Of a stretch of DNA of 64,000 nt, positions 1 through 64,000 are shown piece by piece. The position numbers and the translations under genes were made by a program. The notes under the pieces are model-generated. The model was given only the letters and a program-made list of their open reading frames with translations. It made no database searches and had not been told where the DNA came from. The stretch is taken from the NCBI RefSeq assembly GCF_027925305.1, contig NZ_BSDR01000001.1, positions 275,001-339,000 on the forward strand. The letters run 5' to 3'. This DNA is from Desulforhabdus amnigena. Its GTDB lineage: Bacteria > Desulfobacterota > Syntrophobacteria > Syntrophobacterales > Syntrophobacteraceae. Numbering within the stretch: the first letter of the stretch is position 1; each line of letters opens with the position of its first letter.

Positions 1-1215
<1,215 letters not shown>

Positions 1216-1292
1216 ATCCTCAAGGCAACCGATTGAAACCAGGAAGAGCTTCTTAAATAAAACCCCTGTTCAGTTGTAAGCTTCCCCATATT

Positions 1293-1412
1293 GGGGCGGT
1301 GGCTAGAGCGAGGAGGATACACCCGTTCCCATCCCGAACACGGTCGTTAAGCTCCTCTGCGCCGATGGTACTGCGTGGGTGACTGCGTGGGAGAGTAGGG
1401 CGCTGCCGCCCC
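1293..1412 (+). rRNA. rrf: 5S ribosomal RNA
   Basis: About 120 bases lying roughly 80 bases after the 23S end. The 5' strand ggggcggtggc pairs with the 3' end gctgccgcccc, and the core cccatcccgaacacggtcgttaag matches the conserved 5S loop A-C region. It belongs to the same rRNA operon as the 23S gene. Ends are set by the terminal helix and may be off by one or two bases. Confidence 0.96.
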
Positions 1413-1780
1413 ATCCCCTTTTTTACCCCTCCATTCCTTTCTCTTTTGTTCCCTCACCTCTATGGTTTCTTTGCAAATGTCTTCTTTTCCCCAAAAAACA
1501 GCCGGCGCTCAGGCAAGCGTTTTCCTTGCAGATGTTTTTGCCCTTCCATCCTTATGGTTTTCCGTGATTTCTCATGGTTGAATAGAAAATACCAGAGATG
1601 CCTGCCATTTCCAGCCTAAGGCCTTGGGTGCGAATCGCGCTTATGGGACGAAGCTTTTATGTGGCAGTTAATGTATCTTACTCTTTTCCCCCCCATTCCT
1701 TCGTCCCATGCAGCGCAAATTCCAATCGAACAATGAATGCCAAAATATCAAGAGAGAATCGTCTCATACATCATGCACTG
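1413..1780. other. Intergenic region after the rRNA operon
   Basis: A C-rich then T-rich run (cccctttttt, about 1414-1424) directly follows the 5S terminal helix and may serve as the rRNA operon terminator. I see no convincing gene, tRNA or repeat in the rest; the short open frames have no ribosome binding site or family resemblance. Confidence 0.5.
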
Positions 1781-2182
1781 CTACTCTACAGCCTTGATGT
1801 TTTTCTTTGCCCAATTGATCAGTTCGTCATAAGTTGTTCCTTTCGGAAAGAATTCAACGAGACCTAATGACTTCAATTGAGGGACGTATTTTACGTCGAG
1901 AAGCCCCCCTGCAGTGACTTGAATATACGAAATGCCGTGTTCTTTCATAGAGTCGAAGAGGTTTTTGAATTGAGTAACAATATCCGCTCCATGCAGCACA
2001 GTGATTCCGATATGATCCACGGACTCCTGTATGGCAGAAGCGACAATTGCTCTGGGGTCCTGGAGATCTGTGTAAATAACCTCAAACCCGGCTTCTCCGA
2101 AAGCTCTTGCAAGTTTTAACATTGCTTGCTCGTGACCTTCTCCGAACTTTGCCATCAAAATTCTGATTTTTCTCTCTTCCAT
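1781..2182 (-). CDS. Stand-alone cobalamin (B12)-binding domain protein, mutase small-subunit type
   Basis: A 133-residue protein made only of the Rossmann-like B12-binding fold found at the C-terminus of methylmalonyl-CoA mutase. Family features seen are the N-terminal RILMAKFGEGHEQAM region, the GFEVIYTDL strand, IQESVDHIGITVLHG and the late glycine-rich FFPKGTTYDEL loop. The lower-ligand motif D-x-H-x-x-G reads E-G-H-E-Q-A here: the ligand histidine is kept, but the aspartate is glutamate and the last glycine is alanine. The catalytic large subunit is not in the window. The family normally partners a mutase (methylmalonyl-CoA, isobutyryl-CoA or glutamate type); the partner and substrate cannot be told. 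ATG start with a weak upstream purine stretch. Confidence 0.8.
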   Translation of the reverse strand: MEERKIRILMAKFGEGHEQAMLKLARAFGEAGFEVIYTDLQDPRAIVASAIQESVDHIGITVLHGADIVTQFKNLFDSMKEHGISYIQVTAGGLLDVKYVPQLKSLGLVEFFPKGTTYDELINWAKKNIKAVE

Positions 2183-2736
2183 GCCTATCTCCTGTAAATG
2201 GTTACTTTGTCAAATATAGTCCATTCTTCTAAAATGCTGTGCATGTGAGAACTCCGTTTTTCTTTTAGTGTTAAACATGGTTAAGAATGTCAGATTCCGA
2301 AAAATAGGAGATGGTGGATCCCGCTCGAGCCTGGAAAACGGAATGGAGTGTATTTGAGCTGGTGCATGCATAATACTCTTGGAGTGAAGAGAAACGCCAG
2401 ATGTTTGTGCTCTTTCGTCTCCTTCGTCAGGCAAATCAAAAAAATGAATCGTTTCGAAAGATCTGATTCAAACCTATAGTTCACGAATTCTGACGAAATC
2501 GCTGGAGGAATTTTGCGAATCCACTTCTTGTTTCATGTAATATCTGGACAGTGGTAAGTTTTCCCGAAGCTTGGTCTATTCAGAGCGTAAGTTGACGATT
2601 TTAAAGCTAAACGATTTATGCTTGTTTTTGCCGTAGTGTCAAAGTGGAATCTTGTAAAATCAACCACTTATAGAAAACTTTCCACTGTCCAGGTAATATG
2701 AGAAAAGTTTATGTCGGTCACTGAAATTACGTGACT
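2183..2736. other. Intergenic region upstream of the pst promoter
   Basis: About 550 bases, AT-rich, between the divergent B12-binding gene and the pstS promoter. Overlapping short frames on the minus strand (2210-2484) lack family resemblance and ribosome binding sites. It presumably carries the promoter of the B12-binding gene, which I could not locate. Confidence 0.5.
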
Positions 2737-2754
2737 CTGTAACATAGTTGTAAC
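2737..2754 (+). promoter_or_regulatory. PHO box upstream of pstS
   Basis: Two 7-base direct repeats, CTGTAAC and TTGTAAC, separated by atag so that they recur every 11 bases, the geometry of the PhoB-binding PHO box. A possible -10 element (taccat, about 2765-2770) follows at the expected distance. It should activate the pstSCA block under phosphate limitation. The related box at 10287-10304 upstream of phoB supports the call. Confidence 0.75.
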
Positions 2755-2808
2755 ATTGGAAGAATACCATAACGAAAATTACGGCGCCGCGTAAGTTTTT
2801 GAGATGTC

Positions 2809-2957
2809 TTAGAGGATGTCTGAAAATTCCCCCCTTGAGGGGGGTAGGGGGGTGTCAAGATTTCGCGAACCAGAAAAACACCGCCCTTGGTCTCCCTCAA
2901 GGGGGGAATCGAAGCAGGTTCGGCTCCCAAACAGAGGAATTTTCAGACAGCCTCTTA
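2809..2957 (+). mobile_element. MITE-like element, copy 1, in the pstS leader
   Basis: A 149-base non-coding element bounded by imperfect inverted repeats of about 20 bases (gaggatgtctgaaaattcc at the left, ggaattttcagacagcctc at the right), each flanked by TTA. Inside are short G-rich and C-rich runs able to pair. A second copy lies at 21757-21903 in the same orientation. It sits between the PHO box and the pstS start codon, so it is transcribed in the pstS leader. No transposase is present; mobility is inferred from structure and copy number. Confidence 0.75.
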
Positions 2958-3015
2958 GGGTTTGTTGGTACATGTGAGAAAACGGATCGATGAACAAACA
3001 CATTGGAGGAAACTG

Positions 3016-3834
3016 ATGCTTAAAGTGAAGTGGTCGTTTTTGTCTTCGTTACTTTTGCTGGGTTTTGCCGTGAATACGGTTTTTGCCGGCTCCATTAAGA
3101 TCAATGGTTCCACGACGGTACTTCCTATCGCACAGAAAGCTGCTGAAGCATACATGAAAGAACATCCCGATGTGAGCATTTCTGTGTCGGGTGGGGGGTC
3201 CGGGGAAGGTATCAAGGCCATCATCGACGGGACGACCGATATTGCTGACAGCTCGCGGTTCATCAAAAACGAGGAAGTGAAACTGGCTGTTGAAAAAGGG
3301 AGCTACCCCGTTCCGTTTGCCATAGCTTATGATTGTATCGTACCGGTCGTGAACCCGGACAATTCATTAGCTGATATCACCCTTGATCAGTTGAAGGGAA
3401 TCTATAAGGGCGAGATTAAAAACTGGAAAGAGATTGGGGGGCCCGATCGTCCGATCGTTGTAATTTCCCGTGACACTTCTTCTGGAACCTATGAGGTTTG
3501 GGAGGAGAAGGTCATGAAAAAAGAGCGTGTTTTCCCCGGTGCACTCCTCCAGGCTTCCAATGGCGCTGTTGCTCAAGCCGTCTCCAAGAACAAGAATGCG
3601 GTCGGTTACCTCGGAATCGGTTATGTGGATAAGAACGTTAAGGCATTGACTGTAAACGGTATCGTTGGAAATGAAGAGACAACATTGAATGGAAAGTTCC
3701 CGATTTCACGTCCATTGTTCATGTTTACACGCGGCTGGCCCACTGGGGATACCCTCAATTTCATCAATTACGTCATAAACCCGACTCAGGGACAGAAGCT
3801 TGTTAAGGAAGCCGGTTTTGTTCCTCTATATTGA
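3016..3834 (+). CDS. pstS: Phosphate ABC transporter substrate-binding protein PstS
   Basis: A periplasmic phosphate-binding protein of 272 residues, usual length for the family. The start at 3016 is chosen over an upstream in-frame one because GGAGGA lies five bases before it and it gives a clean Sec signal peptide (hydrophobic stretch to VFA, cleavage after about residue 24). The mature protein begins GSIKINGSTTVLPIAQKAAE, and the SGGGSGEG and SRDTSSGTYE loops are the phosphate-binding segments of this fold. First gene of the pstSCA block behind the PHO box at 2737. A repeat element occupies part of its leader. Confidence 0.95.
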   Translation: MLKVKWSFLSSLLLLGFAVNTVFAGSIKINGSTTVLPIAQKAAEAYMKEHPDVSISVSGGGSGEGIKAIIDGTTDIADSSRFIKNEEVKLAVEKGSYPVPFAIAYDCIVPVVNPDNSLADITLDQLKGIYKGEIKNWKEIGGPDRPIVVISRDTSSGTYEVWEEKVMKKERVFPGALLQASNGAVAQAVSKNKNAVGYLGIGYVDKNVKALTVNGIVGNEETTLNGKFPISRPLFMFTRGWPTGDTLNFINYVINPTQGQKLVKEAGFVPLY

Positions 3835-3899
3835 TCCAGAGGGCGGATTCTGATTGCGAACAAGCACTTGGAGCTGCCACGGCCTTCTCGACAATGTGA

Positions 3900-3959
3900 G
3901 GGGGGAAGATATCGGTTTTTTGTGAGTTGAGTAAGGGTGCAGAAAGCCGATGTCTCCCC
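3900..3959 (+). other. Hairpin between pstS and pstC
   Basis: An imperfect stem pairs gggggaagatatcgg (3901-3915) with ccgatgtctcccc (3947-3959) in the 172-base pstS-pstC gap. It contains a short T run in its loop side. Such a structure could partly stop transcription or protect the upstream message so that pstS is made in excess over the permease; this role is inferred, not shown. Confidence 0.4.
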
Positions 3960-4006
3960 TCTGTTTTGAGAGGGCGGGAGATAAGAAAGGAAAAAAGAAG
4001 AATAGA

Positions 4007-4900
4007 ATGATTCCAAATCGTCAAATAAAAGAACAGGCTATTCGATGGATCTTCTTTCTGACCGCTTTGACTTCGATTCTTGTGCTTTCAATGATTTTGC
4101 TCTTCTTGTTTGCAGAAGGTCTTCCCATCTTCAAAAAACTGTCAGTAGGTGCGTTTCTTTTTGGATTGGAGTGGTATCCGACCTCATCACCACCTGATTT
4201 TGGAATTCTTCCCCTTCTTGTCGCATCTTTTGCTGTAACTTTTCTCTCTGCTCTTATCTCTATTCCTTTAGGTATAATGACAGCACTATATCTTGCAGAA
4301 ATTGCATCTGTGAGATTTCGAGAAATTGCCAAGCCTGTCGTCGAACTCCTGGCAGCATTACCTTCTGTCGTTATAGGTTTTTTCGGTATGGTGATTGTTG
4401 CGCCATTTTTGCAGAGCACGTTCAATCTTGCGACCGGTTTGAACCTGTTCAATGCTTCGTTAATGCTTGCATTCATGTCCGTTCCAACCATCTGCAGCAT
4501 TTCGGAAGATGCGATTCACGCCGTACCCAAGGAGCTGAAAGAAGCGTCTTTGGCTTTAGGGGCTACGCATTGGGAGACCGTTTTTCGTGTGATCCTTCCT
4601 GCCTCCCTGTCAGGAATCAGCACGGCGGTGATCCTGGGAATGTCCAGGGCAATCGGTGAGACGATGGTCGTTTTGATGGTAGCGGGTGGAGCGACCTTGA
4701 TCCCGACTTCGATATTCGACCCTGTGAGGCCCATGCCGTCGAGCATCGCTGCCGAAATGGCTGAAGCTCCTTTTCGAAGCGACCATTATTACGCTCTTTT
4801 TGCCATTGGTATGATGCTTTTCATCTTTACGCTCATGTTTAATTTAATAGCGGATTATATTGCCCACAAACATAAACAAGTGGGGGCTGCCACTTTGTAA
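4007..4900 (+). CDS. pstC: Phosphate ABC transporter permease PstC
   Basis: Inner-membrane permease of 297 residues from the ATG at 4007. An upstream in-frame start would add 19 charged residues unlike the family. It has six hydrophobic segments, beginning WIFFLTALTSILVLSMILLF, and the permease EAA-type loop around ELKEASLALGATHWETVFRV-IL, where the ATPase docks. The segment SRAIGETMVVLMVAGG is typical of PstC. Together with PstA it forms the channel for the phosphate importer. Followed after 21 bases by pstA. Confidence 0.94.
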   Translation: MIPNRQIKEQAIRWIFFLTALTSILVLSMILLFLFAEGLPIFKKLSVGAFLFGLEWYPTSSPPDFGILPLLVASFAVTFLSALISIPLGIMTALYLAEIASVRFREIAKPVVELLAALPSVVIGFFGMVIVAPFLQSTFNLATGLNLFNASLMLAFMSVPTICSISEDAIHAVPKELKEASLALGATHWETVFRVILPASLSGISTAVILGMSRAIGETMVVLMVAGGATLIPTSIFDPVRPMPSSIAAEMAEAPFRSDHYYALFAIGMMLFIFTLMFNLIADYIAHKHKQVGAATL

Positions 4901-4921
4901 ATCCACAGAGGTAAAAGATAC

Positions 4922-5890
4922 ATGCCATCGCCGAATTTGCCGGAAAATCTCAGCACCAACGAAATATCTCTCGGATCTGAGTTGTGCAGGCGGGATGCCG
5001 GGCCGAAGGAAGGCTCGGTATGCGCTGAAACCGAAAAGCCAATTCGAACGCGCCATCTTGTCGAGAAGGGCGTGTTCAGTCTTTTTCGTGGGGCGGCTGC
5101 CATCAACGCCTTCGCTTTATTGATCATCATTGGGTTTCTTGTTTACAATGGGGCCGGCGCAATCAATTGGACTTTTTTGAGCCAGGCACCCAGAAACTCC
5201 ATGACCCAGGGTGGAATATTTCCGTGTATTGTAGGAACCTTTCTGTTGAGCTTTGGCGCCATGTTGGTGGCGTTTCCGTGGGGTGTCGCCACGGCCATTT
5301 ATTTGCATGAATATGCGCGGCCCGGTTTGGCAATGCGTGCCATCCGTTTAGGTATCAATAACCTTGCCGGTGTTCCATCCGTGGTATTCGGCCTGTTTGG
5401 CCTTGCATTCTTCGTCACTTGGTGCAAGCTTGGCGTAAGCGTTTTATCGGGAGTTCTTACGCTGGGGGCGCTGATTCTGCCTGTGATCATCGGTACTGCG
5501 GAGGAGGCGCTGCGATCGGTACCCGCCACTTACAGAGAGGCTTCATTGGGTTTGGGGGCAACCAAATGGCAAACAATATATCGTGTGGTTCTGCCTGCGG
5601 CTTTTCCCGGTATGCTTACGGGATCCATACTTGGCATCAGTCGTGCCGCAGGTGAGACTGCCGCCATCATGTTCACTGCTGCGGTATTCTTTACGCCAAA
5701 CCTGCCTTCCTCTCTGTTTGATCCTGTAATGGCCTTGCCCTACCATGTTTATGTTTTGGCTACCGCTGGAACGGAGATCGAGGTGACCCGACCGCTTCAG
5801 TACGGTACCGCACTGATCTTGATTGCACTTGTTTTTGGGATGAATCTCATAGCGATCATTTACCGTGCTAGATTGCAGAGGCATCCTTGA
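4922..5890 (+). CDS. pstA: Phosphate ABC transporter permease PstA
   Basis: Second permease subunit, 322 residues, with a GAGG ribosome binding site before the ATG. The first ~55 residues are a hydrophilic extension rich in charged residues before the first membrane segment, longer than in the E. coli protein. The EAA-like loop TYREASLGLGATKWQTIYRV and the stretch ISRAAGETAAIMFTAAVFFT mark the PstA family. The gene ends in the strong terminator at 5981-6019, so the + strand block does not include the ATPase; pstB lies on the opposite strand. Confidence 0.93.
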   Translation: MPSPNLPENLSTNEISLGSELCRRDAGPKEGSVCAETEKPIRTRHLVEKGVFSLFRGAAAINAFALLIIIGFLVYNGAGAINWTFLSQAPRNSMTQGGIFPCIVGTFLLSFGAMLVAFPWGVATAIYLHEYARPGLAMRAIRLGINNLAGVPSVVFGLFGLAFFVTWCKLGVSVLSGVLTLGALILPVIIGTAEEALRSVPATYREASLGLGATKWQTIYRVVLPAAFPGMLTGSILGISRAAGETAAIMFTAAVFFTPNLPSSLFDPVMALPYHVYVLATAGTEIEVTRPLQYGTALILIALVFGMNLIAIIYRARLQRHP

Positions 5891-5980
5891 GGCAGGTGCT
5901 GGGGGGATCTGAGGGGCTGGAAAAAACGGTTGAAAACGATGTATGCAGGTATTGAGACGAGTCTGTCAGGAGAGTGGCGG

Positions 5981-6019
5981 CCGCCAAGTAATCCATGAGG
6001 ATTGCTTGGCGGTTTTTTT
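5981..6019 (+). terminator. Rho-independent terminator after pstA
   Basis: A 14-base stem, CCGCCAAGTAATCC against GGATTGCTTGGCGG with one wobble pair, a four-base loop and then seven T's. It ends the pstSCA transcript and abuts the 3' end of the convergent phoU gene. Confidence 0.9.
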
Positions 6020-6680
6020 ATGTCCGCTGGCAGTGGTGCTTTATATTGACACCCTTGATGATGAAGATGACGGTTTCAGCAATATTTGTTGCTTGATCGG
6101 CCGCGCGTTCGAGGCATCGCGCGGCGATAATCGTCTGTACGGATCTTTCCACAGCGGGTGTTTCGGTGATCATGTAATCCAGGAATTGCTTGAGAATCTT
6201 CACATTCAGTTCATCGGCCGTGTCGTCCATTTGGCAGACGTCGATGGCTTGAGATTCGCTTTCGTTGACAAATGCGGCAATCACCGATTTGAGCATATCC
6301 AGGGCGGTTTCACCCAGTTGGTCCAGGGCAGGGTTTGTTGGAAGGGGAGGTCTGGAACACAGAAAAATGGCCCTTTCCGCAATATTGACTGCCTGGTCGG
6401 CAATTCGCTCGAGATCGACGGCAATCCGCATACAGCCGATGATGAAGCGCAAATCCCTGGCCATGGGTTGCTCTAAAGCCAGCAATTTCAGGCATTGCCG
6501 GTCTACGTCCACTTCAAGCGCATTGATGTCTTTGTCTCCCTCTATTACACTTTCAGCAAGTTCAGTATTTCTTTCCGACAAAGCTTGAACGGCCTTTTCC
6601 AAAGCTCTTTCCGTCAATGCAGCCATGTGCAGAATGATCATTCGAAGGTCTTCCAATTCTTGATGAAAACGACTTTCCAT
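6018..6680 (-). CDS. phoU: Phosphate signalling regulator PhoU
   Basis: 220 residues, usual PhoU length, built of two repeats of a three-helix bundle. The repeated metal-binding type motif is seen as ERIADQAVNIAE in the first half and ERAADQATNIAETV in the second. PhoU connects the Pst transporter to PhoR, restraining the kinase when phosphate is plentiful; that is family knowledge. AGGAG lies nine bases before the ATG. It follows pstB by 11 bases and is the last gene of the phoB-phoR-pstB-phoU block. Confidence 0.95.
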   Translation of the reverse strand: MESRFHQELEDLRMIILHMAALTERALEKAVQALSERNTELAESVIEGDKDINALEVDVDRQCLKLLALEQPMARDLRFIIGCMRIAVDLERIADQAVNIAERAIFLCSRPPLPTNPALDQLGETALDMLKSVIAAFVNESESQAIDVCQMDDTADELNVKILKQFLDYMITETPAVERSVQTIIAARCLERAADQATNIAETVIFIIKGVNIKHHCQRT

Positions 6681-6691
6681 GTAGTGGACTC

Positions 6692-7453
6692 CTAGCCGAA
6701 ACGACCTGTGATGTAGTCTTCGGTTTGTCTAAATTTGGGACGAGTGAAAAGGGTTTCAGTGTCATCTACCTCGATGAGCTTGCCCATGTAAAAAAACGCA
6801 GTGACATCCGATACCCTCGCTGCCTGCTGCATGTTATGCGTGACTATGATGATGGTATAGTTTTTCTTGAGTTCGTGTATGAGTTCTTCTATTTTTTGGG
6901 TAGCAATGGGGTCCAGAGCGGAAGCGGGTTCGTCCATCAACAATACTTCCGGTTCCACGGCGAGAGCCCGGGCAATGCAGAGTCTTTGCTGTTGCCCTCC
7001 TGAAAGTCCGAGCGCGCTCTTGTGAAGGCGGTCTTTCACCTCGTCCCACAAGGCTGCATGGTATAGACTCTCTTCCACGCGTTGTGAGATAAACGACTGG
7101 TCTTTAATGCCGATGACGCGCAAACCATAGGCCACATTCTCAAAAATTGTTTTGGGAAAAGGATTGGGCTTTTGAAATACCATTCCCACCCGGCGTCGAA
7201 TAGAAACCACATCTACCTTCGGGTCATAAATATTCTCGTTGTCAAGCAATATATCTCCTTCGACCCGACTGATGGGAATGAGGTCATTCATGCGGTTCAG
7301 GCAGCGCAAAAATGTGCTCTTTCCACAACCCGACGGGCCGATGAGAGCTGCAACCTGCTTATCGAAAAAATCCAATGATACAGCATGAAGAGCTTTAAAA
7401 TCACCATAGTAGAAGTCAAGGTTTCTGGAACTCATTTTAAGCATTTTTTCCAT
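6692..7453 (-). CDS. pstB: Phosphate ABC transporter ATP-binding protein PstB
   Basis: ATPase of 253 residues energising the Pst importer. Walker [21 protein letters not shown] with the asparagine-rich run typical of PstB, Q-loop [15 protein letters not shown], signature LSGGQQQR, Walker [14 protein letters not shown] and the switch histidine in [15 protein letters not shown] are all intact. The ATG has AAGGG eight bases upstream. It lies with phoB, phoR and phoU on the - strand, away from its permeases on the + strand. Confidence 0.96.
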
Positions 7454-7686
7454 GTATCAACCCTTATAATATCCATTTCATTTGGGTGCAGCCCTTTTGG
7501 AACGAAGCAAGGAATGCACTCGAGCAGAATGAGAGCGTTGCCTTCAAAGGCGGTGTTGCCCCTCTTGGATCATCCAAATCATTCATGTTGTTCCAGTGGT
7601 CTCCAGAACCCTGGTCTGGCAGCAGCTGATTTTTCGGATTTGACCGTCGTTCCGAAAAAACCGCACCTATTCGGCGTATAGGACCT

Positions 7687-9528
7687 CTACCCGACGCCGA
7701 TTGTTTTCGAATTCTCCTCTTCTGCTTCTGGCGAAGCCTTGGGCAGGGTGAAGGAAAAGGTTGTTCCTGGAGTCCCATCCATGTTGGGACTGTCGACCCA
7801 TATTTTCCCGCCGAAATTGCGAATGATATGCCGGCATATGGCCAATCCCAAACCTGTACTTTCAGAATCGCTTCCTCGATGTTTTTCTATGCGGTAGAAA
7901 CGCTCGAATATCCTCTGCTGATGTTGTTTCGGTATGCCGGGTCCTTCGTCACGTACACTGAAGGTAACTGTTTGTTCAATGGCCTGGCAGGATACGGTTA
8001 AAGTTTTGTTTGGAGGGCTGTACTTGATCCCATTTTCCAGCAAGTTTCGAAAAACCTGTACGAGTTGATCAAAATCGGCTGATACGAGAATACCTTCTTT
8101 GGGAAGAAGGTTTTCCAGAGAGATCTTTTTGTCCTGCGCCAAGGGTTCACACTCTTTCCATGCATTCAGGAGGGCTTTCCCTGCATGCACTGGAAGAGGC
8201 TTGACCGGGGTTTGACGGGTCTCGAGCCTTGCCAGCTGAAGAAGATCATCCACCATTTTTACCATATGATTTGTGTTTCTCAGAATGACATTGAGGAATG
8301 TGGCAAGCGTTTCAGGGCTCAGGTCGGATTCTGATAGGAGTGTTTCAGAATATCCCTTGATGGACGTCAAAGGGGTGCGTAGTTCATGGGATACATTCGC
8401 CACAAAATCCTGGCGGATTTTTTCAAGACGTTTTAACTCGCTGATATCGTGAAAGACCACAATCACTTGTGCGCCGTTTGGAAGATCGCTCGATCGAACA
8501 ATGTTGACATTGTAGTATTTCCCTTCCCCAAGGGTTATTTGAATGCTGTAAGGACGCTCGCCCAGTTCTCCCTTGGACGCAAGAATACGGTCGCAGGCAT
8601 CTTGTAATTCCAGGTTCATAAAAACCTCGAGCGGCTTTCGCCCGATGCCCTGCGAAGCGTTCATGTAGAGTTCGGAAAGAGCACGGTTGATGCTCTGTAT
8701 TCTACCTCTGGAATCCAACACAGCAACGCCTTCCTGCATTCCATTGAAAACCGCTTCCAGCTGCTGTTTTTCTGAACTGATCGTTTGGATGTCCTTGGAA
8801 ATGCGGTCGGCCATTTGGTTGATCGACTGCGCAAGAGGGTAAAACTCCTCATCCGGGTCGAGATGAATACGATTTTTATAGTCCGTGTCAGCTAGAGCAT
8901 TAACAGACGAAGTGATCTTGCGGACCGCCTTGCTTCTCTGATGCACCAGCCAGTAGCTGATTCCAAGGAAGGCAAGGAGAATAAAGGAAAAGATACTGAT
9001 GAAGTCATATTTGAGACGTTCCAGGAGTTCATTTACGTTAGAAAACGGAATCGCCAGGCGAAGGACTCCGCCGGGTATCGCCCCTTTTCGTTCGATGTTT
9101 CTGGCAACATATAAGAGAGTCTTTTGAATGTTTCCGCTGTAACGGATGGACACTCCAATATCCTGCTCTCTCGCTTGCATGATTTCGGGGCGACTGGCAT
9201 GGTTATCCAAGTTCTGAATTTCGGAAAACGGAATTTCAGAATCAGCGATAACATGACCGCCTGTTGCCACGTAAGTGATTCGAGCTTCTTCGCGTTTACC
9301 GACCTCCGTCAGCCAGGCCTGAAGGGCCTCGATATCTTGAAACTCGGATTTCTGGCTTATGAGCCAGTGAACCATGTCGAGTTGATGGACTGCCCGGTGC
9401 TTGGTTTCATTGATTATTTCTTCCTTGAGGCTTCGGTAGAAATACCAGGAGGGAAGAATCAAGGCCAGACAGACCACTGTGGTAAGAGTGAATATGAAAC
9501 GGGTGTGAGAAGAGATTTTTTTTATCAT
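7687..9528 (-). CDS. phoR: Phosphate-regulon sensor histidine kinase PhoR
   Basis: 613 residues. Order: a membrane segment near residues 10-30, an extracytoplasmic sensor of about 130 residues, a second membrane segment (ISIFSFILLAFLGISYWLV), HAMP, PAS, the H-box FVANVSHELRTPLTSIKG with the phospho-accepting histidine near residue 380, then the ATPase domain with N-box NLLENGIKYSPP, G1 DEGPGIP and G2 GLGLAICRHI. The large extracytoplasmic domain and PAS match the long PhoR type. It starts seven bases after phoB, so the two are co-transcribed. A 233-base gap without a clear gene separates it from pstB. Confidence 0.94.
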   Translation of the reverse strand: MIKKISSHTRFIFTLTTVVCLALILPSWYFYRSLKEEIINETKHRAVHQLDMVHWLISQKSEFQDIEALQAWLTEVGKREEARITYVATGGHVIADSEIPFSEIQNLDNHASRPEIMQAREQDIGVSIRYSGNIQKTLLYVARNIERKGAIPGGVLRLAIPFSNVNELLERLKYDFISIFSFILLAFLGISYWLVHQRSKAVRKITSSVNALADTDYKNRIHLDPDEEFYPLAQSINQMADRISKDIQTISSEKQQLEAVFNGMQEGVAVLDSRGRIQSINRALSELYMNASQGIGRKPLEVFMNLELQDACDRILASKGELGERPYSIQITLGEGKYYNVNIVRSSDLPNGAQVIVVFHDISELKRLEKIRQDFVANVSHELRTPLTSIKGYSETLLSESDLSPETLATFLNVILRNTNHMVKMVDDLLQLARLETRQTPVKPLPVHAGKALLNAWKECEPLAQDKKISLENLLPKEGILVSADFDQLVQVFRNLLENGIKYSPPNKTLTVSCQAIEQTVTFSVRDEGPGIPKQHQQRIFERFYRIEKHRGSDSESTGLGLAICRHIIRNFGGKIWVDSPNMDGTPGTTFSFTLPKASPEAEEENSKTIGVG

Positions 9529-9534
9529 GATCTT

Positions 9535-10218
9535 CTAACCTCGAAAACGGTATCCTACACCTCTTACGGTTTCGATCCATTTGGAATAACGGCCCAGTTT
9601 TTGACGCAAACGCCGCACATGAGTGTCGACGGTTCGAGCGTATCCTTCGAATTGATATCCCCAAACACTATCCAGCAGGTGGTCTCTTGTCTGTACTTTT
9701 CCCTTGCTTTTGATGAGTTCGGTGAGAAGCTTGAATTCTGTTGCCGTGAGAGGTGCATCCACATCATCAATCGAGACCTTATGGGCCTCGAAATCGACTT
9801 TCAACCCTTCGATCTCCCAAAGAGCTGTCAGGGTGGTTTCCTGAAAGGATCTGCGGAGAACCGCCCGAATGCGCAAAATGAGCTCTCTGGGGCTGAAGGG
9901 TTTGACCACGTAGTCGTCCGCCCCCAGTTCCAGCCCCACAATACGGTCGACTTCCTCACCCCTGGCTGTCAGCATGATAACGGGTACGTTCTTGAATGCC
10001 GCATCCCTCTTCAATTCCTTGCACACTTCGAATCCGTCCAGACCCGGAATCATCAAATCCAGGATGATCAAATCCGGAATATGCCGTTTCACTTTTTCTA
10101 AAGCATCATGTCCGTCCTGGGAGGTTGCGACACTGAAACCTGCGGATTCCAGATTGTAACTTAAGAGCTGAAGAATATCATTATCGTCTTCCACAACGAG
10201 TACATTCATTTTCGACAT
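9535..10218 (-). CDS. phoB: Phosphate-regulon response regulator PhoB
   Basis: 227 residues from the ATG at 10218, which has AGGAG six bases upstream. The receiver domain shows the acidic pair E10/D11, the phosphorylated aspartate D54 in ILDLMIPGLDG and the K in VKPFSPREL. The C-terminal winged helix is of OmpR/PhoB type, ending HVRRLRQKLGRYSKWIETVR and GVGYRFRG. It should bind the PHO boxes at 2737 and 10287, so it is probably autoregulated. First gene of the phoB-phoR-pstB-phoU block. Confidence 0.96.
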   Translation of the reverse strand: MSKMNVLVVEDDNDILQLLSYNLESAGFSVATSQDGHDALEKVKRHIPDLIILDLMIPGLDGFEVCKELKRDAAFKNVPVIMLTARGEEVDRIVGLELGADDYVVKPFSPRELILRIRAVLRRSFQETTLTALWEIEGLKVDFEAHKVSIDDVDAPLTATEFKLLTELIKSKGKVQTRDHLLDSVWGYQFEGYARTVDTHVRRLRQKLGRYSKWIETVRGVGYRFRG

Positions 10219-10286
10219 CACCAACTCCTGTAGGTAGCATAAGTTTCTAATAAACCATAATTTTGTGTCGAAAAGATTCTCTGATT

Positions 10287-10304
10287 GTTACAGTACTGTT
10301 ACAT
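10287..10304 (-). promoter_or_regulatory. PHO box upstream of phoB
   Basis: On the minus strand two repeats, ATGTAAC and CTGTAAC, are separated by agta and recur every 11 bases. The sequence matches the box upstream of pstS (TGTAAC core in all four half-sites). It lies about 70 bases before the phoB start, consistent with positive autoregulation of phoBR. Confidence 0.72.
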
Positions 10305-10593
10305 TAGCTCTTTACAAAACATAAGAGCTTTTTGTCTCCCGAACAAAATCAAAAACATGCCTCCGCAACAACTGTCGCATCAAGAGCTTTATCGCTCGAG
10401 GTCTTCTGGGATTGCACCAGGACGGCTTTTTTCAATTATATATGCTGAAGACTCAAAAATACTATATGAACTTCAATGTATGCCACAATCATTGATTTGA
10501 AAATGTTGATGAAACAGTCTAATTTGATTTTGCTCCCAGGTTTTCATCGATGCGGAAGAGAGTTTTTGAATACGCCAAGGAGGAGGGGATAGC

Positions 10594-12642
10594 ATGAAAG
10601 ATTTTTTCCATGCGCAGAGCGTTGCCGTGATCGGGGTCTCGAATTCTCCCAACAACATGGGGCGGATCATGGTGAAAAACCTTATGGAATTTGGGTATCA
10701 GGGGTACATTCATTTGGTTGGACCCAAGGGGGGAGCATACCTGGGGCATAAGATCTTCTCCGATGTGAGGGAGATCCCGGAAAGGGTGGACCTTGCGACT
10801 ATTCTCGTTCCTGCCATGGCAGTGCCCACTGTGCTTCGTCAATGTGGAGAAAAAGGGATTCGAAGAGTCATTGTGCAGTCCGCAGGATTTCGTGAATTGG
10901 GAGAGGGCAGGATAGGGCTGGAAAAAGAAATTGTTGAAATCCTGAAGCATTTTCAGATGCGTATGATAGGCCCGAATTGCATTGGAATCATCAACCGTCA
11001 CATCGGTCTGGCTGTTCCATTCTTGCCCCTCAAAGCCGAAAGCCGCCCGGGCAGAATCGGCGTGGTTGCTCAAAGCGGCGGCGTAGGCGCCATGATGATC
11101 AATTCGCTCAATGCCGAAAATATGGGTTTCAGTAAATTCGCAAGTATTGGAAACAAATTGAACGTGGATGAATCGGATCTCCTGGAATACCTGATTCAAG
11201 ATGAAGAAACGGATCAGATTTTTTGCTACCTGGAAGGAATTGCCGATGGTCGCCGGTTGATGGAAATTGCAAGCCGCTCACCGAAGGTGATTGTCGCCCA
11301 CAAGTCCAATAGAGGTGGAGCGGGAGCGGTGATTGCCCGGTCCCATTCTGCGTCCCTTTCATCTGATGACAGGGTCGTAGACGCGGCTTTTCGACAATGC
11401 GGTATTCTCCGGACCCGTGAACAGAGAAGTGCTCTGGAAATGCTCAAAGCCTTTTCCCTTCCTCAGTTGAAGGGAAACCGGCTGGCCGTTATTTCCAGGT
11501 CGGGTGGGCATGCTGTCATGGCGGCCGATTCAGCCGAGGAATTCGGATTTCAATTGCCGCCGTTCCCGCCGGATCTGATTCAGCTTGCTAAAAAACATTC
11601 CCGGGCGGGTGTGATACAATTTCACAATCCCATGGATCTTGGCGATCTATTCAATCTTCCTCTTTATCACACGTTGGCCGAACAGACATTGGCAAGAGAA
11701 GATATCGATGGGCTGCTTTTCATATTCAATTATCAGGGGCTCATGAACGTGGAGGAGTCCAGAAAACTTCTCACAGGGCTGGGGGATTTGATGTGGAAAT
11801 TCCAGAAGCCCGTTGCTGTTTGTGTTTTCACAACCCGGGAAGAACTCAACCTTGCGGGAAAGATCGCCTCTTATCCCTTTTTTGGCGACCCGCGTGAAGC
11901 GGTGAGGGCTTTGGCATTGAATCGGGACAGGTTCAAAACAGGCCCCCTGCCGTTTTCCAGGCGACGGCCGGCTGGAGTGGATAGGATGCGAGTGCAGCAG
12001 TTAGTGGAGGAGCTTCCTTCGGGACCGGTCTCTCCCGAGAAGCTGGCCATGATTTTGACCGCCTACGGTATTCCACTGGTTCCCTGGAGGAAACTCGAAA
12101 GGGAAGAGGACGTTCTTGCCGCAGCCGGATCTCTGGGCTTTCCGGTTGTTTTGAAGACTGCACATCCGGAGGTGATCCACAAGAGTGAGGCAGGGGGAGT
12201 GTATTTGAATATCGCTGATGACGTTTCATTGAGAGAGGCTTACCGGGGGCTTCAAAAAATCGGTCCTTCCGTGCTGCTTCAAAAGATGGCGGAGATGGGG
12301 TTGGAGTGGTTGATCGGCGGAAGACAGGACCAGACTTTCGGAGCGGTGCTGGTGGTGGGGCTGGGAGGAATTTATGTGGAAGTTTTCAAAGAAACGTCCA
12401 TCCGCATTGCTCCCATTGGACAGGAGGAAGCACGCCGCGCCATCGACGAATGCCGCGGGGCGGCTCTTGTTGGTGGAGTCCGTGGACAGGCGGCCCTGGA
12501 CCGTGAAGCCCTTTGTGATTTAATTGTCCGCGTTTCCTGGTTGTTGTATGATTTTCCTGAAATCGAGGAACTTGATTTGAATCCTGTGCGGCTTTACGAA
12601 AAGGGATGCTTGGCGGTAGACTGGCGGGCACGGAAAAAGTAG
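10594..12642 (+). CDS. ADP-forming acyl-CoA (acetyl-CoA) synthetase, fused alpha-beta type
   Basis: 682 residues. The N-terminal half is a CoA-binding Rossmann domain (VAVIGVSNSPNNMG) followed by the succinyl-CoA synthetase-like ligase domains. The phospho-accepting histidine is in ARSHSASLSS near residue 250. The C-terminal third is an ATP-grasp domain (FPVVLKTAHPEVIHKSEAGG, and EELDLNPVRLYEKG at the end). The family makes ATP from acyl-CoA plus ADP and phosphate, or activates acids in reverse; the substrate is not readable. AAGGAGGAGG lies before the ATG. The gene appears to stand alone or with the isomerase downstream. Confidence 0.88.
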   Translation: MKDFFHAQSVAVIGVSNSPNNMGRIMVKNLMEFGYQGYIHLVGPKGGAYLGHKIFSDVREIPERVDLATILVPAMAVPTVLRQCGEKGIRRVIVQSAGFRELGEGRIGLEKEIVEILKHFQMRMIGPNCIGIINRHIGLAVPFLPLKAESRPGRIGVVAQSGGVGAMMINSLNAENMGFSKFASIGNKLNVDESDLLEYLIQDEETDQIFCYLEGIADGRRLMEIASRSPKVIVAHKSNRGGAGAVIARSHSASLSSDDRVVDAAFRQCGILRTREQRSALEMLKAFSLPQLKGNRLAVISRSGGHAVMAADSAEEFGFQLPPFPPDLIQLAKKHSRAGVIQFHNPMDLGDLFNLPLYHTLAEQTLAREDIDGLLFIFNYQGLMNVEESRKLLTGLGDLMWKFQKPVAVCVFTTREELNLAGKIASYPFFGDPREAVRALALNRDRFKTGPLPFSRRRPAGVDRMRVQQLVEELPSGPVSPEKLAMILTAYGIPLVPWRKLEREEDVLAAAGSLGFPVVLKTAHPEVIHKSEAGGVYLNIADDVSLREAYRGLQKIGPSVLLQKMAEMGLEWLIGGRQDQTFGAVLVVGLGGIYVEVFKETSIRIAPIGQEEARRAIDECRGAALVGGVRGQAALDREALCDLIVRVSWLLYDFPEIEELDLNPVRLYEKGCLAVDWRARKK

Positions 12643-12757
12643 GGGATGCCGGAAACACCGGGAACACCGGTGAAAACGGTGTCAATCAGCGAGGCATATC
12701 AGAAAGTCATCGAAGGGGTATGCTCGCTTTTATTGCATATGGTGTGGAGAATATTCT

Positions 12758-13618
12758 ATGAAATTTGCTTACAGTACGACGGTTTTTCGAGCCCGTCCCC
12801 TTTCTGAAGCCATAGAAGGTATAGCGAGGGCGGGTTTTTCCGCTGTGGAACTCATAGCCGATCGGCCTCATGCTTTTCCTCGAGACCTGACGGCAGGCAA
12901 AGTCACTGATTTGAATCAGTGTTTGGAGCAGCGTAAACTTCGAGTATCCAATTTGAACAGCTGTGTGGTTACTTCAATCGGTGATTATCAGAACCCTTCA
13001 TGGATTTCAGTGGATTGGCGTGAACGTGAAGAGAGAATCAATTATACGCTGGAGTGCCTGCGCATGGCAGCCGCAATGGGGATTCCCGGAGTGTCCACAG
13101 AAACTGGGACTGAACCTGTTCATGAGGCCATGAATCGAGAGGATGCCGTGGGGCTTTTTATCGGCGGCATGCATCGAGTCCTACCCCTGGCTCAGAAGCT
13201 GGGCGTCAAAATGCTCATTCAACCGGAGCCGGATTCCCTCATCCAGACCACTGAACAGGCGCTCGACTTCCTGAAGAAGATGGAATCCCAGAGCAGTTTG
13301 AGGATCAATTTCGATGCAGGACATTTTTACTGCGTTGGGGAAGACCCCTGCGAGGCTTGGGAGGAGTTGAAATCCTATGTTGCTCACGTCCATTTGGATG
13401 ATATCCCGTCAAACCGCACCCACCGCCATATTCAATTGGGTGAAGGGGCCATGGATATCCCCGCCTTCCTGAGCTGCCTTCGAAGGGATAATTATGAGGG
13501 ATATGTTACGATCAAACTCGACTCTTATGAACAAAGAGCGGAAGACGTGGTCCTTGCTTCGGCCCGCTATTTGAGTGAAAAAGGTTTTTTTGAAGGAAAG
13601 ATGGATAAAGAGGTTTAG
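12758..13618 (+). CDS. Sugar phosphate isomerase/epimerase family TIM-barrel protein
   Basis: 286 residues with the xylose isomerase-like (AP endonuclease family 2) TIM barrel. Visible metal-site segments are LIQPEPDSL, INFDAGHFYCVG, VAHVHLDDI and the C-terminal GYVTIKLDSY. It resembles hydroxypyruvate isomerase and xylulose-epimerase-like relatives, but the substrate cannot be assigned. GGAG lies nine bases before the ATG. It follows the acyl-CoA synthetase by 115 bases on the same strand and may be co-transcribed. Confidence 0.8.
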   Translation: MKFAYSTTVFRARPLSEAIEGIARAGFSAVELIADRPHAFPRDLTAGKVTDLNQCLEQRKLRVSNLNSCVVTSIGDYQNPSWISVDWREREERINYTLECLRMAAAMGIPGVSTETGTEPVHEAMNREDAVGLFIGGMHRVLPLAQKLGVKMLIQPEPDSLIQTTEQALDFLKKMESQSSLRINFDAGHFYCVGEDPCEAWEELKSYVAHVHLDDIPSNRTHRHIQLGEGAMDIPAFLSCLRRDNYEGYVTIKLDSYEQRAEDVVLASARYLSEKGFFEGKMDKEV

Positions 13619-13806
13619 AGATCGGGTTTTTGAAGAAAACCCCATGCGGATCCTTAGATTGCACGATTGAATCAATCCCACCACCAGCCCAAGATGAAAA
13701 TTTCTTTCTTGCGAAAGTCTGCGTAATCTATGGATAAAAAGAGTTTGAAAAGGTCTGATTGCTCTTCTGGGCGGTCTTAAAAATGTCGACCGCTTTTATA
13801 ATATAT

Positions 13807-13835
13807 TTGACATAGTACCTACTATCTAATATCTT
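13807..13835 (+). promoter_or_regulatory. Promoter of the tetR gene with a candidate operator
   Basis: A perfect -35 box TTGACA (13807-13812) and a -10-like TATCTT (13830-13835) are 17 bases apart. Between them is a palindrome, ATAGTA-cc-TACTAT (13812-13825), a size and position suited to a TetR dimer repressing its own promoter. The start codon follows only five bases after the -10 element, so the message would be almost leaderless. Confidence 0.55.
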
Positions 13836-13840
13836 AAGCC

Positions 13841-14431
13841 ATGAAAAACAAATCGAGCTCAAAAAAAGAGGCGCAGGCGCAGCAGACGCGCAGAAATATG
13901 CTGGTGGCAGCAACCAAGCTCTTTGCACGGCAGGGATACCACAAGACCACCATAACGGATATCTGCCAGTCCATTGGTCTGACTTCAGGCGCCATCTTCC
14001 ACCATTTCCCCTCGAAAGAAGCATTGCTCGACGCCGTTATAGAACGCCTCGAACGGGGCATCCGCATCTATTCGGACTATCTGGATGGGGTCGAAAAGGG
14101 GTCTCTCGAAGTGGTGACCGAGATGGTGAGTATCATGTGCCGCCATTTCAACCGCCAGCCTGAAGCCACCATATGTCTTGCTGCGCTGGCCACCGAATTC
14201 GCCGGCAGTAACCATCCTGTCGAACAACGTCTCAAGGACATCTACACAGGATTTGTGAAGTCCCTTTCTCGGATACTCAAAGACAATCCGCGGATCAGGA
14301 ATCCCCGGGTGACAGCCATGGCTTTTGTGGGGCTCGTTCAGGGAATCGCCGTCCAGGGGTTGTTGAGGGAAGGGGAACAGACCATCGATGAACTGGCCCG
14401 GGGATTCATCGAAATGCTCGCAGAGTGGTGA
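13841..14431 (+). CDS. TetR/AcrR family transcriptional regulator
   Basis: 196 residues. The N-terminal helix-turn-helix is clear: RNMLVAATKLFARQGYHKTT then ITDICQSIGLTSGAIFHHF. The C-terminal ligand domain is of the FadR/AcrR-like type and gives no ligand. It lies 98 bases upstream of and in line with a set of beta-oxidation genes, which suggests that it senses an acyl-CoA and controls them. No good ribosome binding site precedes the ATG; a palindrome in its own promoter is a likely operator. An internal ATG at 13898 would cut the HTH and is less likely. Confidence 0.88.
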   Translation: MKNKSSSKKEAQAQQTRRNMLVAATKLFARQGYHKTTITDICQSIGLTSGAIFHHFPSKEALLDAVIERLERGIRIYSDYLDGVEKGSLEVVTEMVSIMCRHFNRQPEATICLAALATEFAGSNHPVEQRLKDIYTGFVKSLSRILKDNPRIRNPRVTAMAFVGLVQGIAVQGLLREGEQTIDELARGFIEMLAEW

Positions 14432-14529
14432 ATGTTGGTGGACTCAAGAGGCATCTGGTGAGCTGAAGGGCTGGATCTCGGGTGCAGTTCTTCAAACAAA
14501 TGGCGAATGTACAAAAGAAGGGGGATATC

Positions 14530-15393
14530 ATGGAAATCAAGAAGGTCGGCGTGTTGGGCGCCGGAATCATGGGATCGGGCATCGCGCAGGTGATTGCCCA
14601 GGCGGGCTTTGAAGTGGTCCTTCGGGATATCGAGGAGAGCTTCGTTGAAAGGGGCATGGCGATCATCAAGGGAAATCTGGATCGCGCCGTGGCCAAAGGG
14701 AAGCTCGAGAGCGGCGCATCGCAAGCCGTTATGGGAAGGATTCACGGCACCACTTCTCTGAAGGATGCGGTGGATGACGCGGACCTGGTGGTAGAAGCCG
14801 TCATCGAATCCATGGATCTCAAGAAAAGAGTGTTCAAGGAAGTGGATGAGCTCCGCAAGCCGGAAGCCATCCTTGCATCCAACACATCGGGGCTTTCCAT
14901 CACAGAGATGGCATCCGTTACCGGACGTCCCGACAGAGTCCTTGGCATGCATTTTTTCAACCCCGTGCCCGTCATGAAATTGGTGGAACTGACCCGCGGT
15001 TTTGTCACTTCCGACGAGACCTTTGCCACCTGCCGGGACTTCGTGGAGAAAATAGGGAAAAGTCCCATAGAAGTGGCTGAGGCTCCAGGGTTTGCCGTCA
15101 ACCGCATCCTTTGTCCCATGATCAACGAGGCGATTTTTGCCTATGCCGAAGGGGTCGCGTCGGCCCGCGATATCGACCAGGCGATGGTTCTCGGCGCCAA
15201 TCATCCCATCGGGCCTCTGGCTCTGGCGGACATGGTGGGACTCGATACCCTTCTCTTTGTCATGGAAGGTCTTCAGAAGGAGTTGGGAGAGGACAAATAC
15301 CGTCCCGCACCCCTCTTGCGCAAGATGGTTCGGGCCGGATACCTCGGCCGTAAGAGTGGGAAGGGCTTTTTCGATTACAGCGAAAAAGGGTAG
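14530..15393 (+). CDS. 3-hydroxyacyl-CoA (3-hydroxybutyryl-CoA) dehydrogenase
   Basis: 287 residues from the ATG at 14530, preceded by AAGGGGG. The NAD-binding motif is [20 protein letters not shown], the catalytic histidine region [15 protein letters not shown], and the dimerisation domain ends in [16 protein letters not shown]. Size and motifs match the short, non-fused 3-hydroxybutyryl-CoA dehydrogenases. It oxidises (S)-3-hydroxyacyl-CoA to 3-ketoacyl-CoA with NAD. The order with acyl-CoA dehydrogenase, thiolase and acyl-CoA synthetase downstream indicates fatty-acid oxidation. Confidence 0.93.
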
Positions 15394-15507
15394 ATCGAGT
15401 TTATCGCCTGATTCAACACCTTCCTCGCACGCCACTCTCTCTTCTGCAAGCTCTTTGAGGTCGACTCCACCCTGGGACGGGCGAATTCCGATTTTTATAA
15501 TGAACTC

Positions 15508-15643
15508 CCATGACCGGAACGGTCACAACGAAAAATGAAAAAGGCAAAGAGATGCAAGCCAATATGGGAAGCGGGAAACGCTCTTGAAAAGCGATCTTAT
15601 CATGAGCCATGAGCTATGAACCATGAGCCTTTTTTCATATAAA
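15508..15643 (+). repeat. Dispersed repeat R1, copy 1
   Basis: A stretch of about 136 bases beginning ccatgaccggaacggtcac and ending near tttttcatataaa. It is closely matched at 62446-62583 in the same orientation and, with deletions, at 42193-42316 in the opposite orientation. It includes ggaagcgggaaacgctctt and runs of catgagcc. I see no coding sense in it. It lies between the dehydrogenase genes of the beta-oxidation block. Confidence 0.75.
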
Positions 15644-15712
15644 CCACAGAGACACGGAGATTTCATTTGAAAGTCTTTCTCTGGGCCCTCTGTGTCTCCG
15701 GGGGGTATATAG
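15642..15712 (+). repeat. Palindromic intergenic repeat R2, copy 1
   Basis: ccacagagacacggag followed after about 30 bases by ctctgtgtctccgg, forming a long imperfect hairpin. The inner stretch ttgaaagtctttctctg is shared with the copy at 37023-37083. It lies about 35 bases before the acyl-CoA dehydrogenase start. Such repeats are seen in intergenic DNA of many bacteria; a function here is unknown. Confidence 0.6.
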
Positions 15713-15747
15713 ATTTTATTTAATATTTAAAGGAGGATATTTGCGCC

Positions 15748-16905
15748 ATGCAATACGATCTCACGGAAGAACAGCGCATGCTTCAGGATATGGTGCGCCG
15801 CCTTGCTAAAGAAAAGGTTGCCGCCGGAGCCGGAAAACGTGACGAAGAGGCACACTTCGACTGGGAGATGGTCGATCTGCTCCGTGAAAACGGACTCTAC
15901 GGCATCGATTTTCCGGAAGAACACGGCGGTTCTGGGGCGGGTATGCTCGCCCTCGCCATTGCCGTGGAGGAAATTTCCAAAGTAGATGCCTCAGCCGGTC
16001 TGCTCATCGCCGATCAGGAACTGGGGTCGTTGCCCATTATCCTGGCCGCCGACGAAAGACAGCGGGCCAAATATCTGCCCAGACTGGCCTCGGGCGAACA
16101 TCTCGCCGCCTTTGCCCTCACGGAACCGGTGGCTGGTTCCGATGTGGCGCGGCTCAGGTGCCGCGCCGTGAGGGATGGTGACTACTACATCCTCAATGGC
16201 ACCAAGACCTTCATCACCAATGGCGGTGTGGCCGATGTGGTCACCGTTTATGCCGTGACCAATCCGGACAAACCGACGCACAGGAACGCCGGTGTCTTCA
16301 TCGTGGAAAAGGGGACACCGGGTTTTTCCGTGGGAAAGAAAGAAAATAAACTGGGGATCCGCTGGTCGGATACCGTGGAACTGATCTTCGAAGACTGCCG
16401 GATTCCAGCGGAAAACCTCCTTGGGGCGGAGGGGCAGGGGTTCCATATCATGATGAAAACCCTGGATTTTTCACGCCTTGCCGTGGCGGCGCAGGCCCTC
16501 GGCATCGCAGCGGGGGCTCTGGAATACGCCGTCGCCTATGCCAAGGAACGGGAAACCTTCGGCAAGCCCATCATCCAGCATCAGGGGATCGGATTCAAAC
16601 TGGCGGACATGGCCATGCGTACGGAAGCGGCCCGGCAGCTACTCTACAAGGCGTGCAGCATGTTTGAAACCCTTTCCAAGGACATGAGCCAGCTCGCTCC
16701 CGAAATGGTGCGTATGGGCTCCATGGCCAAGTGTTACTGCAGCGACGTGGCCATGTGGGTTGCCACCGAAGCGGTTCAGGTGTTGGGCGGCTATGGCTAC
16801 ATCAAGGAATACCCCGTGGAACGCATGATGCGCGACGCCAAAATCACGCAGATCTACGAGGGATCAAACGAGATCCAGAGGCTGGTGATTTCGAGGACCC
16901 TGTAG
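15748..16905 (+). CDS. Acyl-CoA dehydrogenase
   Basis: 385 residues, normal length. Seen are the FAD/acyl-CoA motif FALTEPVAGSDVARL, NGTKTFITNGGVADV, the central RETFGKPIIQHQ, and the C-terminal AKITQIYEGSNEIQRLVIS containing the catalytic glutamate of short- and medium-chain enzymes. It passes electrons from acyl-CoA to ETF, which is not encoded in the window. AGGAGG lies before the ATG. It belongs to the beta-oxidation block but is separated from the hydroxyacyl dehydrogenase by 354 bases that hold two repeats. Confidence 0.94.
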   Translation: MQYDLTEEQRMLQDMVRRLAKEKVAAGAGKRDEEAHFDWEMVDLLRENGLYGIDFPEEHGGSGAGMLALAIAVEEISKVDASAGLLIADQELGSLPIILAADERQRAKYLPRLASGEHLAAFALTEPVAGSDVARLRCRAVRDGDYYILNGTKTFITNGGVADVVTVYAVTNPDKPTHRNAGVFIVEKGTPGFSVGKKENKLGIRWSDTVELIFEDCRIPAENLLGAEGQGFHIMMKTLDFSRLAVAAQALGIAAGALEYAVAYAKERETFGKPIIQHQGIGFKLADMAMRTEAARQLLYKACSMFETLSKDMSQLAPEMVRMGSMAKCYCSDVAMWVATEAVQVLGGYGYIKEYPVERMMRDAKITQIYEGSNEIQRLVISRTL

Positions 16906-16961
16906 ACCGGCCAGGCTCTTCAGTGATTTTGCCGGTCTCCTGTTCAGAGGAATGAGAGAGC

Positions 16962-18164
16962 ATGAGTAAAGATAACGAAGTGGTCATTGTCTCTGCGGTG
17001 CGCACCGCCATTGGGAAATTGGGGGGTGCACTGAAAGGTGTAAGAGCGACGCAGCTGGGCGCTCATGTAATGTTGGAAGCCATCAAACGGGCCAACGACC
17101 TGGACCCCAACCTCATCGAAGAGGTGATCTTCGGCGACTGCGTTCAATGCTTCGATGAGGCCAACACGGCGAGAACGGCGGTCCTCACCGCCGGATTGCC
17201 GTTTCACATACCGGCCTTCACGGTGCAGCGCCAATGTTCGTCTTCCATGCAGGCATTGAATTGCGGGGTCCAGCAAATCCGCTGTGGCGATGCGGAAGTG
17301 GTCATGGTGGGCGGTGTGGAATCCATGAGTTCAGCCCCTTATTACCTGGCCAATGCCCGCTGGGGCATGCGGCTCATGAACCATGAAGTGACCGATGCCG
17401 TATGGGAAATGCTCCATTCGGGGAGCCGGCTGCTGGGGGAGCCCATGATCATGGGCGTGACTGCGGAAAACCTTGCTGAAAAATACGGAATATCCCGGGA
17501 GGATCAGGATCAGCTGGCCCTGGAAAGCCACAATAAGGCTGAAGCCGCCATCAAGGCGGGGCGCTTCGAAGAAGAGATCGTACCCCTGGAGGTTCCCGGA
17601 GAGAAAGGGCGGAAGGTCGTCTTCGATCAGGATGAACATCCACGGTTTGGATTGACCATGGAAGACCTGGCCAGGCTGAAGCCTGTCTTCAAGAAAAACG
17701 GCACCGTCACGCCGGGAAACTCTTCGGGGCTCAATGACGGCGGCGCCGCGGCGATCCTTATGACGCGCAAACGAGCCAGGGAACTCGGACTTGCCCCCAT
17801 GGCCCGCATCGTGTCCCAGGCTGCCGCCGGCGTGGAACCTCACCTCATGGGTTATGGCCCCGTACCGTCGACGGAAAAAGCCATCAAAAAGGCCGGCATG
17901 AGCCTCAAGGACATTCAACTGGTGGAATTGAATGAGGCTTTTGCCGCTCAGTACATTGCCTGCGAGCGCGGCCTGGGGTTGGACCGCACCATCACGAACG
18001 TCAATGGGAGCGGCGTGGGCCTGGGGCATCCGGTGGGCTGTACGGGGCTGCGCATTGTGGTTTCTTTGATTCATGAAATGGCGCGCCGAAACCTGGAAGT
18101 GGGGCTGGCGACGCTCTGTGTGGGTGGTGGTATGGGAATGAGCACCATCGTGGTACGGGACTAA
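16962..18164 (+). CDS. Thiolase (acetyl-CoA C-acyltransferase)
   Basis: 400 residues. The acyl-accepting cysteine is in [14 protein letters not shown] (near residue 91), the NEAFAAQ motif carries the conserved histidine-pocket residues, the second histidine is in [14 protein letters not shown] and the catalytic C-terminal cysteine in LCVGGGMG. It cleaves 3-ketoacyl-CoA to acetyl-CoA and a shortened acyl-CoA in degradation, or condenses two acetyl-CoA. It follows the acyl-CoA dehydrogenase by 56 bases in the same direction. Confidence 0.94.
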
Positions 18165-18210
18165 CGGTCAGAAATCTCAAGGAAACGTTTTTTAAAAGGG
18201 AGGACACCCC

Positions 18211-19878
18211 ATGTCGGTACGACTCATCCGGAAGACGGCGTCTGCTTATGAATATCCACTTCTCATCAAACGCCTGCTGCAGACCCCGCTCACCTACTCT
18301 CCAAAGCAGGAAATCGTTTACAGGGAGCTCGTTCGCTATGACTACGAGACCCTCAATCAGCGCATAGGCCGGCTGGCCAATGCTCTGAAGGCTTTGGGCG
18401 TTCAACAGGGAGACACCGTCGGTATGATGGACTGGGACAGCCATCGCTACCTGGAATGTTTCTTTGCCGTTCCCATGATGGGCGCCGTTTTGCATACCAT
18501 CAACGTGCGGCTTTCCCCTGAGCAGATCCTTTACACGATCAATCATGCGGAAGACGATGTTTTGCTCATCAATGGAGAATTCCTGCCGGTACTGGATCAG
18601 ATCAAAGACCAGATCGAAACGGTGAAGAAAATCATTCTGATCACGGACGAAGGGAAAAGCGCCGATGCATTGCCGGGCTTTGCCGGGGAATACGAGGCTC
18701 TGCTCGCGGGGAGCGATGAGGAATATGATTTTCCCGATTTCGACGAAAACGCCATGGCCACAACCTTTTATACTACGGGTACGACGGGGCTTCCCAAGGG
18801 GGTCTACTTCAGCCATCGCCAGTTGATGCTGCATACCCTGGCGGTTCTTGCGGGGCTGACCGGGTATACGGCCGGGCGGAGGTTCGGGGCCGATGACGTA
18901 TACATGCCTCTCACTCCCATGTTCCATGTCCATGCATGGGGACTGCCCTACGTGGCCACGCTCCTCGGAGCCAAGCAGGTCTATCCAGGTCGTTACATTC
19001 CTGAAAATATCCTGAAGCTGGTGGAAAAGGAGAAGGTTACGTTTTCTCACTGTGTGCCCACCATCCTGCACATGCTCCTCAACAGTCCCGTGATAAAGGA
19101 AGTGAACGTATCTGGATGGAAAGTGATCATCGGAGGTTCCGCCCTGTCGAAAGGTCTGTGCAAATACGCCCAGGAACTGGGAATCGACACTTTCACCGGG
19201 TACGGCATGTCCGAAACCTGCCCCATTTTGACCCTTGCCAACCTGAAGCCGCACATGCTGGAGTGGGATGCGGAGGAGCAGATCAAAATCCGGTGCCGCA
19301 CGGGCATCCCGATTCCGTTGGTGGACCTGAGAACGGTGGGCATGGGAGGAGAGCCTCTGCCCAAAGATGGCGTGAGTACGGGGGAGGTGGCTGTGCGGGC
19401 CCCATGGTTGACTCAAGGATATCTGAAGGAAACGGAACGGTCGGAGGAACTCTGGTCCGATGGCTGGCTCCACACGGGTGACGTGGGTTTCATCGACCCA
19501 GAGGGATATCTCCAGGTCACGGACCGCATCAAGGACGTGATCAAGACGGGAGGGGAGTGGATCTCTTCCCTGCAGCTGGAAGATATCCTCACCAGCCATG
19601 AAGGTGTCAGCGAATGTGCCGTGGTGGGTGTACCCGACGAGAAGTGGGGGGAAAGGCCTCTGGCTTTCGTGGTGCTCAAGGAAGACTACAAGGACAAAGT
19701 CACCCAGGAGGACATCAAGAATTTCTTCATGGGATATGTCGACAGGGGCGTCATTTCCAAATGGGGAGTTCCCAACAGGATCTGTTTCACCGACAGCATC
19801 GCCAAAACCAGCGTGGGAAAGCTCAATAAGCGGGTCCTCCGTAAAACCGCTCTTGAGCATGTTCAAGAGCAGGCATGA
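18211..19878 (+). CDS. AMP-forming acyl-CoA synthetase (fatty acid-CoA ligase)
   Basis: 555 residues of the ANL superfamily. Motifs are the P-loop YTTGTTGLPKGVYFSH, GYGMSETCPI, the hinge region WLHTGDVGFIDPEGYL then VTDRIKD, and the C-terminal catalytic lysine in KTSVGKLNK. Length and motifs fit medium- to long-chain ligases. It activates a free acid to its CoA ester and feeds the dehydrogenase, hydroxyacyl dehydrogenase and thiolase encoded upstream. GGGAGG precedes the ATG and the thiolase stop is 46 bases away. An enoyl-CoA hydratase is missing from the set. Confidence 0.92.
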   Translation: MSVRLIRKTASAYEYPLLIKRLLQTPLTYSPKQEIVYRELVRYDYETLNQRIGRLANALKALGVQQGDTVGMMDWDSHRYLECFFAVPMMGAVLHTINVRLSPEQILYTINHAEDDVLLINGEFLPVLDQIKDQIETVKKIILITDEGKSADALPGFAGEYEALLAGSDEEYDFPDFDENAMATTFYTTGTTGLPKGVYFSHRQLMLHTLAVLAGLTGYTAGRRFGADDVYMPLTPMFHVHAWGLPYVATLLGAKQVYPGRYIPENILKLVEKEKVTFSHCVPTILHMLLNSPVIKEVNVSGWKVIIGGSALSKGLCKYAQELGIDTFTGYGMSETCPILTLANLKPHMLEWDAEEQIKIRCRTGIPIPLVDLRTVGMGGEPLPKDGVSTGEVAVRAPWLTQGYLKETERSEELWSDGWLHTGDVGFIDPEGYLQVTDRIKDVIKTGGEWISSLQLEDILTSHEGVSECAVVGVPDEKWGERPLAFVVLKEDYKDKVTQEDIKNFFMGYVDRGVISKWGVPNRICFTDSIAKTSVGKLNKRVLRKTALEHVQEQA

Positions 19879-20150
19879 ATTCGGTATGAATGGGCAGGGA
19901 CGAACCATGAACCAGGCGCTGGACGATCAAGTGCTGTTGGTTCGTCCCCTCACCATTCGCTGAGAGGGGATGAAGCCGTTGGGGATGTTTTGGAAGTATC
20001 CGAGAATCCAGTACACGGTAGCAGAAATCTCATCCCTTTGTTTTTGAACAGGGCTTCAAATCACGATAGTCGTTTTCATGGGGGCTGATCTGCAGCGAAA
20101 TCTCGAAAAGAAAGTCTCTTGTCAAGGGCTGACCCCAGTTGTTTGATGAT

Positions 20151-20786
20151 TCAGGGTTTTCTCGTTGCCGTAACGACCACGAAAGCACATTGGCCGCGCC
20201 CTGCCCGCAGGGGTTCGATCTCCCGCGTCTCGGCCAGGGGGTGAGCGAGTGTCTGGCCCCAGGTGCCAACCGCGAAGCCGGCTTCCAACAAAAGCTGGGT
20301 CACCTCGTCGGCGGAATAGAAAGTGGCCTCGCGGTAAAACACACTCTCTGCCTGGTGCAACTGGTAGTCTTTTCCCAGAGTGCTCTCGCGGTCGATGAAT
20401 CCAATGACGAGGGGACTGCCGGGCTTGAGTACCCTCCACAGTTCGGTAAGCATTGCTGCGGGCGAATCTACGAAGCAGATGGTGGTGACCACGAGCGCGT
20501 AATCGAAACTGCCGTTTGCGAAAGGCAGATTTTCGGCCACTCCTTCCACAACTTCTATGCCTCGAGCAGCGGCATGAGCAAGCATCCGGGGGGAGGGGTC
20601 CACTCCCACCCCCACCCCCAGTGGCGCGGCGAAGCGGCCACTGCCCACACCGACCTCGACACCCCGACCCTCCCACGGAATGAACGGCCGAAGAGCGAGC
20701 AGTTCCGAAATATAAGCGGCCTCGTGCTTTTTGAACCATGCCTCGTAGCGCTCATGGTGGGTTTCAAAGGAGATAACTCTGGGCAC
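20151..20786 (-). CDS. Class I SAM-dependent methyltransferase
   Basis: 211 residues if started at the GTG at 20786, which has AGGAGGT five bases upstream; an ATG at 20822 would add 12 residues without such a site. The SAM-binding motif I is VEVGVGSGRFAAPLGVGVGV, followed by DPSPRML, the motif VEGVAENLPFANGSFDYALV and ELWRVLKPGSPLVIGFI. This is the Methyltransf_11 type, acting on small molecules or quinone-like substrates; the substrate is unknown. It faces the acyl-CoA synthetase gene with a short convergent gap. Confidence 0.82.
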   Translation of the reverse strand: MPRVISFETHHERYEAWFKKHEAAYISELLALRPFIPWEGRGVEVGVGSGRFAAPLGVGVGVDPSPRMLAHAAARGIEVVEGVAENLPFANGSFDYALVVTTICFVDSPAAMLTELWRVLKPGSPLVIGFIDRESTLGKDYQLHQAESVFYREATFYSADEVTQLLLEAGFAVGTWGQTLAHPLAETREIEPLRAGRGQCAFVVVTATRKP

Positions 20787-20890
20787 GGGACACCTCCTCA
20801 TAAAATCTTCAATGATGTGCATTTTCAGGGCTTGAAGTTTTCATTCAAATTCTCGTTTCAACGATAACCATTCCCCCTCGGTTCGGAGAA

Positions 20891-21538
20891 TTACTTTTCC
20901 AACTCGTCTGATACAGAGTCTCTATTATCCTTGTACCGTGCAAAGTACGTTACCATTCCAAGCACCATGAAGGCCCTTGTGATCATGCAAAAAAATATCG
21001 AGTAGCAGCACAGCATCACAATATCGACGATAAATTTCACAAGCTGTTTTAGCGACCAGAAATTGCATAAATCCATTCTGCACATAATATCACCGACATC
21101 CATATGCCTCAGACCCAAATAGGTCAATACTCCCAAAATGCCCAAGAGAAAGGACCGTATGGCTTTTCGCTGTAGTATAAGCCGCCATTTCATGGTCTTA
21201 TATTCTTCAAGCTGGTTAAAGGTCAGCAAGATGGTAAACACACTGCTGAGAGTGGCTACCAGGGAAATGAGCGGAAGAGGCATAAAGTAAAAAGGATAAC
21301 CGGGATTGGAATCAACAGATTCCAGGGGGATGAGTTCGAAAAATTGACTGGAGTAAGGGAATAATACCGAAATCTGAGCCAGGATGGCCCATAGGCTTTT
21401 GAGGAATTCCAAGACGATTTTTAGGTCTGTTGCGAATGCACTGTTGGAAAACCAATGTATAAATTTTATCGATGCGATATTGCATTTAATGCTCATGAAA
21501 TACAAGGACATACATAAAAGTTTTCCGGCATGCATCAT
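20891..21538 (-). CDS. Unrecognised membrane protein
   Basis: 215 residues with about four hydrophobic segments: one near 45-60 (LWAILAQISVLF), one near 85-105 (PLPLISLVATLSSVFTILL), one near 128-142 (FLLGILGVLTYLGL) and one near 168-195 (IVDIVMLCCYSIFFCMI). A short charged cytoplasmic tail follows. I do not recognise a family. The codon use is more AT-rich than its neighbours, which may mean recent acquisition. No partner gene is obvious. Confidence 0.5.
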   Translation of the reverse strand: MMHAGKLLCMSLYFMSIKCNIASIKFIHWFSNSAFATDLKIVLEFLKSLWAILAQISVLFPYSSQFFELIPLESVDSNPGYPFYFMPLPLISLVATLSSVFTILLTFNQLEEYKTMKWRLILQRKAIRSFLLGILGVLTYLGLRHMDVGDIMCRMDLCNFWSLKQLVKFIVDIVMLCCYSIFFCMITRAFMVLGMVTYFARYKDNRDSVSDELEK

Positions 21539-21756
21539 CCCGGAAACTCGAAATGCTTAAACTCCAAGGACATGAATGGATGCAGGTGTTGGTGAGCCGG
21601 CGTGCCTGGTATTTTGCGGATATTTATCTGGAAGTGTTCACGTCAAGTTTTCGGCGGGTGGTGGGCTCTGAACCCGACTCCCCCTTGAAGGAGCAGGGAG
21701 TCGGGATGGGAATGGTAAAATGTCACAAACAATTTCTATTTTGCGGGAAATTGCTC

Positions 21757-21903
21757 TTAGAGGATGTCTGAAAATTCCCCCCTTGAGGGGGGTAGGGTGT
21801 CAAGATTTCGCGAACCAGAAAAACACCCCCCTTGGCCCCCCCTCAAGGGAGGAATCGAAACAGGTTCGGCTCCCAAACAGAGGAATTTTCAGACAGCCTC
21901 TTA
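21757..21903 (+). mobile_element. MITE-like element, copy 2
   Basis: 147 bases nearly identical to 2809-2957, with the same inverted ends (gaggatgtctgaaaattcc, ggaattttcagacagcctc) and the same flanking TTA on both sides. Its right-hand TTA is, on the minus strand, the TAA stop codon of the HdrA-like gene at 21901-22788. The insertion point is therefore immediately behind that gene. Confidence 0.75.
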
Positions 21904-22788
21904 CTGAACGGCGGTCAGTTTCAGGGTTTCTTTCTCCGTGCTGATCAGACCGGTAACGTCTTGAGCGAGGAAATTGGCGTAGCTCATGGTGAGGCCCAGT
22001 TTTTTGCTGAGGTTTTTCACATCCTGGGAGATCTGGGGCTGCGTCAGGAGAACTACCAGGTCGAAGGTCCTGGTTTCTTGGGTTCCATTGCTCTCCACGG
22101 TCACCTGCAGGCTCTGGTTTTCCGCAGGTGTGAGGGCGCTCACGACGGCTTCCCGAATCTCGATTCTATCGAGACCTTTCAACGCCTCTTTCTGTTCCTC
22201 CAGGAAGGGGGCAAGGTCCTGGCCGAAAAGGCTGATTTCGGCTCCCGGAAGTTTCCTCCGGACGAGAATAGCCTCGTTGATACCGAGGAAGAGGGCCGCA
22301 CGGTGCATCTGGGGAGATGCCGAGGCATAGCTCTGAACGAAAGCGATGCTTGCGGGGATTTCACCGTCGTGAGGGCGGATGACGAGTCCCGCGCTCGGCC
22401 CCGATGCGCTCAGCATGCGCTCCAATTGCAGGTCCGTGATGATATTATTGTTTTTACCCAACCCGAAGAGAGGGTTCACGCGCTCAATAGGCCGTTCCAC
22501 CCCGGCGGATATGATGATGGTGTCCGCCTCCAGATCGAAGTATTCGTCCTTCATGTCAAAATTGATGGCTTCCGTTTTACATTCCGCCCAACAGAGGGCG
22601 CACCCCAGGCATCGTCGGCAGCTCAAACAGCGTTTCGCTTCCTGAAGAGCTCTTTCCTCATCGAATCCCAATTCCACTTCGTTGTAATTGTTTCGCCGTT
22701 CCTCGACCGGGATTTCAATGTGGTGCTGCCGCGCCTTGGGAATATCCTGGAACTCGACGATGTAGCGACCTTTTCTCTCGTATGTCAT
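21901..22788 (-). CDS. HdrA-like iron-sulfur protein (partial HdrA)
   Basis: 295 residues resembling only the middle part of HdrA. A cysteine-rich Fe-S site, CLSCRRCLGCALCWAECKTE, near residues 54-73 is followed by the HdrA-like stretch LEADTIIISAGVERPIERVN and LERMLSASGPSAG, seen also in the full HdrA proteins of the cluster. The N-terminal FAD domain and the C-terminal ferredoxins are absent. It is the last gene of the hdr cluster, 86 bases after the GltD-like gene, with a good GAGAGG site before the ATG. It may act as an adaptor between the GltD-like protein and other Hdr subunits; this is inference. Confidence 0.72.
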   Translation of the reverse strand: MTYERKGRYIVEFQDIPKARQHHIEIPVEERRNNYNEVELGFDEERALQEAKRCLSCRRCLGCALCWAECKTEAINFDMKDEYFDLEADTIIISAGVERPIERVNPLFGLGKNNNIITDLQLERMLSASGPSAGLVIRPHDGEIPASIAFVQSYASASPQMHRAALFLGINEAILVRRKLPGAEISLFGQDLAPFLEEQKEALKGLDRIEIREAVVSALTPAENQSLQVTVESNGTQETRTFDLVVLLTQPQISQDVKNLSKKLGLTMSYANFLAQDVTGLISTEKETLKLTAVQ

Positions 22789-22874
22789 TGTAACCTCTCT
22801 TAAAGAGATTCATTGTTCTTGCTGTGACTTGTTCACCTCGAGCTTAAATCCGCAATCGACTCAGAAAGGGGCCG

Positions 22875-24545
22875 TCATTTTCCTCTTTTTGCTTCGATGT
22901 AGCGAACGATCCCTTCAGCCGCCTTCCTGCCGCCGGCGCAGGCCCGAATGGCGATGTCCGGACCCGTTTCCACGTCACCCGCCGAAAAGATGCCGGGCAC
23001 ATTGGTCATGTAGTTCGCCCTGTTGACGGCGAAGGTGTTCCAGCGGGTGATGTCCAGGCCGCTGTTTTCCGGAACGAAAGCGAGGTCCGGGCGCTGGCCG
23101 ATGGCCGGGATGAGGGTTTCGGCTTCCACGACGAATTCCGACCCCTCGATGGGAACCGGTCGCCGCCGGCCGCTGGCATCGGGTTCCCCCAGCTGCATAC
23201 GAAGGCATTTGAGCCCTGTCATGCGGCCGTTTTCCCCCACTACTTCGATGGGCGCCACCAGGTATTGAAACTTGATTCCCTCGTGTTCTGCCGCCTCGAT
23301 TTCCCAGGGGCTGGCGGGCATTTCCTTTTTGGTGCGGCGGTAGAGCACATGAACCTCGTCGAACCCTTCGCGCCAGCTCACGCGCGCGGCATCCATGGCC
23401 ACGTTACCGCCTCCGATGATGATGACCTTCCCCTTGGCGTTGATGGGATTTCCCATGTTGGCGTCCCGCAGAAAATCGACTCCGTCGATGACGCCTTCCA
23501 TGTCTTCGCCCTTGATCTGGAGCTTCATCCCCTTGTGTGCGCCCACGCCCAGGAAGACCGCGTCGAACTGCTTCTGAATGTCCTCGAAGGAGATATCTTT
23601 TCCCACGCGGGTGTTGCAGCGCAGTTCAATGCCGTGGGAACAAATCCAGTCGATTTCTCTCATGAGGGTAGGGGTGGGAAGGCGGTACTCCGGAATGCCG
23701 TAGCGGAACATGCCGCCCGGTTCCGGCAGAGCTTCGAAACATACGGACTTGTATCCGGCCTTGGCGAGAAAATAGCCGCAGGTGAGTCCGGCTGGACCAG
23801 CCCCGATGATGGCCACTTTTTCCTTGTGGAACTCATCGGGAACTTCCACCGGGGCCTTAATGCCTTCCTTCATTTCCCAGTCCGCCACGAACCGCTTGAG
23901 GGTGCATATGGAAATGGGTTCGTCCATATAGCCCCGGTTGCAGGCGGATTCGCAGGGGTGGGGGCAGACACGGCCAATGGAGAGGGCAAAAGGAAGTCGC
24001 TCGCGGATCTTGGCGAGGGACTCTGCGTATTTCCCGTCGGCAATGAGCCCCACGTAGGAACGGATGTCCAGGTTGGCGGGGCAGGTGGCCTGGCAAATGG
24101 GCATGTCTTCCTTGAAGATATTGTACTGCCCGGTTTTGGGGTTGAAAAAGTCGATGGCTGTACGGAAACCGACGCCTTCGTTGAAGTCGTCATACATGTT
24201 GATGGGGCAGACCTTGATGCAGGCCTTGCAGTCGTCGCACTTTTCCCGGTCTACACGCGGTGTCCGCCGCTTGATCTTGAGCCGGAAGTTACCGTTATTG
24301 GCTTCCGTCCGCTGCACCTCGGCGCTGTCGATCACCCGGATGTTCGGGTGGCGCATGACGGCTTCAAGGTTGGGATCCACAAAATCATTCTCTCCCGAGA
24401 TGATCCGGGTTTGCGGAATCCGCTCACCTCCGAGGCCCGGAAGGGATTCGATCAGAGTTACCTGCATACCGGCTTCGGCTTGCTCCAAAGCTGTGGCAAC
24501 GCCAGCCGGATCGCCCCCAAAGATAATCACTCGTTTTCCTGACAC
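22875..24545 (-). CDS. GltD/NfnB-like NAD(P)H oxidoreductase with an N-terminal HdrA-like part
   Basis: 556 residues from the GTG at 24545, which has GGAGG eight bases upstream. The first ~100 residues are a reduced HdrA-like FAD region (VIIFGGDPAGVATALEQAEA) with the ferredoxin motif CDDCKACIKVCPINMY. The rest is the small-subunit glutamate synthase fold: cysteine motif CQATCPANLDIRSYVG, VCPHPCESACNRG, FAD motif VAIIGAGPAGLTCGYFLAKA and NADPH motif KVIIIGGGNVAMDAARV. Such proteins pass electrons between NAD(P)H and Fe-S partners, as in NfnAB. It probably links module B of the Hdr cluster to NAD(P)H. Confidence 0.82.
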   Translation of the reverse strand: MSGKRVIIFGGDPAGVATALEQAEAGMQVTLIESLPGLGGERIPQTRIISGENDFVDPNLEAVMRHPNIRVIDSAEVQRTEANNGNFRLKIKRRTPRVDREKCDDCKACIKVCPINMYDDFNEGVGFRTAIDFFNPKTGQYNIFKEDMPICQATCPANLDIRSYVGLIADGKYAESLAKIRERLPFALSIGRVCPHPCESACNRGYMDEPISICTLKRFVADWEMKEGIKAPVEVPDEFHKEKVAIIGAGPAGLTCGYFLAKAGYKSVCFEALPEPGGMFRYGIPEYRLPTPTLMREIDWICSHGIELRCNTRVGKDISFEDIQKQFDAVFLGVGAHKGMKLQIKGEDMEGVIDGVDFLRDANMGNPINAKGKVIIIGGGNVAMDAARVSWREGFDEVHVLYRRTKKEMPASPWEIEAAEHEGIKFQYLVAPIEVVGENGRMTGLKCLRMQLGEPDASGRRRPVPIEGSEFVVEAETLIPAIGQRPDLAFVPENSGLDITRWNTFAVNRANYMTNVPGIFSAGDVETGPDIAIRACAGGRKAAEGIVRYIEAKRGK

Positions 24546-24898
24546 AGTTGCATCCTCCACATGTTAGGGAGCAAACCATCAATACAGACGGAACACCCGG
24601 TGAGATCTTGAAGGCCGCCGGATGAAAACGTGAAAAAACGGCGGTCCATCCATCTTCCAACACAGCAGAATCTGCCACGTTGAATTTTGGGTGTTCCGGA
24701 GTCCAGCACATTGCGGCAAAAGCCGTTATCCCGCCTGGAATTTTCTGAAGTCCCCCTTCAAAGGGGGACTTCAGGGAGGAGTGTGCTTGCCTGCACACCC
24801 CCCTACCCCCCCTCGAGGGGGGAATCGAATGATTCAATGGCGTGAAAACTTTGGCCACCCATGTACCGGTCCCCTACACTCTCATCCATGCACCCGGC
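24546..24898. repeat. Gap with three stacked hairpins and a degenerate MITE-like sequence
   Basis: Between mvhD and the GltD-like gene. CTGAAGTCCCCCTT pairs with AAGGGGGACTTCAG (24745-24774), GTGTGC with GCACAC (24781-24798), and CCCCCCTCGAGGGGGG (24807-24822) is a perfect palindrome. The stretch sharing the G/C-rich core and ggaatcgaa of the elements at 2809 and 21757, plus ggaattttct at 24737, suggests a decayed relative. The hairpins could lower expression of the two distal genes. Confidence 0.55.
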
Positions 24899-25699
24899 TC
24901 ATGCGGCGTGAGCCGCCTGTTGAGCCGGCTTGCCCGCGACCTGGTACAGCGGGGAGTTGCCTTCGATTCCGGCCAGGTTCACAATTCCCCGACGCTGCAG
25001 CGCCAACACGTACTTGAGCACGTGCGGTGGTGGAAGTTTCAATGTTTCTGCAAGCTTCTTGACGGCAACCGGCCCCTTCTGCATTTCCGAGAGGATTTCA
25101 TAGGTGGCCAGTTCGTCCATGATGATGGTGTCGAGCGTCCGCCACATCTCATGATCGGTGAATTTTTCGCCGTACTTGTTGCCCGTGGTCGTGAATTCAG
25201 TGAATTTTCCCACTACCCAGCGCAGTTTCTCCTTGCCCAGGGCGGTCTTGGCAATGGCGATTTTTTCTTTGAGCTGGGGCAGGGGCAGTCGATCCGCCGT
25301 TCCCAGCGGTCCCAGTTCTTTTGTGCTTCGATCGAAGGCCGTGACCATGCTGACGAAGCGTTCACCTTCGGCTGATGAGCATTGATTGAAGGCAACCCTC
25401 TGGGGATTCAGGCCCGCATAATCCAGTGCCCGGGTCGCGAGTCCCACCTTGATCTTGGCCTGATAGTTGCCGGTTATGTAGTGGCAATCACCAAAATGAC
25501 ATCCCACCACCATCACTCCATCCGCTCCCTCAAGGAAAGCGTCCGCCAGCATGGTGGGGTCCACCCGGCCTGTACACATGAGCCGAATGATTCTCACGTC
25601 CGTCGTATATTGCATCCTGGAAACTCCAGCGAAGTCAGCCGCAGCGTAACCTCACCAGGTGCAGCAAAAAACCAGGATCTTCGGAGTAAATTCTGACAT
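24899..25699 (-). CDS. mvhD: MvhD-type iron-sulfur protein, selenoprotein (U16), fused to a winged helix
   Basis: 266 residues if the in-frame TGA at 25654-25652 is read as selenocysteine. The ATG at 25699 follows GAAGAGGAGA. The start reads FCCTW-U-GYAAADFAGVSR, so Sec takes the third cysteine place of the family motif CCxWC. The other family cysteines, MCTGRVDP and GCHFGDCHY, are present. A conventional reading would start at 25615 and lose the first cluster ligands. After about residue 140 there is an extension ending in a winged helix (VAVKKLAETLKLPPPHVLKY-VL then RRGIVNLAG). MvhD carries a [2Fe-2S] cluster that delivers electrons to HdrA in known complexes. Confidence 0.85.
25617..25629 (-). 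promoter_or_regulatory. Candidate SECIS hairpin of mvhD (module B)
   Basis: On the minus strand CTGGA-GTT-TCCAG forms a five-pair stem with loop GTT. It begins 23 bases after the UGA at 25654-25652, within the distance used by bacterial SECIS elements, and has G as the first loop base. The stem is short, so support is moderate. Confidence 0.55.
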
Positions 25700-25835
25700 C
25701 ACAGTCTCCTCTTCACAGCATCATCGGCTGTTTGCATTGGGTCATTGGAGATACAAGAATCAAAAATTTCGGTCGCCACAAAAACCATGAAAAGCAAAGC
25801 GTTGACTCTTCATTCCCACATAGGGACTCCGCGGC

Positions 25836-27509
25836 TCAACCCTGTAAAAATGCCTTAATCTGCTGTCCCACCTGTTCGTCCGTGTAAGAGTTCACGGAGA
25901 GTGCATGCTGATAGCATGTCGCCGCACAGACGCCGCAGCCTTTGCAGGCAACGGGAATGACCCTCACCTTGCGCCCCTTTTCGGTGCGCACGATTTCAAG
26001 GGCTCCGTAGGGGCAGAGTGCAACGCAGAGCCCGCAGCCGCGGCAGGCATCTTCATCCACCAGAGTGGAAACAATGGGTTCGGCCGTCATGATTCCCTTG
26101 GAAAGGGGAATGGATGCCCGTGAAGCCGCACCCAGTGCCTGGGAGACAGCTTCCCGAACGGTGGCCGGGTAGTGAGCGTTTCCGCAAAGGTAAATGCCGT
26201 CCGTAGCAAAATCGAGAGGTTTCAGCTTCACATGTCCTTCCAGGAAGAACTTGTTTTCATCCAGGGAGATGCGAAGCAGCTTCGAGATGGCCTCATTGTC
26301 TTCCCCGGCAATCAGGGGAGTCGAGAGGACAACGAGGTCCTGGGGCAAAGCCAGTTCCCTGCCGAGCAGGTGGTGGTAGACGATCACCTTGCCGGGTTCC
26401 ACTCTGGGTGGATCGTTCTGGTCGTATTTGATGAAGATCACTCCCAGTTCCTTGGCGTGTTGGAAGAGAGCTTCGTTTTCCACGCCGTAAGCCTGAATAT
26501 CCCGGTATAGGATACGGACGCCCGTTTGAGGACTCCGTTCCTTGATGACAATGGCATTTTTGATGGCCACCATGCAGCAGATGCGCGAACAGTACTTGCG
26601 TTCTTCGTTGCGGGCTCCTGCGCACTGAATCATGACCACATTTTGGGCATTGAACGTACCGGCCTTGAACCGTTCTTCCAGTTCCAACTGGTTGATCACG
26701 GTCTTGCCGTCGTAGTTGAAAAGCCCCACAGGTTTGAGTACTTGAGCGCCCGTGGCCACGATGATGACACCCACTTCGAAGTTGTCCGTGTTGCCATTGG
26801 ACGTTGCCGTGACATTGAAGTGCCCGATGTATCCCGCCACCTCATCGATTTGGGTCGAGGTCATGAGGCGGATTTTGGGATGTTTTTTTACCAGCTCCGC
26901 CTGCTGGGCGGCAAAAGTCCCCGCGTCCACGTTGGAAGGGGCCAGCTTGTCCAGTTGGAGGAGCAGTCCTCCCAACTGGGGAGTCTTTTCCACGAGCACC
27001 GTTTCATAGCCGCGGTTGGCCAGGGCGAGGGCGGCGGTCATGCCGCTGATTCCGCCTCCGATGACCATGGCTCTCGGGTTCATCTCCGACTGAATGGGTT
27101 CCTGGGGTTCCAGCAGTGCGGCCTTGGCCACTCCCATGCGAATGAGATCCTTGGCCTTCTCCGTACCACGCTCCCTTTCCTGCATGTGCACCCAGGAACA
27201 CTGGTCCCGAATATTGACCATTTCGAAGAGATAAGGGTTGAGTCCTCCCTCGCCGCAGGTTCCGCGGAAAAGGGGTTCATGGGTTCGGGGTGTACACGAA
27301 GCGACCACCACCCGGTTGAGATTTTCCTTCTTGATGGCATCCTTGATCTCGTTGATGCCGCTTTCAGAACAGGTGTAAAGGTTTTCTTTGACATAGACAA
27401 CGTTGGGCAGCGTTTTGGAATACTCAGCCAACTCCTTTACGTTCAGATAGCCGGCTATGTTGCTGCCGCAGTCGCAAACAAAAACACCAATGCGAAGTTT
27501 TTCAGCCAA
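25836..27509 (-). CDS. hdrA: HdrA-like flavoprotein, C-terminal-type half (no Sec)
   Basis: 557 residues starting at TTG with GAGGT seven bases upstream. It matches the second half of the fused HdrA at 30980-34198 throughout: [33 protein letters not shown], the FAD motif [20 protein letters not shown], and C-terminal ferredoxin motifs CRGCGLCVALCPYG and CKGCGVCAATC. The N-terminal FPTNxCxU segment is lacking here and is supplied by the gene upstream (27611-29161). HdrA is the flavin subunit that bifurcates electrons in heterodisulfide reductase complexes. It lies 101 bases after its partner. Confidence 0.88.
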   Translation of the reverse strand: MAEKLRIGVFVCDCGSNIAGYLNVKELAEYSKTLPNVVYVKENLYTCSESGINEIKDAIKKENLNRVVVASCTPRTHEPLFRGTCGEGGLNPYLFEMVNIRDQCSWVHMQERERGTEKAKDLIRMGVAKAALLEPQEPIQSEMNPRAMVIGGGISGMTAALALANRGYETVLVEKTPQLGGLLLQLDKLAPSNVDAGTFAAQQAELVKKHPKIRLMTSTQIDEVAGYIGHFNVTATSNGNTDNFEVGVIIVATGAQVLKPVGLFNYDGKTVINQLELEERFKAGTFNAQNVVMIQCAGARNEERKYCSRICCMVAIKNAIVIKERSPQTGVRILYRDIQAYGVENEALFQHAKELGVIFIKYDQNDPPRVEPGKVIVYHHLLGRELALPQDLVVLSTPLIAGEDNEAISKLLRISLDENKFFLEGHVKLKPLDFATDGIYLCGNAHYPATVREAVSQALGAASRASIPLSKGIMTAEPIVSTLVDEDACRGCGLCVALCPYGALEIVRTEKGRKVRVIPVACKGCGVCAATCYQHALSVNSYTDEQVGQQIKAFLQG

Positions 27510-27610
27510 TTTAGCACCTCATGATGAAGCGAAAGGCCAGAAGCTGAGGCGAAAAGAACGGCAGCAGAGGGATTGCCCGCTTTCCGCCGAATGCCGCTTG
27601 CATTTCGAGA

Positions 27611-29161
27611 TTATCCCACTGCTTCTTTTTTCTCGACTTTTGCCGGCGGGGCCACTACTTCGGCCGCCCGGGCCGCAGCGCTGCTTGCCTGAGCCACCGA
27701 CTCGGGAATGTCCATGGGGCCCTGAGCACATCCGCAGGTGAAAATTCCAGGCCGCGTGGTGTCCAGGGGGGACAGGGGATCCGTTTTGAAAAACCCGTTT
27801 GCATCGAGTTCCACGCCGAAAAGCTCAGCCACCCTTGGCGTGCCCTCCGTGGGAACGCAGGCGGTCGCCAGCACCACCAGGTCGAAGGCTTCGTGCTCCA
27901 CCTTCCGGCTGGTAGTGGATTCGTACCAGACGATGGGATTGTGGGCTTCATCCTCGGTGATTTCCGCCACGCGCCCTCGAACGTACTTGATATTGGCCTG
28001 CTTGCCGCCGCGAAGCTTGTACTCTTCGAAGCCCCGTCCCACAGCCCGAAGATCCATGCAGAAAATGGAGGAGGTTACCGAATTGTCGTGTTCATGCGCG
28101 ATCATGGCCTCTTTGACCGAGTGCATGCAGCAGTAGGAAGAGCAGAAGCGGTTGAACCTGAAGTCCCTCGATCCCACGCATTGGATAAAAGCAAGTTTCT
28201 TGGCCGTCTGTACCGTAGCCTTCTTCTGCTGCAAAACGGCCAACTCTTTTTCCAGGGCATTCAGTTTTTCCGCCGTTTCCGCCCAGCTCAAAAGGTCAGC
28301 GTCGCTGCCAGCGCTCCCCGATTTGACGGCTTCAATCACTTCAGCCGAGGACTTGCCGTGTTTGTCTTCGAGAGCCTTGACCTGGCGGCCGAGTTTCTTG
28401 ACTTCCTTTTCGGTTTCCTCGGCATCTTTTTCGATGAGGAGGTCCGACGGCCGGTCCAGGTGGCCGGCGGTGGGGCCGCTGGCGCTCAGGAGCCGCTCGA
28501 ATTCCAGGGCAGTGACAACATTGTTGATGCGGTCGTAGCCGTATTCGGGAATGACCGACGGGTCGAAGACGTCGTAGCCCGTGGCAAGAATGATGGCCCC
28601 GGCCTCCAGTTCCAGGATGGCGTCTTTCTGATCGAAATCGATGGCCTTGGCCTGGCAGACTTTGGCGCAGACGCCGCATTTCTTGCCCTGTCCCAACTGT
28701 CTGCATTCGGCGGCATCAATGGTAAAAACGGAGGGAATCCCCTGGGGGAAGTATTTATAGATGGCTTTGCGCTTTCCCATGCCTGCATTGAAGGCATCCA
28801 CCACCATAGTGGGGCATTTTTCCGCACAGGAACCGCAGCCGGTGCAAAGGTCTTCGTTGACGTAACGGGCTTTTTTTCGAACTCTTACTTTGAAGGCTCC
28901 CACATCTCCACTCACCTGCTCCACTTCACTGTAGGCAAGGAGGTTGATTCGAGGATGTCGACCGACATCCAGCAGCTTGGGCGAAAGGATTCAGATAGCG
29001 CAATCGTTTGTGGGAAAGGTTTTATCCAATTGAGCCATCTTTCCGCCAATGCTGGGCAGCCTTTCGACCATGTGGACCTGGATGCCCATTTCGGCCAAAT
29101 CCAGGGCCGCCTGTATGCCGGCGATTCCACCGCCGATGACTAATACATCGCTGTTGCTCAC
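27611..29161 (-). CDS. hdrA: HdrA-like flavoprotein, N-terminal-type half, selenoprotein (U57)
   Basis: 516 residues if the TGA at 28993-28991 encodes selenocysteine. The GTG start at 29161 has GAGAGGTG upstream and gives an intact FAD motif [20 protein letters not shown]; the frame then reads [19 protein letters not shown], the HdrA cysteine motif with Sec at its second cysteine. Reading only the frame after the TGA would leave a protein without its FAD domain. Ferredoxin motif [11 protein letters not shown] at about 106-116, a further cysteine set [17 protein letters not shown], and a coiled linker of about 90 residues follow. It equals the first half of the fused HdrA of module A. Confidence 0.88.
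28953..28970 (-). promoter_or_regulatory. Candidate SECIS hairpin of hdrA (module B)
   Basis: On the minus strand GGATGTC-GGTC-GACATCC is a perfect seven-pair stem with a four-base loop beginning GG. It starts 21 bases after the UGA at 28993-28991, fitting bacterial SECIS geometry. This is among the clearest hairpins of the four. Confidence 0.7.
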
Positions 29162-29313
29162 AATTCACCTCTCTCGGGTTGGGAATCAGTGATCGATGAT
29201 CTGTGGTCGAAAGCCAGGGGAAAAGGTGGATGGCATGCTGCAGCGTCCACTTTTTTCCCGGTCTGCAACCACATCACGTTTTATCAAAAATCGCATGTTC
29301 CATCAGACCGGGC

Positions 29314-30441
29314 TTACCCTTCCATGGTTTCGGCTATGAGGGCCGTCAGGTCCTTGATTTTCAGGTCCAAATCTATATTGCTCAGAGCGCAGCTCAGGTG
29401 GATCTGGCATTTGGGACAGGCTGTGATGAGGGTGTCCGCACCCGTCGCCCTGGCTTCCCGCAACCGTTCCACCTGGATTTGCTTGGATCCGCTCGAGCAA
29501 TTGGCCCAGCCGCTTGTTCCGCAACATACCGCATTTTCCCTGTTGCGTTCCATTTCCACAAAGTGACTGTTGGCGACTTTCTTGAGGATATTTCGGGGGC
29601 CCTCGAATATCCTGGCCATGCGTCCCAGTCTGCACGGATCGTGAAAGGTGTAGGTGCCGCTTCCGTTACTCAATTTCAAAGCCCCATCCGCCACCAACCG
29701 TTCCACGAAGTCATAGAACTGGATGACCTCGAAGCCCAATTCCCCCACATGTTCGGGATAGTGGTGTTTGAAGGTGTAATAGCCCTCGGGGCAGTTGAAG
29801 ACCACCCGTTTGGCTCCCGACTGACGGATCAGGTCCACGTTGCGCCGGGCCAGCTTCCTGAAAACTTCCGGTTTGCCGTTCCAGAGCATATCGTGGCCGC
29901 AGCAGGCTTCTTCGTCCGAAACCACGGGCACGATTCCCGCTTTGTTGAGGATTTTGATGACCTGCCTGCTGATGGTCAAGCTGTCCACTCCGATGTCGCG
30001 GAATATGACGTCAAAGTAAGGCATACATCCTACGAAAAAGAAGGTGTCTCCCTTGTCCGTCACCTTGCCGGCCTCATGGGCCCAGCCCGTCTTCTTCTGA
30101 TGGATTCCCTGAGTCTGCAATTCCATGATGGTCTGCAGCATTCCGTGATGCGCCAGAACAGGAGTGGTGCCGGCCTTGGTGGCTTCTTCCCGCAGAACGC
30201 GCATGAATTCGGGGAAATTGATGTTGGTGGGGCATCGTTCGTAGCAGCGGCTGCAGGTGAGGCAGGACCAAAGCTCCCGGTCATGGAGCAGTTCATCGCC
30301 CAATTCCAGCATGGCCTTTTCCACGATGAGCCGGGGTGAAAAAGTGGGTTGAACACGTGATACGGGGCAGCTTCCGGTGCAGACCCCGCAATCGAGACAA
30401 TAATACGTCTGATATTTTTGTACGGCTTCTTCTATATTCAT
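29314..30441 (-). CDS. HdrD-like heterodisulfide reductase subunit with two CCG domains
   Basis: 375 residues from the ATG at 30441, which overlaps the stop of the mvhD gene (ATGA). Two [4Fe-4S] ferredoxin motifs come first: CLDCGVCTGSCP (15-26) and CLTCSRCYERCP. Two CCG domains follow, with FVGCMPYFD and EEACCGHDM in the first and HDPCRLGR and NAVCCGTSGW in the second. This is the HdrC-HdrB or HdrD type; CCG domains bind non-cubane clusters that act on disulfides in known enzymes. The overlap with mvhD and the preceding fused HdrA suggest one complex. The natural thiol substrate in a bacterium lacking CoM/CoB is unknown. Confidence 0.87.
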   Translation of the reverse strand: MNIEEAVQKYQTYYCLDCGVCTGSCPVSRVQPTFSPRLIVEKAMLELGDELLHDRELWSCLTCSRCYERCPTNINFPEFMRVLREEATKAGTTPVLAHHGMLQTIMELQTQGIHQKKTGWAHEAGKVTDKGDTFFFVGCMPYFDVIFRDIGVDSLTISRQVIKILNKAGIVPVVSDEEACCGHDMLWNGKPEVFRKLARRNVDLIRQSGAKRVVFNCPEGYYTFKHHYPEHVGELGFEVIQFYDFVERLVADGALKLSNGSGTYTFHDPCRLGRMARIFEGPRNILKKVANSHFVEMERNRENAVCCGTSGWANCSSGSKQIQVERLREARATGADTLITACPKCQIHLSCALSNIDLDLKIKDLTALIAETMEG

Positions 30442-30857
30442 GCGGCCACTCCAAGGGAGGATTTTCCGAGCTTCTTGATCTTGTCGGTGAAGGAAGTGAC
30501 GATTTCGGCAAAACGGCCGCCCTCGGCCGAAGAAATCCACTGAAGTTCCAAACGTTCATTGTCGATGCCCATGAGATTGAGCAGTTCGCGGGTCATGTCC
30601 ACCATTCGGGCGGCTTTTTCATTACCATCCAGGTAATGGCAATCGCCGATGTGTCAGCCGGCCACCAGAATGCCGTCCGCACCCAATTGAAACGCCTTGA
30701 GGATGAAATCCGGAGAAACGCGGCCGGAACACATGACCCGAATCACCCTGATGTTGGGAGGGTATTGCAGCCGGCTGACTCCTGCCAGGTCCGCACCGGC
30801 ATACGCACACCAGTTGCAGCAGAAGGCAATGATTTTCGGTTCAAACTCCGTACTCAT
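30438..30857 (-). CDS. mvhD: MvhD-type iron-sulfur protein, selenoprotein (U68)
   Basis: 139 residues if the TGA at 30656-30654 is selenocysteine. The N-terminal part has [18 protein letters not shown] and VMCSGRVSP; the frame then reads [17 protein letters not shown], where relatives have GCHxGDCHY. The protein ends in the family-like [15 protein letters not shown] segment, so translation clearly continues past the TGA. The length matches MvhD. AAAGGA precedes the ATG, and the stop overlaps the start of the HdrD-like gene. It probably transfers electrons to the fused HdrA encoded just upstream. Confidence 0.9.
30620..30638 (-). promoter_or_regulatory. Candidate SECIS hairpin of mvhD (module A)
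   Basis: On the minus strand CATTACC-TGGAT-GGTAATG is a perfect seven-pair stem with a five-base loop. It starts 16 bases after the UGA at 30656-30654. Loop G's and spacing match bacterial SECIS elements. Confidence 0.7.
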
Positions 30858-30901
30858 AGTTTTGCATCCTTTGTCTGTTTTAACCTTTCACCCATTTGGC
30901 A

Positions 30902-30971
30902 AACCGCAGATGACGCAGGGGGTAAGAGAGCGGATCTTTTGCCCCTTTATGCTCTGCGCTCTCTGCGGTGA
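30902..30971 (+). repeat. Palindromic repeat inside the hdr operon
   Basis: accgcaga (30903-30910) is exactly complementary to tctgcggt (near 30962-30969), with further partial pairing (gacgcag, ctctgcg). It fills most of the 122 bases between the fused hdrA and mvhD. In layout it resembles the R2 repeats at 15642 and 37023, with GCAG in place of ACAG. It may be an RNA processing or attenuation structure. Confidence 0.5.
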
Positions 30972-30979
30972 ACATTGTT

Positions 30980-33900
30980 TTATTTGCAGAGCGCCGCCTC
31001 TACCATGGAGAGGACTTCCCGGTCATTGAAATGGCGGATGGCCGCAGCCCCTGTGGGGCATGCCACGGCGCAGGCTCCGCAACCCTTGCAGAGGGCTTCC
31101 TGAATGCGTGAAACAACGACGTCTTCACTCTTCTGGATCAGCTGAGGCGCTCCATAGGGGCAGACCTCCACGCATTTGCCGCAGCCCCGGCAGAGCCCTT
31201 CGTCCACACTGGCGACCACGCCTTCGACTTCGATGCTCTTCTGGGAAAGAATCGTGGCCGCTCGAGCCGCCGCAGCCTGAGCCTGAGCGATGCTCTCGTC
31301 GATGGACTTGGGGTAGTGAGCCAACCCGCATACAAAGAGCCCTTCCGTGGCAAAATCCACGGGCCGAAGCTTCATATGCACTTCCAGGAAAAACTTGTCC
31401 TGGCTGAGAGGCACCTTGAACATCTGCCCCAGTTCCTCCGCTCCACGGGTTTCTATGGCGGTGGCCAGGGTGATGAAGTCGGGGGTGAGGGTAATGGGAC
31501 GCTGCAGGATGTGGTCCATGACCGTGACTTCCAGGGTTCCCCCCTTGCCTTCCTTCACGACGGGTTTGTTTTCTAAGTTATAGCGGATAAAAATCACGCC
31601 GCGCTTGCGGGCTTCCTTGTAAAGGTCTTCACGCTCGCCGTAGGTGCGGATGTCGCGGTAAAGAATGTAGACATCCATATTCGGGTTGCGTTCCTTTAGT
31701 TCCACAGCCTTTTGAACCGAAAAGGTACAGCAGATTTTGCTGCAGTGGGGGCGTTCCGGTTCGCGAGATCCCACGCACTGAATGAAAAGAGCGCTTTGGG
31801 CATTTTTCACCAGGTCGCTTTCCCAGGCCGCATCCAGGTCGTGCCAGCGGAACACGCGATCGTTTTTGCCGTAGAGGTATTCGTTCGGCTTGATGGAATG
31901 GGCTCCCGTAGCCAGAATCGTGACCCCGTGTTCCAGTTCCTTCTGACTTTCGGTGCCATTGGAAGATACGGTCGTCTTGAAATTGCCCACATATCCCGCA
32001 ACATTTTTCACCTGCGTCTTCAGATGCACCTGGATGTTGGGGTTGGCTGTCACCTCCTGAACGAGACTCTCGACGAAAGCCGGTACATCCTCGTTTTTCC
32101 AGGTGCGGTGAATCTTGAGGGCATGTCCGCCGAGGCGGTCTTTCTCTTCGACGATATGAGCCTTAAATCCCTGTTTTGCCAAAGTGAGGGCGCTCACCAT
32201 GCCGGCAATGCCTCCGCCCACCACCAGGGCCGATGGATTCACCGGCACCGAAGGATTGGGGAGGGGTTCGATGAGGGCGGCTCTGGAAACAGCCATGCGC
32301 ACCAAGTCCTTGGCCTTTTCTGTGGCCGCGTCGGGATCAGCGGCGTGAACCCATGAACACTGATCGCGGATGTTGGCCTGTTCAAACAGGTACTTGTTGA
32401 GAGAACTGTTCCGAAGGGTTTCCTGGAAAAGGGGTTCGTGAGTACGCGGGGAACAGGCGGCGACGACCACCCGGTTGAGGTTCTGTTCCTTTATGACGTG
32501 AACCAGTTTGTCCTGAGCGTCCTGCGAGCAGGAGAAAAGGTTTTCCTGAACGTAAACGACATTGGGAAGCGTCTTGGCGTATTCCACGACTTCCGGCACG
32601 CGCACGACGTTTGAAATGTTGACCCCGCAGTTGCATACGAAAACACCGATACGCGGCGGTTCCGTGCTCACATCCCTTTCCTCGGGGAAGGTCTTCGCCT
32701 TGACGAGGGTGTTGCGTGATGAAGCGAGGCGACTTGCCGCTGCGCCTGCTGCAGCTGAGGCTTCCATCACGGCCAGAGGAATGTCCTTGGGACCCTGAAG
32801 GACGCCGCAGGCGTAAATACCGGGCCGTGATGTGGCGACGGGCGAAAAACTGCTCGTGGCGGCAAAATGGTAATGGTCGAGTTCAATCCCGAGCTTTCTC
32901 GCAAGTTCCCGCACTTCCGGCGTGGATTCCAGCCCTACCGAGAGCACCACCATATCGAATTCTTCTTCCCTCATGATGCTGTTGTCGTCCACAAAACTCA
33001 GCCGGAGATTTTCCGAACGTGCCACGCGTTCGACGCTGTGGACACGGGACCGGATGAAGCGGATTCCGCTTTCCTTCGCACGGGTGTAATACTGTTCGAA
33101 CTCTTTCCCATAAGTACGCATGTCCATGTAAAAGATGGCCGCATCCAGATCGCCCTTGGCGTGTTCCCTGGCGATGACGGCCTCCTTGATGGCATACATG
33201 CAGCAGACACCCGAACAGTAACCATTGTCACAGTGATTGATATCTCTCGATCCCACGCATTGGAGCCAGGCGATCTTTTTGGGCTCTCCCGCGGCAGCTT
33301 TCTTTTCCTTCAGGGAAGCGGCCAGGGTTTCCTGGCTCTTCAGCTTTTCCAGCAGGTCTGGAGAAGGTTCCCCTTTCTCTCTTTGCTGCTTGACCTGTCG
33401 ATCCAACTTCTGCAGCTCCTTTTCTGCATTGGCGATCTCTTCCTTCAAAGATAGTTCGGAAGGCCGCTCCAAATGACCGGCACTGGGTCCTCCCGCGCTC
33501 AGGAGCCGTTCGAACTCCATCGCCGTGACCACATTGGGATACCGGATATACCCGTAGGTGTCAAACGGGCTCGGATCAAAGGCCTGGAAGCCGGTGGAGA
33601 GAATCACCGCCCCCACGTCGAGGTCCAGGAGCTGTTCTTTTTGATCGTAATTGATGGCATCTGCAGGACAGACCTTGGCGCAAATTCCGCACTTCTTGCC
33701 ATGTCCCAGTTGACGGCAATTCTCCGAATCGATGGCGTAGGCGGAAGGGATGGCCTGAGCGTAGTACTTGAAAATGGCCTTGCGTTTGCCGAGTCCCGCA
33801 TTGTAGGCGTCGATCACCACTGTGGGGCACTTTTCGGCACAGGCACCACAGGAGATGCATTTATCGAGATCTACATAGCGAGGTTTTTGGAGGACTTTTA

Positions 33901-34198
33901 CTTGAAAATTTCCTTCTTCACCGCTGATGCTTTCCAATTGAGAATTGGTGAGAAGGTTGATGTTGAGGTGCCGGCCGACCTCGACCAGCTTTGGAGAAAG
34001 GATTCACATTGCGCATTCATTGGTGGGAAACGTTTTGTCCAGTTGAGACATGCCTCCGCCGATGGCCGGGCCTTTTTCCAGAAGATGCACATAATATCCC
34101 GAATTGGCCAGGTCCAAGGCCGCCTGCATGCCTGAGATTCCCCCACCGATGACTAAAACCGCACCGATGGTACTGCTGCCTAGCTCTTTGGTCGCCAT
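30980..34198 (-). CDS. hdrA: Double-length HdrA fusion flavoprotein, selenoprotein (U65)
   Basis: 1072 residues if the TGA at 34006-34004 is selenocysteine. The ATG at 34198 follows GGGAGGAATT. Order: FAD motif [20 protein letters not shown], the motif [17 protein letters not shown] with Sec at the second cysteine, ferredoxin [11 protein letters not shown] (114-124), [16 protein letters not shown], a coiled linker near 240-270, then from about residue 516 a second HdrA half ([14 protein letters not shown]), a second FAD motif near 657 ([15 protein letters not shown]) and two C-terminal ferredoxins ([28 protein letters not shown]). Normal HdrA is about 650 residues, so this is a fusion. It is the first gene of the cluster. 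Confidence 0.9.
33970..33989 (-). promoter_or_regulatory. Candidate SECIS hairpin of hdrA (module A)
   Basis: On the minus strand GCTGGTC-GAGGTC-GGCCGGC folds into seven pairs, two of them G-U, with a six-base loop beginning with G. It starts 15 bases after the UGA at 34006-34004, matching bacterial SECIS spacing. Confidence 0.6.
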
Positions 34199-34828
34199 AA
34201 TTCCTCCCGAGCAAAGTTGACTTCGAGCCTGAGGGGCGTTCGCAAGGACATAAACGCCGCCCTCATTCTAAACTTTTACGTTCCTACCGTTCATATTGCC
34301 GGTTGATTAAAATTCAGATTTATGGAATGTCATCTTACTGGGTGTTACTTTGAAGATCAATAGGGATAACAACTAGATACGCTTTGGATAGTCCCCGGAT
34401 TTGCCTACTGCCAGAAGGTTGAGCAACATGCGCAGCGTGATCAGAGTGAGAAGCCAAACAACGTGATTATTCTTACATGAAATGAACTGAGTTTCAATAC
34501 ATTTGAAAACATCAAAAAGATTTTCTTCAGGTTCCCTTCAGCTTTGGCATGAATCTGCCTGGATCCTCGATTCTTCCACTTTTGCAAGCAGAAAAAATAT
34601 GCCGCGGGTATATCCGGCTCCTTTGAGGAATACTTGCAGGCTCAGCAATGGGCTGATCTCAAGAGACGGGAAATCACCCTCGAGTGATGGCGTTCTTAGT
34701 GCTTGCATCCGAATATCCATCTCACATATAGTACCGCGAGAAGAGTCAGAAATTATTCTATCCCATTATCAAATATCAAGAGCGGCTCTTTGCAAATTTT
34801 ATTTAAAAAAATCACGGAGGAACTGAAA
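34199..34828. other. Divergent intergenic region between the hdr cluster and an aminotransferase gene
   Basis: 630 AT-rich bases. It must carry the promoter of the hdr cluster and perhaps that of the aminotransferase, but I could not place convincing -35/-10 pairs or an operator. The open frames inside (for example 34503-34826) have no family resemblance. Confidence 0.5.
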
Positions 34829-36019
34829 ATGGCGGTGGCCAAAAAAATGCTCCAGTTCATGGAGAGCGGGTCATGGATCCGTAAGATGTTTGAGGAAGGG
34901 GCGCGTCTCAAAAAAATTCACGGAGATGAAAATGTATTCGATTTCAGTTTGGGGAACCCCAATGTGCCCCCCCCTGAAGTTGTGAAGCAGAAGCTCTTGG
35001 AAATTGTGAACAGAGATGAACCGAATTTGCATGGTTACATGCCGAACGCGGGGCTCCTCCAGACCCGTGCCGCCGTTTCTTCTTATCTGTGTGGGGAATA
35101 TGGCGTTCCCATGGAGCCTCAGCACCTGGTTGTCACCTGCGGAGCTGCGGGAGCCCTCAATATCGTGCTCAAGTCCCTGCTGGATCCCGGCGACGAAGTC
35201 ATCACTCCAGCCCCCTATTTTGTTGAATATTCCTTTTATGCCGACAACCATGGCGGAACTCTCAAAGCGGTTCCCACTCTGGAGGATTTCACCCTCGACC
35301 TGGATGGAATGGAAAAGGCTATAGGCCCCAGGACGAAAATCATCCTCATCAATTCACCCAACAATCCCACGGGGCAGATTTATACGGACGCATCTCTCCA
35401 GAAACTGGGGGAAATCCTCTCTCGAAAAAGTAAGGAATACGGCCATTCCATTTACCTGGTTTCCGATGAGCCCTACCGCAAGATTGTCTATAACGGAACT
35501 GAAGTGCCCTGTATTTTTAAGTTTTACACTGACAGCCTGATCGCAACTTCTTATTCCAAGGATCTTTCTCTTCCCGGAGAAAGAATAGGTTTTGTGGCCG
35601 TTTGTCCCCAGGCGGATGGGGTGGCAAAGATTGTGGACGCGCTCTCGCTGGCAAACCGTATTCTGGGATTTGTGAATGCCCCCGGGTTGATGCAGAGGTT
35701 GATCTCCGAACTTCAAGGCATCTGTGTCGATGTAGACATTTACAAGCGCAAGAGAGATATCCTTGCCAATGGCCTGATCGAGTCGGGATATACGTTGACT
35801 GTTCCTCACGGTGCATTTTACCTCTTTCCCAAAAGCCCTTTGAAAGATGACATTCAGTTTGTCAGACTCCTGCAGGAAGAGAACATCCTGGTGGTACCTG
35901 GAAGTGGTTTTGGAGGTCCAGGCCATTTCCGTATCGCTTATTGTGTGGATGACCACACCATAGAAAAATCCTTGCCGGGATTCCGACGGGCATTTGAGCG
36001 GGCACAAGGCGCAGCTTAG
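34829..36019 (+). CDS. Pyridoxal-phosphate aminotransferase (class I/II)
   Basis: 396 residues from the ATG at 34829, with CGGAGG eight bases upstream; a longer in-frame start would add 42 unrelated residues. Family motifs are FDFSLGNPNVPPPE, CGAAGALNIVLKSLLDPGDE, INSPNNPTGQIYTDA, SDEPYRKIVY and the PLP-lysine region SYSKDLSLPGERIGF. It is close to aspartate-type enzymes; the amino acid used cannot be told. The SPOR gene follows 11 bases after its stop, so the two are probably co-transcribed. Confidence 0.88.
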   Translation: MAVAKKMLQFMESGSWIRKMFEEGARLKKIHGDENVFDFSLGNPNVPPPEVVKQKLLEIVNRDEPNLHGYMPNAGLLQTRAAVSSYLCGEYGVPMEPQHLVVTCGAAGALNIVLKSLLDPGDEVITPAPYFVEYSFYADNHGGTLKAVPTLEDFTLDLDGMEKAIGPRTKIILINSPNNPTGQIYTDASLQKLGEILSRKSKEYGHSIYLVSDEPYRKIVYNGTEVPCIFKFYTDSLIATSYSKDLSLPGERIGFVAVCPQADGVAKIVDALSLANRILGFVNAPGLMQRLISELQGICVDVDIYKRKRDILANGLIESGYTLTVPHGAFYLFPKSPLKDDIQFVRLLQEENILVVPGSGFGGPGHFRIAYCVDDHTIEKSLPGFRRAFERAQGAA

Positions 36020-36030
36020 GAGTAGTGCGT

Positions 36031-36963
36031 ATGCAGAAGAAAATTTTTGTTCAGAAAAACCTTCACTCCGCCGGAAACAGATCGTACGCAAAACTCTTGC
36101 TTTGGGCTGCTCTGAGCCTCATCATTTTAGTACTCATCGCTCCCTTGTTCAGCCGTCACAGCAAGGAAAACCGGGAGGCGCTGAAAAGGCCCGATTCCGA
36201 CAAGGGAATGGTCGTCAAAGAAATTCCCCGGTCCCTTGAATTGCTCAAGGAAAACGGGGGAGAAGGTCAGACCGCCAGCGTGGAGGTTCCTACCCCCCCT
36301 CGTTCTGAGCATCCTACGGATCAAGGTTTGAGTCGTCCGCCCGAAGCAGAAGTCACGCAGCAGGCGACGTCAATGGAAACAAGGCCGGCTGTAGGGGAAG
36401 CCCAAATGGCGGATAAGGCGCAGCCTTGGGTTGAGATGCCAAAGCCCGTCGATACCGCTGCGGTCAAGGAAGCGATTCCCCTGCCAGCTCCTCCTGGTGT
36501 GACGCAATCCGCTTCTCAAGAGGAAAGTGCAACGGTAAAGGAGAAGACGGCAGCTCCGGCAGAGGGAAAGGTAACGTCCGTTTCCCCGGAAACGGCGAAG
36601 GAAAAAAAGAGCAAAAAGGCTTCCGCCGCAGTAGAAACCAGGAAGACTTCCACGGCCAGAGGCTTGGCGGCCACTTCAGGGACTTTAACGAAACCTTCTC
36701 CCTCCGGAGGTCCCATGAATTATTCCGTACAGGTTGGGTCATTTAAGGACAAGCAGAATGCTGAGGAAATGCAGCAAAATCTTCAGAAAAAAGGATACCA
36801 GGTCGTCATGAAGCCGACCATGCACCCTAAACTGGGACAGATTTATGTGGTGCAACTAACGCCTGTCGGAGATGTTCGTAAAGCCAGTACCCTGGTGGAA
36901 CAGATCAGGAATGAAGAGAGAGTGAAGCCCATCATCGTTAAAGTTCCGCAAGAAGAGCAGTAA
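36031..36963 (+). CDS. SPOR domain membrane protein
   Basis: 310 residues. A short cytoplasmic N-terminus precedes one membrane segment (LLLWAALSLIILVLIAPLF, near residues 24-42), then about 170 residues of low-complexity Pro/Ala/Glu/Lys-rich linker, and a C-terminal SPOR domain (YSVQVGSFKDKQNAEEMQQN and YVVQLTPVGDVRKASTL). SPOR domains bind denuded peptidoglycan at the division site. The start at 36031 follows TAGGAG nine bases upstream. Confidence 0.85.
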   Translation: MQKKIFVQKNLHSAGNRSYAKLLLWAALSLIILVLIAPLFSRHSKENREALKRPDSDKGMVVKEIPRSLELLKENGGEGQTASVEVPTPPRSEHPTDQGLSRPPEAEVTQQATSMETRPAVGEAQMADKAQPWVEMPKPVDTAAVKEAIPLPAPPGVTQSASQEESATVKEKTAAPAEGKVTSVSPETAKEKKSKKASAAVETRKTSTARGLAATSGTLTKPSPSGGPMNYSVQVGSFKDKQNAEEMQQNLQKKGYQVVMKPTMHPKLGQIYVVQLTPVGDVRKASTLVEQIRNEERVKPIIVKVPQEEQ

Positions 36964-36980
36964 AATTTTGTGGATTGAGG

Positions 36981-37014
36981 AGGCCGACACCGATTGTCGG
37001 CCCTCCTGTTCTCT
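36981..37014 (+). terminator. Hairpin terminator after the SPOR gene
   Basis: aggaGGCCGACA-ccgat-TGTCGGCCctcct forms a stem of at least eight pairs, extended by ggag/ctcc with a bulge, followed by a T/C-rich tract. It lies 18 bases after the stop. The T run is imperfect. Confidence 0.55.
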
Positions 37015-37022
37015 TTCCTCTG

Positions 37023-37083
37023 AACCACAGAAACACGGAGGTTTCAATTGAAAGTCTTTCTCTGTGCCTCCGTGGTTTATATA
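37023..37083 (+). repeat. Palindromic intergenic repeat R2, copy 2
   Basis: aaccacagaaacacggag, then ttgaaagtctttctctg, then cctccgtggttta. It is a close relative of 15642-15712, with the outer arms able to pair. It lies between the SPOR gene and the convergent surE gene. Confidence 0.6.
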
Positions 37084-37138
37084 GCAATGTTGCAATAAAA
37101 GGTTGCAATGAAAAGGGGAGGGGAAGCGCTGCGAAACG

Positions 37139-37891
37139 TTAAAGATCCCACTTCTTGAGTCGGTCGATCGTTTCGTGGTGTGTCAGATTGTAGTGAATGG
37201 GAGTTACCGAAATACATTTTTCGGCAATGGCTACGGAATCAGCAGACGGGTCGGTATCTTCTCTGACCGCCGTATTTCGAAGCCAGTAATAGACATGATT
37301 GCGCGGGTCGGTGCGCTGATCGTAGCTTTCCACACATTGCATGTTTCCCTGGTGAGTGACCCTCACTCCCTGAATTTTTTCGGCGGGTACGTTAGGGACA
37401 TTGACATTGAGGGAAACCCCTTTGGGGAGGCCTTCGCGTTGAATCCTGCGAATGAGTTTGGGAACAAATTCGGTCGCCGCGCTGAAATCCCTGGTGGTGA
37501 AGGAATCTATGGACACCGCCACTGACGGAATGCCCAATACTGCGGCTTCCGTGGCAGCGGAAACAGTCCCGGAGTAGATTACATTCACCCCGACATTCGC
37601 TCCGAGGTTGATGCCCGAAACGACGAGCTCCGGGGGCGGCTTGAGGAGTTCAGTGACGGCTATTTTGACACAATCTGCAGGAGTGCCGTCCAGCCCATAT
37701 CCGAAAAAGCTTCCGTTCCGGTATACAGGTTCCACCCGAAGAGGGTGAAGCCAGGTAATGGCATGTCCCACGGCGCTCTGTTCCGTTTCCGGAGCGACTA
37801 CCGTTACCTCATGTTCTTCGATGAGAGCCAGATAAAGAGCTTCAATTCCTTTGGCATAAATTCCATCATCATTCGTCAAGAGAACTCGCAT
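37139..37891 (-). CDS. surE: 5'/3'-nucleotidase SurE
   Basis: 250 residues. The N-terminal metal-site motif VLLTNDDGIYAKGIEAL, the APETEQSAVGHAIT segment, DGTPADCVKIAV and VVSGINLGANVGVNVIYSGT are diagnostic of SurE. The family is a divalent metal-dependent phosphatase of nucleoside monophosphates with roles in stress survival. Its start lies inside the last 23 bases of korC, so it is translationally coupled to the 2-oxoacid oxidoreductase operon. Confidence 0.95.
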   Translation of the reverse strand: MRVLLTNDDGIYAKGIEALYLALIEEHEVTVVAPETEQSAVGHAITWLHPLRVEPVYRNGSFFGYGLDGTPADCVKIAVTELLKPPPELVVSGINLGANVGVNVIYSGTVSAATEAAVLGIPSVAVSIDSFTTRDFSAATEFVPKLIRRIQREGLPKGVSLNVNVPNVPAEKIQGVRVTHQGNMQCVESYDQRTDPRNHVYYWLRNTAVREDTDPSADSVAIAEKCISVTPIHYNLTHHETIDRLKKWDL

Positions 37892-38453
37892 AAGATTCTT
37901 CTCTGTTTTCTCTTTCCTTTTTCAGGTTTTTGGCAGCTTCAATTCCTGCTTCCAGGGCCTTTTTGTTGAGCTCTTCCGTACCGGCCGGTACGCGGGCCAG
38001 AACGGCAGTTTCCAGGCTGCTCAGGGAAACCACTTCCGTGAGAAAAGCCAAGGCTCCCAAGGCTACAATATTGGCAATCATTTCCTTCCCCAATTTTTCC
38101 CGGGCGATTTGAGTGAAAGGAATGGGAAGGGCTCTGGTTGAAGGAAGTTGTTTGACATAGGTCGAATCGACGAGCAATATCCCATTGGGTTTCAAATCAA
38201 AAATGTAGGAATCACAAGATTTTTGATTCATTGCAAGGAGCACGTCGGGCTTGATCGCCTTCGGATAGTCGATCTCCTCGTCACTGATCACGACTTCCGC
38301 CTTGCTGGAACCTCCACGGGCCTCGGGGCCGTAGCTTTGGGTCTGGCACACATTCTTGCCGTCGTGGATGCCGGCCGCTTCGGCCAGAATAATGCCGGCC
38401 ATGATCAAGCCCTGGCCTCCAGAACCGGTCAGGCGCACTTCATAACGTGACAT
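37869..38453 (-). CDS. korC: 2-oxoacid:acceptor oxidoreductase, gamma subunit
   Basis: 194 residues from the ATG at 38453; the in-frame TTG 18 bases before it is less likely. The opening VRLTGSGGQGLIMAGIILAE and TQSYGPEARGGSSKAEVVIS are typical of the gamma subunit of ferredoxin-dependent 2-oxoacid oxidoreductases. It is the fourth gene of a D-A-B-C operon, 51 bases after the beta subunit, and its end overlaps surE. Confidence 0.92.
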   Translation of the reverse strand: MSRYEVRLTGSGGQGLIMAGIILAEAAGIHDGKNVCQTQSYGPEARGGSSKAEVVISDEEIDYPKAIKPDVLLAMNQKSCDSYIFDLKPNGILLVDSTYVKQLPSTRALPIPFTQIAREKLGKEMIANIVALGALAFLTEVVSLSSLETAVLARVPAGTEELNKKALEAGIEAAKNLKKERENREESYASSLDE

Positions 38454-38504
38454 ATAAATGAAATCCTTCAAGATCGGAGTTACGGAATCGATTGTTCATC
38501 CTCA

Positions 38505-39359
38505 TCAGGGCAGGATGGATCGACCTGTGGCCGCCATTGTCTTTGCCGCCTCTCGAATTTTCTTGTATTCCTGAGTGTAAACGGGAAGATCTCGGTCGAC
38601 AAGAACGCCGATGGTGAATTTTCCCTTCATTTCTTCTTTACTGAGGGATGAGGCCTTTTCGATTCGGACGGCGGAATCCCTCTGCCAACGCATCATTTCC
38701 ACTGGTCCTCCCATCTTATTCTTACGGCCGAAATGCGTATGGCAATGGCTGATGACTTCCACGACGGAAAAGCCCCGCTTCATGATGGCCTTTTCGATCA
38801 GCTCATCCAAAAGGGCCGCGTGGTAGACCGTTCCCCGCGACACCATGCTCGCTCCCGCCATCGCCGCCAGCTCGGCAATGGAAAAGGCCTGTTCAATGTT
38901 GCCGTAAAGGGATGTTGCCGATATGGATTCATAAGGTGTTGTGGGAGAATACTGTCCGCCGGTCATGCCATAAATGCTGTTGTTCACCACGATGGCCGTG
39001 AGGTTCAGGTTGCGCCGGGCAGCGTGGATGAAATGGTTTCCTCCAATGGCGGTGGCATCTCCGTCTCCCATGATCACGATGACCTGAAGCCGGGGGTTGG
39101 CGAGCTTGATGCCCGTGGCGAAGGTGAGGGCCCTTCCGTGAGTCGTGTGGACCGTGTTGAAATCTACGTAGACGGAAATCCTTCCCGAGCAGCCTATGCC
39201 GGAAACCAGGGCGATATCGTCCTTTTCGAGACCCGTCCGGTCAATGGCGCGAATCAATGCTCCCAGAAGGATTCCATTCCCGCATCCCGGGCACCACACG
39301 TGGGGAAACTTTTTGTCGTGCCGCAAATATTTGTAAACCAGCCTGGTCTCTTCCGCCAT
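38505..39359 (-). CDS. korB: 2-oxoacid:acceptor oxidoreductase, beta (TPP-binding) subunit
   Basis: 284 residues from the ATG at 39359 preceded by GAGGA; a longer frame would add 20 residues. The VWCPGCGNGILLGALIRAID cluster-ligand region, GIGCSGR, and the TPP motif MGDGDATAIGGNHF followed by VVNNSIYGMTGGQ are present. The protein binds thiamine diphosphate and an Fe-S cluster and decarboxylates a 2-oxoacid to acyl-CoA with ferredoxin. KorDABC arrangement favours 2-oxoglutarate, but other 2-oxoacids are possible. Confidence 0.93.
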   Translation of the reverse strand: MAEETRLVYKYLRHDKKFPHVWCPGCGNGILLGALIRAIDRTGLEKDDIALVSGIGCSGRISVYVDFNTVHTTHGRALTFATGIKLANPRLQVIVIMGDGDATAIGGNHFIHAARRNLNLTAIVVNNSIYGMTGGQYSPTTPYESISATSLYGNIEQAFSIAELAAMAGASMVSRGTVYHAALLDELIEKAIMKRGFSVVEVISHCHTHFGRKNKMGGPVEMMRWQRDSAVRIEKASSLSKEEMKGKFTIGVLVDRDLPVYTQEYKKIREAAKTMAATGRSILP

Positions 39360-39429
39360 TGCCGTTCCTCGAATATCTATTTGAGATTGAAAATTCACGC
39401 TCCTGCGGAGGGGCTTCATTACCCTTTAT

Positions 39430-40575
39430 CTAAAGCTTGAGCAGTCGGGTCAAAATTTCGCCGGGGGTGAGGAGCGTGCCGTCGATCTTGTTCAATGTTT
39501 CGATTCTCGTTACTCCCTGATTGACGCGTTTGACTTCGCGCGACATCTGTCCCATGTTGAGTTCGGGGACCAGAACCGCTCTTACTTTGCGCAGAAGGGG
39601 TTCTATAATTTGGCGAGGAAACGGCCACAGGGTTATGAGCTGAACCAGCCCCGCCTTGATGCCCCTTTGACGGGCTTCCCGCACAGCACGACGAGCCGAG
39701 CGGCAAACGGAGCCATAAGCGATGACCAGGACTTCAGCATCTTCAGTCATTTCTTTGTTGACCATTTGAATGTCGAAAAAGTGCTGGTTGATTTTGCGGA
39801 AGATCCGTTCCATGAAAGGGACGATCTCGTCCGGGCGCTGAGTCGGGAATCCCCGCATGTCGTGAATGAGACCTGTCACATGGTAGCGATATCCTGCGCC
39901 GAAACTGCTCATGGGAGGAACTCCCCGGCTGTTGTTCTCAAAGGGAATATACCAGTCCGGAGGCATATTGGGGCGAATTCTCTCGATCACCTCCACTTCT
40001 TCCGCATGGGGAATGCTGATTTTTTCTCGAGTGTGGGCTACGACTTCATCGGCCAGAAGAATCACCGGAGTTCGGTACTTTTCAGACAGGTTGAATGCCT
40101 TCACGGTGATGCTGAAGCAGTCCTGGGTGGTGGAGGCGGCAAGGACAATGATGGGGTGGTCTCCGTGGGTTCCCCAACGCGCCTGCATGACGTCTCCCTG
40201 GCTCACATTGGTGGGAAGGCCGGTACTGGGTCCCCCCCGCATCACGTCGACTATGACGCAGGGAACCTCAGCCACACAGGCGTACCCCAGGTTTTCCTGC
40301 ATGAGAGAAAACCCCGGTCCGCTCGTGGCTGTCATTGCCTTGACTCCAGCAAGAGAAGCTCCTATGACGGCACCCATGCTGGCGATTTCATCTTCCATCT
40401 GAATGAAGGTTCCATCCACTGCCGGCAGCCGGTAAGACATGGCCTCGCTGATTTCTGTGGCAGGAGTGATGGGATAGCCTGCAAAAAATCGGCAACCGGC
40501 AACGATGGCTCCCTCCACAATGGCTTCGTTTCCCTGGAGAAGAACCTGGCGCCCGGCGGGTTTTGTAGAGATCAA
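39430..40575 (-). CDS. korA: 2-oxoacid:acceptor oxidoreductase, alpha subunit
   Basis: 381 residues beginning at TTG with AAGGAG eight bases upstream. The typical alpha-subunit motif GCRFFAGYPITPATEISEAM, then MEDEIASMGAVIGASLAGVK and TATSGPGFSLMQENLGYA, identify the family. The C-terminal part (LVIAYGSVCRSARRAV) is the pyrimidine-side domain. It lies second in the D-A-B-C operon and forms the heterotetramer with the neighbouring products. Confidence 0.94.
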   Translation of the reverse strand: MISTKPAGRQVLLQGNEAIVEGAIVAGCRFFAGYPITPATEISEAMSYRLPAVDGTFIQMEDEIASMGAVIGASLAGVKAMTATSGPGFSLMQENLGYACVAEVPCVIVDVMRGGPSTGLPTNVSQGDVMQARWGTHGDHPIIVLAASTTQDCFSITVKAFNLSEKYRTPVILLADEVVAHTREKISIPHAEEVEVIERIRPNMPPDWYIPFENNSRGVPPMSSFGAGYRYHVTGLIHDMRGFPTQRPDEIVPFMERIFRKINQHFFDIQMVNKEMTEDAEVLVIAYGSVCRSARRAVREARQRGIKAGLVQLITLWPFPRQIIEPLLRKVRAVLVPELNMGQMSREVKRVNQGVTRIETLNKIDGTLLTPGEILTRLLKL

Positions 40576-40658
40576 AGCGTTGACTCCTTATCAAAAAGCC
40601 TGAGGCGGATAGAACACATGTCCTTCTTCTCGGGGCATTGACTGAAATTCCACGTTCC

Positions 40659-40988
40659 TCAGTCTTCTTCTTGTTCCAGTACTTTTCTGTTCTTTCGAAC
40701 TCGAACACTGATGGCGAAATCCGGGCAGTGAATTTCACACCAACCGCAACCGGTACACCGGTCTGCGTCTTTCACGAAGGGTGAACCGTCTGCATCGAGT
40801 TCAATACAACCCCTGGGGCAGAAGGCAGCGCATATCCCGCAGGACTTGCACCAGTCCCTGAATATATCTATATCAAATTGCTTTCTGGGTTTTTGAGAGA
40901 GACAGGACTTATCGCCTTCCAGAGAAGGAGATAGAGCTGCTTGATCCTGCTGCTCTTCGCTTTTTTCCGCATCTGTATTCTTGGTCAT
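40659..40988 (-). CDS. korD: 2-oxoacid:acceptor oxidoreductase, delta (ferredoxin) subunit
   Basis: 109 residues from the ATG at 40988 with AGGGA seven bases before it. A hydrophilic N-terminus of about 45 residues leads into two [4Fe-4S] motifs, CKSCGICAAFCPRGCIEL and CTGCGWCEIHCPDF. It is the electron-transfer subunit of the Kor complex and the first gene of the operon. Confidence 0.9.
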   Translation of the reverse strand: MTKNTDAEKSEEQQDQAALSPSLEGDKSCLSQKPRKQFDIDIFRDWCKSCGICAAFCPRGCIELDADGSPFVKDADRCTGCGWCEIHCPDFAISVRVRKNRKVLEQEED

Positions 40989-41259
40989 ATGGATTCCCTG
41001 AACCATGGATTTCGATCTGCCATTGCAATCCATTAGCCCATATTCTAACGATTTTCAACCGGCAAAAAAATAGCTCAACCTGCCTCTCGAGGACCTACGG
41101 CAAACCATGAAGGTCATGCGGGAAGAGCCTGACAGTATTTCCGACACATTGGGAAGCGAAAATGGCCGGGCAGATTGCGTTCCAGTTTCAAAAGAATTAT
41201 AAACATTCAACCGAGTATCGTCTTCCATCTTTATCCATTTTGCATTCAGGACAGGAATT

Positions 41260-42066
41260 ATGAAAATCAATGCGTTGGATGCCCACTGCCATGCCGATCT
41301 ACTCATGTATTACGAACCTCTTTTTCACGATCGCTACAGGGAGTTGAAGTGCGGAGCTATCACCTGGTCTTATCTGGAAAAGATCGATTCGTGGAAATCT
41401 TACCCGCAATACTGGGACAAGCTGGGGCGACTGTGCAGGAGTTTCGGTTGCGAGGAGAGCCCTTTTTTCTATCTCGTGGGGATCCATCCGCGGTCCATAG
41501 CAGAAGATCTGCAAGGTTTTTCAAGTCTCCCTGAACAGATAACGGATTCCTTGTCGGCTCATTTGAAAGACCCCCTCTGTTTAGGGCTCGGTGAACTCGG
41601 CCTGGACGCCGGAACCCAGCTGGAAGAGAAAATCCTCCGGCTTCAACTGGATTGGGCACTGGAAAACCTTCCCGGTTCCAAGCGGATCGGCATTCATACA
41701 CCGCGTCACGACAAGGTGAGAATAACTCGTGAAACCTTGAGCCTGCTTGAAGATTACGTTCCCCTCCATGCCAGGGTCCTCGTGGATCATGTGACTCCCG
41801 AGACCTGGTCTTTTTTTCAGAACAATTCGTATATGGTGGGAATGACTTTGCAGGATGGAAAAACCTCTGTCGAAGCCTTTCTCCAGTTCGTGCACACTCA
41901 TCGGGACATCATGCACCGCATCATTTTGAACAGTGATGGTGCAAGAGGGCTTTCAATGCCTTTTCTGCAGTTGTTGGATGAGCCGAACCTGTTGGATGGG
42001 GCGTTGCGCCGTATGGTTTTTTTGGAGAATGCCTTGAGGTTCTATGACTTATCTTTGCAGGAATAA
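41260..42066 (+). CDS. TatD-family metal-dependent hydrolase
   Basis: 268 residues with the TatD barrel. Metal ligands are visible as DAHCHAD (H9, H11), GIHPRS, GLGELGLD (glutamate), IGIHTPRHD, VDHVTPET and the aspartate of NSDGARG. The family includes 3'-5' exonucleases and other phosphodiesterases. This protein is more diverged than housekeeping TatD, so the substrate is open. It is divergent from the kor operon. Confidence 0.78.
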   Translation: MKINALDAHCHADLLMYYEPLFHDRYRELKCGAITWSYLEKIDSWKSYPQYWDKLGRLCRSFGCEESPFFYLVGIHPRSIAEDLQGFSSLPEQITDSLSAHLKDPLCLGLGELGLDAGTQLEEKILRLQLDWALENLPGSKRIGIHTPRHDKVRITRETLSLLEDYVPLHARVLVDHVTPETWSFFQNNSYMVGMTLQDGKTSVEAFLQFVHTHRDIMHRIILNSDGARGLSMPFLQLLDEPNLLDGALRRMVFLENALRFYDLSLQE

Positions 42067-42382
42067 GGTGAAAAGGTCGCTGAGATGAAAGCCGCCTCCT
42101 TCAGGAACCGGGTAGACCTTCCTTGTATTCCTCTTTAAGATTGAGAAAAATGCGATCAATTGTAGGGCTTTCATTCCTTTTCTGTGCTATATTTATATAA
42201 AAAGGCTCATAATTTATGCTAACATAGCTTTATAAAAGCGTTTCCCGCTTTCCCTATTGCCTTGCGTCTCTTTGCCTTTTTTCCTTTTTCGTTGTGGCCG
42301 TTCCGGTCATGGGGGTTAATAGATAGGTTTTGTTCACTGTTTCAATGACCAAAGAATTTTTTCCAAATGGCGGGGGATTTGC
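42067..42382 (-). repeat. Intergenic region holding dispersed repeat R1, copy 2 (inverted)
   Basis: The segment 42193-42316 is the reverse complement of the repeat at 15508-15643 and 62446-62583: ttatataaaaaggctcat, then aagcgtttcccgctttccc, then ttgtggccgttccggtcatggg. It is about 15 bases shorter than the others. The remainder of the gap shows no gene. Confidence 0.7.
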
Positions 42383-43303
42383 ATGTCTTTAATGCCGGTA
42401 AAGGAACGCTCGATTTTCATAGAAGAAGACGCTCCTCGCGATGGAATTCAAAACGAGTCCATACCCTTCACCCTCGAAGAACGCATTTCTCTCATCAATG
42501 CGCTTTCATCGTGCGGTTTTAAGCGCATTCAAATCGGCTCTTTCGTCAATCCTCTGCGGGTTCCTCAAATGGCGGATACAGAGAAGCTCTACGAACGCAT
42601 CGAGCATTATCCTGAAGTATCTTACTCCGCCCTGGTGCTCAATGAGAAGGGTTTGGAAAGGGCTCTTGCGTGTGGTATGGAACATATTTCCTTTTTCATT
42701 TCTGCAAGTGAAACGCATAGCCGCAAAAACAACAATTGCTCGGTAAAGGAAGCTGTCGATCGAACTCGAGGACTGCTGGAAAAAGCCAAGAGCCGTGGAG
42801 TTCAAGTCCAGGCCGGAGTCATGAACGCATTCGGGTGCCATTTTGAGGGGAATGTGCCCCCTGAACGGGTCCTGGAAATGATCCGGATATTTGTGGCATG
42901 CCACGTGGACGAAATCAACCTCGCAGATACGGCCGGCCTGGGAAATCCAAAGCAAGTGGAAGATCTGATAGAAAGAGTGAGGGATATCTCCGAACTTCCC
43001 ATATCCCTCCATCTTCACGATACCTATGGCTTTGCCCTATCCAATGTTTATGCTGCCTGGAAGATGGGGGTCGATCGTTTTGATGCCTGTTGCGGCGGCC
43101 TTGGCGGATGCCCTTTCATTCCAGGTGCAGCGGGCAATGTGGCTACGGAAGATGTTGTCCATCTCTTTGAATCGATGGGTATATCCACTGGAGTTTCCCT
43201 CGAAAAGCTTGTCGCCGTCGTTCAAACTATCGAAAAGAAGCTCGGACGTTCTCTCCCCGGTCACTATGCTCGAACGCATTGCCGTACTCTTCAGACCTCC
43301 TGA
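42383..43303 (+). CDS. Hydroxymethylglutaryl-CoA lyase family protein
   Basis: 306 residues of the HMGL-like TIM-barrel family. The start APRDGIQNE holds the catalytic arginine and metal aspartate, NLADTAGLGNP and ISLHLHDTYGFALSN carry further metal ligands, and the active-site loop is CCGGLGGCPFIPGAAGNVAT with the catalytic cysteine of HMG-CoA lyase. It splits HMG-CoA into acetyl-CoA and acetoacetate, for example in leucine breakdown; related lyases of other 3-hydroxyacyl-CoAs cannot be excluded. It stands alone in this window. Confidence 0.87.
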   Translation: MSLMPVKERSIFIEEDAPRDGIQNESIPFTLEERISLINALSSCGFKRIQIGSFVNPLRVPQMADTEKLYERIEHYPEVSYSALVLNEKGLERALACGMEHISFFISASETHSRKNNNCSVKEAVDRTRGLLEKAKSRGVQVQAGVMNAFGCHFEGNVPPERVLEMIRIFVACHVDEINLADTAGLGNPKQVEDLIERVRDISELPISLHLHDTYGFALSNVYAAWKMGVDRFDACCGGLGGCPFIPGAAGNVATEDVVHLFESMGISTGVSLEKLVAVVQTIEKKLGRSLPGHYARTHCRTLQTS

Positions 43304-43420
43304 GGGAGGATAGGAATTAGTGGAACGTCCATTACAGGGTTCACAAATCCAGGGGTATCGATTTTTGCATAGGTCGCTGTTTGAGAGAATTCATGTAAAT
43401 TAGCAGGAGAGAGATTCGCT

Positions 43421-43945
43421 ATGAAAACGGTTGCAGGAGCATTGATATCATTTGGGGTTGTCCTTTTTTTTCTGACTTCGTGCACCACGACACCGCCGCT
43501 GCAGCTTAAAACCGGAGAAATGAGGTTGCTCAGGGTGGAAATGCCCGAAGTCATCGAGGAGGACCTTCCTTATGATGTTGTGGTGACGTTTGAGGCGCAA
43601 GGTGAACCTGAAATCAAGAACGCATGCTTTCAGTGGCTGACCGAAACAACAGCTGTTAAATCTCCGTCCCTCTATTGCTACGCAAGTGAGGTTCAGGACA
43701 ATGCGCCCATAGGATCCAGCTGCTCCCGATGGTTGGCTGAAGGGCGTTATTCCCGGTCCTCACCTATATTTTGTGCCAAAATCGTGAGTGTCGACCGCGG
43801 CATCCCAAGCCGGTTCATTGTGAAGATCCAGTCCCAGAATATCGAGCTCCATTATAATAAATTGGAATGTTACGCCGAATACCTCCAGAATGGAGAGCTG
43901 AAACAGACCAACAGAGTGGGGACAAGGATCAGAGTGGAGCAATAG
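43421..43945 (+). CDS. Putative lipoprotein of unknown function
   Basis: 174 residues. A signal of lipoprotein type, LISFGVVLFFLTSC, ends at C21 with a lipobox-like LTSC. The mature part has about six cysteines and beta-strand-like alternation (LLRVEMPEVIEEDLPYDVVV then TFEAQGEPEI), suggesting an Ig-like fold. I do not recognise a family. A good GGAGAGAG site precedes the ATG. It lies 95 bases upstream of the protease gene on the same strand. Confidence 0.65.
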   Translation: MKTVAGALISFGVVLFFLTSCTTTPPLQLKTGEMRLLRVEMPEVIEEDLPYDVVVTFEAQGEPEIKNACFQWLTETTAVKSPSLYCYASEVQDNAPIGSSCSRWLAEGRYSRSSPIFCAKIVSVDRGIPSRFIVKIQSQNIELHYNKLECYAEYLQNGELKQTNRVGTRIRVEQ

Positions 43946-44039
43946 GGAAGGATGGCTGCCAGACTTTTTCATGTTGTTTCTTTATATAACAACAGGATTA
44001 TTTTATTTAAAAGCAGCGGCCACGGAAAAGGAGCCAGCG

Positions 44040-45188
44040 ATGCCTTCAAAAAAGGGTGAGGTACCAGGTCGGGAGGGGATAAATCTTTTCAGAATTGCCG
44101 GGATTCAGATTACCATTGATTTTTCTTGGTTTATTATTTTCATTCTGATATTGTGGAGCCTATCGGTCGGGTATTTTCCCAAGGAGTTTCCGGGGCAAAA
44201 CGCCCTGGCTTATTGGTTTGCAGGTCTTATTGCCACTCTCTTGTTTTTCTTATCCGTTGTCATTCACGAACTCTCTCATTCGCTCATGGCCATCCGCCTG
44301 GGGATGAAGATCAATGAGATAACCCTCTTTATCTTCGGAGGAATTTCAAAATTATCAGAAGAGGCCCGAACGCCTCAAGACGAATTTAAAATCGCCGTAG
44401 TGGGCCCCCTGAGCAGTTTTGCCTTGGCCATTGTTTTTCGGGGAGCTGCAGGTGCATTGACGGCATTACAGTTTTCGTTCATGGCGGCAGTTTTTTCGTA
44501 TCTTTCATGGATCAATGTTGCGCTGGGTGTTTTTAACCTGATTCCAGGATTTCCTCTGGATGGCGGTCGGGTCCTGAGGGCGTTTTTGTGGTGGAAAACG
44601 GGTTCCATAGCCCGGGCCACAAAATGGACATCGGACATAGGAAAGGGATTCGCCGTTGCGCTCATGGTGATAGGGACGTTCCAGATCTTTTCCGGGAGGC
44701 TCCTGGGGGGCATCTGGATGATTTTTATCGGTATGTTTCTAAGATGGGTTGCTGAGGGAGGGTATCAGGAAGTTCTCATTCGGCAGGCTCTTGAAGGTGT
44801 TTCTGTCCGGGAAGTGATGGTCACCCAGATGGTGAGTGTGTCGCCTGAGATGAAGGTCAGTGACCTTATTTCTTCTTTTTTCTTGAAATATGGATACACG
44901 GGATATCCCGTGATGGAAAACGATGAAATACTGGGGGTCGTTTCTCTATCTCAGGTGAAGGATCTTACCGATGAGGAGAAGGAGAACAGGAAGGTTCGGG
45001 AGATCATGACTGCCCTGAGCAAAGAGATCTGTGTGGGGCCTGAAGATTCATTGGCCGATGCTCTAAAAAAGATGATTCAGCAAAACATGAGTCGCCTTCT
45101 GGTCCTGGATAAAAATCAAGTAGTTGGACTCATTACTAAAACCGGTCTTTTTCGCTTCATCGAGATCAAACGCTTGTTCGAGGGCTGA
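44040..45188 (+). CDS. Site-2 protease (M50) family membrane peptidase with CBS domains
   Basis: 382 residues from the ATG at 44040, which has AAGGAG eight bases before it; an upstream frame would add 23 residues. The zinc-binding HELSHSLMA motif is at about 80-88, NLIPGFPLDGGRVLRAF carries the second metal site, and several membrane segments lie in the first 220 residues. Two CBS domains follow (VREVMVTQMVSVSPEMKVSD and VREIMTALSKEICVGPED). The family cuts membrane proteins within the bilayer; CBS domains likely sense a nucleotide. The substrate is unknown. Confidence 0.88.
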   Translation: MPSKKGEVPGREGINLFRIAGIQITIDFSWFIIFILILWSLSVGYFPKEFPGQNALAYWFAGLIATLLFFLSVVIHELSHSLMAIRLGMKINEITLFIFGGISKLSEEARTPQDEFKIAVVGPLSSFALAIVFRGAAGALTALQFSFMAAVFSYLSWINVALGVFNLIPGFPLDGGRVLRAFLWWKTGSIARATKWTSDIGKGFAVALMVIGTFQIFSGRLLGGIWMIFIGMFLRWVAEGGYQEVLIRQALEGVSVREVMVTQMVSVSPEMKVSDLISSFFLKYGYTGYPVMENDEILGVVSLSQVKDLTDEEKENRKVREIMTALSKEICVGPEDSLADALKKMIQQNMSRLLVLDKNQVVGLITKTGLFRFIEIKRLFEG

Positions 45189-45407
45189 TTTGCTTTCCAA
45201 GCAGGTTCCATTCAATCGTTTTGTTTTTGGCTTGGTCTTCCGGAAGGGTCTCTTTACGCATTGCTCTGCGGGTATCGAATCGTCCAACGTGATGAATACA
45301 TTGGGAGAGCAGGCGGACGATTTTATGCGGGATAAAAGGAGGAACAAAGCGGCGCTCCTTGAAAAGTAAACGCATCGCTTTTTTTCATAGGGAAACGGAG
45401 GAAGGTT

Positions 45408-45620
45408 ATGTCAAGCGTGTACAAATTCATTGAGTTGGTGGGGACCAGTGAGACTTCTTGGGAAGATGCGGCAAAAGTGGCTGTCGAAACTGCCGGGAAG
45501 ACCCTGAGAGAATTGAGAGTTGCTGAAATCAGCCAACTGGATATGAAGGTTGAAAACGGGAAGGTTTTGGCGTATCGCGCCAAGGTGAAAATCTCTTTCA
45601 AGTATGAAGCTGGTTCTTAA
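45408..45620 (+). CDS. Dodecin
   Basis: 70 residues, the usual dodecin size. The sequence YKFIELVGTSETSWEDAAKV, then ELRVAEISQLD and the final YRAKVKISFKYE, match the family of small dodecameric flavin-binding proteins. GGAGGAAGG lies just before the ATG. Dodecins store FMN or riboflavin and scavenge it. No operon partner is seen. Confidence 0.9.
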   Translation: MSSVYKFIELVGTSETSWEDAAKVAVETAGKTLRELRVAEISQLDMKVENGKVLAYRAKVKISFKYEAGS

Positions 45621-45875
45621 CGGTTCAAAAGAGGATTTGAATTCGGTACATCAAAAGGCATCTGAAACCATTTGAAGGATAGGATTGCGCTACGAAGACT
45701 GCAGCACAATTCCATGCCAAGGGAAAGTTACTGTGTGCTGTAAGAATGAGTGACACCGTTCCTGCGGTCGTGTGCCGCTTTGTTCCTCAACATGTAAAAG
45801 GGGCTTTGTGTCACTTTTTAAAGATTTCTTCTTCGATTGAAAGGATGGGACCATGTTTCCCTCTCGGACCCTCAT

Positions 45876-46583
45876 TTATGGAACATCGCTCTCCTCCCAT
45901 GCAATTTCGCTCAATCCCGGAATTTCGCTTGACAGCGCCGTAACAATCTCTCCCCATGGGATGTGCTCTTTACTGCACAGGCGGAACCGATAGGTTACGG
46001 TTCGCGTGAGAAGGTTGTGATGATAATTTACAAAGCGAATATCCATGCCGGAAAACCTGGCCAGTATTTCCCTGATCTTCTTGAGGGGCTTGTTTTCGCT
46101 GGGGCAGGTCAGGCTGAGGATTGTGAAAATATCATGTAAAAACAGGTACTTCAGAAAACGCAGGTTGTAGAGGATGATCAGACTGATGAGGGTTGTGTAG
46201 ACGGCTGGAAGCACATATCCGGCACCGATCGAGAGGCCGATTCCGGTTACCAGCCAGAGACCCGCCGCTGTAGTCAATCCTCTGACGGTACCTCGCCCTT
46301 TGATGATGGCGCCCGCTCCCAGGAAACCCATACTGGCGATGGCGTAAGAAGCAATTCTCCCGGGGTCCAGACGCACCACGGAATTCATGTTAAAATGATG
46401 AAAAATCTCCTCCATATGGAGGGAGAGCATCATCATGAGGCAGGAGCCCATGGCGACCAGGAGATTGGTTCGAAGCCCTGCGGATTGCCCGTGAGATTCC
46501 CGTTCAAAACCTATGGCGCCGCCGAGTATCGCAGCGAGAAGCAATTTAGCCAACCAGACAATTGAGTCGTACAAATCGGTCAT
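45876..46583 (-). CDS. MgtC/SapB family membrane protein
   Basis: 235 residues. The N-terminal membrane half is typical: GGAIGFERESHGQSAGLRTN, LVAMGSCLMMMLSLHMEE, IASMGFLGAGAIIKGRGTVR, and GLTTAAGLWLVTGIGLSIGA. A soluble C-terminal domain of about 90 residues is present. MgtC-like proteins help survival under magnesium limitation in known cases. The ATG has no strong ribosome binding site. Adjacent genes give no further hint. Confidence 0.87.
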   Translation of the reverse strand: MTDLYDSIVWLAKLLLAAILGGAIGFERESHGQSAGLRTNLLVAMGSCLMMMLSLHMEEIFHHFNMNSVVRLDPGRIASYAIASMGFLGAGAIIKGRGTVRGLTTAAGLWLVTGIGLSIGAGYVLPAVYTTLISLIILYNLRFLKYLFLHDIFTILSLTCPSENKPLKKIREILARFSGMDIRFVNYHHNLLTRTVTYRFRLCSKEHIPWGEIVTALSSEIPGLSEIAWEESDVP

Positions 46584-46728
46584 ATATTCTTCAGGTCATA
46601 TTCCTGCTGAGCCGAATTACCAGGAAAAAGCTGGAATTTTTCTCCGCCTGGATTGTCATGAGGCGCGGCAGAATTCTTGAAAATCCTCATCGGCCATTCG
46701 GACACAAAAGCGATAAGAAACAAAAGAA

Positions 46729-47340
46729 TCATCCTCTATTCGTCCAGAGAACGGCCACAGCTCTTGCCGGCTGATCGTTCAAGCAGCGAAAACTGTGGCT
46801 TACTTCTGACTCAATGTAAATACTATCCCCCTTATTCAATACTTCAATGCGGTCCACCGTTCGAAACTCAACCGTACCCTCAAGCACGTAGATGAATTCC
46901 TCACCTTCATGGCTCGTGAAGACCATTTGATCCGATTCCTGAATGGGAAATTCTACCAGAAAGGGTTCCATTTTTTTATTGGTTTTTTTTGTCTCCAGAG
47001 CGAAATAAGCATAACCGACTTCACCCTTTTCCTGGTGGGGGCGCCTTTCAACTCGCACACACTCCTTTTGACGTGTTATGGAGATCTTATCGTTATCAAC
47101 CTGATCTTCAAAAAAATAGGCCATACTCACATTGAGGCCTCTTGCCAGCTTTAGCAGGGTGGCAACCGGAGGCACCACATGATTGTTTTCTATCTGAGAT
47201 AAGAACGGCTTCGAGAGTCCTGTTTTTGCTGCAAGGTCCTGCAGAGTGTATCGGTTGTTCTGTCTTAGTTCCCGTACCTTATTCCCTATTTTGAAAGCTC
47301 TTACTGCCAAATTGATATCCATGTCGCTCTTTTGTGTCAT
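46729..47340 (-). CDS. XRE-family transcriptional regulator with cupin domain
   Basis: 203 residues from the ATG at 47340, with GAGGAGA upstream. The helix-turn-helix (VRELRQNNRYTLQDLAAKTG then LSKPFLSQIENNHVVPPVAT) is at about residues 18-70, and the C-terminal cupin_2 domain contains HEGEEFIYVLEGTVEF and SEVSHSFRC. This architecture is found in regulators of polyamine, sulfur or other small-molecule metabolism. A possible operator is the inverted repeat ATTGTAA/TTACAAT at 47432-47476 upstream of it. Confidence 0.87.
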   Translation of the reverse strand: MTQKSDMDINLAVRAFKIGNKVRELRQNNRYTLQDLAAKTGLSKPFLSQIENNHVVPPVATLLKLARGLNVSMAYFFEDQVDNDKISITRQKECVRVERRPHQEKGEVGYAYFALETKKTNKKMEPFLVEFPIQESDQMVFTSHEGEEFIYVLEGTVEFRTVDRIEVLNKGDSIYIESEVSHSFRCLNDQPARAVAVLWTNRG

Positions 47341-47807
47341 CTTGTCTCCTCGGGCCTGTGTGGAACAAAAAGCTTCAGATAAACGAGTTTCAGAAAAGCC
47401 CCACAAAGTTAAGCTATCCTGGATTTTGGCAATTGTAAACTATGTTTCTTTTGATAAAAAAGAAAAAAATTACAATCGCGGCTATGATTTGCCTCCGGGA
47501 AGACAATAGGTGTCATTGAAATACTGAACGGATGCGATAACATCCAGATGGATGGAGATTTCGAGGAAATGAATGCGACGCGTCAAAACAGGAACCGGCC
47601 TGCATGATGAAGGCCGATGGGGAGTTTTCCAATGGTGTCCCGAATTCAGCGGCACCCTCTCCCGTGGGAAGAGGGTACTCGTCTGTGTAGTATGCGGGGC
47701 ACTCAAAAGCAAAAATACAACCTTGGAGGGCCTATCGTTTGCGTGCGGAAAGCGGTGCCGGAAAGAGGGTCATGAATCGCCTCTTCGCAGGGGGGCACAA
47801 AATTACG
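47341..47807. other. Intergenic region between nitroreductase and XRE regulator genes
   Basis: 467 bases. Visible are the inverted repeat ATTGTAA...TTACAAT (47432-47438, 47470-47476) just upstream of the regulator, and a hairpin ACCCTCT...AGAGGGT (47654-47676) with an inner CCC/GGG pair that may end the nitroreductase transcript, although no T run follows. No gene is recognised. Confidence 0.45.
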
Positions 47808-48350
47808 CTAATATTTGTCGTAGTGCGTGAATTCACTGATCTCTCTGCGCTTGGGAGCACTGGTTCCTCTGGCTGGATATCCCAAAGGAATGAGGCTCAC
47901 CAATTCCACTCCTTCGGGGATTCCAAGTATTTCCTTCACCTTGTCATGATCGAACAAACCGGTGATGACCGTGCCCAAACCCAAGGCATGCGCGGAAAGG
48001 CAAAGGTTCTGGGTTGCAAGCCCGAGATCGAACATGAACCAGTCCCCAAACTTGGTTGTGACCTGATCTTTGTAATATCCGGAGCTTTTCAACTTTCCGC
48101 ACATTCCAACAACAATCGGTGCTTCAACTATAGCTCGGGTAGCGGGGTTGCCCTTGCTCAAGGTTTCCTGGAGCTTCTTCTTGGTTTCCGGGTCTTTTAC
48201 GATCATGATCTCCCAGCATTGAGTATTCGCCCAGGATGGGCTCCAGCGAACGGCTTCCATAATCTGATCGAGAACCTCCTGTGGCACATCTTTGCTATCG
48301 AAGTTTCGAATGCTGCGTCTGCTCTTAATGATGTCCATCATGTTTTCCAT
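47808..48350 (-). CDS. Nitroreductase family protein
   Basis: 180 residues, normal for the family. The FMN-binding start IIKSRRSIRNFDSKDVP, then EAVRWSPSWANTQCWEIMIV and the C-terminal ALGLGTVITGLFDHDKVKEI plus LIPLGYPARG are characteristic. These are FMN-dependent NAD(P)H oxidoreductases of varied substrates. GAGAAGACA lies before the ATG. Confidence 0.9.
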   Translation of the reverse strand: MENMMDIIKSRRSIRNFDSKDVPQEVLDQIMEAVRWSPSWANTQCWEIMIVKDPETKKKLQETLSKGNPATRAIVEAPIVVGMCGKLKSSGYYKDQVTTKFGDWFMFDLGLATQNLCLSAHALGLGTVITGLFDHDKVKEILGIPEGVELVSLIPLGYPARGTSAPKRREISEFTHYDKY

Positions 48351-48501
48351 GTTGTCTTCTCCTTGTTAGGATTACCATCAATGATGCAAATGCCGAAAGC
48401 CCGAAACATGGGCGGCAGGCAGCCGTTTCCCAAATCGAACATAAAGTGTTTTTAATGATTTCACAGTATGCTTCCATGAGCAAGGGGAATGTACATGAGT
48501 T

Positions 48502-49251
48502 TTAATGGAATATTAAAGGTATTAATTCAACCCAGTTCCAGGGGGGGGCTTCCGGGCTCCCCGCTTCATGGGGCCAGGGCCAACCGAAGGGGAGGGGAGA
48601 TTCGATGGAAATTTCTTCTTTGAGGGTTGGATGGACTATCAGCAGCTTTTTCGCCATGAGAGCGATCTGTTTTTGCGGAAGGGGAGCGGGTGCTCCATAA
48701 CGAAGGTCGCCCACAACAGGATGTCCAATGTGAGCCATTTGAATGCGTATCTGATGGTGTCTTCCCGTTTCCAGTTGAATTTCTACAAGACTTTTCGACC
48801 GGAAGGTATCCAGCACACGGTAAGTGAGTCTTGCTTCCTGGGTTTGATCTGTAGCTTTGGGAAGAATGCGGCTGGACCTTTCCGGCCGTCGCTCGATGAA
48901 ATGAATGAGTCGCCCGGAAGGTTCTTTCAATCTTCCATGGAGTATTGCAAGATATTGCTTTTGGACCGTACCGGTTCGGAATTGCTCGCTCAGGCGTTGT
49001 GCCGCTTTGGATGTGCGACCGTAGAGGATCACTCCGGCTACCGGGCGATCCAAACGGTGGACCAGGGCTAAAAATACCTGACCGGGTTTTCGATATCTTT
49101 CTTTGAGCCAGTCTTTGGCGAGCTCGAGAAGCGAAAGCTCACCCGTTTGATCTGCTTGAACAAGAAGACCCGCTGGTTTATAAAGACCAAGCAAGTGATT
49201 GTCTTCATAAAGGATTGGCCACGATGGGTGGTAGAAGAAGTTCTCCTTCAT
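48502..49251 (-). CDS. RluA-family pseudouridine synthase
   Basis: 249 residues from the ATG at 49251; an open frame continues 33 residues upstream but would overlap the divergent gene. The motif LALVHRLDRPVAGVILYGRT contains the catalytic aspartate, and EIQLETGRHHQIRIQMAHIG and GHPVVGDLRYGAP complete the RluA-type core. There is no S4 domain at the N-terminus. It modifies rRNA or tRNA uridines; the site is unknown. Confidence 0.87.
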   Translation of the reverse strand: MKENFFYHPSWPILYEDNHLLGLYKPAGLLVQADQTGELSLLELAKDWLKERYRKPGQVFLALVHRLDRPVAGVILYGRTSKAAQRLSEQFRTGTVQKQYLAILHGRLKEPSGRLIHFIERRPERSSRILPKATDQTQEARLTYRVLDTFRSKSLVEIQLETGRHHQIRIQMAHIGHPVVGDLRYGAPAPLPQKQIALMAKKLLIVHPTLKEEISIESPLPFGWPWPHEAGSPEAPPWNWVELIPLIFH

Positions 49252-49340
49252 AGTGTTTGCTGATTTCCTCAACTTATTGACTGTATATTCATCCCTCTGT
49301 TTACCATGCGCTGTGGGATGAATCGATATGGAATTTCGAC

Positions 49341-50825
49341 GTGCGATCAAAAGACCATTTTTCCAAAATTCCGGAGTCTCAGCCGGCTATCGCTCAAATG
49401 GATGCGCTGCTGAGAAAATCCGGCATCCATCTGCCTTCGGACCGTCTGGAACAGCTTTGGACATATCATCAACTTCTCCGTCAACACAACCCTGAACTGA
49501 ATTTGACCCGCATTCACAACTTCACCAATATGGTTTTGAAGCTCTATGTGGATTCAATCCTTCCCGGCCGGCTGATGGATCTTCCTTCGCCCCTGCTTGA
49601 TCTCGGTACGGGGCCGGGTATGCCGGGTATACCCCTGAAGATCGCTTATCCTCAACTGACTCTGCTTCTGGCGGAAAGCCGCCAAAAGAGAGTGGCCTTT
49701 TTGAAAACTGTCGTAGAAAAATTGAATTTTCCAGATGTCGAAGTGGTGGGAGAGGGAATCACCCCCCATTTTGAAAGACCCGTCGCCGGTGTCATCACTC
49801 GAGCAGTGGAAGATATGGCGGCGACTATCGATCGCGTTCGCGGTTGCCTGATGAAGGATGGACTGGTGATCTTCATGAAGGGGCCCCACTGTGACGAAGA
49901 GATTCAGGCGGCCTCTGAGCGTTTCATGAAAGAATATCGATTGTCGAAAGACCAGTCCTACAATATACCCAATACGTCTCATGAAAGACGCCTGGTAGTT
50001 TTCCAAAGACTTGGGGAACCCTTATTTGTTAAGAAAGCTAAAGCGATGGAGCGGTATATATCGAGGATCATCGAGAGTGAACAGAATCCTCTTTTCAAGG
50101 ATTTGAAAAAGCTTTTGGGAAGCCGGGGGATAAGAAAGCAGAAAAAAGCTTTGGTTGCCGGCTCCAAACAGGTATTGGAAGTACTCTCTCAATTTCCTGA
50201 GCTATGCGAAGCATGGATCGGAAGCGGGGAAAAAGATCCACCCCCCCCAGACAGTCCCGAGCATCTAAATTGGTATCAGTTGTCCTCCCCTCTTTTTCAA
50301 TCACTCGATGTGTTCGGCACGGGAAAGCCGCTTTTGCTCATCAGGATCAAAACGGTGGAAAAATGGGCGCCGGACGATGGCCTTCCGGAGGGTTGCACCG
50401 TATTCATCCCTTTTCAGGATCCCGAAAATGTGGGTTCCGTCATTCGTTCCGCTGCAGCGTTTGGTGCCGATCAGGTCATTCTGCTTTCAGAAAGCGCGCA
50501 TCCTTACCACCCCAAAGCTCTCAGAGCTTCGGGGGGAACGGTATTGGGCATCAGAATCCTGGAAGGGCCGAGTCTTGCGGAACTGCCGGAAGATTTGCCC
50601 CTGTTGCCCCTGTCTGCTGGGGGCAGGGACATCGCAGAGATCGCTTTTCCTGACACCTTCGCTTTCCTGCCCGGCATCGAAGGACCTGGATTGCCGGAGC
50701 AGTTCAAAAAGAATGCCGTTTCGATACCCATCGACTCCCGTGTCGAATCACTGAATGCGGCTACGGCAACTGCTATTGCGCTGTATGCCTGGTCCCAATA
50801 CAGGCGGAAACATTCAGGAGTGTGA
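49341..50825 (+). CDS. RsmG-type methyltransferase fused to a SpoU/TrmH RNA methyltransferase
   Basis: 494 residues if started at GTG 49341; an ATG at 49398 (residue 20) is also possible and would suit the RsmG family. Residues up to about 225 are RsmG-like: LNLTRIHNFTNM, SAM motif LLDLGTGPGMPGIPLKIA and GVITRAVEDMAATIDR. From about 240 on it is a SpoU/TrmH enzyme with a substrate-binding domain (KDLKKLLGSRGIRKQKKALV) and the knotted motifs DPENVGSVIRSAAAFGAD, ALRASGGTVLGIRI and PIDSRVESLNAATATAIALY. RsmG methylates G527 of 16S rRNA and SpoU enzymes 2'-O-methylate RNA. The fusion is one continuous frame. Confidence 0.87.
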   Translation: MRSKDHFSKIPESQPAIAQMDALLRKSGIHLPSDRLEQLWTYHQLLRQHNPELNLTRIHNFTNMVLKLYVDSILPGRLMDLPSPLLDLGTGPGMPGIPLKIAYPQLTLLLAESRQKRVAFLKTVVEKLNFPDVEVVGEGITPHFERPVAGVITRAVEDMAATIDRVRGCLMKDGLVIFMKGPHCDEEIQAASERFMKEYRLSKDQSYNIPNTSHERRLVVFQRLGEPLFVKKAKAMERYISRIIESEQNPLFKDLKKLLGSRGIRKQKKALVAGSKQVLEVLSQFPELCEAWIGSGEKDPPPPDSPEHLNWYQLSSPLFQSLDVFGTGKPLLLIRIKTVEKWAPDDGLPEGCTVFIPFQDPENVGSVIRSAAAFGADQVILLSESAHPYHPKALRASGGTVLGIRILEGPSLAELPEDLPLLPLSAGGRDIAEIAFPDTFAFLPGIEGPGLPEQFKKNAVSIPIDSRVESLNAATATAIALYAWSQYRRKHSGV

Positions 50826-50845
50826 GATGATATATGGGTTGTCGG

Positions 50846-51511
50846 CTACTTACCTTTTTCTATGGGAATGATTTTGATCGTCACACGCCGGTTGAGCTGC
50901 CTTCCAGCTTCTGTAGCGTTTGAGGCTACCGGCTTGGATTCACCAAAGCCGCGAGCCGCGATGCGTTTCGGTGCGACCCCCCTGTCTACGATTGCGTCTT
51001 TTACTGCGAGCGCTCTGTCTTCTGAAAGTTGAAGATTATATTCTTCAGATCCTGTGCTGTCTGTAAATCCGCTGACTCTCACGCGCGTTTCGGGATACCG
51101 GTTGAGTATGTCGGCTACCTGATCGATATCTTCATAGGCGCCGGCCTTGAGACGGGCCGAGTCGACGTCAAACAAAACGTCGGATTTGAAGGTCACAAGG
51201 ATTTCGTTCTGCTGACGTTCGACACTTGCTCCTTCTGCGTCCGCTAGAGCCTGTTGCAGTTCGCGTTCCTGTTTTTCCATATAATTGCCGATCAATCCTC
51301 CGGCAATTCCACCCGCAGCCGCGCCGGCTACGGCGCCCAATACGGTAGATGTCGTATCGCGTCCTATCGCTTGTCCAAGGAGCGCCCCTGTTGCGGCCCC
51401 TACACCGGTGCCTACAGCAGCACCCTTCTGGGTTTGGGTCATTGGAGTTGCACAAGCAGAGAGGGTGAAAGCAATCATTACAAATAGAAATACGCTATTC
51501 CTTTTCATCAT
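50846..51511 (-). CDS. OmpA-family lipoprotein with a glycine zipper
   Basis: 221 residues. A lipoprotein signal ends in LSAC (C19). A glycine-zipper stretch follows (GAAVGTGVGAATGALLGQAI and GAVAGAAAGGIAGGLIGNYM), then the C-terminal OmpA peptidoglycan-binding domain (RVRVSGFTDSTGSEEYNLQL then SEDRALAVKDAIVDRGV). It resembles YiaD. GAGGAG precedes the ATG. It likely anchors the outer membrane to peptidoglycan. Confidence 0.9.
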   Translation of the reverse strand: MMKRNSVFLFVMIAFTLSACATPMTQTQKGAAVGTGVGAATGALLGQAIGRDTTSTVLGAVAGAAAGGIAGGLIGNYMEKQERELQQALADAEGASVERQQNEILVTFKSDVLFDVDSARLKAGAYEDIDQVADILNRYPETRVRVSGFTDSTGSEEYNLQLSEDRALAVKDAIVDRGVAPKRIAARGFGESKPVASNATEAGRQLNRRVTIKIIPIEKGK

Positions 51512-51820
51512 GACTCTCCTCTTGAGGTTTTGCTGACTGAGTACAATGAGCTGATATTTACAATGCTCGTAACTCTATGCGAAATGTTGGATCGGGTTTC
51601 CCTCACGACACTCACCTGCCGGGAAAGGATCCCGGGCTATATTTTCATGCTCCCTTGCGACCGCACGGCCATGGGCTTCGGATCTGAAGAAGCAAATAAC
51701 AAATGTTCCATTCAAATGCAAGCCTTGAGCTATGAATATACCGCGATTGTTACAGAAGGCGTCAAATGATCGTTAAAATAAGTTTTTGATAAATGTCTGG
51801 AAGTGTGTGTGGAAAAAAAG
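51512..51820. other. Intergenic region, nothing recognised
   Basis: About 310 bases between the OmpA lipoprotein gene and the dsr terminator. It contains an open frame at 51530-51769 without family resemblance. The lipoprotein promoter is expected here but not located. Confidence 0.5.
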
Positions 51821-51852
51821 AAAAAGGCCTACGGGGAACCGTAGGCCTTTTT
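51821..51852. terminator. Bidirectional terminator after dsrP
   Basis: AAAAAGGCCTACGG-GGAA-CCGTAGGCCTTTTT: a 14-pair perfect stem whose A and T ends make it work on either strand. It lies 35 bases after the dsrP stop on the minus strand and ends the dsrMKJOP transcript. Confidence 0.93.
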
Positions 51853-51886
51853 CATACGAAACTTAAGTCGGGAATCGCTCAGGTAT

Positions 51887-53041
51887 TCATGCGACTTCCT
51901 CTTTGACGGATACCGCGATCTTGTAAAGGATCGTGAGTACCAGAATTCCTGTGGCCCATACTCCGAATGCTATAGTGAGCTCCGGAATGGTAGGCGCATA
52001 TTCTCGAACCTGGTCAAAGGGGTTGGGAATGAAACCTGCTACCACGAGGCCAAGACCTTTTTCCAACCACATGGAGGCAAAAACGGAAATACAGGCGATC
52101 CTGAGTGTCTTCTCGTTCGTGCGGGTCTTTGGATTGAGCAAAAGGACAATCGCAACGATAGCGAGAATGACGAACATCCACATGAAGGGAACAAGATTCT
52201 TGTGGCCTTCAAGACCCACAAAGAGGTATTCCAGAGAATGCTTGTGAGACGGGATATTGCTGTAGAAAGCGGTGAAGAACTCGAGTGCCACGAAAAAGAT
52301 GCTGATGAGCATGGCGTAGGTAACGATCTGTGACAGCTTGTCGATGGCTTCTTTTCCTGCGTCGAATTTGCTGTACTTCTTGACGATCATGGCAAGAAGG
52401 ATGAGCAATGCCGGGCCGGAGGCGAAGGCGGAGGCCAGGAAACGTGCAGCCATGATGGCCGTCAGCCAGTAGTGCCTGCCGGGCAGACCCGCGTACAGAA
52501 AAGCCGTCACGGTATGGATACTCACAGCCCAGGGGATGGAGGTATAAATCAAAGGCTTTACCCAATCGGGATAATGTACGCCCTTGCGTTCTGCTTCAAG
52601 CACGTTCCAACCGATTACGATGTTCAGGAAGAGATAACCGTTCAGAACGATCATATCCCAGAAGAGAATCGAGTTGGGTGTGGGATAAAGTAGAACGTTC
52701 AGGAGGCGCATCGGCTTACCAAGGTCGACGATGATGAAGAGGAGACATATCGTAACCGAGGCAACAGCCAGGAATTCACCGAGAATCGTGATGCGCCCGA
52801 ATACCTTCACATTGTGGAGGTAATATGGCAGCACCACCATAACAGCCGAGGCCGCCACTCCGACGAAAAATGTGAACTGGGCAATGTAGAACCCCCAGGA
52901 AACGTCACGACTCATACCGGTGACGCTCAAACCGTTGTGCAGCTGGTAAAGATAGGCGGCAAAGCCCATGCCAACAAAAACCAGCAGGAACATCAGCCAC
53001 CTGTAGTATCTTTGACTTCCAGTCAGTGCCCTTTCAAGCAT
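51887..53041 (-). CDS. dsrP: DsrP, NrfD-type membrane subunit of DsrMKJOP
   Basis: 384 residues with about ten membrane segments of NrfD/PsrC type, starting WLMFLLVFVGMGFAAYLYQL. It follows dsrO by 10 bases. DsrP is the quinol-interacting membrane subunit of the DsrMKJOP complex that feeds electrons towards sulfite reduction in sulfate reducers; that role is family knowledge. It is the last gene of the operon before the terminator at 51821. Confidence 0.93.
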   Translation of the reverse strand: MLERALTGSQRYYRWLMFLLVFVGMGFAAYLYQLHNGLSVTGMSRDVSWGFYIAQFTFFVGVAASAVMVVLPYYLHNVKVFGRITILGEFLAVASVTICLLFIIVDLGKPMRLLNVLLYPTPNSILFWDMIVLNGYLFLNIVIGWNVLEAERKGVHYPDWVKPLIYTSIPWAVSIHTVTAFLYAGLPGRHYWLTAIMAARFLASAFASGPALLILLAMIVKKYSKFDAGKEAIDKLSQIVTYAMLISIFFVALEFFTAFYSNIPSHKHSLEYLFVGLEGHKNLVPFMWMFVILAIVAIVLLLNPKTRTNEKTLRIACISVFASMWLEKGLGLVVAGFIPNPFDQVREYAPTIPELTIAFGVWATGILVLTILYKIAVSVKEEVA

Positions 53042-53051
53042 AACCTACCCC

Positions 53052-53834
53052 TTATATGATGTAATAAATGTTCGGGCCTGTCCCAAGTTCAGGTTTGCGA
53101 ACGATGGTGTAGTTTTGAGCAAGCAGCTTACGAACAGGCGAATTGGGATCTTCCAGATCGCCGAAAGTCAACGCCCCGTTCTTGCAAGCCTCTACACAGG
53201 CGGGAAGAAGACCTACCGCCAGGCGTTCTTCGCAGAAGTTGCATTTTTCAACGACGCCGCGTTCCCGGGTCGGGAAGGTCGGGTTCAATTCCGTTTTGAT
53301 ATAGGGACGGGGATCCCTGAAATTGAAGCTCCGCGATCCATAGGGGCAGCCAGCCATGCAGAAGCGACATCCAATGCAACGATGGTAATCCATCATGACT
53401 ATTCCGTCCGGCCGTTTGAAGGTGGCCTTGGTCGGGCAAACGCGGACACAAGGTGGATCGGTGCAGTGGTTGCAAAGATTGATAAAAGGCTTGTCCTTAA
53501 TGTTTTCTACATTGAATTCATTCGTCTGACCGGGAAAAGTGTTTTCATAATGTTCGGTCCAGATCCACTTCACTTCTTCTTTTATCGTCCCGATATCGGG
53601 CACGTTATGAACCTTATGGCAGGCGAGGATGCAATCTTTGCAACCCTCGTCGGCTTTTTCCCAACACTTCTTCATGTCGACTACCATAGCCCATTTTTTC
53701 CCGGTCAGTGCCTGGGAATTGGTCAGAAACTGTGGCAGTGCAGGCTTGGCAAGTGCTTTAGCAACCGGCAAAGCTCCTAGCCCCAACGCACAGATTCCGC
53801 TGACTTTTAAGAAGCTTCTTCTGTTACTCTCCAT
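53052..53834 (-). CDS. dsrO: DsrO, periplasmic iron-sulfur subunit of DsrMKJOP
   Basis: 260 residues from the ATG at 53834, which overlaps the dsrJ stop by one base (TAATG). A Tat signal (NRRSFLKVSGICALGLGALP, twin arginine R5-R6) shows periplasmic export with cofactors bound. The DMSO-reductase B-type ferredoxin motifs follow: CKDCILACHKVHN, CNHCTDPPCVRVCP, CIGCRFCMAGCPYG and CNFCEERLAVGLLPACVEAC. It passes electrons between DsrJ and DsrP in models of the complex. Confidence 0.93.
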   Translation of the reverse strand: MESNRRSFLKVSGICALGLGALPVAKALAKPALPQFLTNSQALTGKKWAMVVDMKKCWEKADEGCKDCILACHKVHNVPDIGTIKEEVKWIWTEHYENTFPGQTNEFNVENIKDKPFINLCNHCTDPPCVRVCPTKATFKRPDGIVMMDYHRCIGCRFCMAGCPYGSRSFNFRDPRPYIKTELNPTFPTRERGVVEKCNFCEERLAVGLLPACVEACKNGALTFGDLEDPNSPVRKLLAQNYTIVRKPELGTGPNIYYII

Positions 53835-54247
53835 TACTTGTTCTCCTTTGGGGCGATGTGACAGGTCCAGCAGTAGGGCGTCGATCCTAACTGGAGTCCA
53901 GCGTAGTTGTGGCAAGTATCACAAAACTCGGTCTTATTGGAATGGCATTTCATACATTCGTTCTGCAGGCTCATGTTGTATGTTTTGCCGTCCTGAGCCA
54001 CATAGACCCTCTTGCCGTTACGTACAACCTGGGTTCTCCAGTCGTTCAGAAGCTGCATGTGCCCCGTTCTCATTTCTCCCAAAGGCAGGACGCACTGTTT
54101 TTGAGGCATCCTCTGGATGGCGGGAGTATCCAGCTTGGGTTGAGGGGCCGGAGCCGCCTTCCCCATGTTGTACCAGAGAGGGAAGGTGATCAGGCCAAGA
54201 AAGATGAGAAGGCCGGGGATGATTTTTTTGGCGTTATACATCCTCAT
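53834..54247 (-). CDS. dsrJ: DsrJ, triheme cytochrome c subunit of DsrMKJOP
   Basis: 137 residues. A signal anchor (IIPGLLIFLGLITFPLWY) is followed by a periplasmic part with three heme c sites, CMKCH (98-102), CDTCH (109-113) and CWTCH (126-130), as expected for DsrJ. It overlaps dsrK by 14 bases and dsrO by one base, so translation is coupled. Confidence 0.95.
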   Translation of the reverse strand: MRMYNAKKIIPGLLIFLGLITFPLWYNMGKAAPAPQPKLDTPAIQRMPQKQCVLPLGEMRTGHMQLLNDWRTQVVRNGKRVYVAQDGKTYNMSLQNECMKCHSNKTEFCDTCHNYAGLQLGSTPYCWTCHIAPKENK

Positions 54248-55853
54248 TTTCTACGTCCTCCATTCCTGCTAAGGGTTCACCACGGAGGTCTGTGGTCCTC
54301 TCGCTTTCACCCTCCATCATCAGAGCGTTGCCCACAAGTTCATGAACACCGGTAACACCGACGCCGGGGACCCAATAATTCATCAATGGCGGGAGCACTG
54401 CGCGGTCGATGGCGCAGATGCAGGCCAGCATGTTGACCCCATGCTGGTCATGGACGTGCTTCACCGCGTTGGCTCTGGGCAGACCGCCCCTCATGCGCAT
54501 TTCCATGTATTCGTCGGTATTCAAACCGGAACCGCTGCCGCAGCAGAAGGTCTGTTCACGAATCGTGTTGGGAGGCATTTCATGGAAGTTGTTGCACACA
54601 TTTTTGATGACGTACCGGGGTTCTTCAAAGAATCCCATGGCACGGGCGGGGTTGCAGGAATCGTGAAAAGTCACGTTCAGATGGTCGTTACGGCTGGGAT
54701 CGAGTTTCAGCTTGCCGTTGCGGATCAAGTCGGCCGTAAATTCGACGATGTGAATCATCTTGGTGGACTTGGCGTTTTCAAAGACCGTTCCCGTGATAGG
54801 AGATACGGGAACTTCCAGGAAGTCGGCAGGGCCGTTCATGGTGTCCATATACTGGTTGATGACACGCCACATGTGACCGCACTCACCACCGATGATGTAC
54901 TTGACTCCGAGGCGCTTGGCTTCGGCGTACATCTTGGCGTTGAGCTTTTTCATGGTGTCGTGATTCGTGAAGAGGCCGAAGTTGCCGCCTTCCGAAGCGT
55001 AAGTGCTCCAGGTATAGTCGAGGCCTATTTCATGGAAAAGCATCAGGTAGCCCATCAGAGTATACGTGCCGGGATCGGCAAAAACGTCGCCCGAAGGGGT
55101 GATGAAAAGAATCTCGGCGCCTTTGCGGTTGAAGGTGGGTTCGACCCGGATGCCGTTGACGGCTTCGATTTCGTCCACGAAGAACTCAATCATGTCCTTG
55201 AATGCATGGGGCTGAATGCCGAGATGGTTTCCGTTCATGAAACAGTTTGCCGCAGGGGCGACCACCCAGTCGATATTGAGACCGAGCAGGTTGAGCAGTT
55301 CCCGGCCGATGATGGTGATTTCAGCCGTGTCTATTCCGTAGGGGCAAAAAAGAGAGCAGCGGCGGCATTCGGTACATTGAAAGAAATAATAGAACCATTC
55401 CTTCACGACATCTTCGGTGAGTTCGCGGGCACCGGCGATTTTACCGAAGATCTTTCCAGCCGTGGTGAATTCCTTGCGATAGATGGATCGGAGCAGTTCC
55501 GCACGGAGCACGGGCATGTTCTTGGGATCGCCCGACCCGATGAAGAAATGACATTTATCCGCGCAAGCGCCGCATCTGACACAAACATCCATGAATATCC
55601 GAAGGGAGCGGTACTTGTCCAGGTAGTCGCGCAAGCCTTCGAAGATGATCTCCTTCCAGTTTGGAGGCAGCTTCCAATCTTCGTCGGTCGGAGACCATTC
55701 CCTGGGGTTGGGAAGATCCAATATCTCGAGGTTTTTTGCCTTTCCAGGATAGCACCATGTGCCTGGCCTGAATTCGGGCTTGGTATCCATCCATCCCGCC
55801 TGGGGAAGCGTATAATCTATTGCTAATTCACTTGGTTTGGGAACCTTTGCCAT
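54234..55853 (-). CDS. dsrK: DsrK, HdrD-like catalytic iron-sulfur subunit of DsrMKJOP
   Basis: 539 residues. [4Fe-4S] motifs CVRCGACADKC (91-101) and CTECRRCSLFCPYGID are followed by CCG-type cysteine clusters such as FHDSCNPARAMG and TFCCGSGSGLNTDE, the non-cubane site shared with HdrD. It is the cytoplasmic partner of DsrM and is thought to reduce the DsrC disulfide. The start is eight bases after dsrM. Confidence 0.95.
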   Translation of the reverse strand: MAKVPKPSELAIDYTLPQAGWMDTKPEFRPGTWCYPGKAKNLEILDLPNPREWSPTDEDWKLPPNWKEIIFEGLRDYLDKYRSLRIFMDVCVRCGACADKCHFFIGSGDPKNMPVLRAELLRSIYRKEFTTAGKIFGKIAGARELTEDVVKEWFYYFFQCTECRRCSLFCPYGIDTAEITIIGRELLNLLGLNIDWVVAPAANCFMNGNHLGIQPHAFKDMIEFFVDEIEAVNGIRVEPTFNRKGAEILFITPSGDVFADPGTYTLMGYLMLFHEIGLDYTWSTYASEGGNFGLFTNHDTMKKLNAKMYAEAKRLGVKYIIGGECGHMWRVINQYMDTMNGPADFLEVPVSPITGTVFENAKSTKMIHIVEFTADLIRNGKLKLDPSRNDHLNVTFHDSCNPARAMGFFEEPRYVIKNVCNNFHEMPPNTIREQTFCCGSGSGLNTDEYMEMRMRGGLPRANAVKHVHDQHGVNMLACICAIDRAVLPPLMNYWVPGVGVTGVHELVGNALMMEGESERTTDLRGEPLAGMEDVENEDV

Positions 55854-55861
55854 TTTCTATT

Positions 55862-56854
55862 TTACTCCTTTTCCACTGGTAATCCGGCCTCTATCATTTT
55901 TTCCCTGAAGTGGTCTTCATACTCTGCGTAGGTATGGACTTTCACAGGGTAATTCCAAGGATTGATGTGCCGAACGATGCGGCTGTTGTTTGGCATGTTT
56001 CTTGTCGGGCTCAGGAATACCCCGCCGAGATGCATGAGCTTGCTGAAGGGGAAATAAATAAAAAAGGTGCAGATCAGAAAGAAGTGAATGTAAAACAACA
56101 CACCTATACCTTCCGGAACCACCGGATGGAAAGTGACGATTCCCATAGCCAGTTCTTTGACCTTCACCACGTCGACCTTGGTGAAATAGCGCATCAGGAC
56201 GCCGGTAAGACCCAGTGTCATGAGCAGAAAAAGCGGGAAGTAGTCCGCCGGAAGAGAGATGTAGCGCATCTGGGGAATGACCACACGTCTCAGAAAGAGA
56301 TAGGTCACTGCGGCCAAAAAGATGAGATCGGTGATGTAGAGGCCGGGAAGGCCCAGTTGCAAAAGCCCGTCTATGCGCTCAATGGAATGGACGAATCCAG
56401 GAACCGGTTCCACAAAAAACCGGAGGTGCCTGATGAAAATTACCAAGAAGGAATAGTGAAACAAAAGGCCGGCAAGCCAGAGCCACTTTTCCCATTGGTA
56501 GGCAAGCTTTGGACCGTCGTATTTCTCAAGCTTGGTGTTTCTGAAAAGGGAGCGGAAAAGGAGTATTTCCAGGAGCATTCTGCCTACAACCCATCCAGGA
56601 GTGGTGGGGTTGTCAAGCTTGTTTTGCTTGATCCAGGGTAAAGATTTCTGCTGTCCAGCCGTGGTGGGTATGCTGAATGGGACCGGGGAGCGCCCCCATT
56701 GGAGAATACGATACGTGAATCCTCCTATGAATATGAAGATAGCGGCGTAGGGTACGATGACCCCAAAAAAGTAAGTCAAACCGGCCACCTTCACTCCCAA
56801 AAAAACTGCCAGGACTAGCGCAACAACTGAGAGTAAGGAAAACTTGATGCCCAT
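55862..56854 (-). CDS. dsrM: DsrM, NarI-like membrane cytochrome b subunit of DsrMKJOP
   Basis: 330 residues with six or so membrane helices. The NarI-like core contains candidate heme-ligand histidines in LLFHYSFLVIFIRHLRFF and GVLFYIHFFLICTFFIY. DsrM anchors DsrK and takes electrons from menaquinol. It is the first dsr gene, 24 bases after the RsbRD-N gene. Confidence 0.94.
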   Translation of the reverse strand: MGIKFSLLSVVALVLAVFLGVKVAGLTYFFGVIVPYAAIFIFIGGFTYRILQWGRSPVPFSIPTTAGQQKSLPWIKQNKLDNPTTPGWVVGRMLLEILLFRSLFRNTKLEKYDGPKLAYQWEKWLWLAGLLFHYSFLVIFIRHLRFFVEPVPGFVHSIERIDGLLQLGLPGLYITDLIFLAAVTYLFLRRVVIPQMRYISLPADYFPLFLLMTLGLTGVLMRYFTKVDVVKVKELAMGIVTFHPVVPEGIGVLFYIHFFLICTFFIYFPFSKLMHLGGVFLSPTRNMPNNSRIVRHINPWNYPVKVHTYAEYEDHFREKMIEAGLPVEKE

Positions 56855-56878
56855 TTAAAATCCCTCGTCTGAAAAAGT

Positions 56879-57433
56879 TTAAGTGATTGGAGTGCTGCTC
56901 CTTTTTGTTTCCGATTCCTGCTCGGAGATCTCGGTCAACAGGTTTGCCCTTTGCAGGAGCCTATACGTTCTGTTTTTGAAGTCGTTGACTCGCGCTTCAT
57001 ACAGCTTTTCGCGGCATTCCATATAAACATTGAAAGCGAGTAGAGCCAAATTGTCCATTTGGGTCTCCAGCGCCAGCAAATCCTGGGATGAAATTCCGTC
57101 TTCCGGTTTCCCATCCTGCAGTTCATCTCTGATGACTTTTTTGAAAAGGAAGATGAAGGCAATAGCCTGGGAGGGAGAAAAATCCTGGATCGCCCTGATG
57201 CGGATGATCGTCTCCAGGTGAGGTTTCACTTTTTCGGGTTGCATTCCTTCAATAAGTGCCTCGTAAATACCCTCCATTCCCTCGGCAATACTATGCCCGA
57301 CGGGATTGGCAAACTGGTTCTTTTCCTTCTTAAGCAACCTTCCACTCTCGGGCGGATACGTATCCACCACAGCATTAAACCACCTCTTCAAAATGGTGGC
57401 CTTTGACTCTGTTAAAAATTTCTCAAGATTCAT
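56879..57433 (-). CDS. RsbRD N-terminal domain protein upstream of dsrMKJOP
   Basis: 184 residues if started at the ATG at 57433; a TTG seven codons earlier is an alternative. The helical sequence FLTESKATILKRWFNAVVDT, then PVGHSIAEGMEGIYEALIEG and RAIQDFSPSQAIAFIFLFKK resembles the RsbRD-N sensor domain. Genes of this kind are found in front of dsrM in other sulfate reducers. It lacks a STAS output domain, so it may be a ligand-binding partner or assembly factor of the complex; that is inference. Confidence 0.75.
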   Translation of the reverse strand: MNLEKFLTESKATILKRWFNAVVDTYPPESGRLLKKEKNQFANPVGHSIAEGMEGIYEALIEGMQPEKVKPHLETIIRIRAIQDFSPSQAIAFIFLFKKVIRDELQDGKPEDGISSQDLLALETQMDNLALLAFNVYMECREKLYEARVNDFKNRTYRLLQRANLLTEISEQESETKRSSTPIT

Positions 57434-58027
57434 AACGAATGTGCCTTTTACCAACCCCTCGTTTGGTGCTTAGATGGTGAGCAAATTAACTCCTGATTTT
57501 AAAACGATCCATCCCCCCCTCTCGCCTGAAATGATTGTCTGCCAGAGCCTTTTTCTTTCTACCCGCAGGTATAACAACGCCAATCGATTGACTAAAACCA
57601 GTGTAACATTGTGAATGGGCGAACGTTAAACCAATTACAATAATGTGTCAAGACCCAAAGGGGAGTTGGGTTTAGAAAGTTAAAAAGAAGTGTGGGCTGA
57701 AAAAACCGTAAGATTATTGTGTAAAAAAGATGTGAAAATGCCGAGAATTGAACATATCCGTGTGATTATTTGAACGAAAGAGTGAAGGTATTCTTTTCCT
57801 GCATTCTTAGGGATTGAAAGCGGATTGTTGCTTCGACGTAGAGAAGGTTCGGAGACAATCGCGCCAAGGGCGCATCGGCGTCCCTCGCCGATCTGTACGA
57901 CCTAATAGATCACAATGCAGGGCAAGTTGGCGCCTTTTCTTCTTTTTATGTTATATTTTATATTTAGTTTGAATAAATTAGCTCGAATAAATTGAAAAGA
58001 AAAAAACAGGGATGCAAAAGGAAAGAT
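57434..58027. other. Divergent intergenic region upstream of dsr with tandem hairpins
   Basis: About 590 bases between the dsr block and the VOC gene. Two adjacent hairpins are visible at 57861-57892: GCGCC-AAG-GGCGC and ATCGGCG-TCCCT-CGCCGAT. The rest is AT-rich and should hold the dsr promoter. I could not assign promoter boxes. Confidence 0.45.
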
Positions 58028-58630
58028 ATGATCAAATACACCGGAGTCCATCATTTGGCTATGGCAACTCGCGATCTGGATAAGACCGTGCGTTTTTGGA
58101 GAGACTTGTTGGAAATGCGTTTGGTCATCGGAATGGGCCGCCCTGGCTATCGGCACTATTTCCTGGAAGTCTCTGAAAATACCTTGATCACATTCTTCGA
58201 GTGGCCCGATGTGGAACCTGTCACGGAAAAGGATCATGGTTTTCCCGTCAAAGGCCCATTTGTTTTCGATCATGTCTCTTTTGCCGTCGAAACGGAGGAA
58301 ACTCTCTGGATTCTCAAAGATAGGCTCGACGCGGCCGGTATGTGGGTTTCTGAAATGATCGACCACGGATTCATTCATTCCATTTATACTTTCGACCCCA
58401 ACGGGATTCCTATCGAATTCAGTTGCAATGTGAAAGGGATCGATATTCGTAAGAATCCTGTCAATATAGATTCCAGGCCTTCCTCCGTTATCATGGAAGG
58501 GACGGAACCCCAGCCGAATAAATGGCCTCCCGCAACGAAAATTACGCCGGTGGAGGAGCGTGATATCTTCCCCGGGGAAGGGAAGGAGTTGTTTCTGGGT
58601 GAGAAAAGGAACGTCTGGGAAAAGAAATGA
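58028..58630 (+). CDS. VOC (glyoxalase/bleomycin resistance) family protein
   Basis: 200 residues from the ATG at 58028, with AAGGAAAG before it. Two beta-alpha-beta modules are seen: TGVHHLAMATRDLDKTVRFW and FVFDHVSFAVETEETLWILK, with likely metal ligands H in GVHHLA, H in FDHVSF and E in PIEFSC. About 50 further residues form a tail. The family includes glyoxalases, dioxygenases and epimerases; no substrate can be assigned. Confidence 0.82.
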   Translation: MIKYTGVHHLAMATRDLDKTVRFWRDLLEMRLVIGMGRPGYRHYFLEVSENTLITFFEWPDVEPVTEKDHGFPVKGPFVFDHVSFAVETEETLWILKDRLDAAGMWVSEMIDHGFIHSIYTFDPNGIPIEFSCNVKGIDIRKNPVNIDSRPSSVIMEGTEPQPNKWPPATKITPVEERDIFPGEGKELFLGEKRNVWEKK

Positions 58631-58688
58631 TCAGAGATTTTCAAGGCGGCAGAGCACTTGATGGGCCACAATTCCAGGAGATAAAGCA

Positions 58689-59543
58689 ATGCAAGATAAG
58701 TATAGAGAAAAATTAGATAATCGGCTCACACCCATTCATCTCTACAAGCTTACTCCCAAAACCAACTGTGGTGAATGCGGGTTTGCCAGCTGCCTGGCGT
58801 TTGCTACCCAGGTCATTGTGGGGCAGGGAGATCTCGATGCCTGTCCCTATCTGGATCGATCCCTCCTAGAACCTTTTCGGGACCACCTCGAAAGTCAACA
58901 CCAGTCTGGAATTGGATTGAAACGGGAAGGTTTTGAAAAGGCACTGCATCATCTGAGGGGCGAAATCAAGAAATGGAACTTGGAGAATTTGGCGGAAAGT
59001 TTGGATGCAAGTTTTGTTCTCAAAGAGGGTGAGCCCGCTCTGGAACTCACCTACTTTGGAAATCCAGTGATCGTCACTGCCGGGGACATTGTGAGTAGTC
59101 TGGGGAAAGAGATCAATCCCTGGGAGAAGATTTTCCTCTACAACTACGTCATCGGGGGGGCGGTGGAATGTTCCGGTGTTTGGGTCGGGATGGAGAGTTT
59201 TCCCAACTCCGTTTCAAAAATCAAAAGCCTCAAAGCTCACTGTGAAGGACGGCTGGCACAGTCCTTTGCCTCAAAATTCAGCGCGCTGCCGCCCATTACA
59301 GCCTCTTTGGGGCGTGACGTGACTTCCGATCACGAGAATGTGGACTTTGCAGCAGAATTTCAGATCCTCCCCAGACTTCCGATTCGGATTCTCTGGTGGG
59401 ACGAGGTTCCCTCTGAAGGTTTTGAAGCCAAAACCAAGTTTCTTTTCGATTCGAGAGCGTTGGAAACGCTTGACCTCGAATCTTTGCTCTTTGCTTGCGA
59501 ACAACTGACCGGCCGGCTCCTGGATGCACTTCAAACATTGTGA
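58689..59543 (+). CDS. DUF3786 protein with an N-terminal iron-sulfur motif
   Basis: 284 residues. The first 50 resemble the Fe-S domain of the corrinoid protein AcsC: KTNCGECGFASCLAFATQVI followed by ACPYL, four cysteines in the spacing of that cluster. The remainder has the DUF3786 pattern (YFGNPVIVTAGDIVSSLG, LYNYVIGG, FPNSVSKIKSLKAHCEGRLA, LPIRILWWDEVPSEGF). The function is unknown. Proteins like this occur in anaerobes. It lies 58 bases after the VOC gene and is probably co-transcribed. Confidence 0.78.
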   Translation: MQDKYREKLDNRLTPIHLYKLTPKTNCGECGFASCLAFATQVIVGQGDLDACPYLDRSLLEPFRDHLESQHQSGIGLKREGFEKALHHLRGEIKKWNLENLAESLDASFVLKEGEPALELTYFGNPVIVTAGDIVSSLGKEINPWEKIFLYNYVIGGAVECSGVWVGMESFPNSVSKIKSLKAHCEGRLAQSFASKFSALPPITASLGRDVTSDHENVDFAAEFQILPRLPIRILWWDEVPSEGFEAKTKFLFDSRALETLDLESLLFACEQLTGRLLDALQTL

Positions 59544-59761
59544 CATTTCCGCCTGGAGATGATTCTAAATCGAAGGAATCGGCCCCGATGGGGGAGAGGA
59601 AAGCCTCTCCTGTAAAAAAGGTCGTGGGTAAGTTTCCGTGCGCCGTCACAAGCCCGGGAAACCTTCCAATGATCCCATGAGTCCTTGACTTACGGAGACT
59701 CTTTCCGGAGAGCGCCACAGCTTTGGACTTCCATTTGATTTGGCGCTCCTCGCAGTTTTTT

Positions 59762-60352
59762 TTACCCTTCCCGTTCTATTTCTTTGATCCAATCGTCGAA
59801 GGCCATTTTTATTCTGGGCTCGGTCACCTCGACTTCGGATATTTTTCCAGCTCGCCCTCGGATTCTTGATACCTTCTTTTCTTCGGCCACTTCTACGATG
59901 ATATTCAGTACGCGTTCCAGCAAGAGTGCAATCCAGTCCGCATCGTCTTCGCCGCCGGGGCAGTGTTCGCTGAGTTCGGCCACGATATTTTCAATCATGA
60001 TGGTGTAGACGGATTCTTTCCAGTTGAAGAGGGCCTGATAGTCCTTCTCGGTTTTGGCCATCTCTTCAATGTCCTTGTATTTGCATGCACCATACTTGGC
60101 GGAAGTTCCTATCCAGACGAATTCAAAATCGGCGAGGGCATTGAGCCGGTCCGTGAGCGTCTTGCCATGGAAGAACTTATGGGCTTCCTCGCTGAGCAGC
60201 TTGACTTCCTGGTCCGAATCGAATTTGAGCAAGCTCCTCAGGCGGTTCCATTCCACAACCCTCTGGGTCAGGGATGTTCTTCGCTTTTTGTTTTCTTCTT
60301 CCACCGCGTCCAACAATTTCAAGATGTCGTCAGGTATTTTGGTGCTCATCAA
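59762..60352 (-). CDS. Unknown protein with a MazG-like segment
   Basis: 196 residues, mostly helical. The stretch VKLLSEEAHKFFHG, then LTDRLNALADFEFVWIGT and AKYGACKYKDIEEMAK, resembles the EExxE...ALAD...G pattern of MazG/HisE-like nucleotide pyrophosphohydrolases, but the match is by eye only. The C-terminal 80 residues are not recognised. The ATG lacks a clear ribosome binding site; a second ATG directly follows it. No operon partners. Confidence 0.55.
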   Translation of the reverse strand: MMSTKIPDDILKLLDAVEEENKKRRTSLTQRVVEWNRLRSLLKFDSDQEVKLLSEEAHKFFHGKTLTDRLNALADFEFVWIGTSAKYGACKYKDIEEMAKTEKDYQALFNWKESVYTIMIENIVAELSEHCPGGEDDADWIALLLERVLNIIVEVAEEKKVSRIRGRAGKISEVEVTEPRIKMAFDDWIKEIEREG

Positions 60353-60824
60353 ATTCTCCGATGATCGAGGTCATGCGATCCAACGCATTATGATTTCTCA
60401 AAAGTTTTTGCTTTCAGGTTAAAAGGTATACCTGTCCAGCGTTTGCGCTATTAATACGGCTTTTAGATGCTTCTGTCCAGCCGTTTGGGGAAAGAAAATA
60501 CCGAATAAAACCATGAACCGGGCTTCCTGGGGTTTTTCCTTCAGCTCGGCATTGTCAAATTTCATCCAAACCATAAAGTCACATCGATTATCTCGAGCAT
60601 GCATCGTGCAAAGGGATTTCCAGAATGACAATATCATGCGAAACACCCAAAATGAGAACTGTGTGATGCGGCATCTTTGAAGATGGAAATTTATACGGAA
60701 ATGGATATACTGCAATCCTGCGCGAAGCCGAAGCCGACATCCAGTCGAAATGTTGTGCGCTTTGCCGGCAGGCCGTTTTTTTACTCTAAGACCACTTTAT
60801 CTATGAAAATGGAAGAGGATGCAA
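60353..60824. other. Intergenic region without a clear gene
   Basis: 472 bases. A minus-strand frame at 60419-60715 includes a stretch that reads somewhat like protein but lacks a ribosome binding site and a recognised family. It may be a decayed gene. No repeats seen. Confidence 0.4.
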
Positions 60825-61004
60825 ATGGCGGATGATATTTTGCGAGAGGCAATGAAGAAAGACATCAAGGAATATTTTATGATTATCTCGTCGCCCATCG
60901 GCATGGATAAACTTCCCATGAATCTGCTCACCGATCTGCATTCGGTGATGAGAAAAGCGGCTATTTGGTCCAAATCGTACAATGCAGATGAGTTGGAAGA
61001 CTAG
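60825..61004 (+). CDS. Small protein of unknown function
   Basis: 59 residues from the ATG at 60825, which has GAAGAGG seven to eight bases upstream. The sequence is helical and highly charged at the N-terminus (MADDILREAMKKDIKEYF), with PIGMDKLPMNLLTDLHSVMR in the middle. It has no family I recognise. The strong hairpin at 61144-61194 downstream supports a transcription unit ending here. Confidence 0.5.
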   Translation: MADDILREAMKKDIKEYFMIISSPIGMDKLPMNLLTDLHSVMRKAAIWSKSYNADELED

Positions 61005-61143
61005 CAGATTCCGGTAAGACTGCGGCATCCATTGAAAATGACCTGCTCTTTCCATCTTCCTCTCCCACCGGAAGAAGAGCAGCGTCGGGGGCTGCATGGC
61101 GGTGCTGCTTCCAAGGGGTGTTGAGACGATTCTTTTCAAGGCG

Positions 61144-61194
61144 AAACAACCCGGGCAGAACTGCGGAACACGATATGTTCTGCCCGGGTTGTTT
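61144..61194. terminator. Strong hairpin terminator
   Basis: AAACAACCCGGGCAGAAC pairs perfectly with GTTCTGCCCGGGTTGTTT over 18 bases around a 15-base loop, ending in TTTT. It lies between a small + strand gene and the convergent kinase gene and may stop transcription from either side. Confidence 0.85.
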
Positions 61195-61272
61195 TCCAAA
61201 TGCATTTATGCATAAACGAAATGGCCGAAAGGGAAGAGATCCTTTTTGCGAAAAGCATTTTCTTTTCTTCAC

Positions 61273-61947
61273 TTACCGCCTTTTACTCCGGATTTCAGAT
61301 AGCATCTCTTCCACAGTAAAGCCTTTCTGTCTTCGCCTGAAATAACCTATCTCCACTGCAGCATACGCTGCGTAAAGCTTTTCCCGCCGGGTAAGCAGGT
61401 TGGCGTAGCAGCGGGTTAAAGCCTGCGCATCCGTTTCAGAGGGTTTCCGGTCGAAGAGATCCCTCCATAAAAGAGGAGTCGGCCTGGCAACATAGGCTCT
61501 GAACATCTGTTCCTGAACTTCAGGCGGCGTTGAAAGATGAACGATCGTGGTCTGTGTCCGGAGTCTTTCCAGGATCGTCTCACCCGTATAGATAACGCTT
61601 CCCGTTGTGTCCACGACAATGTTTTTGTCCTCGTGCTCGGCAGATTCGAGGTATTCAAGTATTTCCTCGAGAACCTTTATCTCACATGCCAGGTATTTCG
61701 ATTCGCGTTCCCTGTAATGAGGGTCATATGGAAACCCCATCCATTCACCCATGCCCATGAGGGTTCCATCTGGCCGCCTCAATTCAGCACCCAGCTTCAG
61801 GGCGATGAGGTCATCACAACAGAAACGCTGGAATCCGCTTTCCTCAAGTTTTCTGGACCAATAGGATTTACCGGACCCTGACATGCCCATCAAGGAGAGA
61901 CGTATGCAGCAAGCCACGTTGGCGCCTTCCGTTGAAAATTCCTTCAT
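61273..61947 (-). CDS. P-loop kinase-like protein (shikimate/gluconate kinase type)
   Basis: 224 residues. Walker A is LMGMSGSGKSYWSRKL near residues 19-34, followed by a lid-like acidic residue pair (CCDDLIALKL). VVDTTGSVIYTGETILERLR resembles the Walker B region. A shikimate kinase-like fold is likely, but the substrate is not. The start has no strong ribosome binding site. Confidence 0.65.
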   Translation of the reverse strand: MKEFSTEGANVACCIRLSLMGMSGSGKSYWSRKLEESGFQRFCCDDLIALKLGAELRRPDGTLMGMGEWMGFPYDPHYRERESKYLACEIKVLEEILEYLESAEHEDKNIVVDTTGSVIYTGETILERLRTQTTIVHLSTPPEVQEQMFRAYVARPTPLLWRDLFDRKPSETDAQALTRCYANLLTRREKLYAAYAAVEIGYFRRRQKGFTVEEMLSEIRSKRR

Positions 61948-61994
61948 TAGCCTCAGTATTCAGGTGATCTGATTTGAGGACACTGGACAGGCAG

Positions 61995-62195
61995 TTATTT
62001 CTTCTTCTGTTTTTGCTGACCGACGCGAATCTTCTGCTCGGTACCTTTTACTTCGATCTTCACGTGAGTGGCTGAGGGGCACTTCCCCATTCTCCATTTT
62101 GCGGCCGGTGTCGTCCAAATGCGGCATTTGTCTTCCTCGATGTTTCCACAACCATTGCATTGTTCGACTATCGGCTTTCTTTCCAACTGCTCCAT
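61995..62195 (-). CDS. PxxKW-family cysteine-rich small protein
   Basis: 66 residues. CNGCGNIEEDKCRIWTTPAA then KWRMGKCPSATH holds four cysteines and the P-A-A-K-W motif that names this family of small proteins found in sulfate reducers. Probably binds a metal; function unknown. GGAGG lies eight bases before the ATG. The basic tail GQQKQKKK ends the protein. Confidence 0.78.
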   Translation of the reverse strand: MEQLERKPIVEQCNGCGNIEEDKCRIWTTPAAKWRMGKCPSATHVKIEVKGTEQKIRVGQQKQKKK

Positions 62196-62609
62196 TTACT
62201 GAACCTCCAATGAGTTATCACATCTTGAATTTGAATTCGATCCAATGTTCTCAATTCCAGAGTCCGCAGGGATTTCTCTGAATTCGAACTCTATGATAAT
62301 ATCCTCTGAAGAGAATAAAAACACTTTGTTTCTTTTGCTGACAGTCAGTGAGGAGCTTTGATAGACCGTTCCTCAGCTAAAACAAAAATTCTAAATTATA
62401 TGGAATAAGTTGTCAAACAAACATTTCTGAATTTCTCATTAACCCCCATGACCGGAATGGTCACAACAAAAAATGAAAAAAGCGGCAACGAGATGCAACG
62501 CGATAGGGAAAGCGGGAAACGCTCTTGAAAAGCGATGTCGTGATGAGCCATGAACCACGAGCCATGAGCTTTTTTCATATAAAACCGTTTCAACAATCGA
62601 TCTCGATTT
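62196..62609 (+). repeat. Intergenic region holding dispersed repeat R1, copy 3
   Basis: The repeat spans 62446-62583: ccatgaccggaatggtcac, gggaaagcgggaaacgctctt, ccatgagcttttttcatat. It is nearly identical to 15508-15643. The first 240 bases of the gap show nothing recognisable. Confidence 0.72.
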
Positions 62610-63803
62610 TTACCCCCTTTGATCCACTGATTTGTACTCGCACCCCATGGCACCGCAGTAATCTCCGACATAATCAGCCTCTGGCCTGTAAAGTACAGGC
62701 TTTTCCTGTGCTTCCGCAAATTTTTCTTCAATCACATGAGAGCACCACCCGGTAACAATGGATAAAGCAAACATGGGAGTCATCAAATCCACGGGAATGT
62801 CCATCATGGCATAGAGAAGACCCGCGTAAAAATCCACATTGGATTTGATCCAGCTCTTGCCTTTTCGTTCAAATTCTCTGTGGCATTCTTCCTCTATCCG
62901 CGAAAGCCAGCGGTACCACTTCATGTGACCCGTCTCTACGGCGAGCCTTCGGCAAATTTCTTTGAGAATTATAGACCGCGGGTCAAACGTTTTGTAGACC
63001 GCATGTCCCATCCCCATCATTTTTTCCCCTCTGTCCATCTTTTGCTTGACCCATTTTGCGATGTCGTCTTCCGAAGAAATTTCCTTTTCTATTTGAAAGA
63101 GCATTTCCATGACTTTCGCGTTTGCTCCGCCGTGAAGGCTTCCTGAAAGAGCCCCGATCCCGGCCGAAACTCCAGCGTACATGTGTGCCCGTGTGGAAAC
63201 CACTTCGCGACAGGCGAATGTGGACGCATTGAAGGTGTGCTCGGCGTGAAGGATCATACAAACATCCAAATCCTTAGCCATGTGTACATCTGGTTTTCTG
63301 CCGTGGAGCTGCCACAGGAAATTGGCCGTATGCGAAAGCGCATGATCGGGCGGCAGGGGATCCAGACCGTTTCTTATGCGGTGCCATCCTGCGAGTATAG
63401 CGGGCATTCGCGCTATGATACGGATCGCTTTGCGGACATTGGCATCCCTGGTTTCGTCCATGAGTTCGGGGTCGGCCATGGCCAGCAGGGGGAGGGACGC
63501 CTGGAGTACATCCATAGGGGCTGCATTCTTTGGCCAGTTCCTGAAACTTTTCAGAATGAAATCGGGCAGCTTTCGCGATGCAACAAGTTCAGCGTTGAAT
63601 TGTTCCAGCTCTTTTGTTCTGGGCAAAGTGCCGTTCAAAAGGAGGTAAGCCGTTTCAACAAAAGACGATTTTTCGGCGAGCTCTTCAATGCGGTAACCGC
63701 GATAAATGAGTATGCCCTTGAGGCCATCGATGAAGCTGATCTTGGTGTCGGCGACGGGCACACCCCGCAGTCCCATATTTTTGATTCGGACTGTATTTTT
63801 CAT
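62610..63803 (-). CDS. Citrate synthase family protein
   Basis: 397 residues from the ATG at 63803, which has AGGAG before it; a longer frame would add 11 residues. Active-site regions are LHAEHTFNASTFACREVVST, GSLHGGANAKVMEML, MGMGHAVYKTFDPR (histidine) and NVDFYAGLLYAMMDIP (aspartate), typical of the short bacterial citrate or 2-methylcitrate synthases. It condenses oxaloacetate with acetyl- or propionyl-CoA. Which one cannot be decided from sequence alone. Confidence 0.9.
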   Translation of the reverse strand: MKNTVRIKNMGLRGVPVADTKISFIDGLKGILIYRGYRIEELAEKSSFVETAYLLLNGTLPRTKELEQFNAELVASRKLPDFILKSFRNWPKNAAPMDVLQASLPLLAMADPELMDETRDANVRKAIRIIARMPAILAGWHRIRNGLDPLPPDHALSHTANFLWQLHGRKPDVHMAKDLDVCMILHAEHTFNASTFACREVVSTRAHMYAGVSAGIGALSGSLHGGANAKVMEMLFQIEKEISSEDDIAKWVKQKMDRGEKMMGMGHAVYKTFDPRSIILKEICRRLAVETGHMKWYRWLSRIEEECHREFERKGKSWIKSNVDFYAGLLYAMMDIPVDLMTPMFALSIVTGWCSHVIEEKFAEAQEKPVLYRPEADYVGDYCGAMGCEYKSVDQRG

Positions 63804-64000
63804 TCCAGACTCCTGCATTATGGAAAAAGAAAACATATTTTCAATAACTTAAATTCTAAAGAACAAGAAGCAAGGTCGTCTGTTCCGGTGCTTTGTGTTA
63901 CATTCCCTTTCCATATTGGAATTGTGAAAAATGGGATTGTGGCGGAGCGGAGAATTACAGGAAATTGTATTGTGATCCCTCAGGAAGGGAAGAGGAAGAT

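Follow-up and report, generated by a model that had tools for sequence, protein, structure and literature searches.

Four probable selenoproteins in an Hdr-type gene cluster of Desulforhabdus amnigena, with selenocysteine at two alternative MvhD positions

The window analysed here is a 64,000-nucleotide stretch of the Desulforhabdus amnigena genome, and the cluster under study comprises eight genes on its minus strand (Table 1). Six of these run from hdrA-1 to mvhD-2; beyond mvhD-2 two more genes follow on this strand (24560-21901), one GltD-like and the other an HdrA-like fragment, and both lack selenocysteine (Sec). Direct reading of the sequence, together with homologue alignments, confirmed the original prediction that four in-frame TGA codons lie at cysteine positions of conserved HdrA and MvhD frames. 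When read through, the codons give, in the order of Table 1, the motifs TNECAMUILSPK, LVAGUHIGDCHY, TNDCAIUILSPK and CCTWUGYAA. Each of the four genes contains a single internal TGA, which breaks its frame under translation table 11, while the remaining frame is open and conserved. The next in-frame stops are TAA 30982, TGA 30440, TAA 27613 and TGA 24901, meaning that two of the four genes also terminate on TGA.

Table 1. Genes and SECIS-type hairpins of the cluster, in window coordinates.
Feature	Coordinates	Strand	Details
hdrA-1, tandem HdrA-type flavoprotein, 1072 aa	30980..34198	-	Sec residue 65, TGA 34006-34004, motif CAMU
SECIS-type hairpin of hdrA-1	33970..33989	-	8-bp stem, loop 22 nt after UGA
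mvhD-1, MvhD/FlpD, 139 aa	30438..30857	-	Sec residue 68, TGA 30656-30654, site 2, GUHxGDCH
SECIS-type hairpin of mvhD-1	30620..30638	-	7-bp stem, loop 22 nt after UGA
HdrCB/GlpC-like Fe-S protein, 375 aa	29314..30441	-	two CCG domain matches; Cys at CCG motifs, no Sec
hdrA-2 N-half, 516 aa	27611..29161	-	Sec residue 57, TGA 28993-28991, motif CAIU
SECIS-type hairpin of hdrA-2	28953..28970	-	7-bp stem, GGUC loop 27 nt after UGA
hdrA-2 C-half, separate gene, 557 aa	25836..27509	-	no Sec
mvhD-2, 266 aa	24899..25699	-	Sec residue 16, TGA 25654-25652, site 1, CTWU; terminator TGA
Putative SECIS of mvhD-2	25617..25629	-	4-bp stem, loop 26 nt after UGA
GltD-like NAD(P)-binding oxidoreductase	22875..24560	-	partial HdrA-like N-terminus; no Sec
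HdrA-like/Fer4_20 fragment protein, 295 aa	21901..22788	-	no Sec

Profile searches with the joined frames matched HdrA and MvhD families as well as chains of solved structures. The product of hdrA-1 matched the solved HdrA chain 5odc_A (E 8.9e-189), with Cys62 and Sec65 aligning with residues 194 and 197 of that chain, and its best NCBIfam match was NF040770 (E 3.7e-283), where the score of 941.4 bits lies below a cut-off of 1100 set for a differently built full-length protein. The mvhD-1 product matched the MvhD/FlpD profile (PF02662), and in a fold comparison confined to this protein its AF2 model matched 5odh_D with a TM-score of 0.93. In mvhD-2, a PF02662-matching MvhD domain is followed by a C-terminal extension without a Pfam match. 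Seven of the eight genes between 34198 and 21901 were scanned, with the best 25 families listed for some proteins, and none passed an FrhA or FrhG model; the eighth, mvhD-1, is FlpD. The hdrA-2 N-half gave a partial ferredoxin-type FrhG match of 24.6 bits against a cut-off of 245.5. Scans for promoters (4 promoter-like sites, 5.8 expected) and terminators (19 terminator-like sites, 16.7 expected) performed no better than shuffled sequence.

Two further candidate positions were considered and rejected. PMC13188914 lists the motif UGH for Fe-S oxidoreductase-like selenoproteins, but in the HdrCB-like protein the codon at the CCG motif encodes cysteine, which rules out a fifth selenocysteine there. 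The terminal TGA of mvhD-1 (30440-30438), although conserved in 13 of 15 homologues, was dismissed as a Sec site since it overlaps the ATG start codon of the next gene.

The genome encodes the complete selenocysteine machinery on which the original prediction depended, with all four components scoring above their family cut-offs: selA (620.4 bits), selB (383.2 bits), a tRNA-Sec gene (selC) with anticodon tca (72.9 bits), and selD (403.9 bits), which itself contains one in-frame TGA. The same TGA codons also recur in other genomes. We examined the homologous codons in 79 related loci, excluding those of the same genome and retaining rows of at least 36% identity with a BLAST E-value of 1e-15 or better. 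Counted as rows of related sequences rather than as independent events, the HdrA position is occupied by TGA in 37 of 75 rows, by a cysteine codon in 37 and by another codon in one; MvhD site 1 by TGA in 28 of 110 rows, cysteine in 81 and a gap in one; and MvhD site 2 by TGA in 14 and cysteine in 96 of 110 rows. The one HdrA row with a non-cysteine codon stands at 44% identity. Below 36% identity, non-cysteine codons occur in 10 of 19 HdrA rows and one of four MvhD site-1 rows.

The identical four-TGA layout was found in eight of the 79 loci, and six further loci carry the three downstream TGAs; several named relatives of the cluster belong to the Syntrophobacteraceae, and the named organisms carrying it include Desulforhabdus sp. 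TSK and Desulfoferrobacter suflitae DRH4. Of 395 genomes of the phylum, 154 matched an exact degenerate DNA pattern for the TGA form of HdrA, 107 that for MvhD site 1 and 43 that for MvhD site 2. The HdrA and site-1 figures are raw matches, while at site 2 the context was read for 30 of 54 matches. One of these 30 proved to be a chance match outside an MvhD frame. A reversed control pattern gave no matches in any genome.

In bacteria, the SECIS element is a hairpin within the coding region, with its loop 16-37 nt from the UGA and a G among the first loop bases. We assessed the RNA after each codon using RNAalifold with 100 column shuffles per set, and by codon conservation. The sets were restricted by identity (hdrA-1 52%, hdrA-2 60%, mvhD-1 65%, mvhD-2 50%), identical 58-base stretches were counted once, and the second-cluster paralogues from the same genome, described below, were included. 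The SECIS-type hairpin proved strong in three genes but weak in mvhD-2. For hdrA-1, mvhD-1 and hdrA-2, none of the 100 shuffles reached the consensus energy, and all three hairpins fit the bacterial description, with a G within the first two loop bases. Among 12 distinct sequences homologous to the hdrA-1 hairpin, the inner six pairs are invariant and the outer two are kept in 10. In mvhD-1, one pair is A-U in 13 and G-C in two of 15 distinct sequences, and in hdrA-2 one pair is U-A in 11, C-G in three and U-G in three of 17. In two of the three strong hairpins, a substitution that changes the encoded residue (Val to Ala; His to Arg) is accompanied by a pair-keeping change opposite. Selection on the RNA element appears strong enough for amino-acid changes within it to go together with changes that preserve pairing. 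The putative mvhD-2 hairpin keeps all four pairs in 23 of 23 distinct sequences, but it is energetically weak and its consensus energy was reached by eight of 100 shuffles. Rfam returned no relevant match in the region at E-values up to 1; its sole hit was to a miRNA family, below threshold and on a near-palindrome.

Folding z-scores were lower after TGA than after cysteine codons, with means of -1.15 (93 sites) and -0.11 (232 sites), in sets that include loci of the same genome, count the window genes partly twice and omit sites with short or N-containing flanks. At the mvhD-2 site alone, the means hardly differed, being -0.24 after TGA (29 sites) and -0.17 after cysteine codons (18 sites), and the mean folding energy after TGA (-7.6) was weaker than after cysteine (-9.6). 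Codon conservation was examined from codons -55 to +120, -50 to +120, -60 to +55 and -8 to +100 in the four genes, and in all four, synonymous identity peaks in an eight-codon window that begins at codon +4 or +7 downstream of the TGA, ranking first of 78, 148, 91 and 75 windows, respectively. Across codons +5 to +12, synonymous identity averages 0.80-0.86, compared to 0.45-0.52 elsewhere. Taken together, the codons, the machinery genes, the conservation of the codons and the constraint on the downstream RNA strongly support selenocysteine, and from this comparative sequence evidence we conclude that UGA at all four positions is very probably decoded as selenocysteine by the SelA/SelB/SelC/SelD system with a downstream SECIS-type element.

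Other explanations of the four codons fare poorly against these data. The broken table-11 frames could point to errors of sequencing or assembly, or to genes decaying through inactivating mutations; yet eight loci in other genomes carry the same codons at the same positions, synonymous sites after the codons are under constraint and each frame is otherwise intact. Since the TGAs recur in relatives, chance or assembly error is ruled out, and we regard error or decay as exceedingly improbable. A genome-wide reassignment of UGA, for example to Trp or Gly and without selenocysteine, would account for in-frame UGA in several genes, but it is rejected because TGA also ends mvhD-1 and mvhD-2. The presence of tRNA-Sec, selA and selB, the location of all four internal TGAs at cysteine positions and the lack of TGA in 10 of the 16 MvhD matches in the genome also speak against it, leaving it next to no credibility.

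Equally hard to sustain is the proposal that the downstream halves are separate proteins with internal starts and the upstream halves leader peptides. Table-11 open reading frames of at least 80 aa with an ATG, GTG or TTG do follow three of the four TGAs, but what lies upstream is itself conserved protein, with the FAD-binding start in HdrA and Cys14 and Cys17 in MvhD, and the solved relatives are single chains across the UGA point. A regulated stop, at which ribosomes would terminate under low selenium and cysteine paralogues take over, so that the cluster is partly a selenium switch, seems unlikely rather than implausible. Both MvhD and HdrA paralogues without TGA are present in the genome, and in Methanococcus maripaludis, HdrA and Vhu subunits are described as alternating between Sec and Cys isoforms according to the selenium supply (PMC11097638); such a switch is, however, compatible with selenocysteine insertion and would add to it.

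With selenocysteine as the favoured reading, the two MvhD copies use it at different invariant cysteine positions, a split that recurs in other families and on which the original prediction was silent. Across sites 1 and 2 the pattern is complementary: Sec and Cys in mvhD-2, Cys and Sec in mvhD-1. CxxU is the Sec motif tabulated for MvhD in PMC13188914, and mvhD-2 (CTWU) fits this type, whereas mvhD-1 falls outside it, having cysteine there and Sec at GUHxGDCH. We also found a paralogous cluster with five TGAs elsewhere in the same genome, in which one MvhD carries both Sec residues. This second cluster and the two MvhD Sec positions, one of them outside the tabulated motif, extend the original prediction. 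The prediction had also called four such codons in one operon notable; the four-TGA cluster is real, but it is less exceptional than implied, given the second five-TGA cluster and the four-selenoprotein-gene operon from Deltaproteobacteria already contained in the review (PMC13188914).

Functionally, a SECIS-type element just downstream of each UGA would direct Sec insertion via SelA, SelB, SelC and SelD. Two of the products would be HdrA-type flavoproteins whose Sec sits in a CxxU loop; the other two would be MvhD-type iron-sulfur connectors in which Sec takes the place of one or the other of two invariant cysteines. Judging from sequence relationships, we consider it reasonably likely that these products assemble with the HdrCB-like subunit, and perhaps also with the GltD-like protein, into a cytoplasmic complex of the Hdr/Mvh type. 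Such a complex would pass electrons among an NAD(P)H-type partner, the HdrA flavins and an acceptor such as a thiol/disulfide, with flavin-based bifurcation or confurcation as the probable mechanism. Sec may adjust or accelerate electron transfer near the MvhD [2Fe-2S] site and the HdrA flavin. How electrons get from the MvhD cluster to the bifurcating HdrA flavin is described as unknown in PMC12350162. Speculatively, the MvhD Sec, which replaces one of five invariant cysteines near the [2Fe-2S] cluster and is complementary in the two MvhDs of one complex, might act as a cluster ligand or as a relay toward this flavin, an idea we put forward with considerable doubt. If true, a single machine would have, through two connectors of different Sec chemistry, two routes for electrons that differ in potential.

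Our results make a firm comparative case for four selenoproteins whose genes a simple gene caller would split or overlook. Many genomes of one phylum also supply naturally occurring Sec/Cys variation at one HdrA and two MvhD sites, material for studying electron passage from MvhD to the HdrA flavin. Another known system for comparison is class II benzoyl-CoA reductase BamDEF (PMC13119186), whose subunits are HdrA-, HdrD- and MvhD-like, with Sec in BamF.

As the original prediction rightly held, the type of cluster is already known, having been described from Syntrophobacter fumaroxidans and Desulfobacterium autotrophicum of the same bacterial group. D. autotrophicum HRM2 is reported to have 31 selenoproteins, including hdrA1, hdrA2, hdrL1, hdrL3, hdrD4 and four mvhD, with hdr loci associated with mvhD and HdrL being an Hdr/glutamate synthase fusion; Sec in hdrA and mvhD, and hdr genes near mvhD, are features shared with the cluster described here (PMC2702500). 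The known Sec operon system containing frhG and frhA likewise has multiple Sec-HdrA (seven) and Sec-FrhD/MvhD (eight) proteins, and clustered hdrA copies that are also split as hdrA_N and hdrA_C. In contrast to those operons with frhG, frhA and Sec-GlpC, the six genes from hdrA-1 to mvhD-2 comprise two HdrA units and two MvhD units without an FrhA/FrhG-type gene, and the HdrCB/GlpC-like protein keeps cysteine; the five-gene layout glpC-hdrA-frhD-frhG-frhA does not occur among the genes scanned, which lack frhG and frhA.

Archaeal hdrA-frhD/vhuD operons resemble the cluster in gene adjacency and in Sec in HdrA (CxxU) and MvhD/VhuD, but their SECIS is sought in the 3' untranslated region, whereas the hairpins here form part of the coding sequence, the bacterial arrangement (PMC11227280, PMC13188914, PMC11097638). 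The solved HdrABC-MvhAGD and Elp-Hdr complexes (5odc, 8rvu and others) are similar in HdrA and MvhD sequence and in MvhD fold, and have cysteine at the positions that are Sec here; the methanogen complexes use MvhAG, FdhAB or ElpAB as donor module, while the neighbour here is a GltD-like gene (PMC12350162). At about the place of this GltD-like gene, nine of the 79 relatives' loci contain a low-identity HdrA-like stretch.

The four minus-strand TGA codons named in the original prediction were read directly from the sequence and proved to be correctly positioned and in frame; reading them as selenocysteine (Sec) places U65 in HdrA-1, U68 in MvhD-1, U57 in the N-terminal half of HdrA-2 (HdrA-2N) and U16 in MvhD-2. 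At 30438-30441, an overlapping ATGA holds both the stop codon of mvhD-1 and the start codon of the HdrCB/GlpC-like gene. As this stop is itself TGA, as it is in 13 of 15 homologues, UGA would be both Sec and stop inside one short gene. Apart from this overlap, neighbouring genes among the first six are separated by 101-152 bases. Because promoter and terminator scans gave matches at shuffle level only, that the cluster forms one operon is something we infer. A near-perfect G+C-rich palindrome occurs at a single place in the window, 24748-24771, within the 338 bases that separate mvhD-2 from the GltD-like gene; the only Rfam match covering it was to a miRNA and sub-threshold.

Genes of the Hdr cluster (window positions) and Sec machinery detected in the genome (L177, the locus on the genome contig that holds selD)
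Feature	Coordinates	Strand	Remark	Score (bits)
hdrA-1	34198-30980	minus	TGA read as Sec, U65	
mvhD-1	30857-30438	minus	TGA read as Sec, U68	
HdrCB/GlpC-like gene	30441-29314	minus	no internal TGA	
hdrA-2 N-half	29161-27611	minus	TGA read as Sec, U57	
hdrA-2 C-half	27509-25836	minus	no internal TGA	
mvhD-2	25699-24899	minus	TGA read as Sec, U16	
GltD-like oxidoreductase	24560-22875	minus	no internal TGA	
HdrA-like fragment gene	22788-21901	minus	no internal TGA	
selA			passes family cut-off	620.4
selB			passes family cut-off	383.2
selD	in locus L177 (contig C1, 1264711-1266918)		passes family cut-off	403.9
tRNA-Sec			passes family cut-off; anticodon tca (ARAGORN)	72.9

That this organism can insert Sec, as the original prediction supposes, is supported by a scan of its 4.54-Mb single-contig genome, in which selA, selB, selC and selD were all found above family cut-offs. 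The selD match, with one in-frame TGA of its own, follows a different TGA-bearing mvhD at a distance of about 0.9 kb; in that mvhD the TGA is at site 1 (the CxxU-type position, also used in mvhD-2). The nearby HdrA and other MvhD have Cys and no TGA.

Consensus folding was applied to the 51 bases 3' of each TGA in distinct homologous sequences above an identity cut-off, including paralogues from a second cluster in the same genome. Hairpins were obtained for hdrA-1 (8-bp stem, z -4.3, n=12 sequences), hdrA-2 (7-bp stem, z -3.8, n=17) and mvhD-1 (7-bp stem extended by three outer pairs, z -5.0, n=15), and in each case 0 of 100 column shuffles reached the consensus energy. One pair varies in hdrA-2 (U-A 11, C-G 3, U-G 3) and one in mvhD-1 (A-U 13, G-C 2), with the change on one side altering the amino acid (Val to Ala and His to Arg, respectively) while the partner keeps the pair. 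The putative mvhD-2 hairpin has only 4 bp, all invariant (z -1.4, energy reached by 8 of 100 column shuffles, n=23). In the regions examined, synonymous identity was 0.80-0.86 at codons +5 to +12 compared with 0.45-0.52 elsewhere, and the top 8-codon window lay 3' of the TGA in all four genes. The mean folding z-score was -1.15 after TGA (93 sites) and -0.11 after Cys codons (232 sites), a difference hardly seen for mvhD-2 (-0.24 at 29 sites and -0.17 at 18 sites, respectively).

A search with mvhD-2 gave 373 stretches encoding a relative, and homologous codons were mapped in all 79 loci represented by the best 80. Among these best 80, the closest relatives were Desulfobacterota contigs, several named Syntrophobacteraceae, with Desulforhabdus sp. 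TSK nearest (88% for mvhD-2). The aligned rows are related sequences rather than independent events. At ≥36% identity, 37 of 75 HdrA rows carry TGA at the homologous position, 37 carry Cys and one (L136) has another codon. Of 110 MvhD rows, 28 have TGA and 81 have Cys at site 1, with one gap, and at site 2 (GUHxGDCH type) 14 have TGA and 96 have Cys. Below 36% identity, another codon was present in 10 of the 19 rows for HdrA and in 1 of the 4 for MvhD site 1. Nine of these 10 HdrA rows lie directly downstream of an mvhD-2 homologue, where a GltD-like gene with an HdrA-like start is expected, and this stretch (compare 22875-24560 in the window) is probably the start of that gene. At nine loci (L069, L073, L076, L077, L082, L085, L094, L102 and L103), the HdrA-like stretch of low identity that directly follows mvhD-2 was seen to be free of the CxxC/CxxU residues.

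The full four-TGA layout was found in 8 of the 79 loci: L067 (Desulforhabdus sp. TSK), L085 (Desulfoferrobacter suflitae), L089 (Candidatus Desulfatibia vada), L075, L090, L096, and L082 and L094, which look like near relatives of one another. Six further loci carry the three downstream TGAs: contig ends appear to cut the cluster in L068, L072 and L079, and a motif search of the upstream sequence of L070, L074 and L081 gave no HdrA CxxU/CxxC site. Separately, seven loci (L112, L118, L120, L123, L127, L136 and L138) pair an HdrA of 37-41% identity, with TGA at the CxxU position, with adjoining MvhD rows that are all Cys; their contigs are named Aminicenantes, Coatesbacteria, Zixiibacteriota or Acidobacteria, or are without a name.

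The two MvhD proteins carry Sec at different positions. With Sec written as Cys, a 20-sequence alignment has five invariant Cys (mvhD-1 residues 14, 17, 43, 68 and 73); Sec occupies 68 (site 2) in mvhD-1 and the equivalent of 17 (site 1) in mvhD-2. In an AF2 model of mvhD-1 (mean pLDDT 90; best PDB match 5odh_D, TM 0.93), residues 17 and 68 fall shortly after strands 9-14 and 62-67, and they may border the [2Fe-2S] site. Among the 110 MvhD rows with ≥36% identity, 67 had Cys at both sites, 28 Sec at site 1 only, 14 Sec at site 2 only, none Sec at both, and one a site-1 gap. Exact patterns run over 395 genomes of the phylum matched site-1 Sec in 107 and site-2 Sec in 43, with reversed control patterns giving 0 in every genome. 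Reading 30 of the 54 site-2 matches in context identified 28 with Cys at site 1, one with Sec at both and one chance match. By eye comparison of the match lists, at least 12 of the 395 genomes, the present one included (G000, G296, G276, G371, G255, G073, G106, G105, G132, G273, G368 and G103; four family labels), have both kinds of match on the same contig, with the site-2 match 4.6-5.0 kb upstream of the other; this count is a lower bound because the patterns were exact.

Clusters combining Sec-HdrA and Sec-MvhD are already published for Deltaproteobacteria. As far as the consulted portions of these papers go, S. fumaroxidans has 7 Sec-HdrA and 8 Sec-FrhD as well as three operons of five genes (PMC1794560), D. 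autotrophicum has Sec-HdrA/Sec-MvhD clusters (PMC2702500), and a 2026 review includes a deltaproteobacterial four-selenoprotein-gene operon (PMC13188914). The portion of that review consulted tabulates Sec-MvhD as CxxU only, with two Sec, and mentions multiple Sec in some archaeal forms; the second Sec there may well be site 2, and we therefore do not claim this position as unknown (PMC13188914). A literature search mostly without subscription papers, and not aimed at the layout itself, returned no precedent, within the text it reached, for the layout without frhA/frhG or for the MvhD site split. The selenoproteome of the Olavius symbiont is a likely precedent.

HdrA-1 aligned piecewise with the solved 5odc_A: residues 14-247 and 305-439 with 146-511, which we take to be the flavin and inserted ferredoxin parts, 513-684 with the N-terminus, and 915-1068 with what is presumably the C-terminal ferredoxin part. 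Sec65 lies opposite residue 197, and HdrA-2N is similar to the first part of HdrA-1. In solved complexes, MvhD hands electrons to the bifurcating flavin of HdrA, and the section consulted of PMC12350162 describes this step as unknown. By homology, the cluster products would form an Hdr/Mvh-type bifurcating or confurcating complex, and the adjoining GltD-like gene points to NAD(P)H on the donor or acceptor side, similar to the HdrL fusions described for D. autotrophicum in the part consulted of PMC2702500; we consider this overall assignment somewhat favoured.

Across the whole genome, TGA was present in 6 of 16 MvhD matches, one of them with two, and in 6 of 52 HdrA-2N-matched stretches (several stretches per gene). 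The second cluster (L176; 2.737-2.747 Mb, 2737789-2746496 on contig C1) keeps the gene order of the window cluster and holds five TGAs: one each in its tandem HdrA, its HdrA N-half and a site-2 MvhD, and two in another MvhD, which has TGA at both sites. About 2.5 kb downstream of an HdrA match without TGA, a further MvhD (L025, L180; 3633962-3634330) carries a site-2 TGA within the variant motif VAGULPGQCHF.
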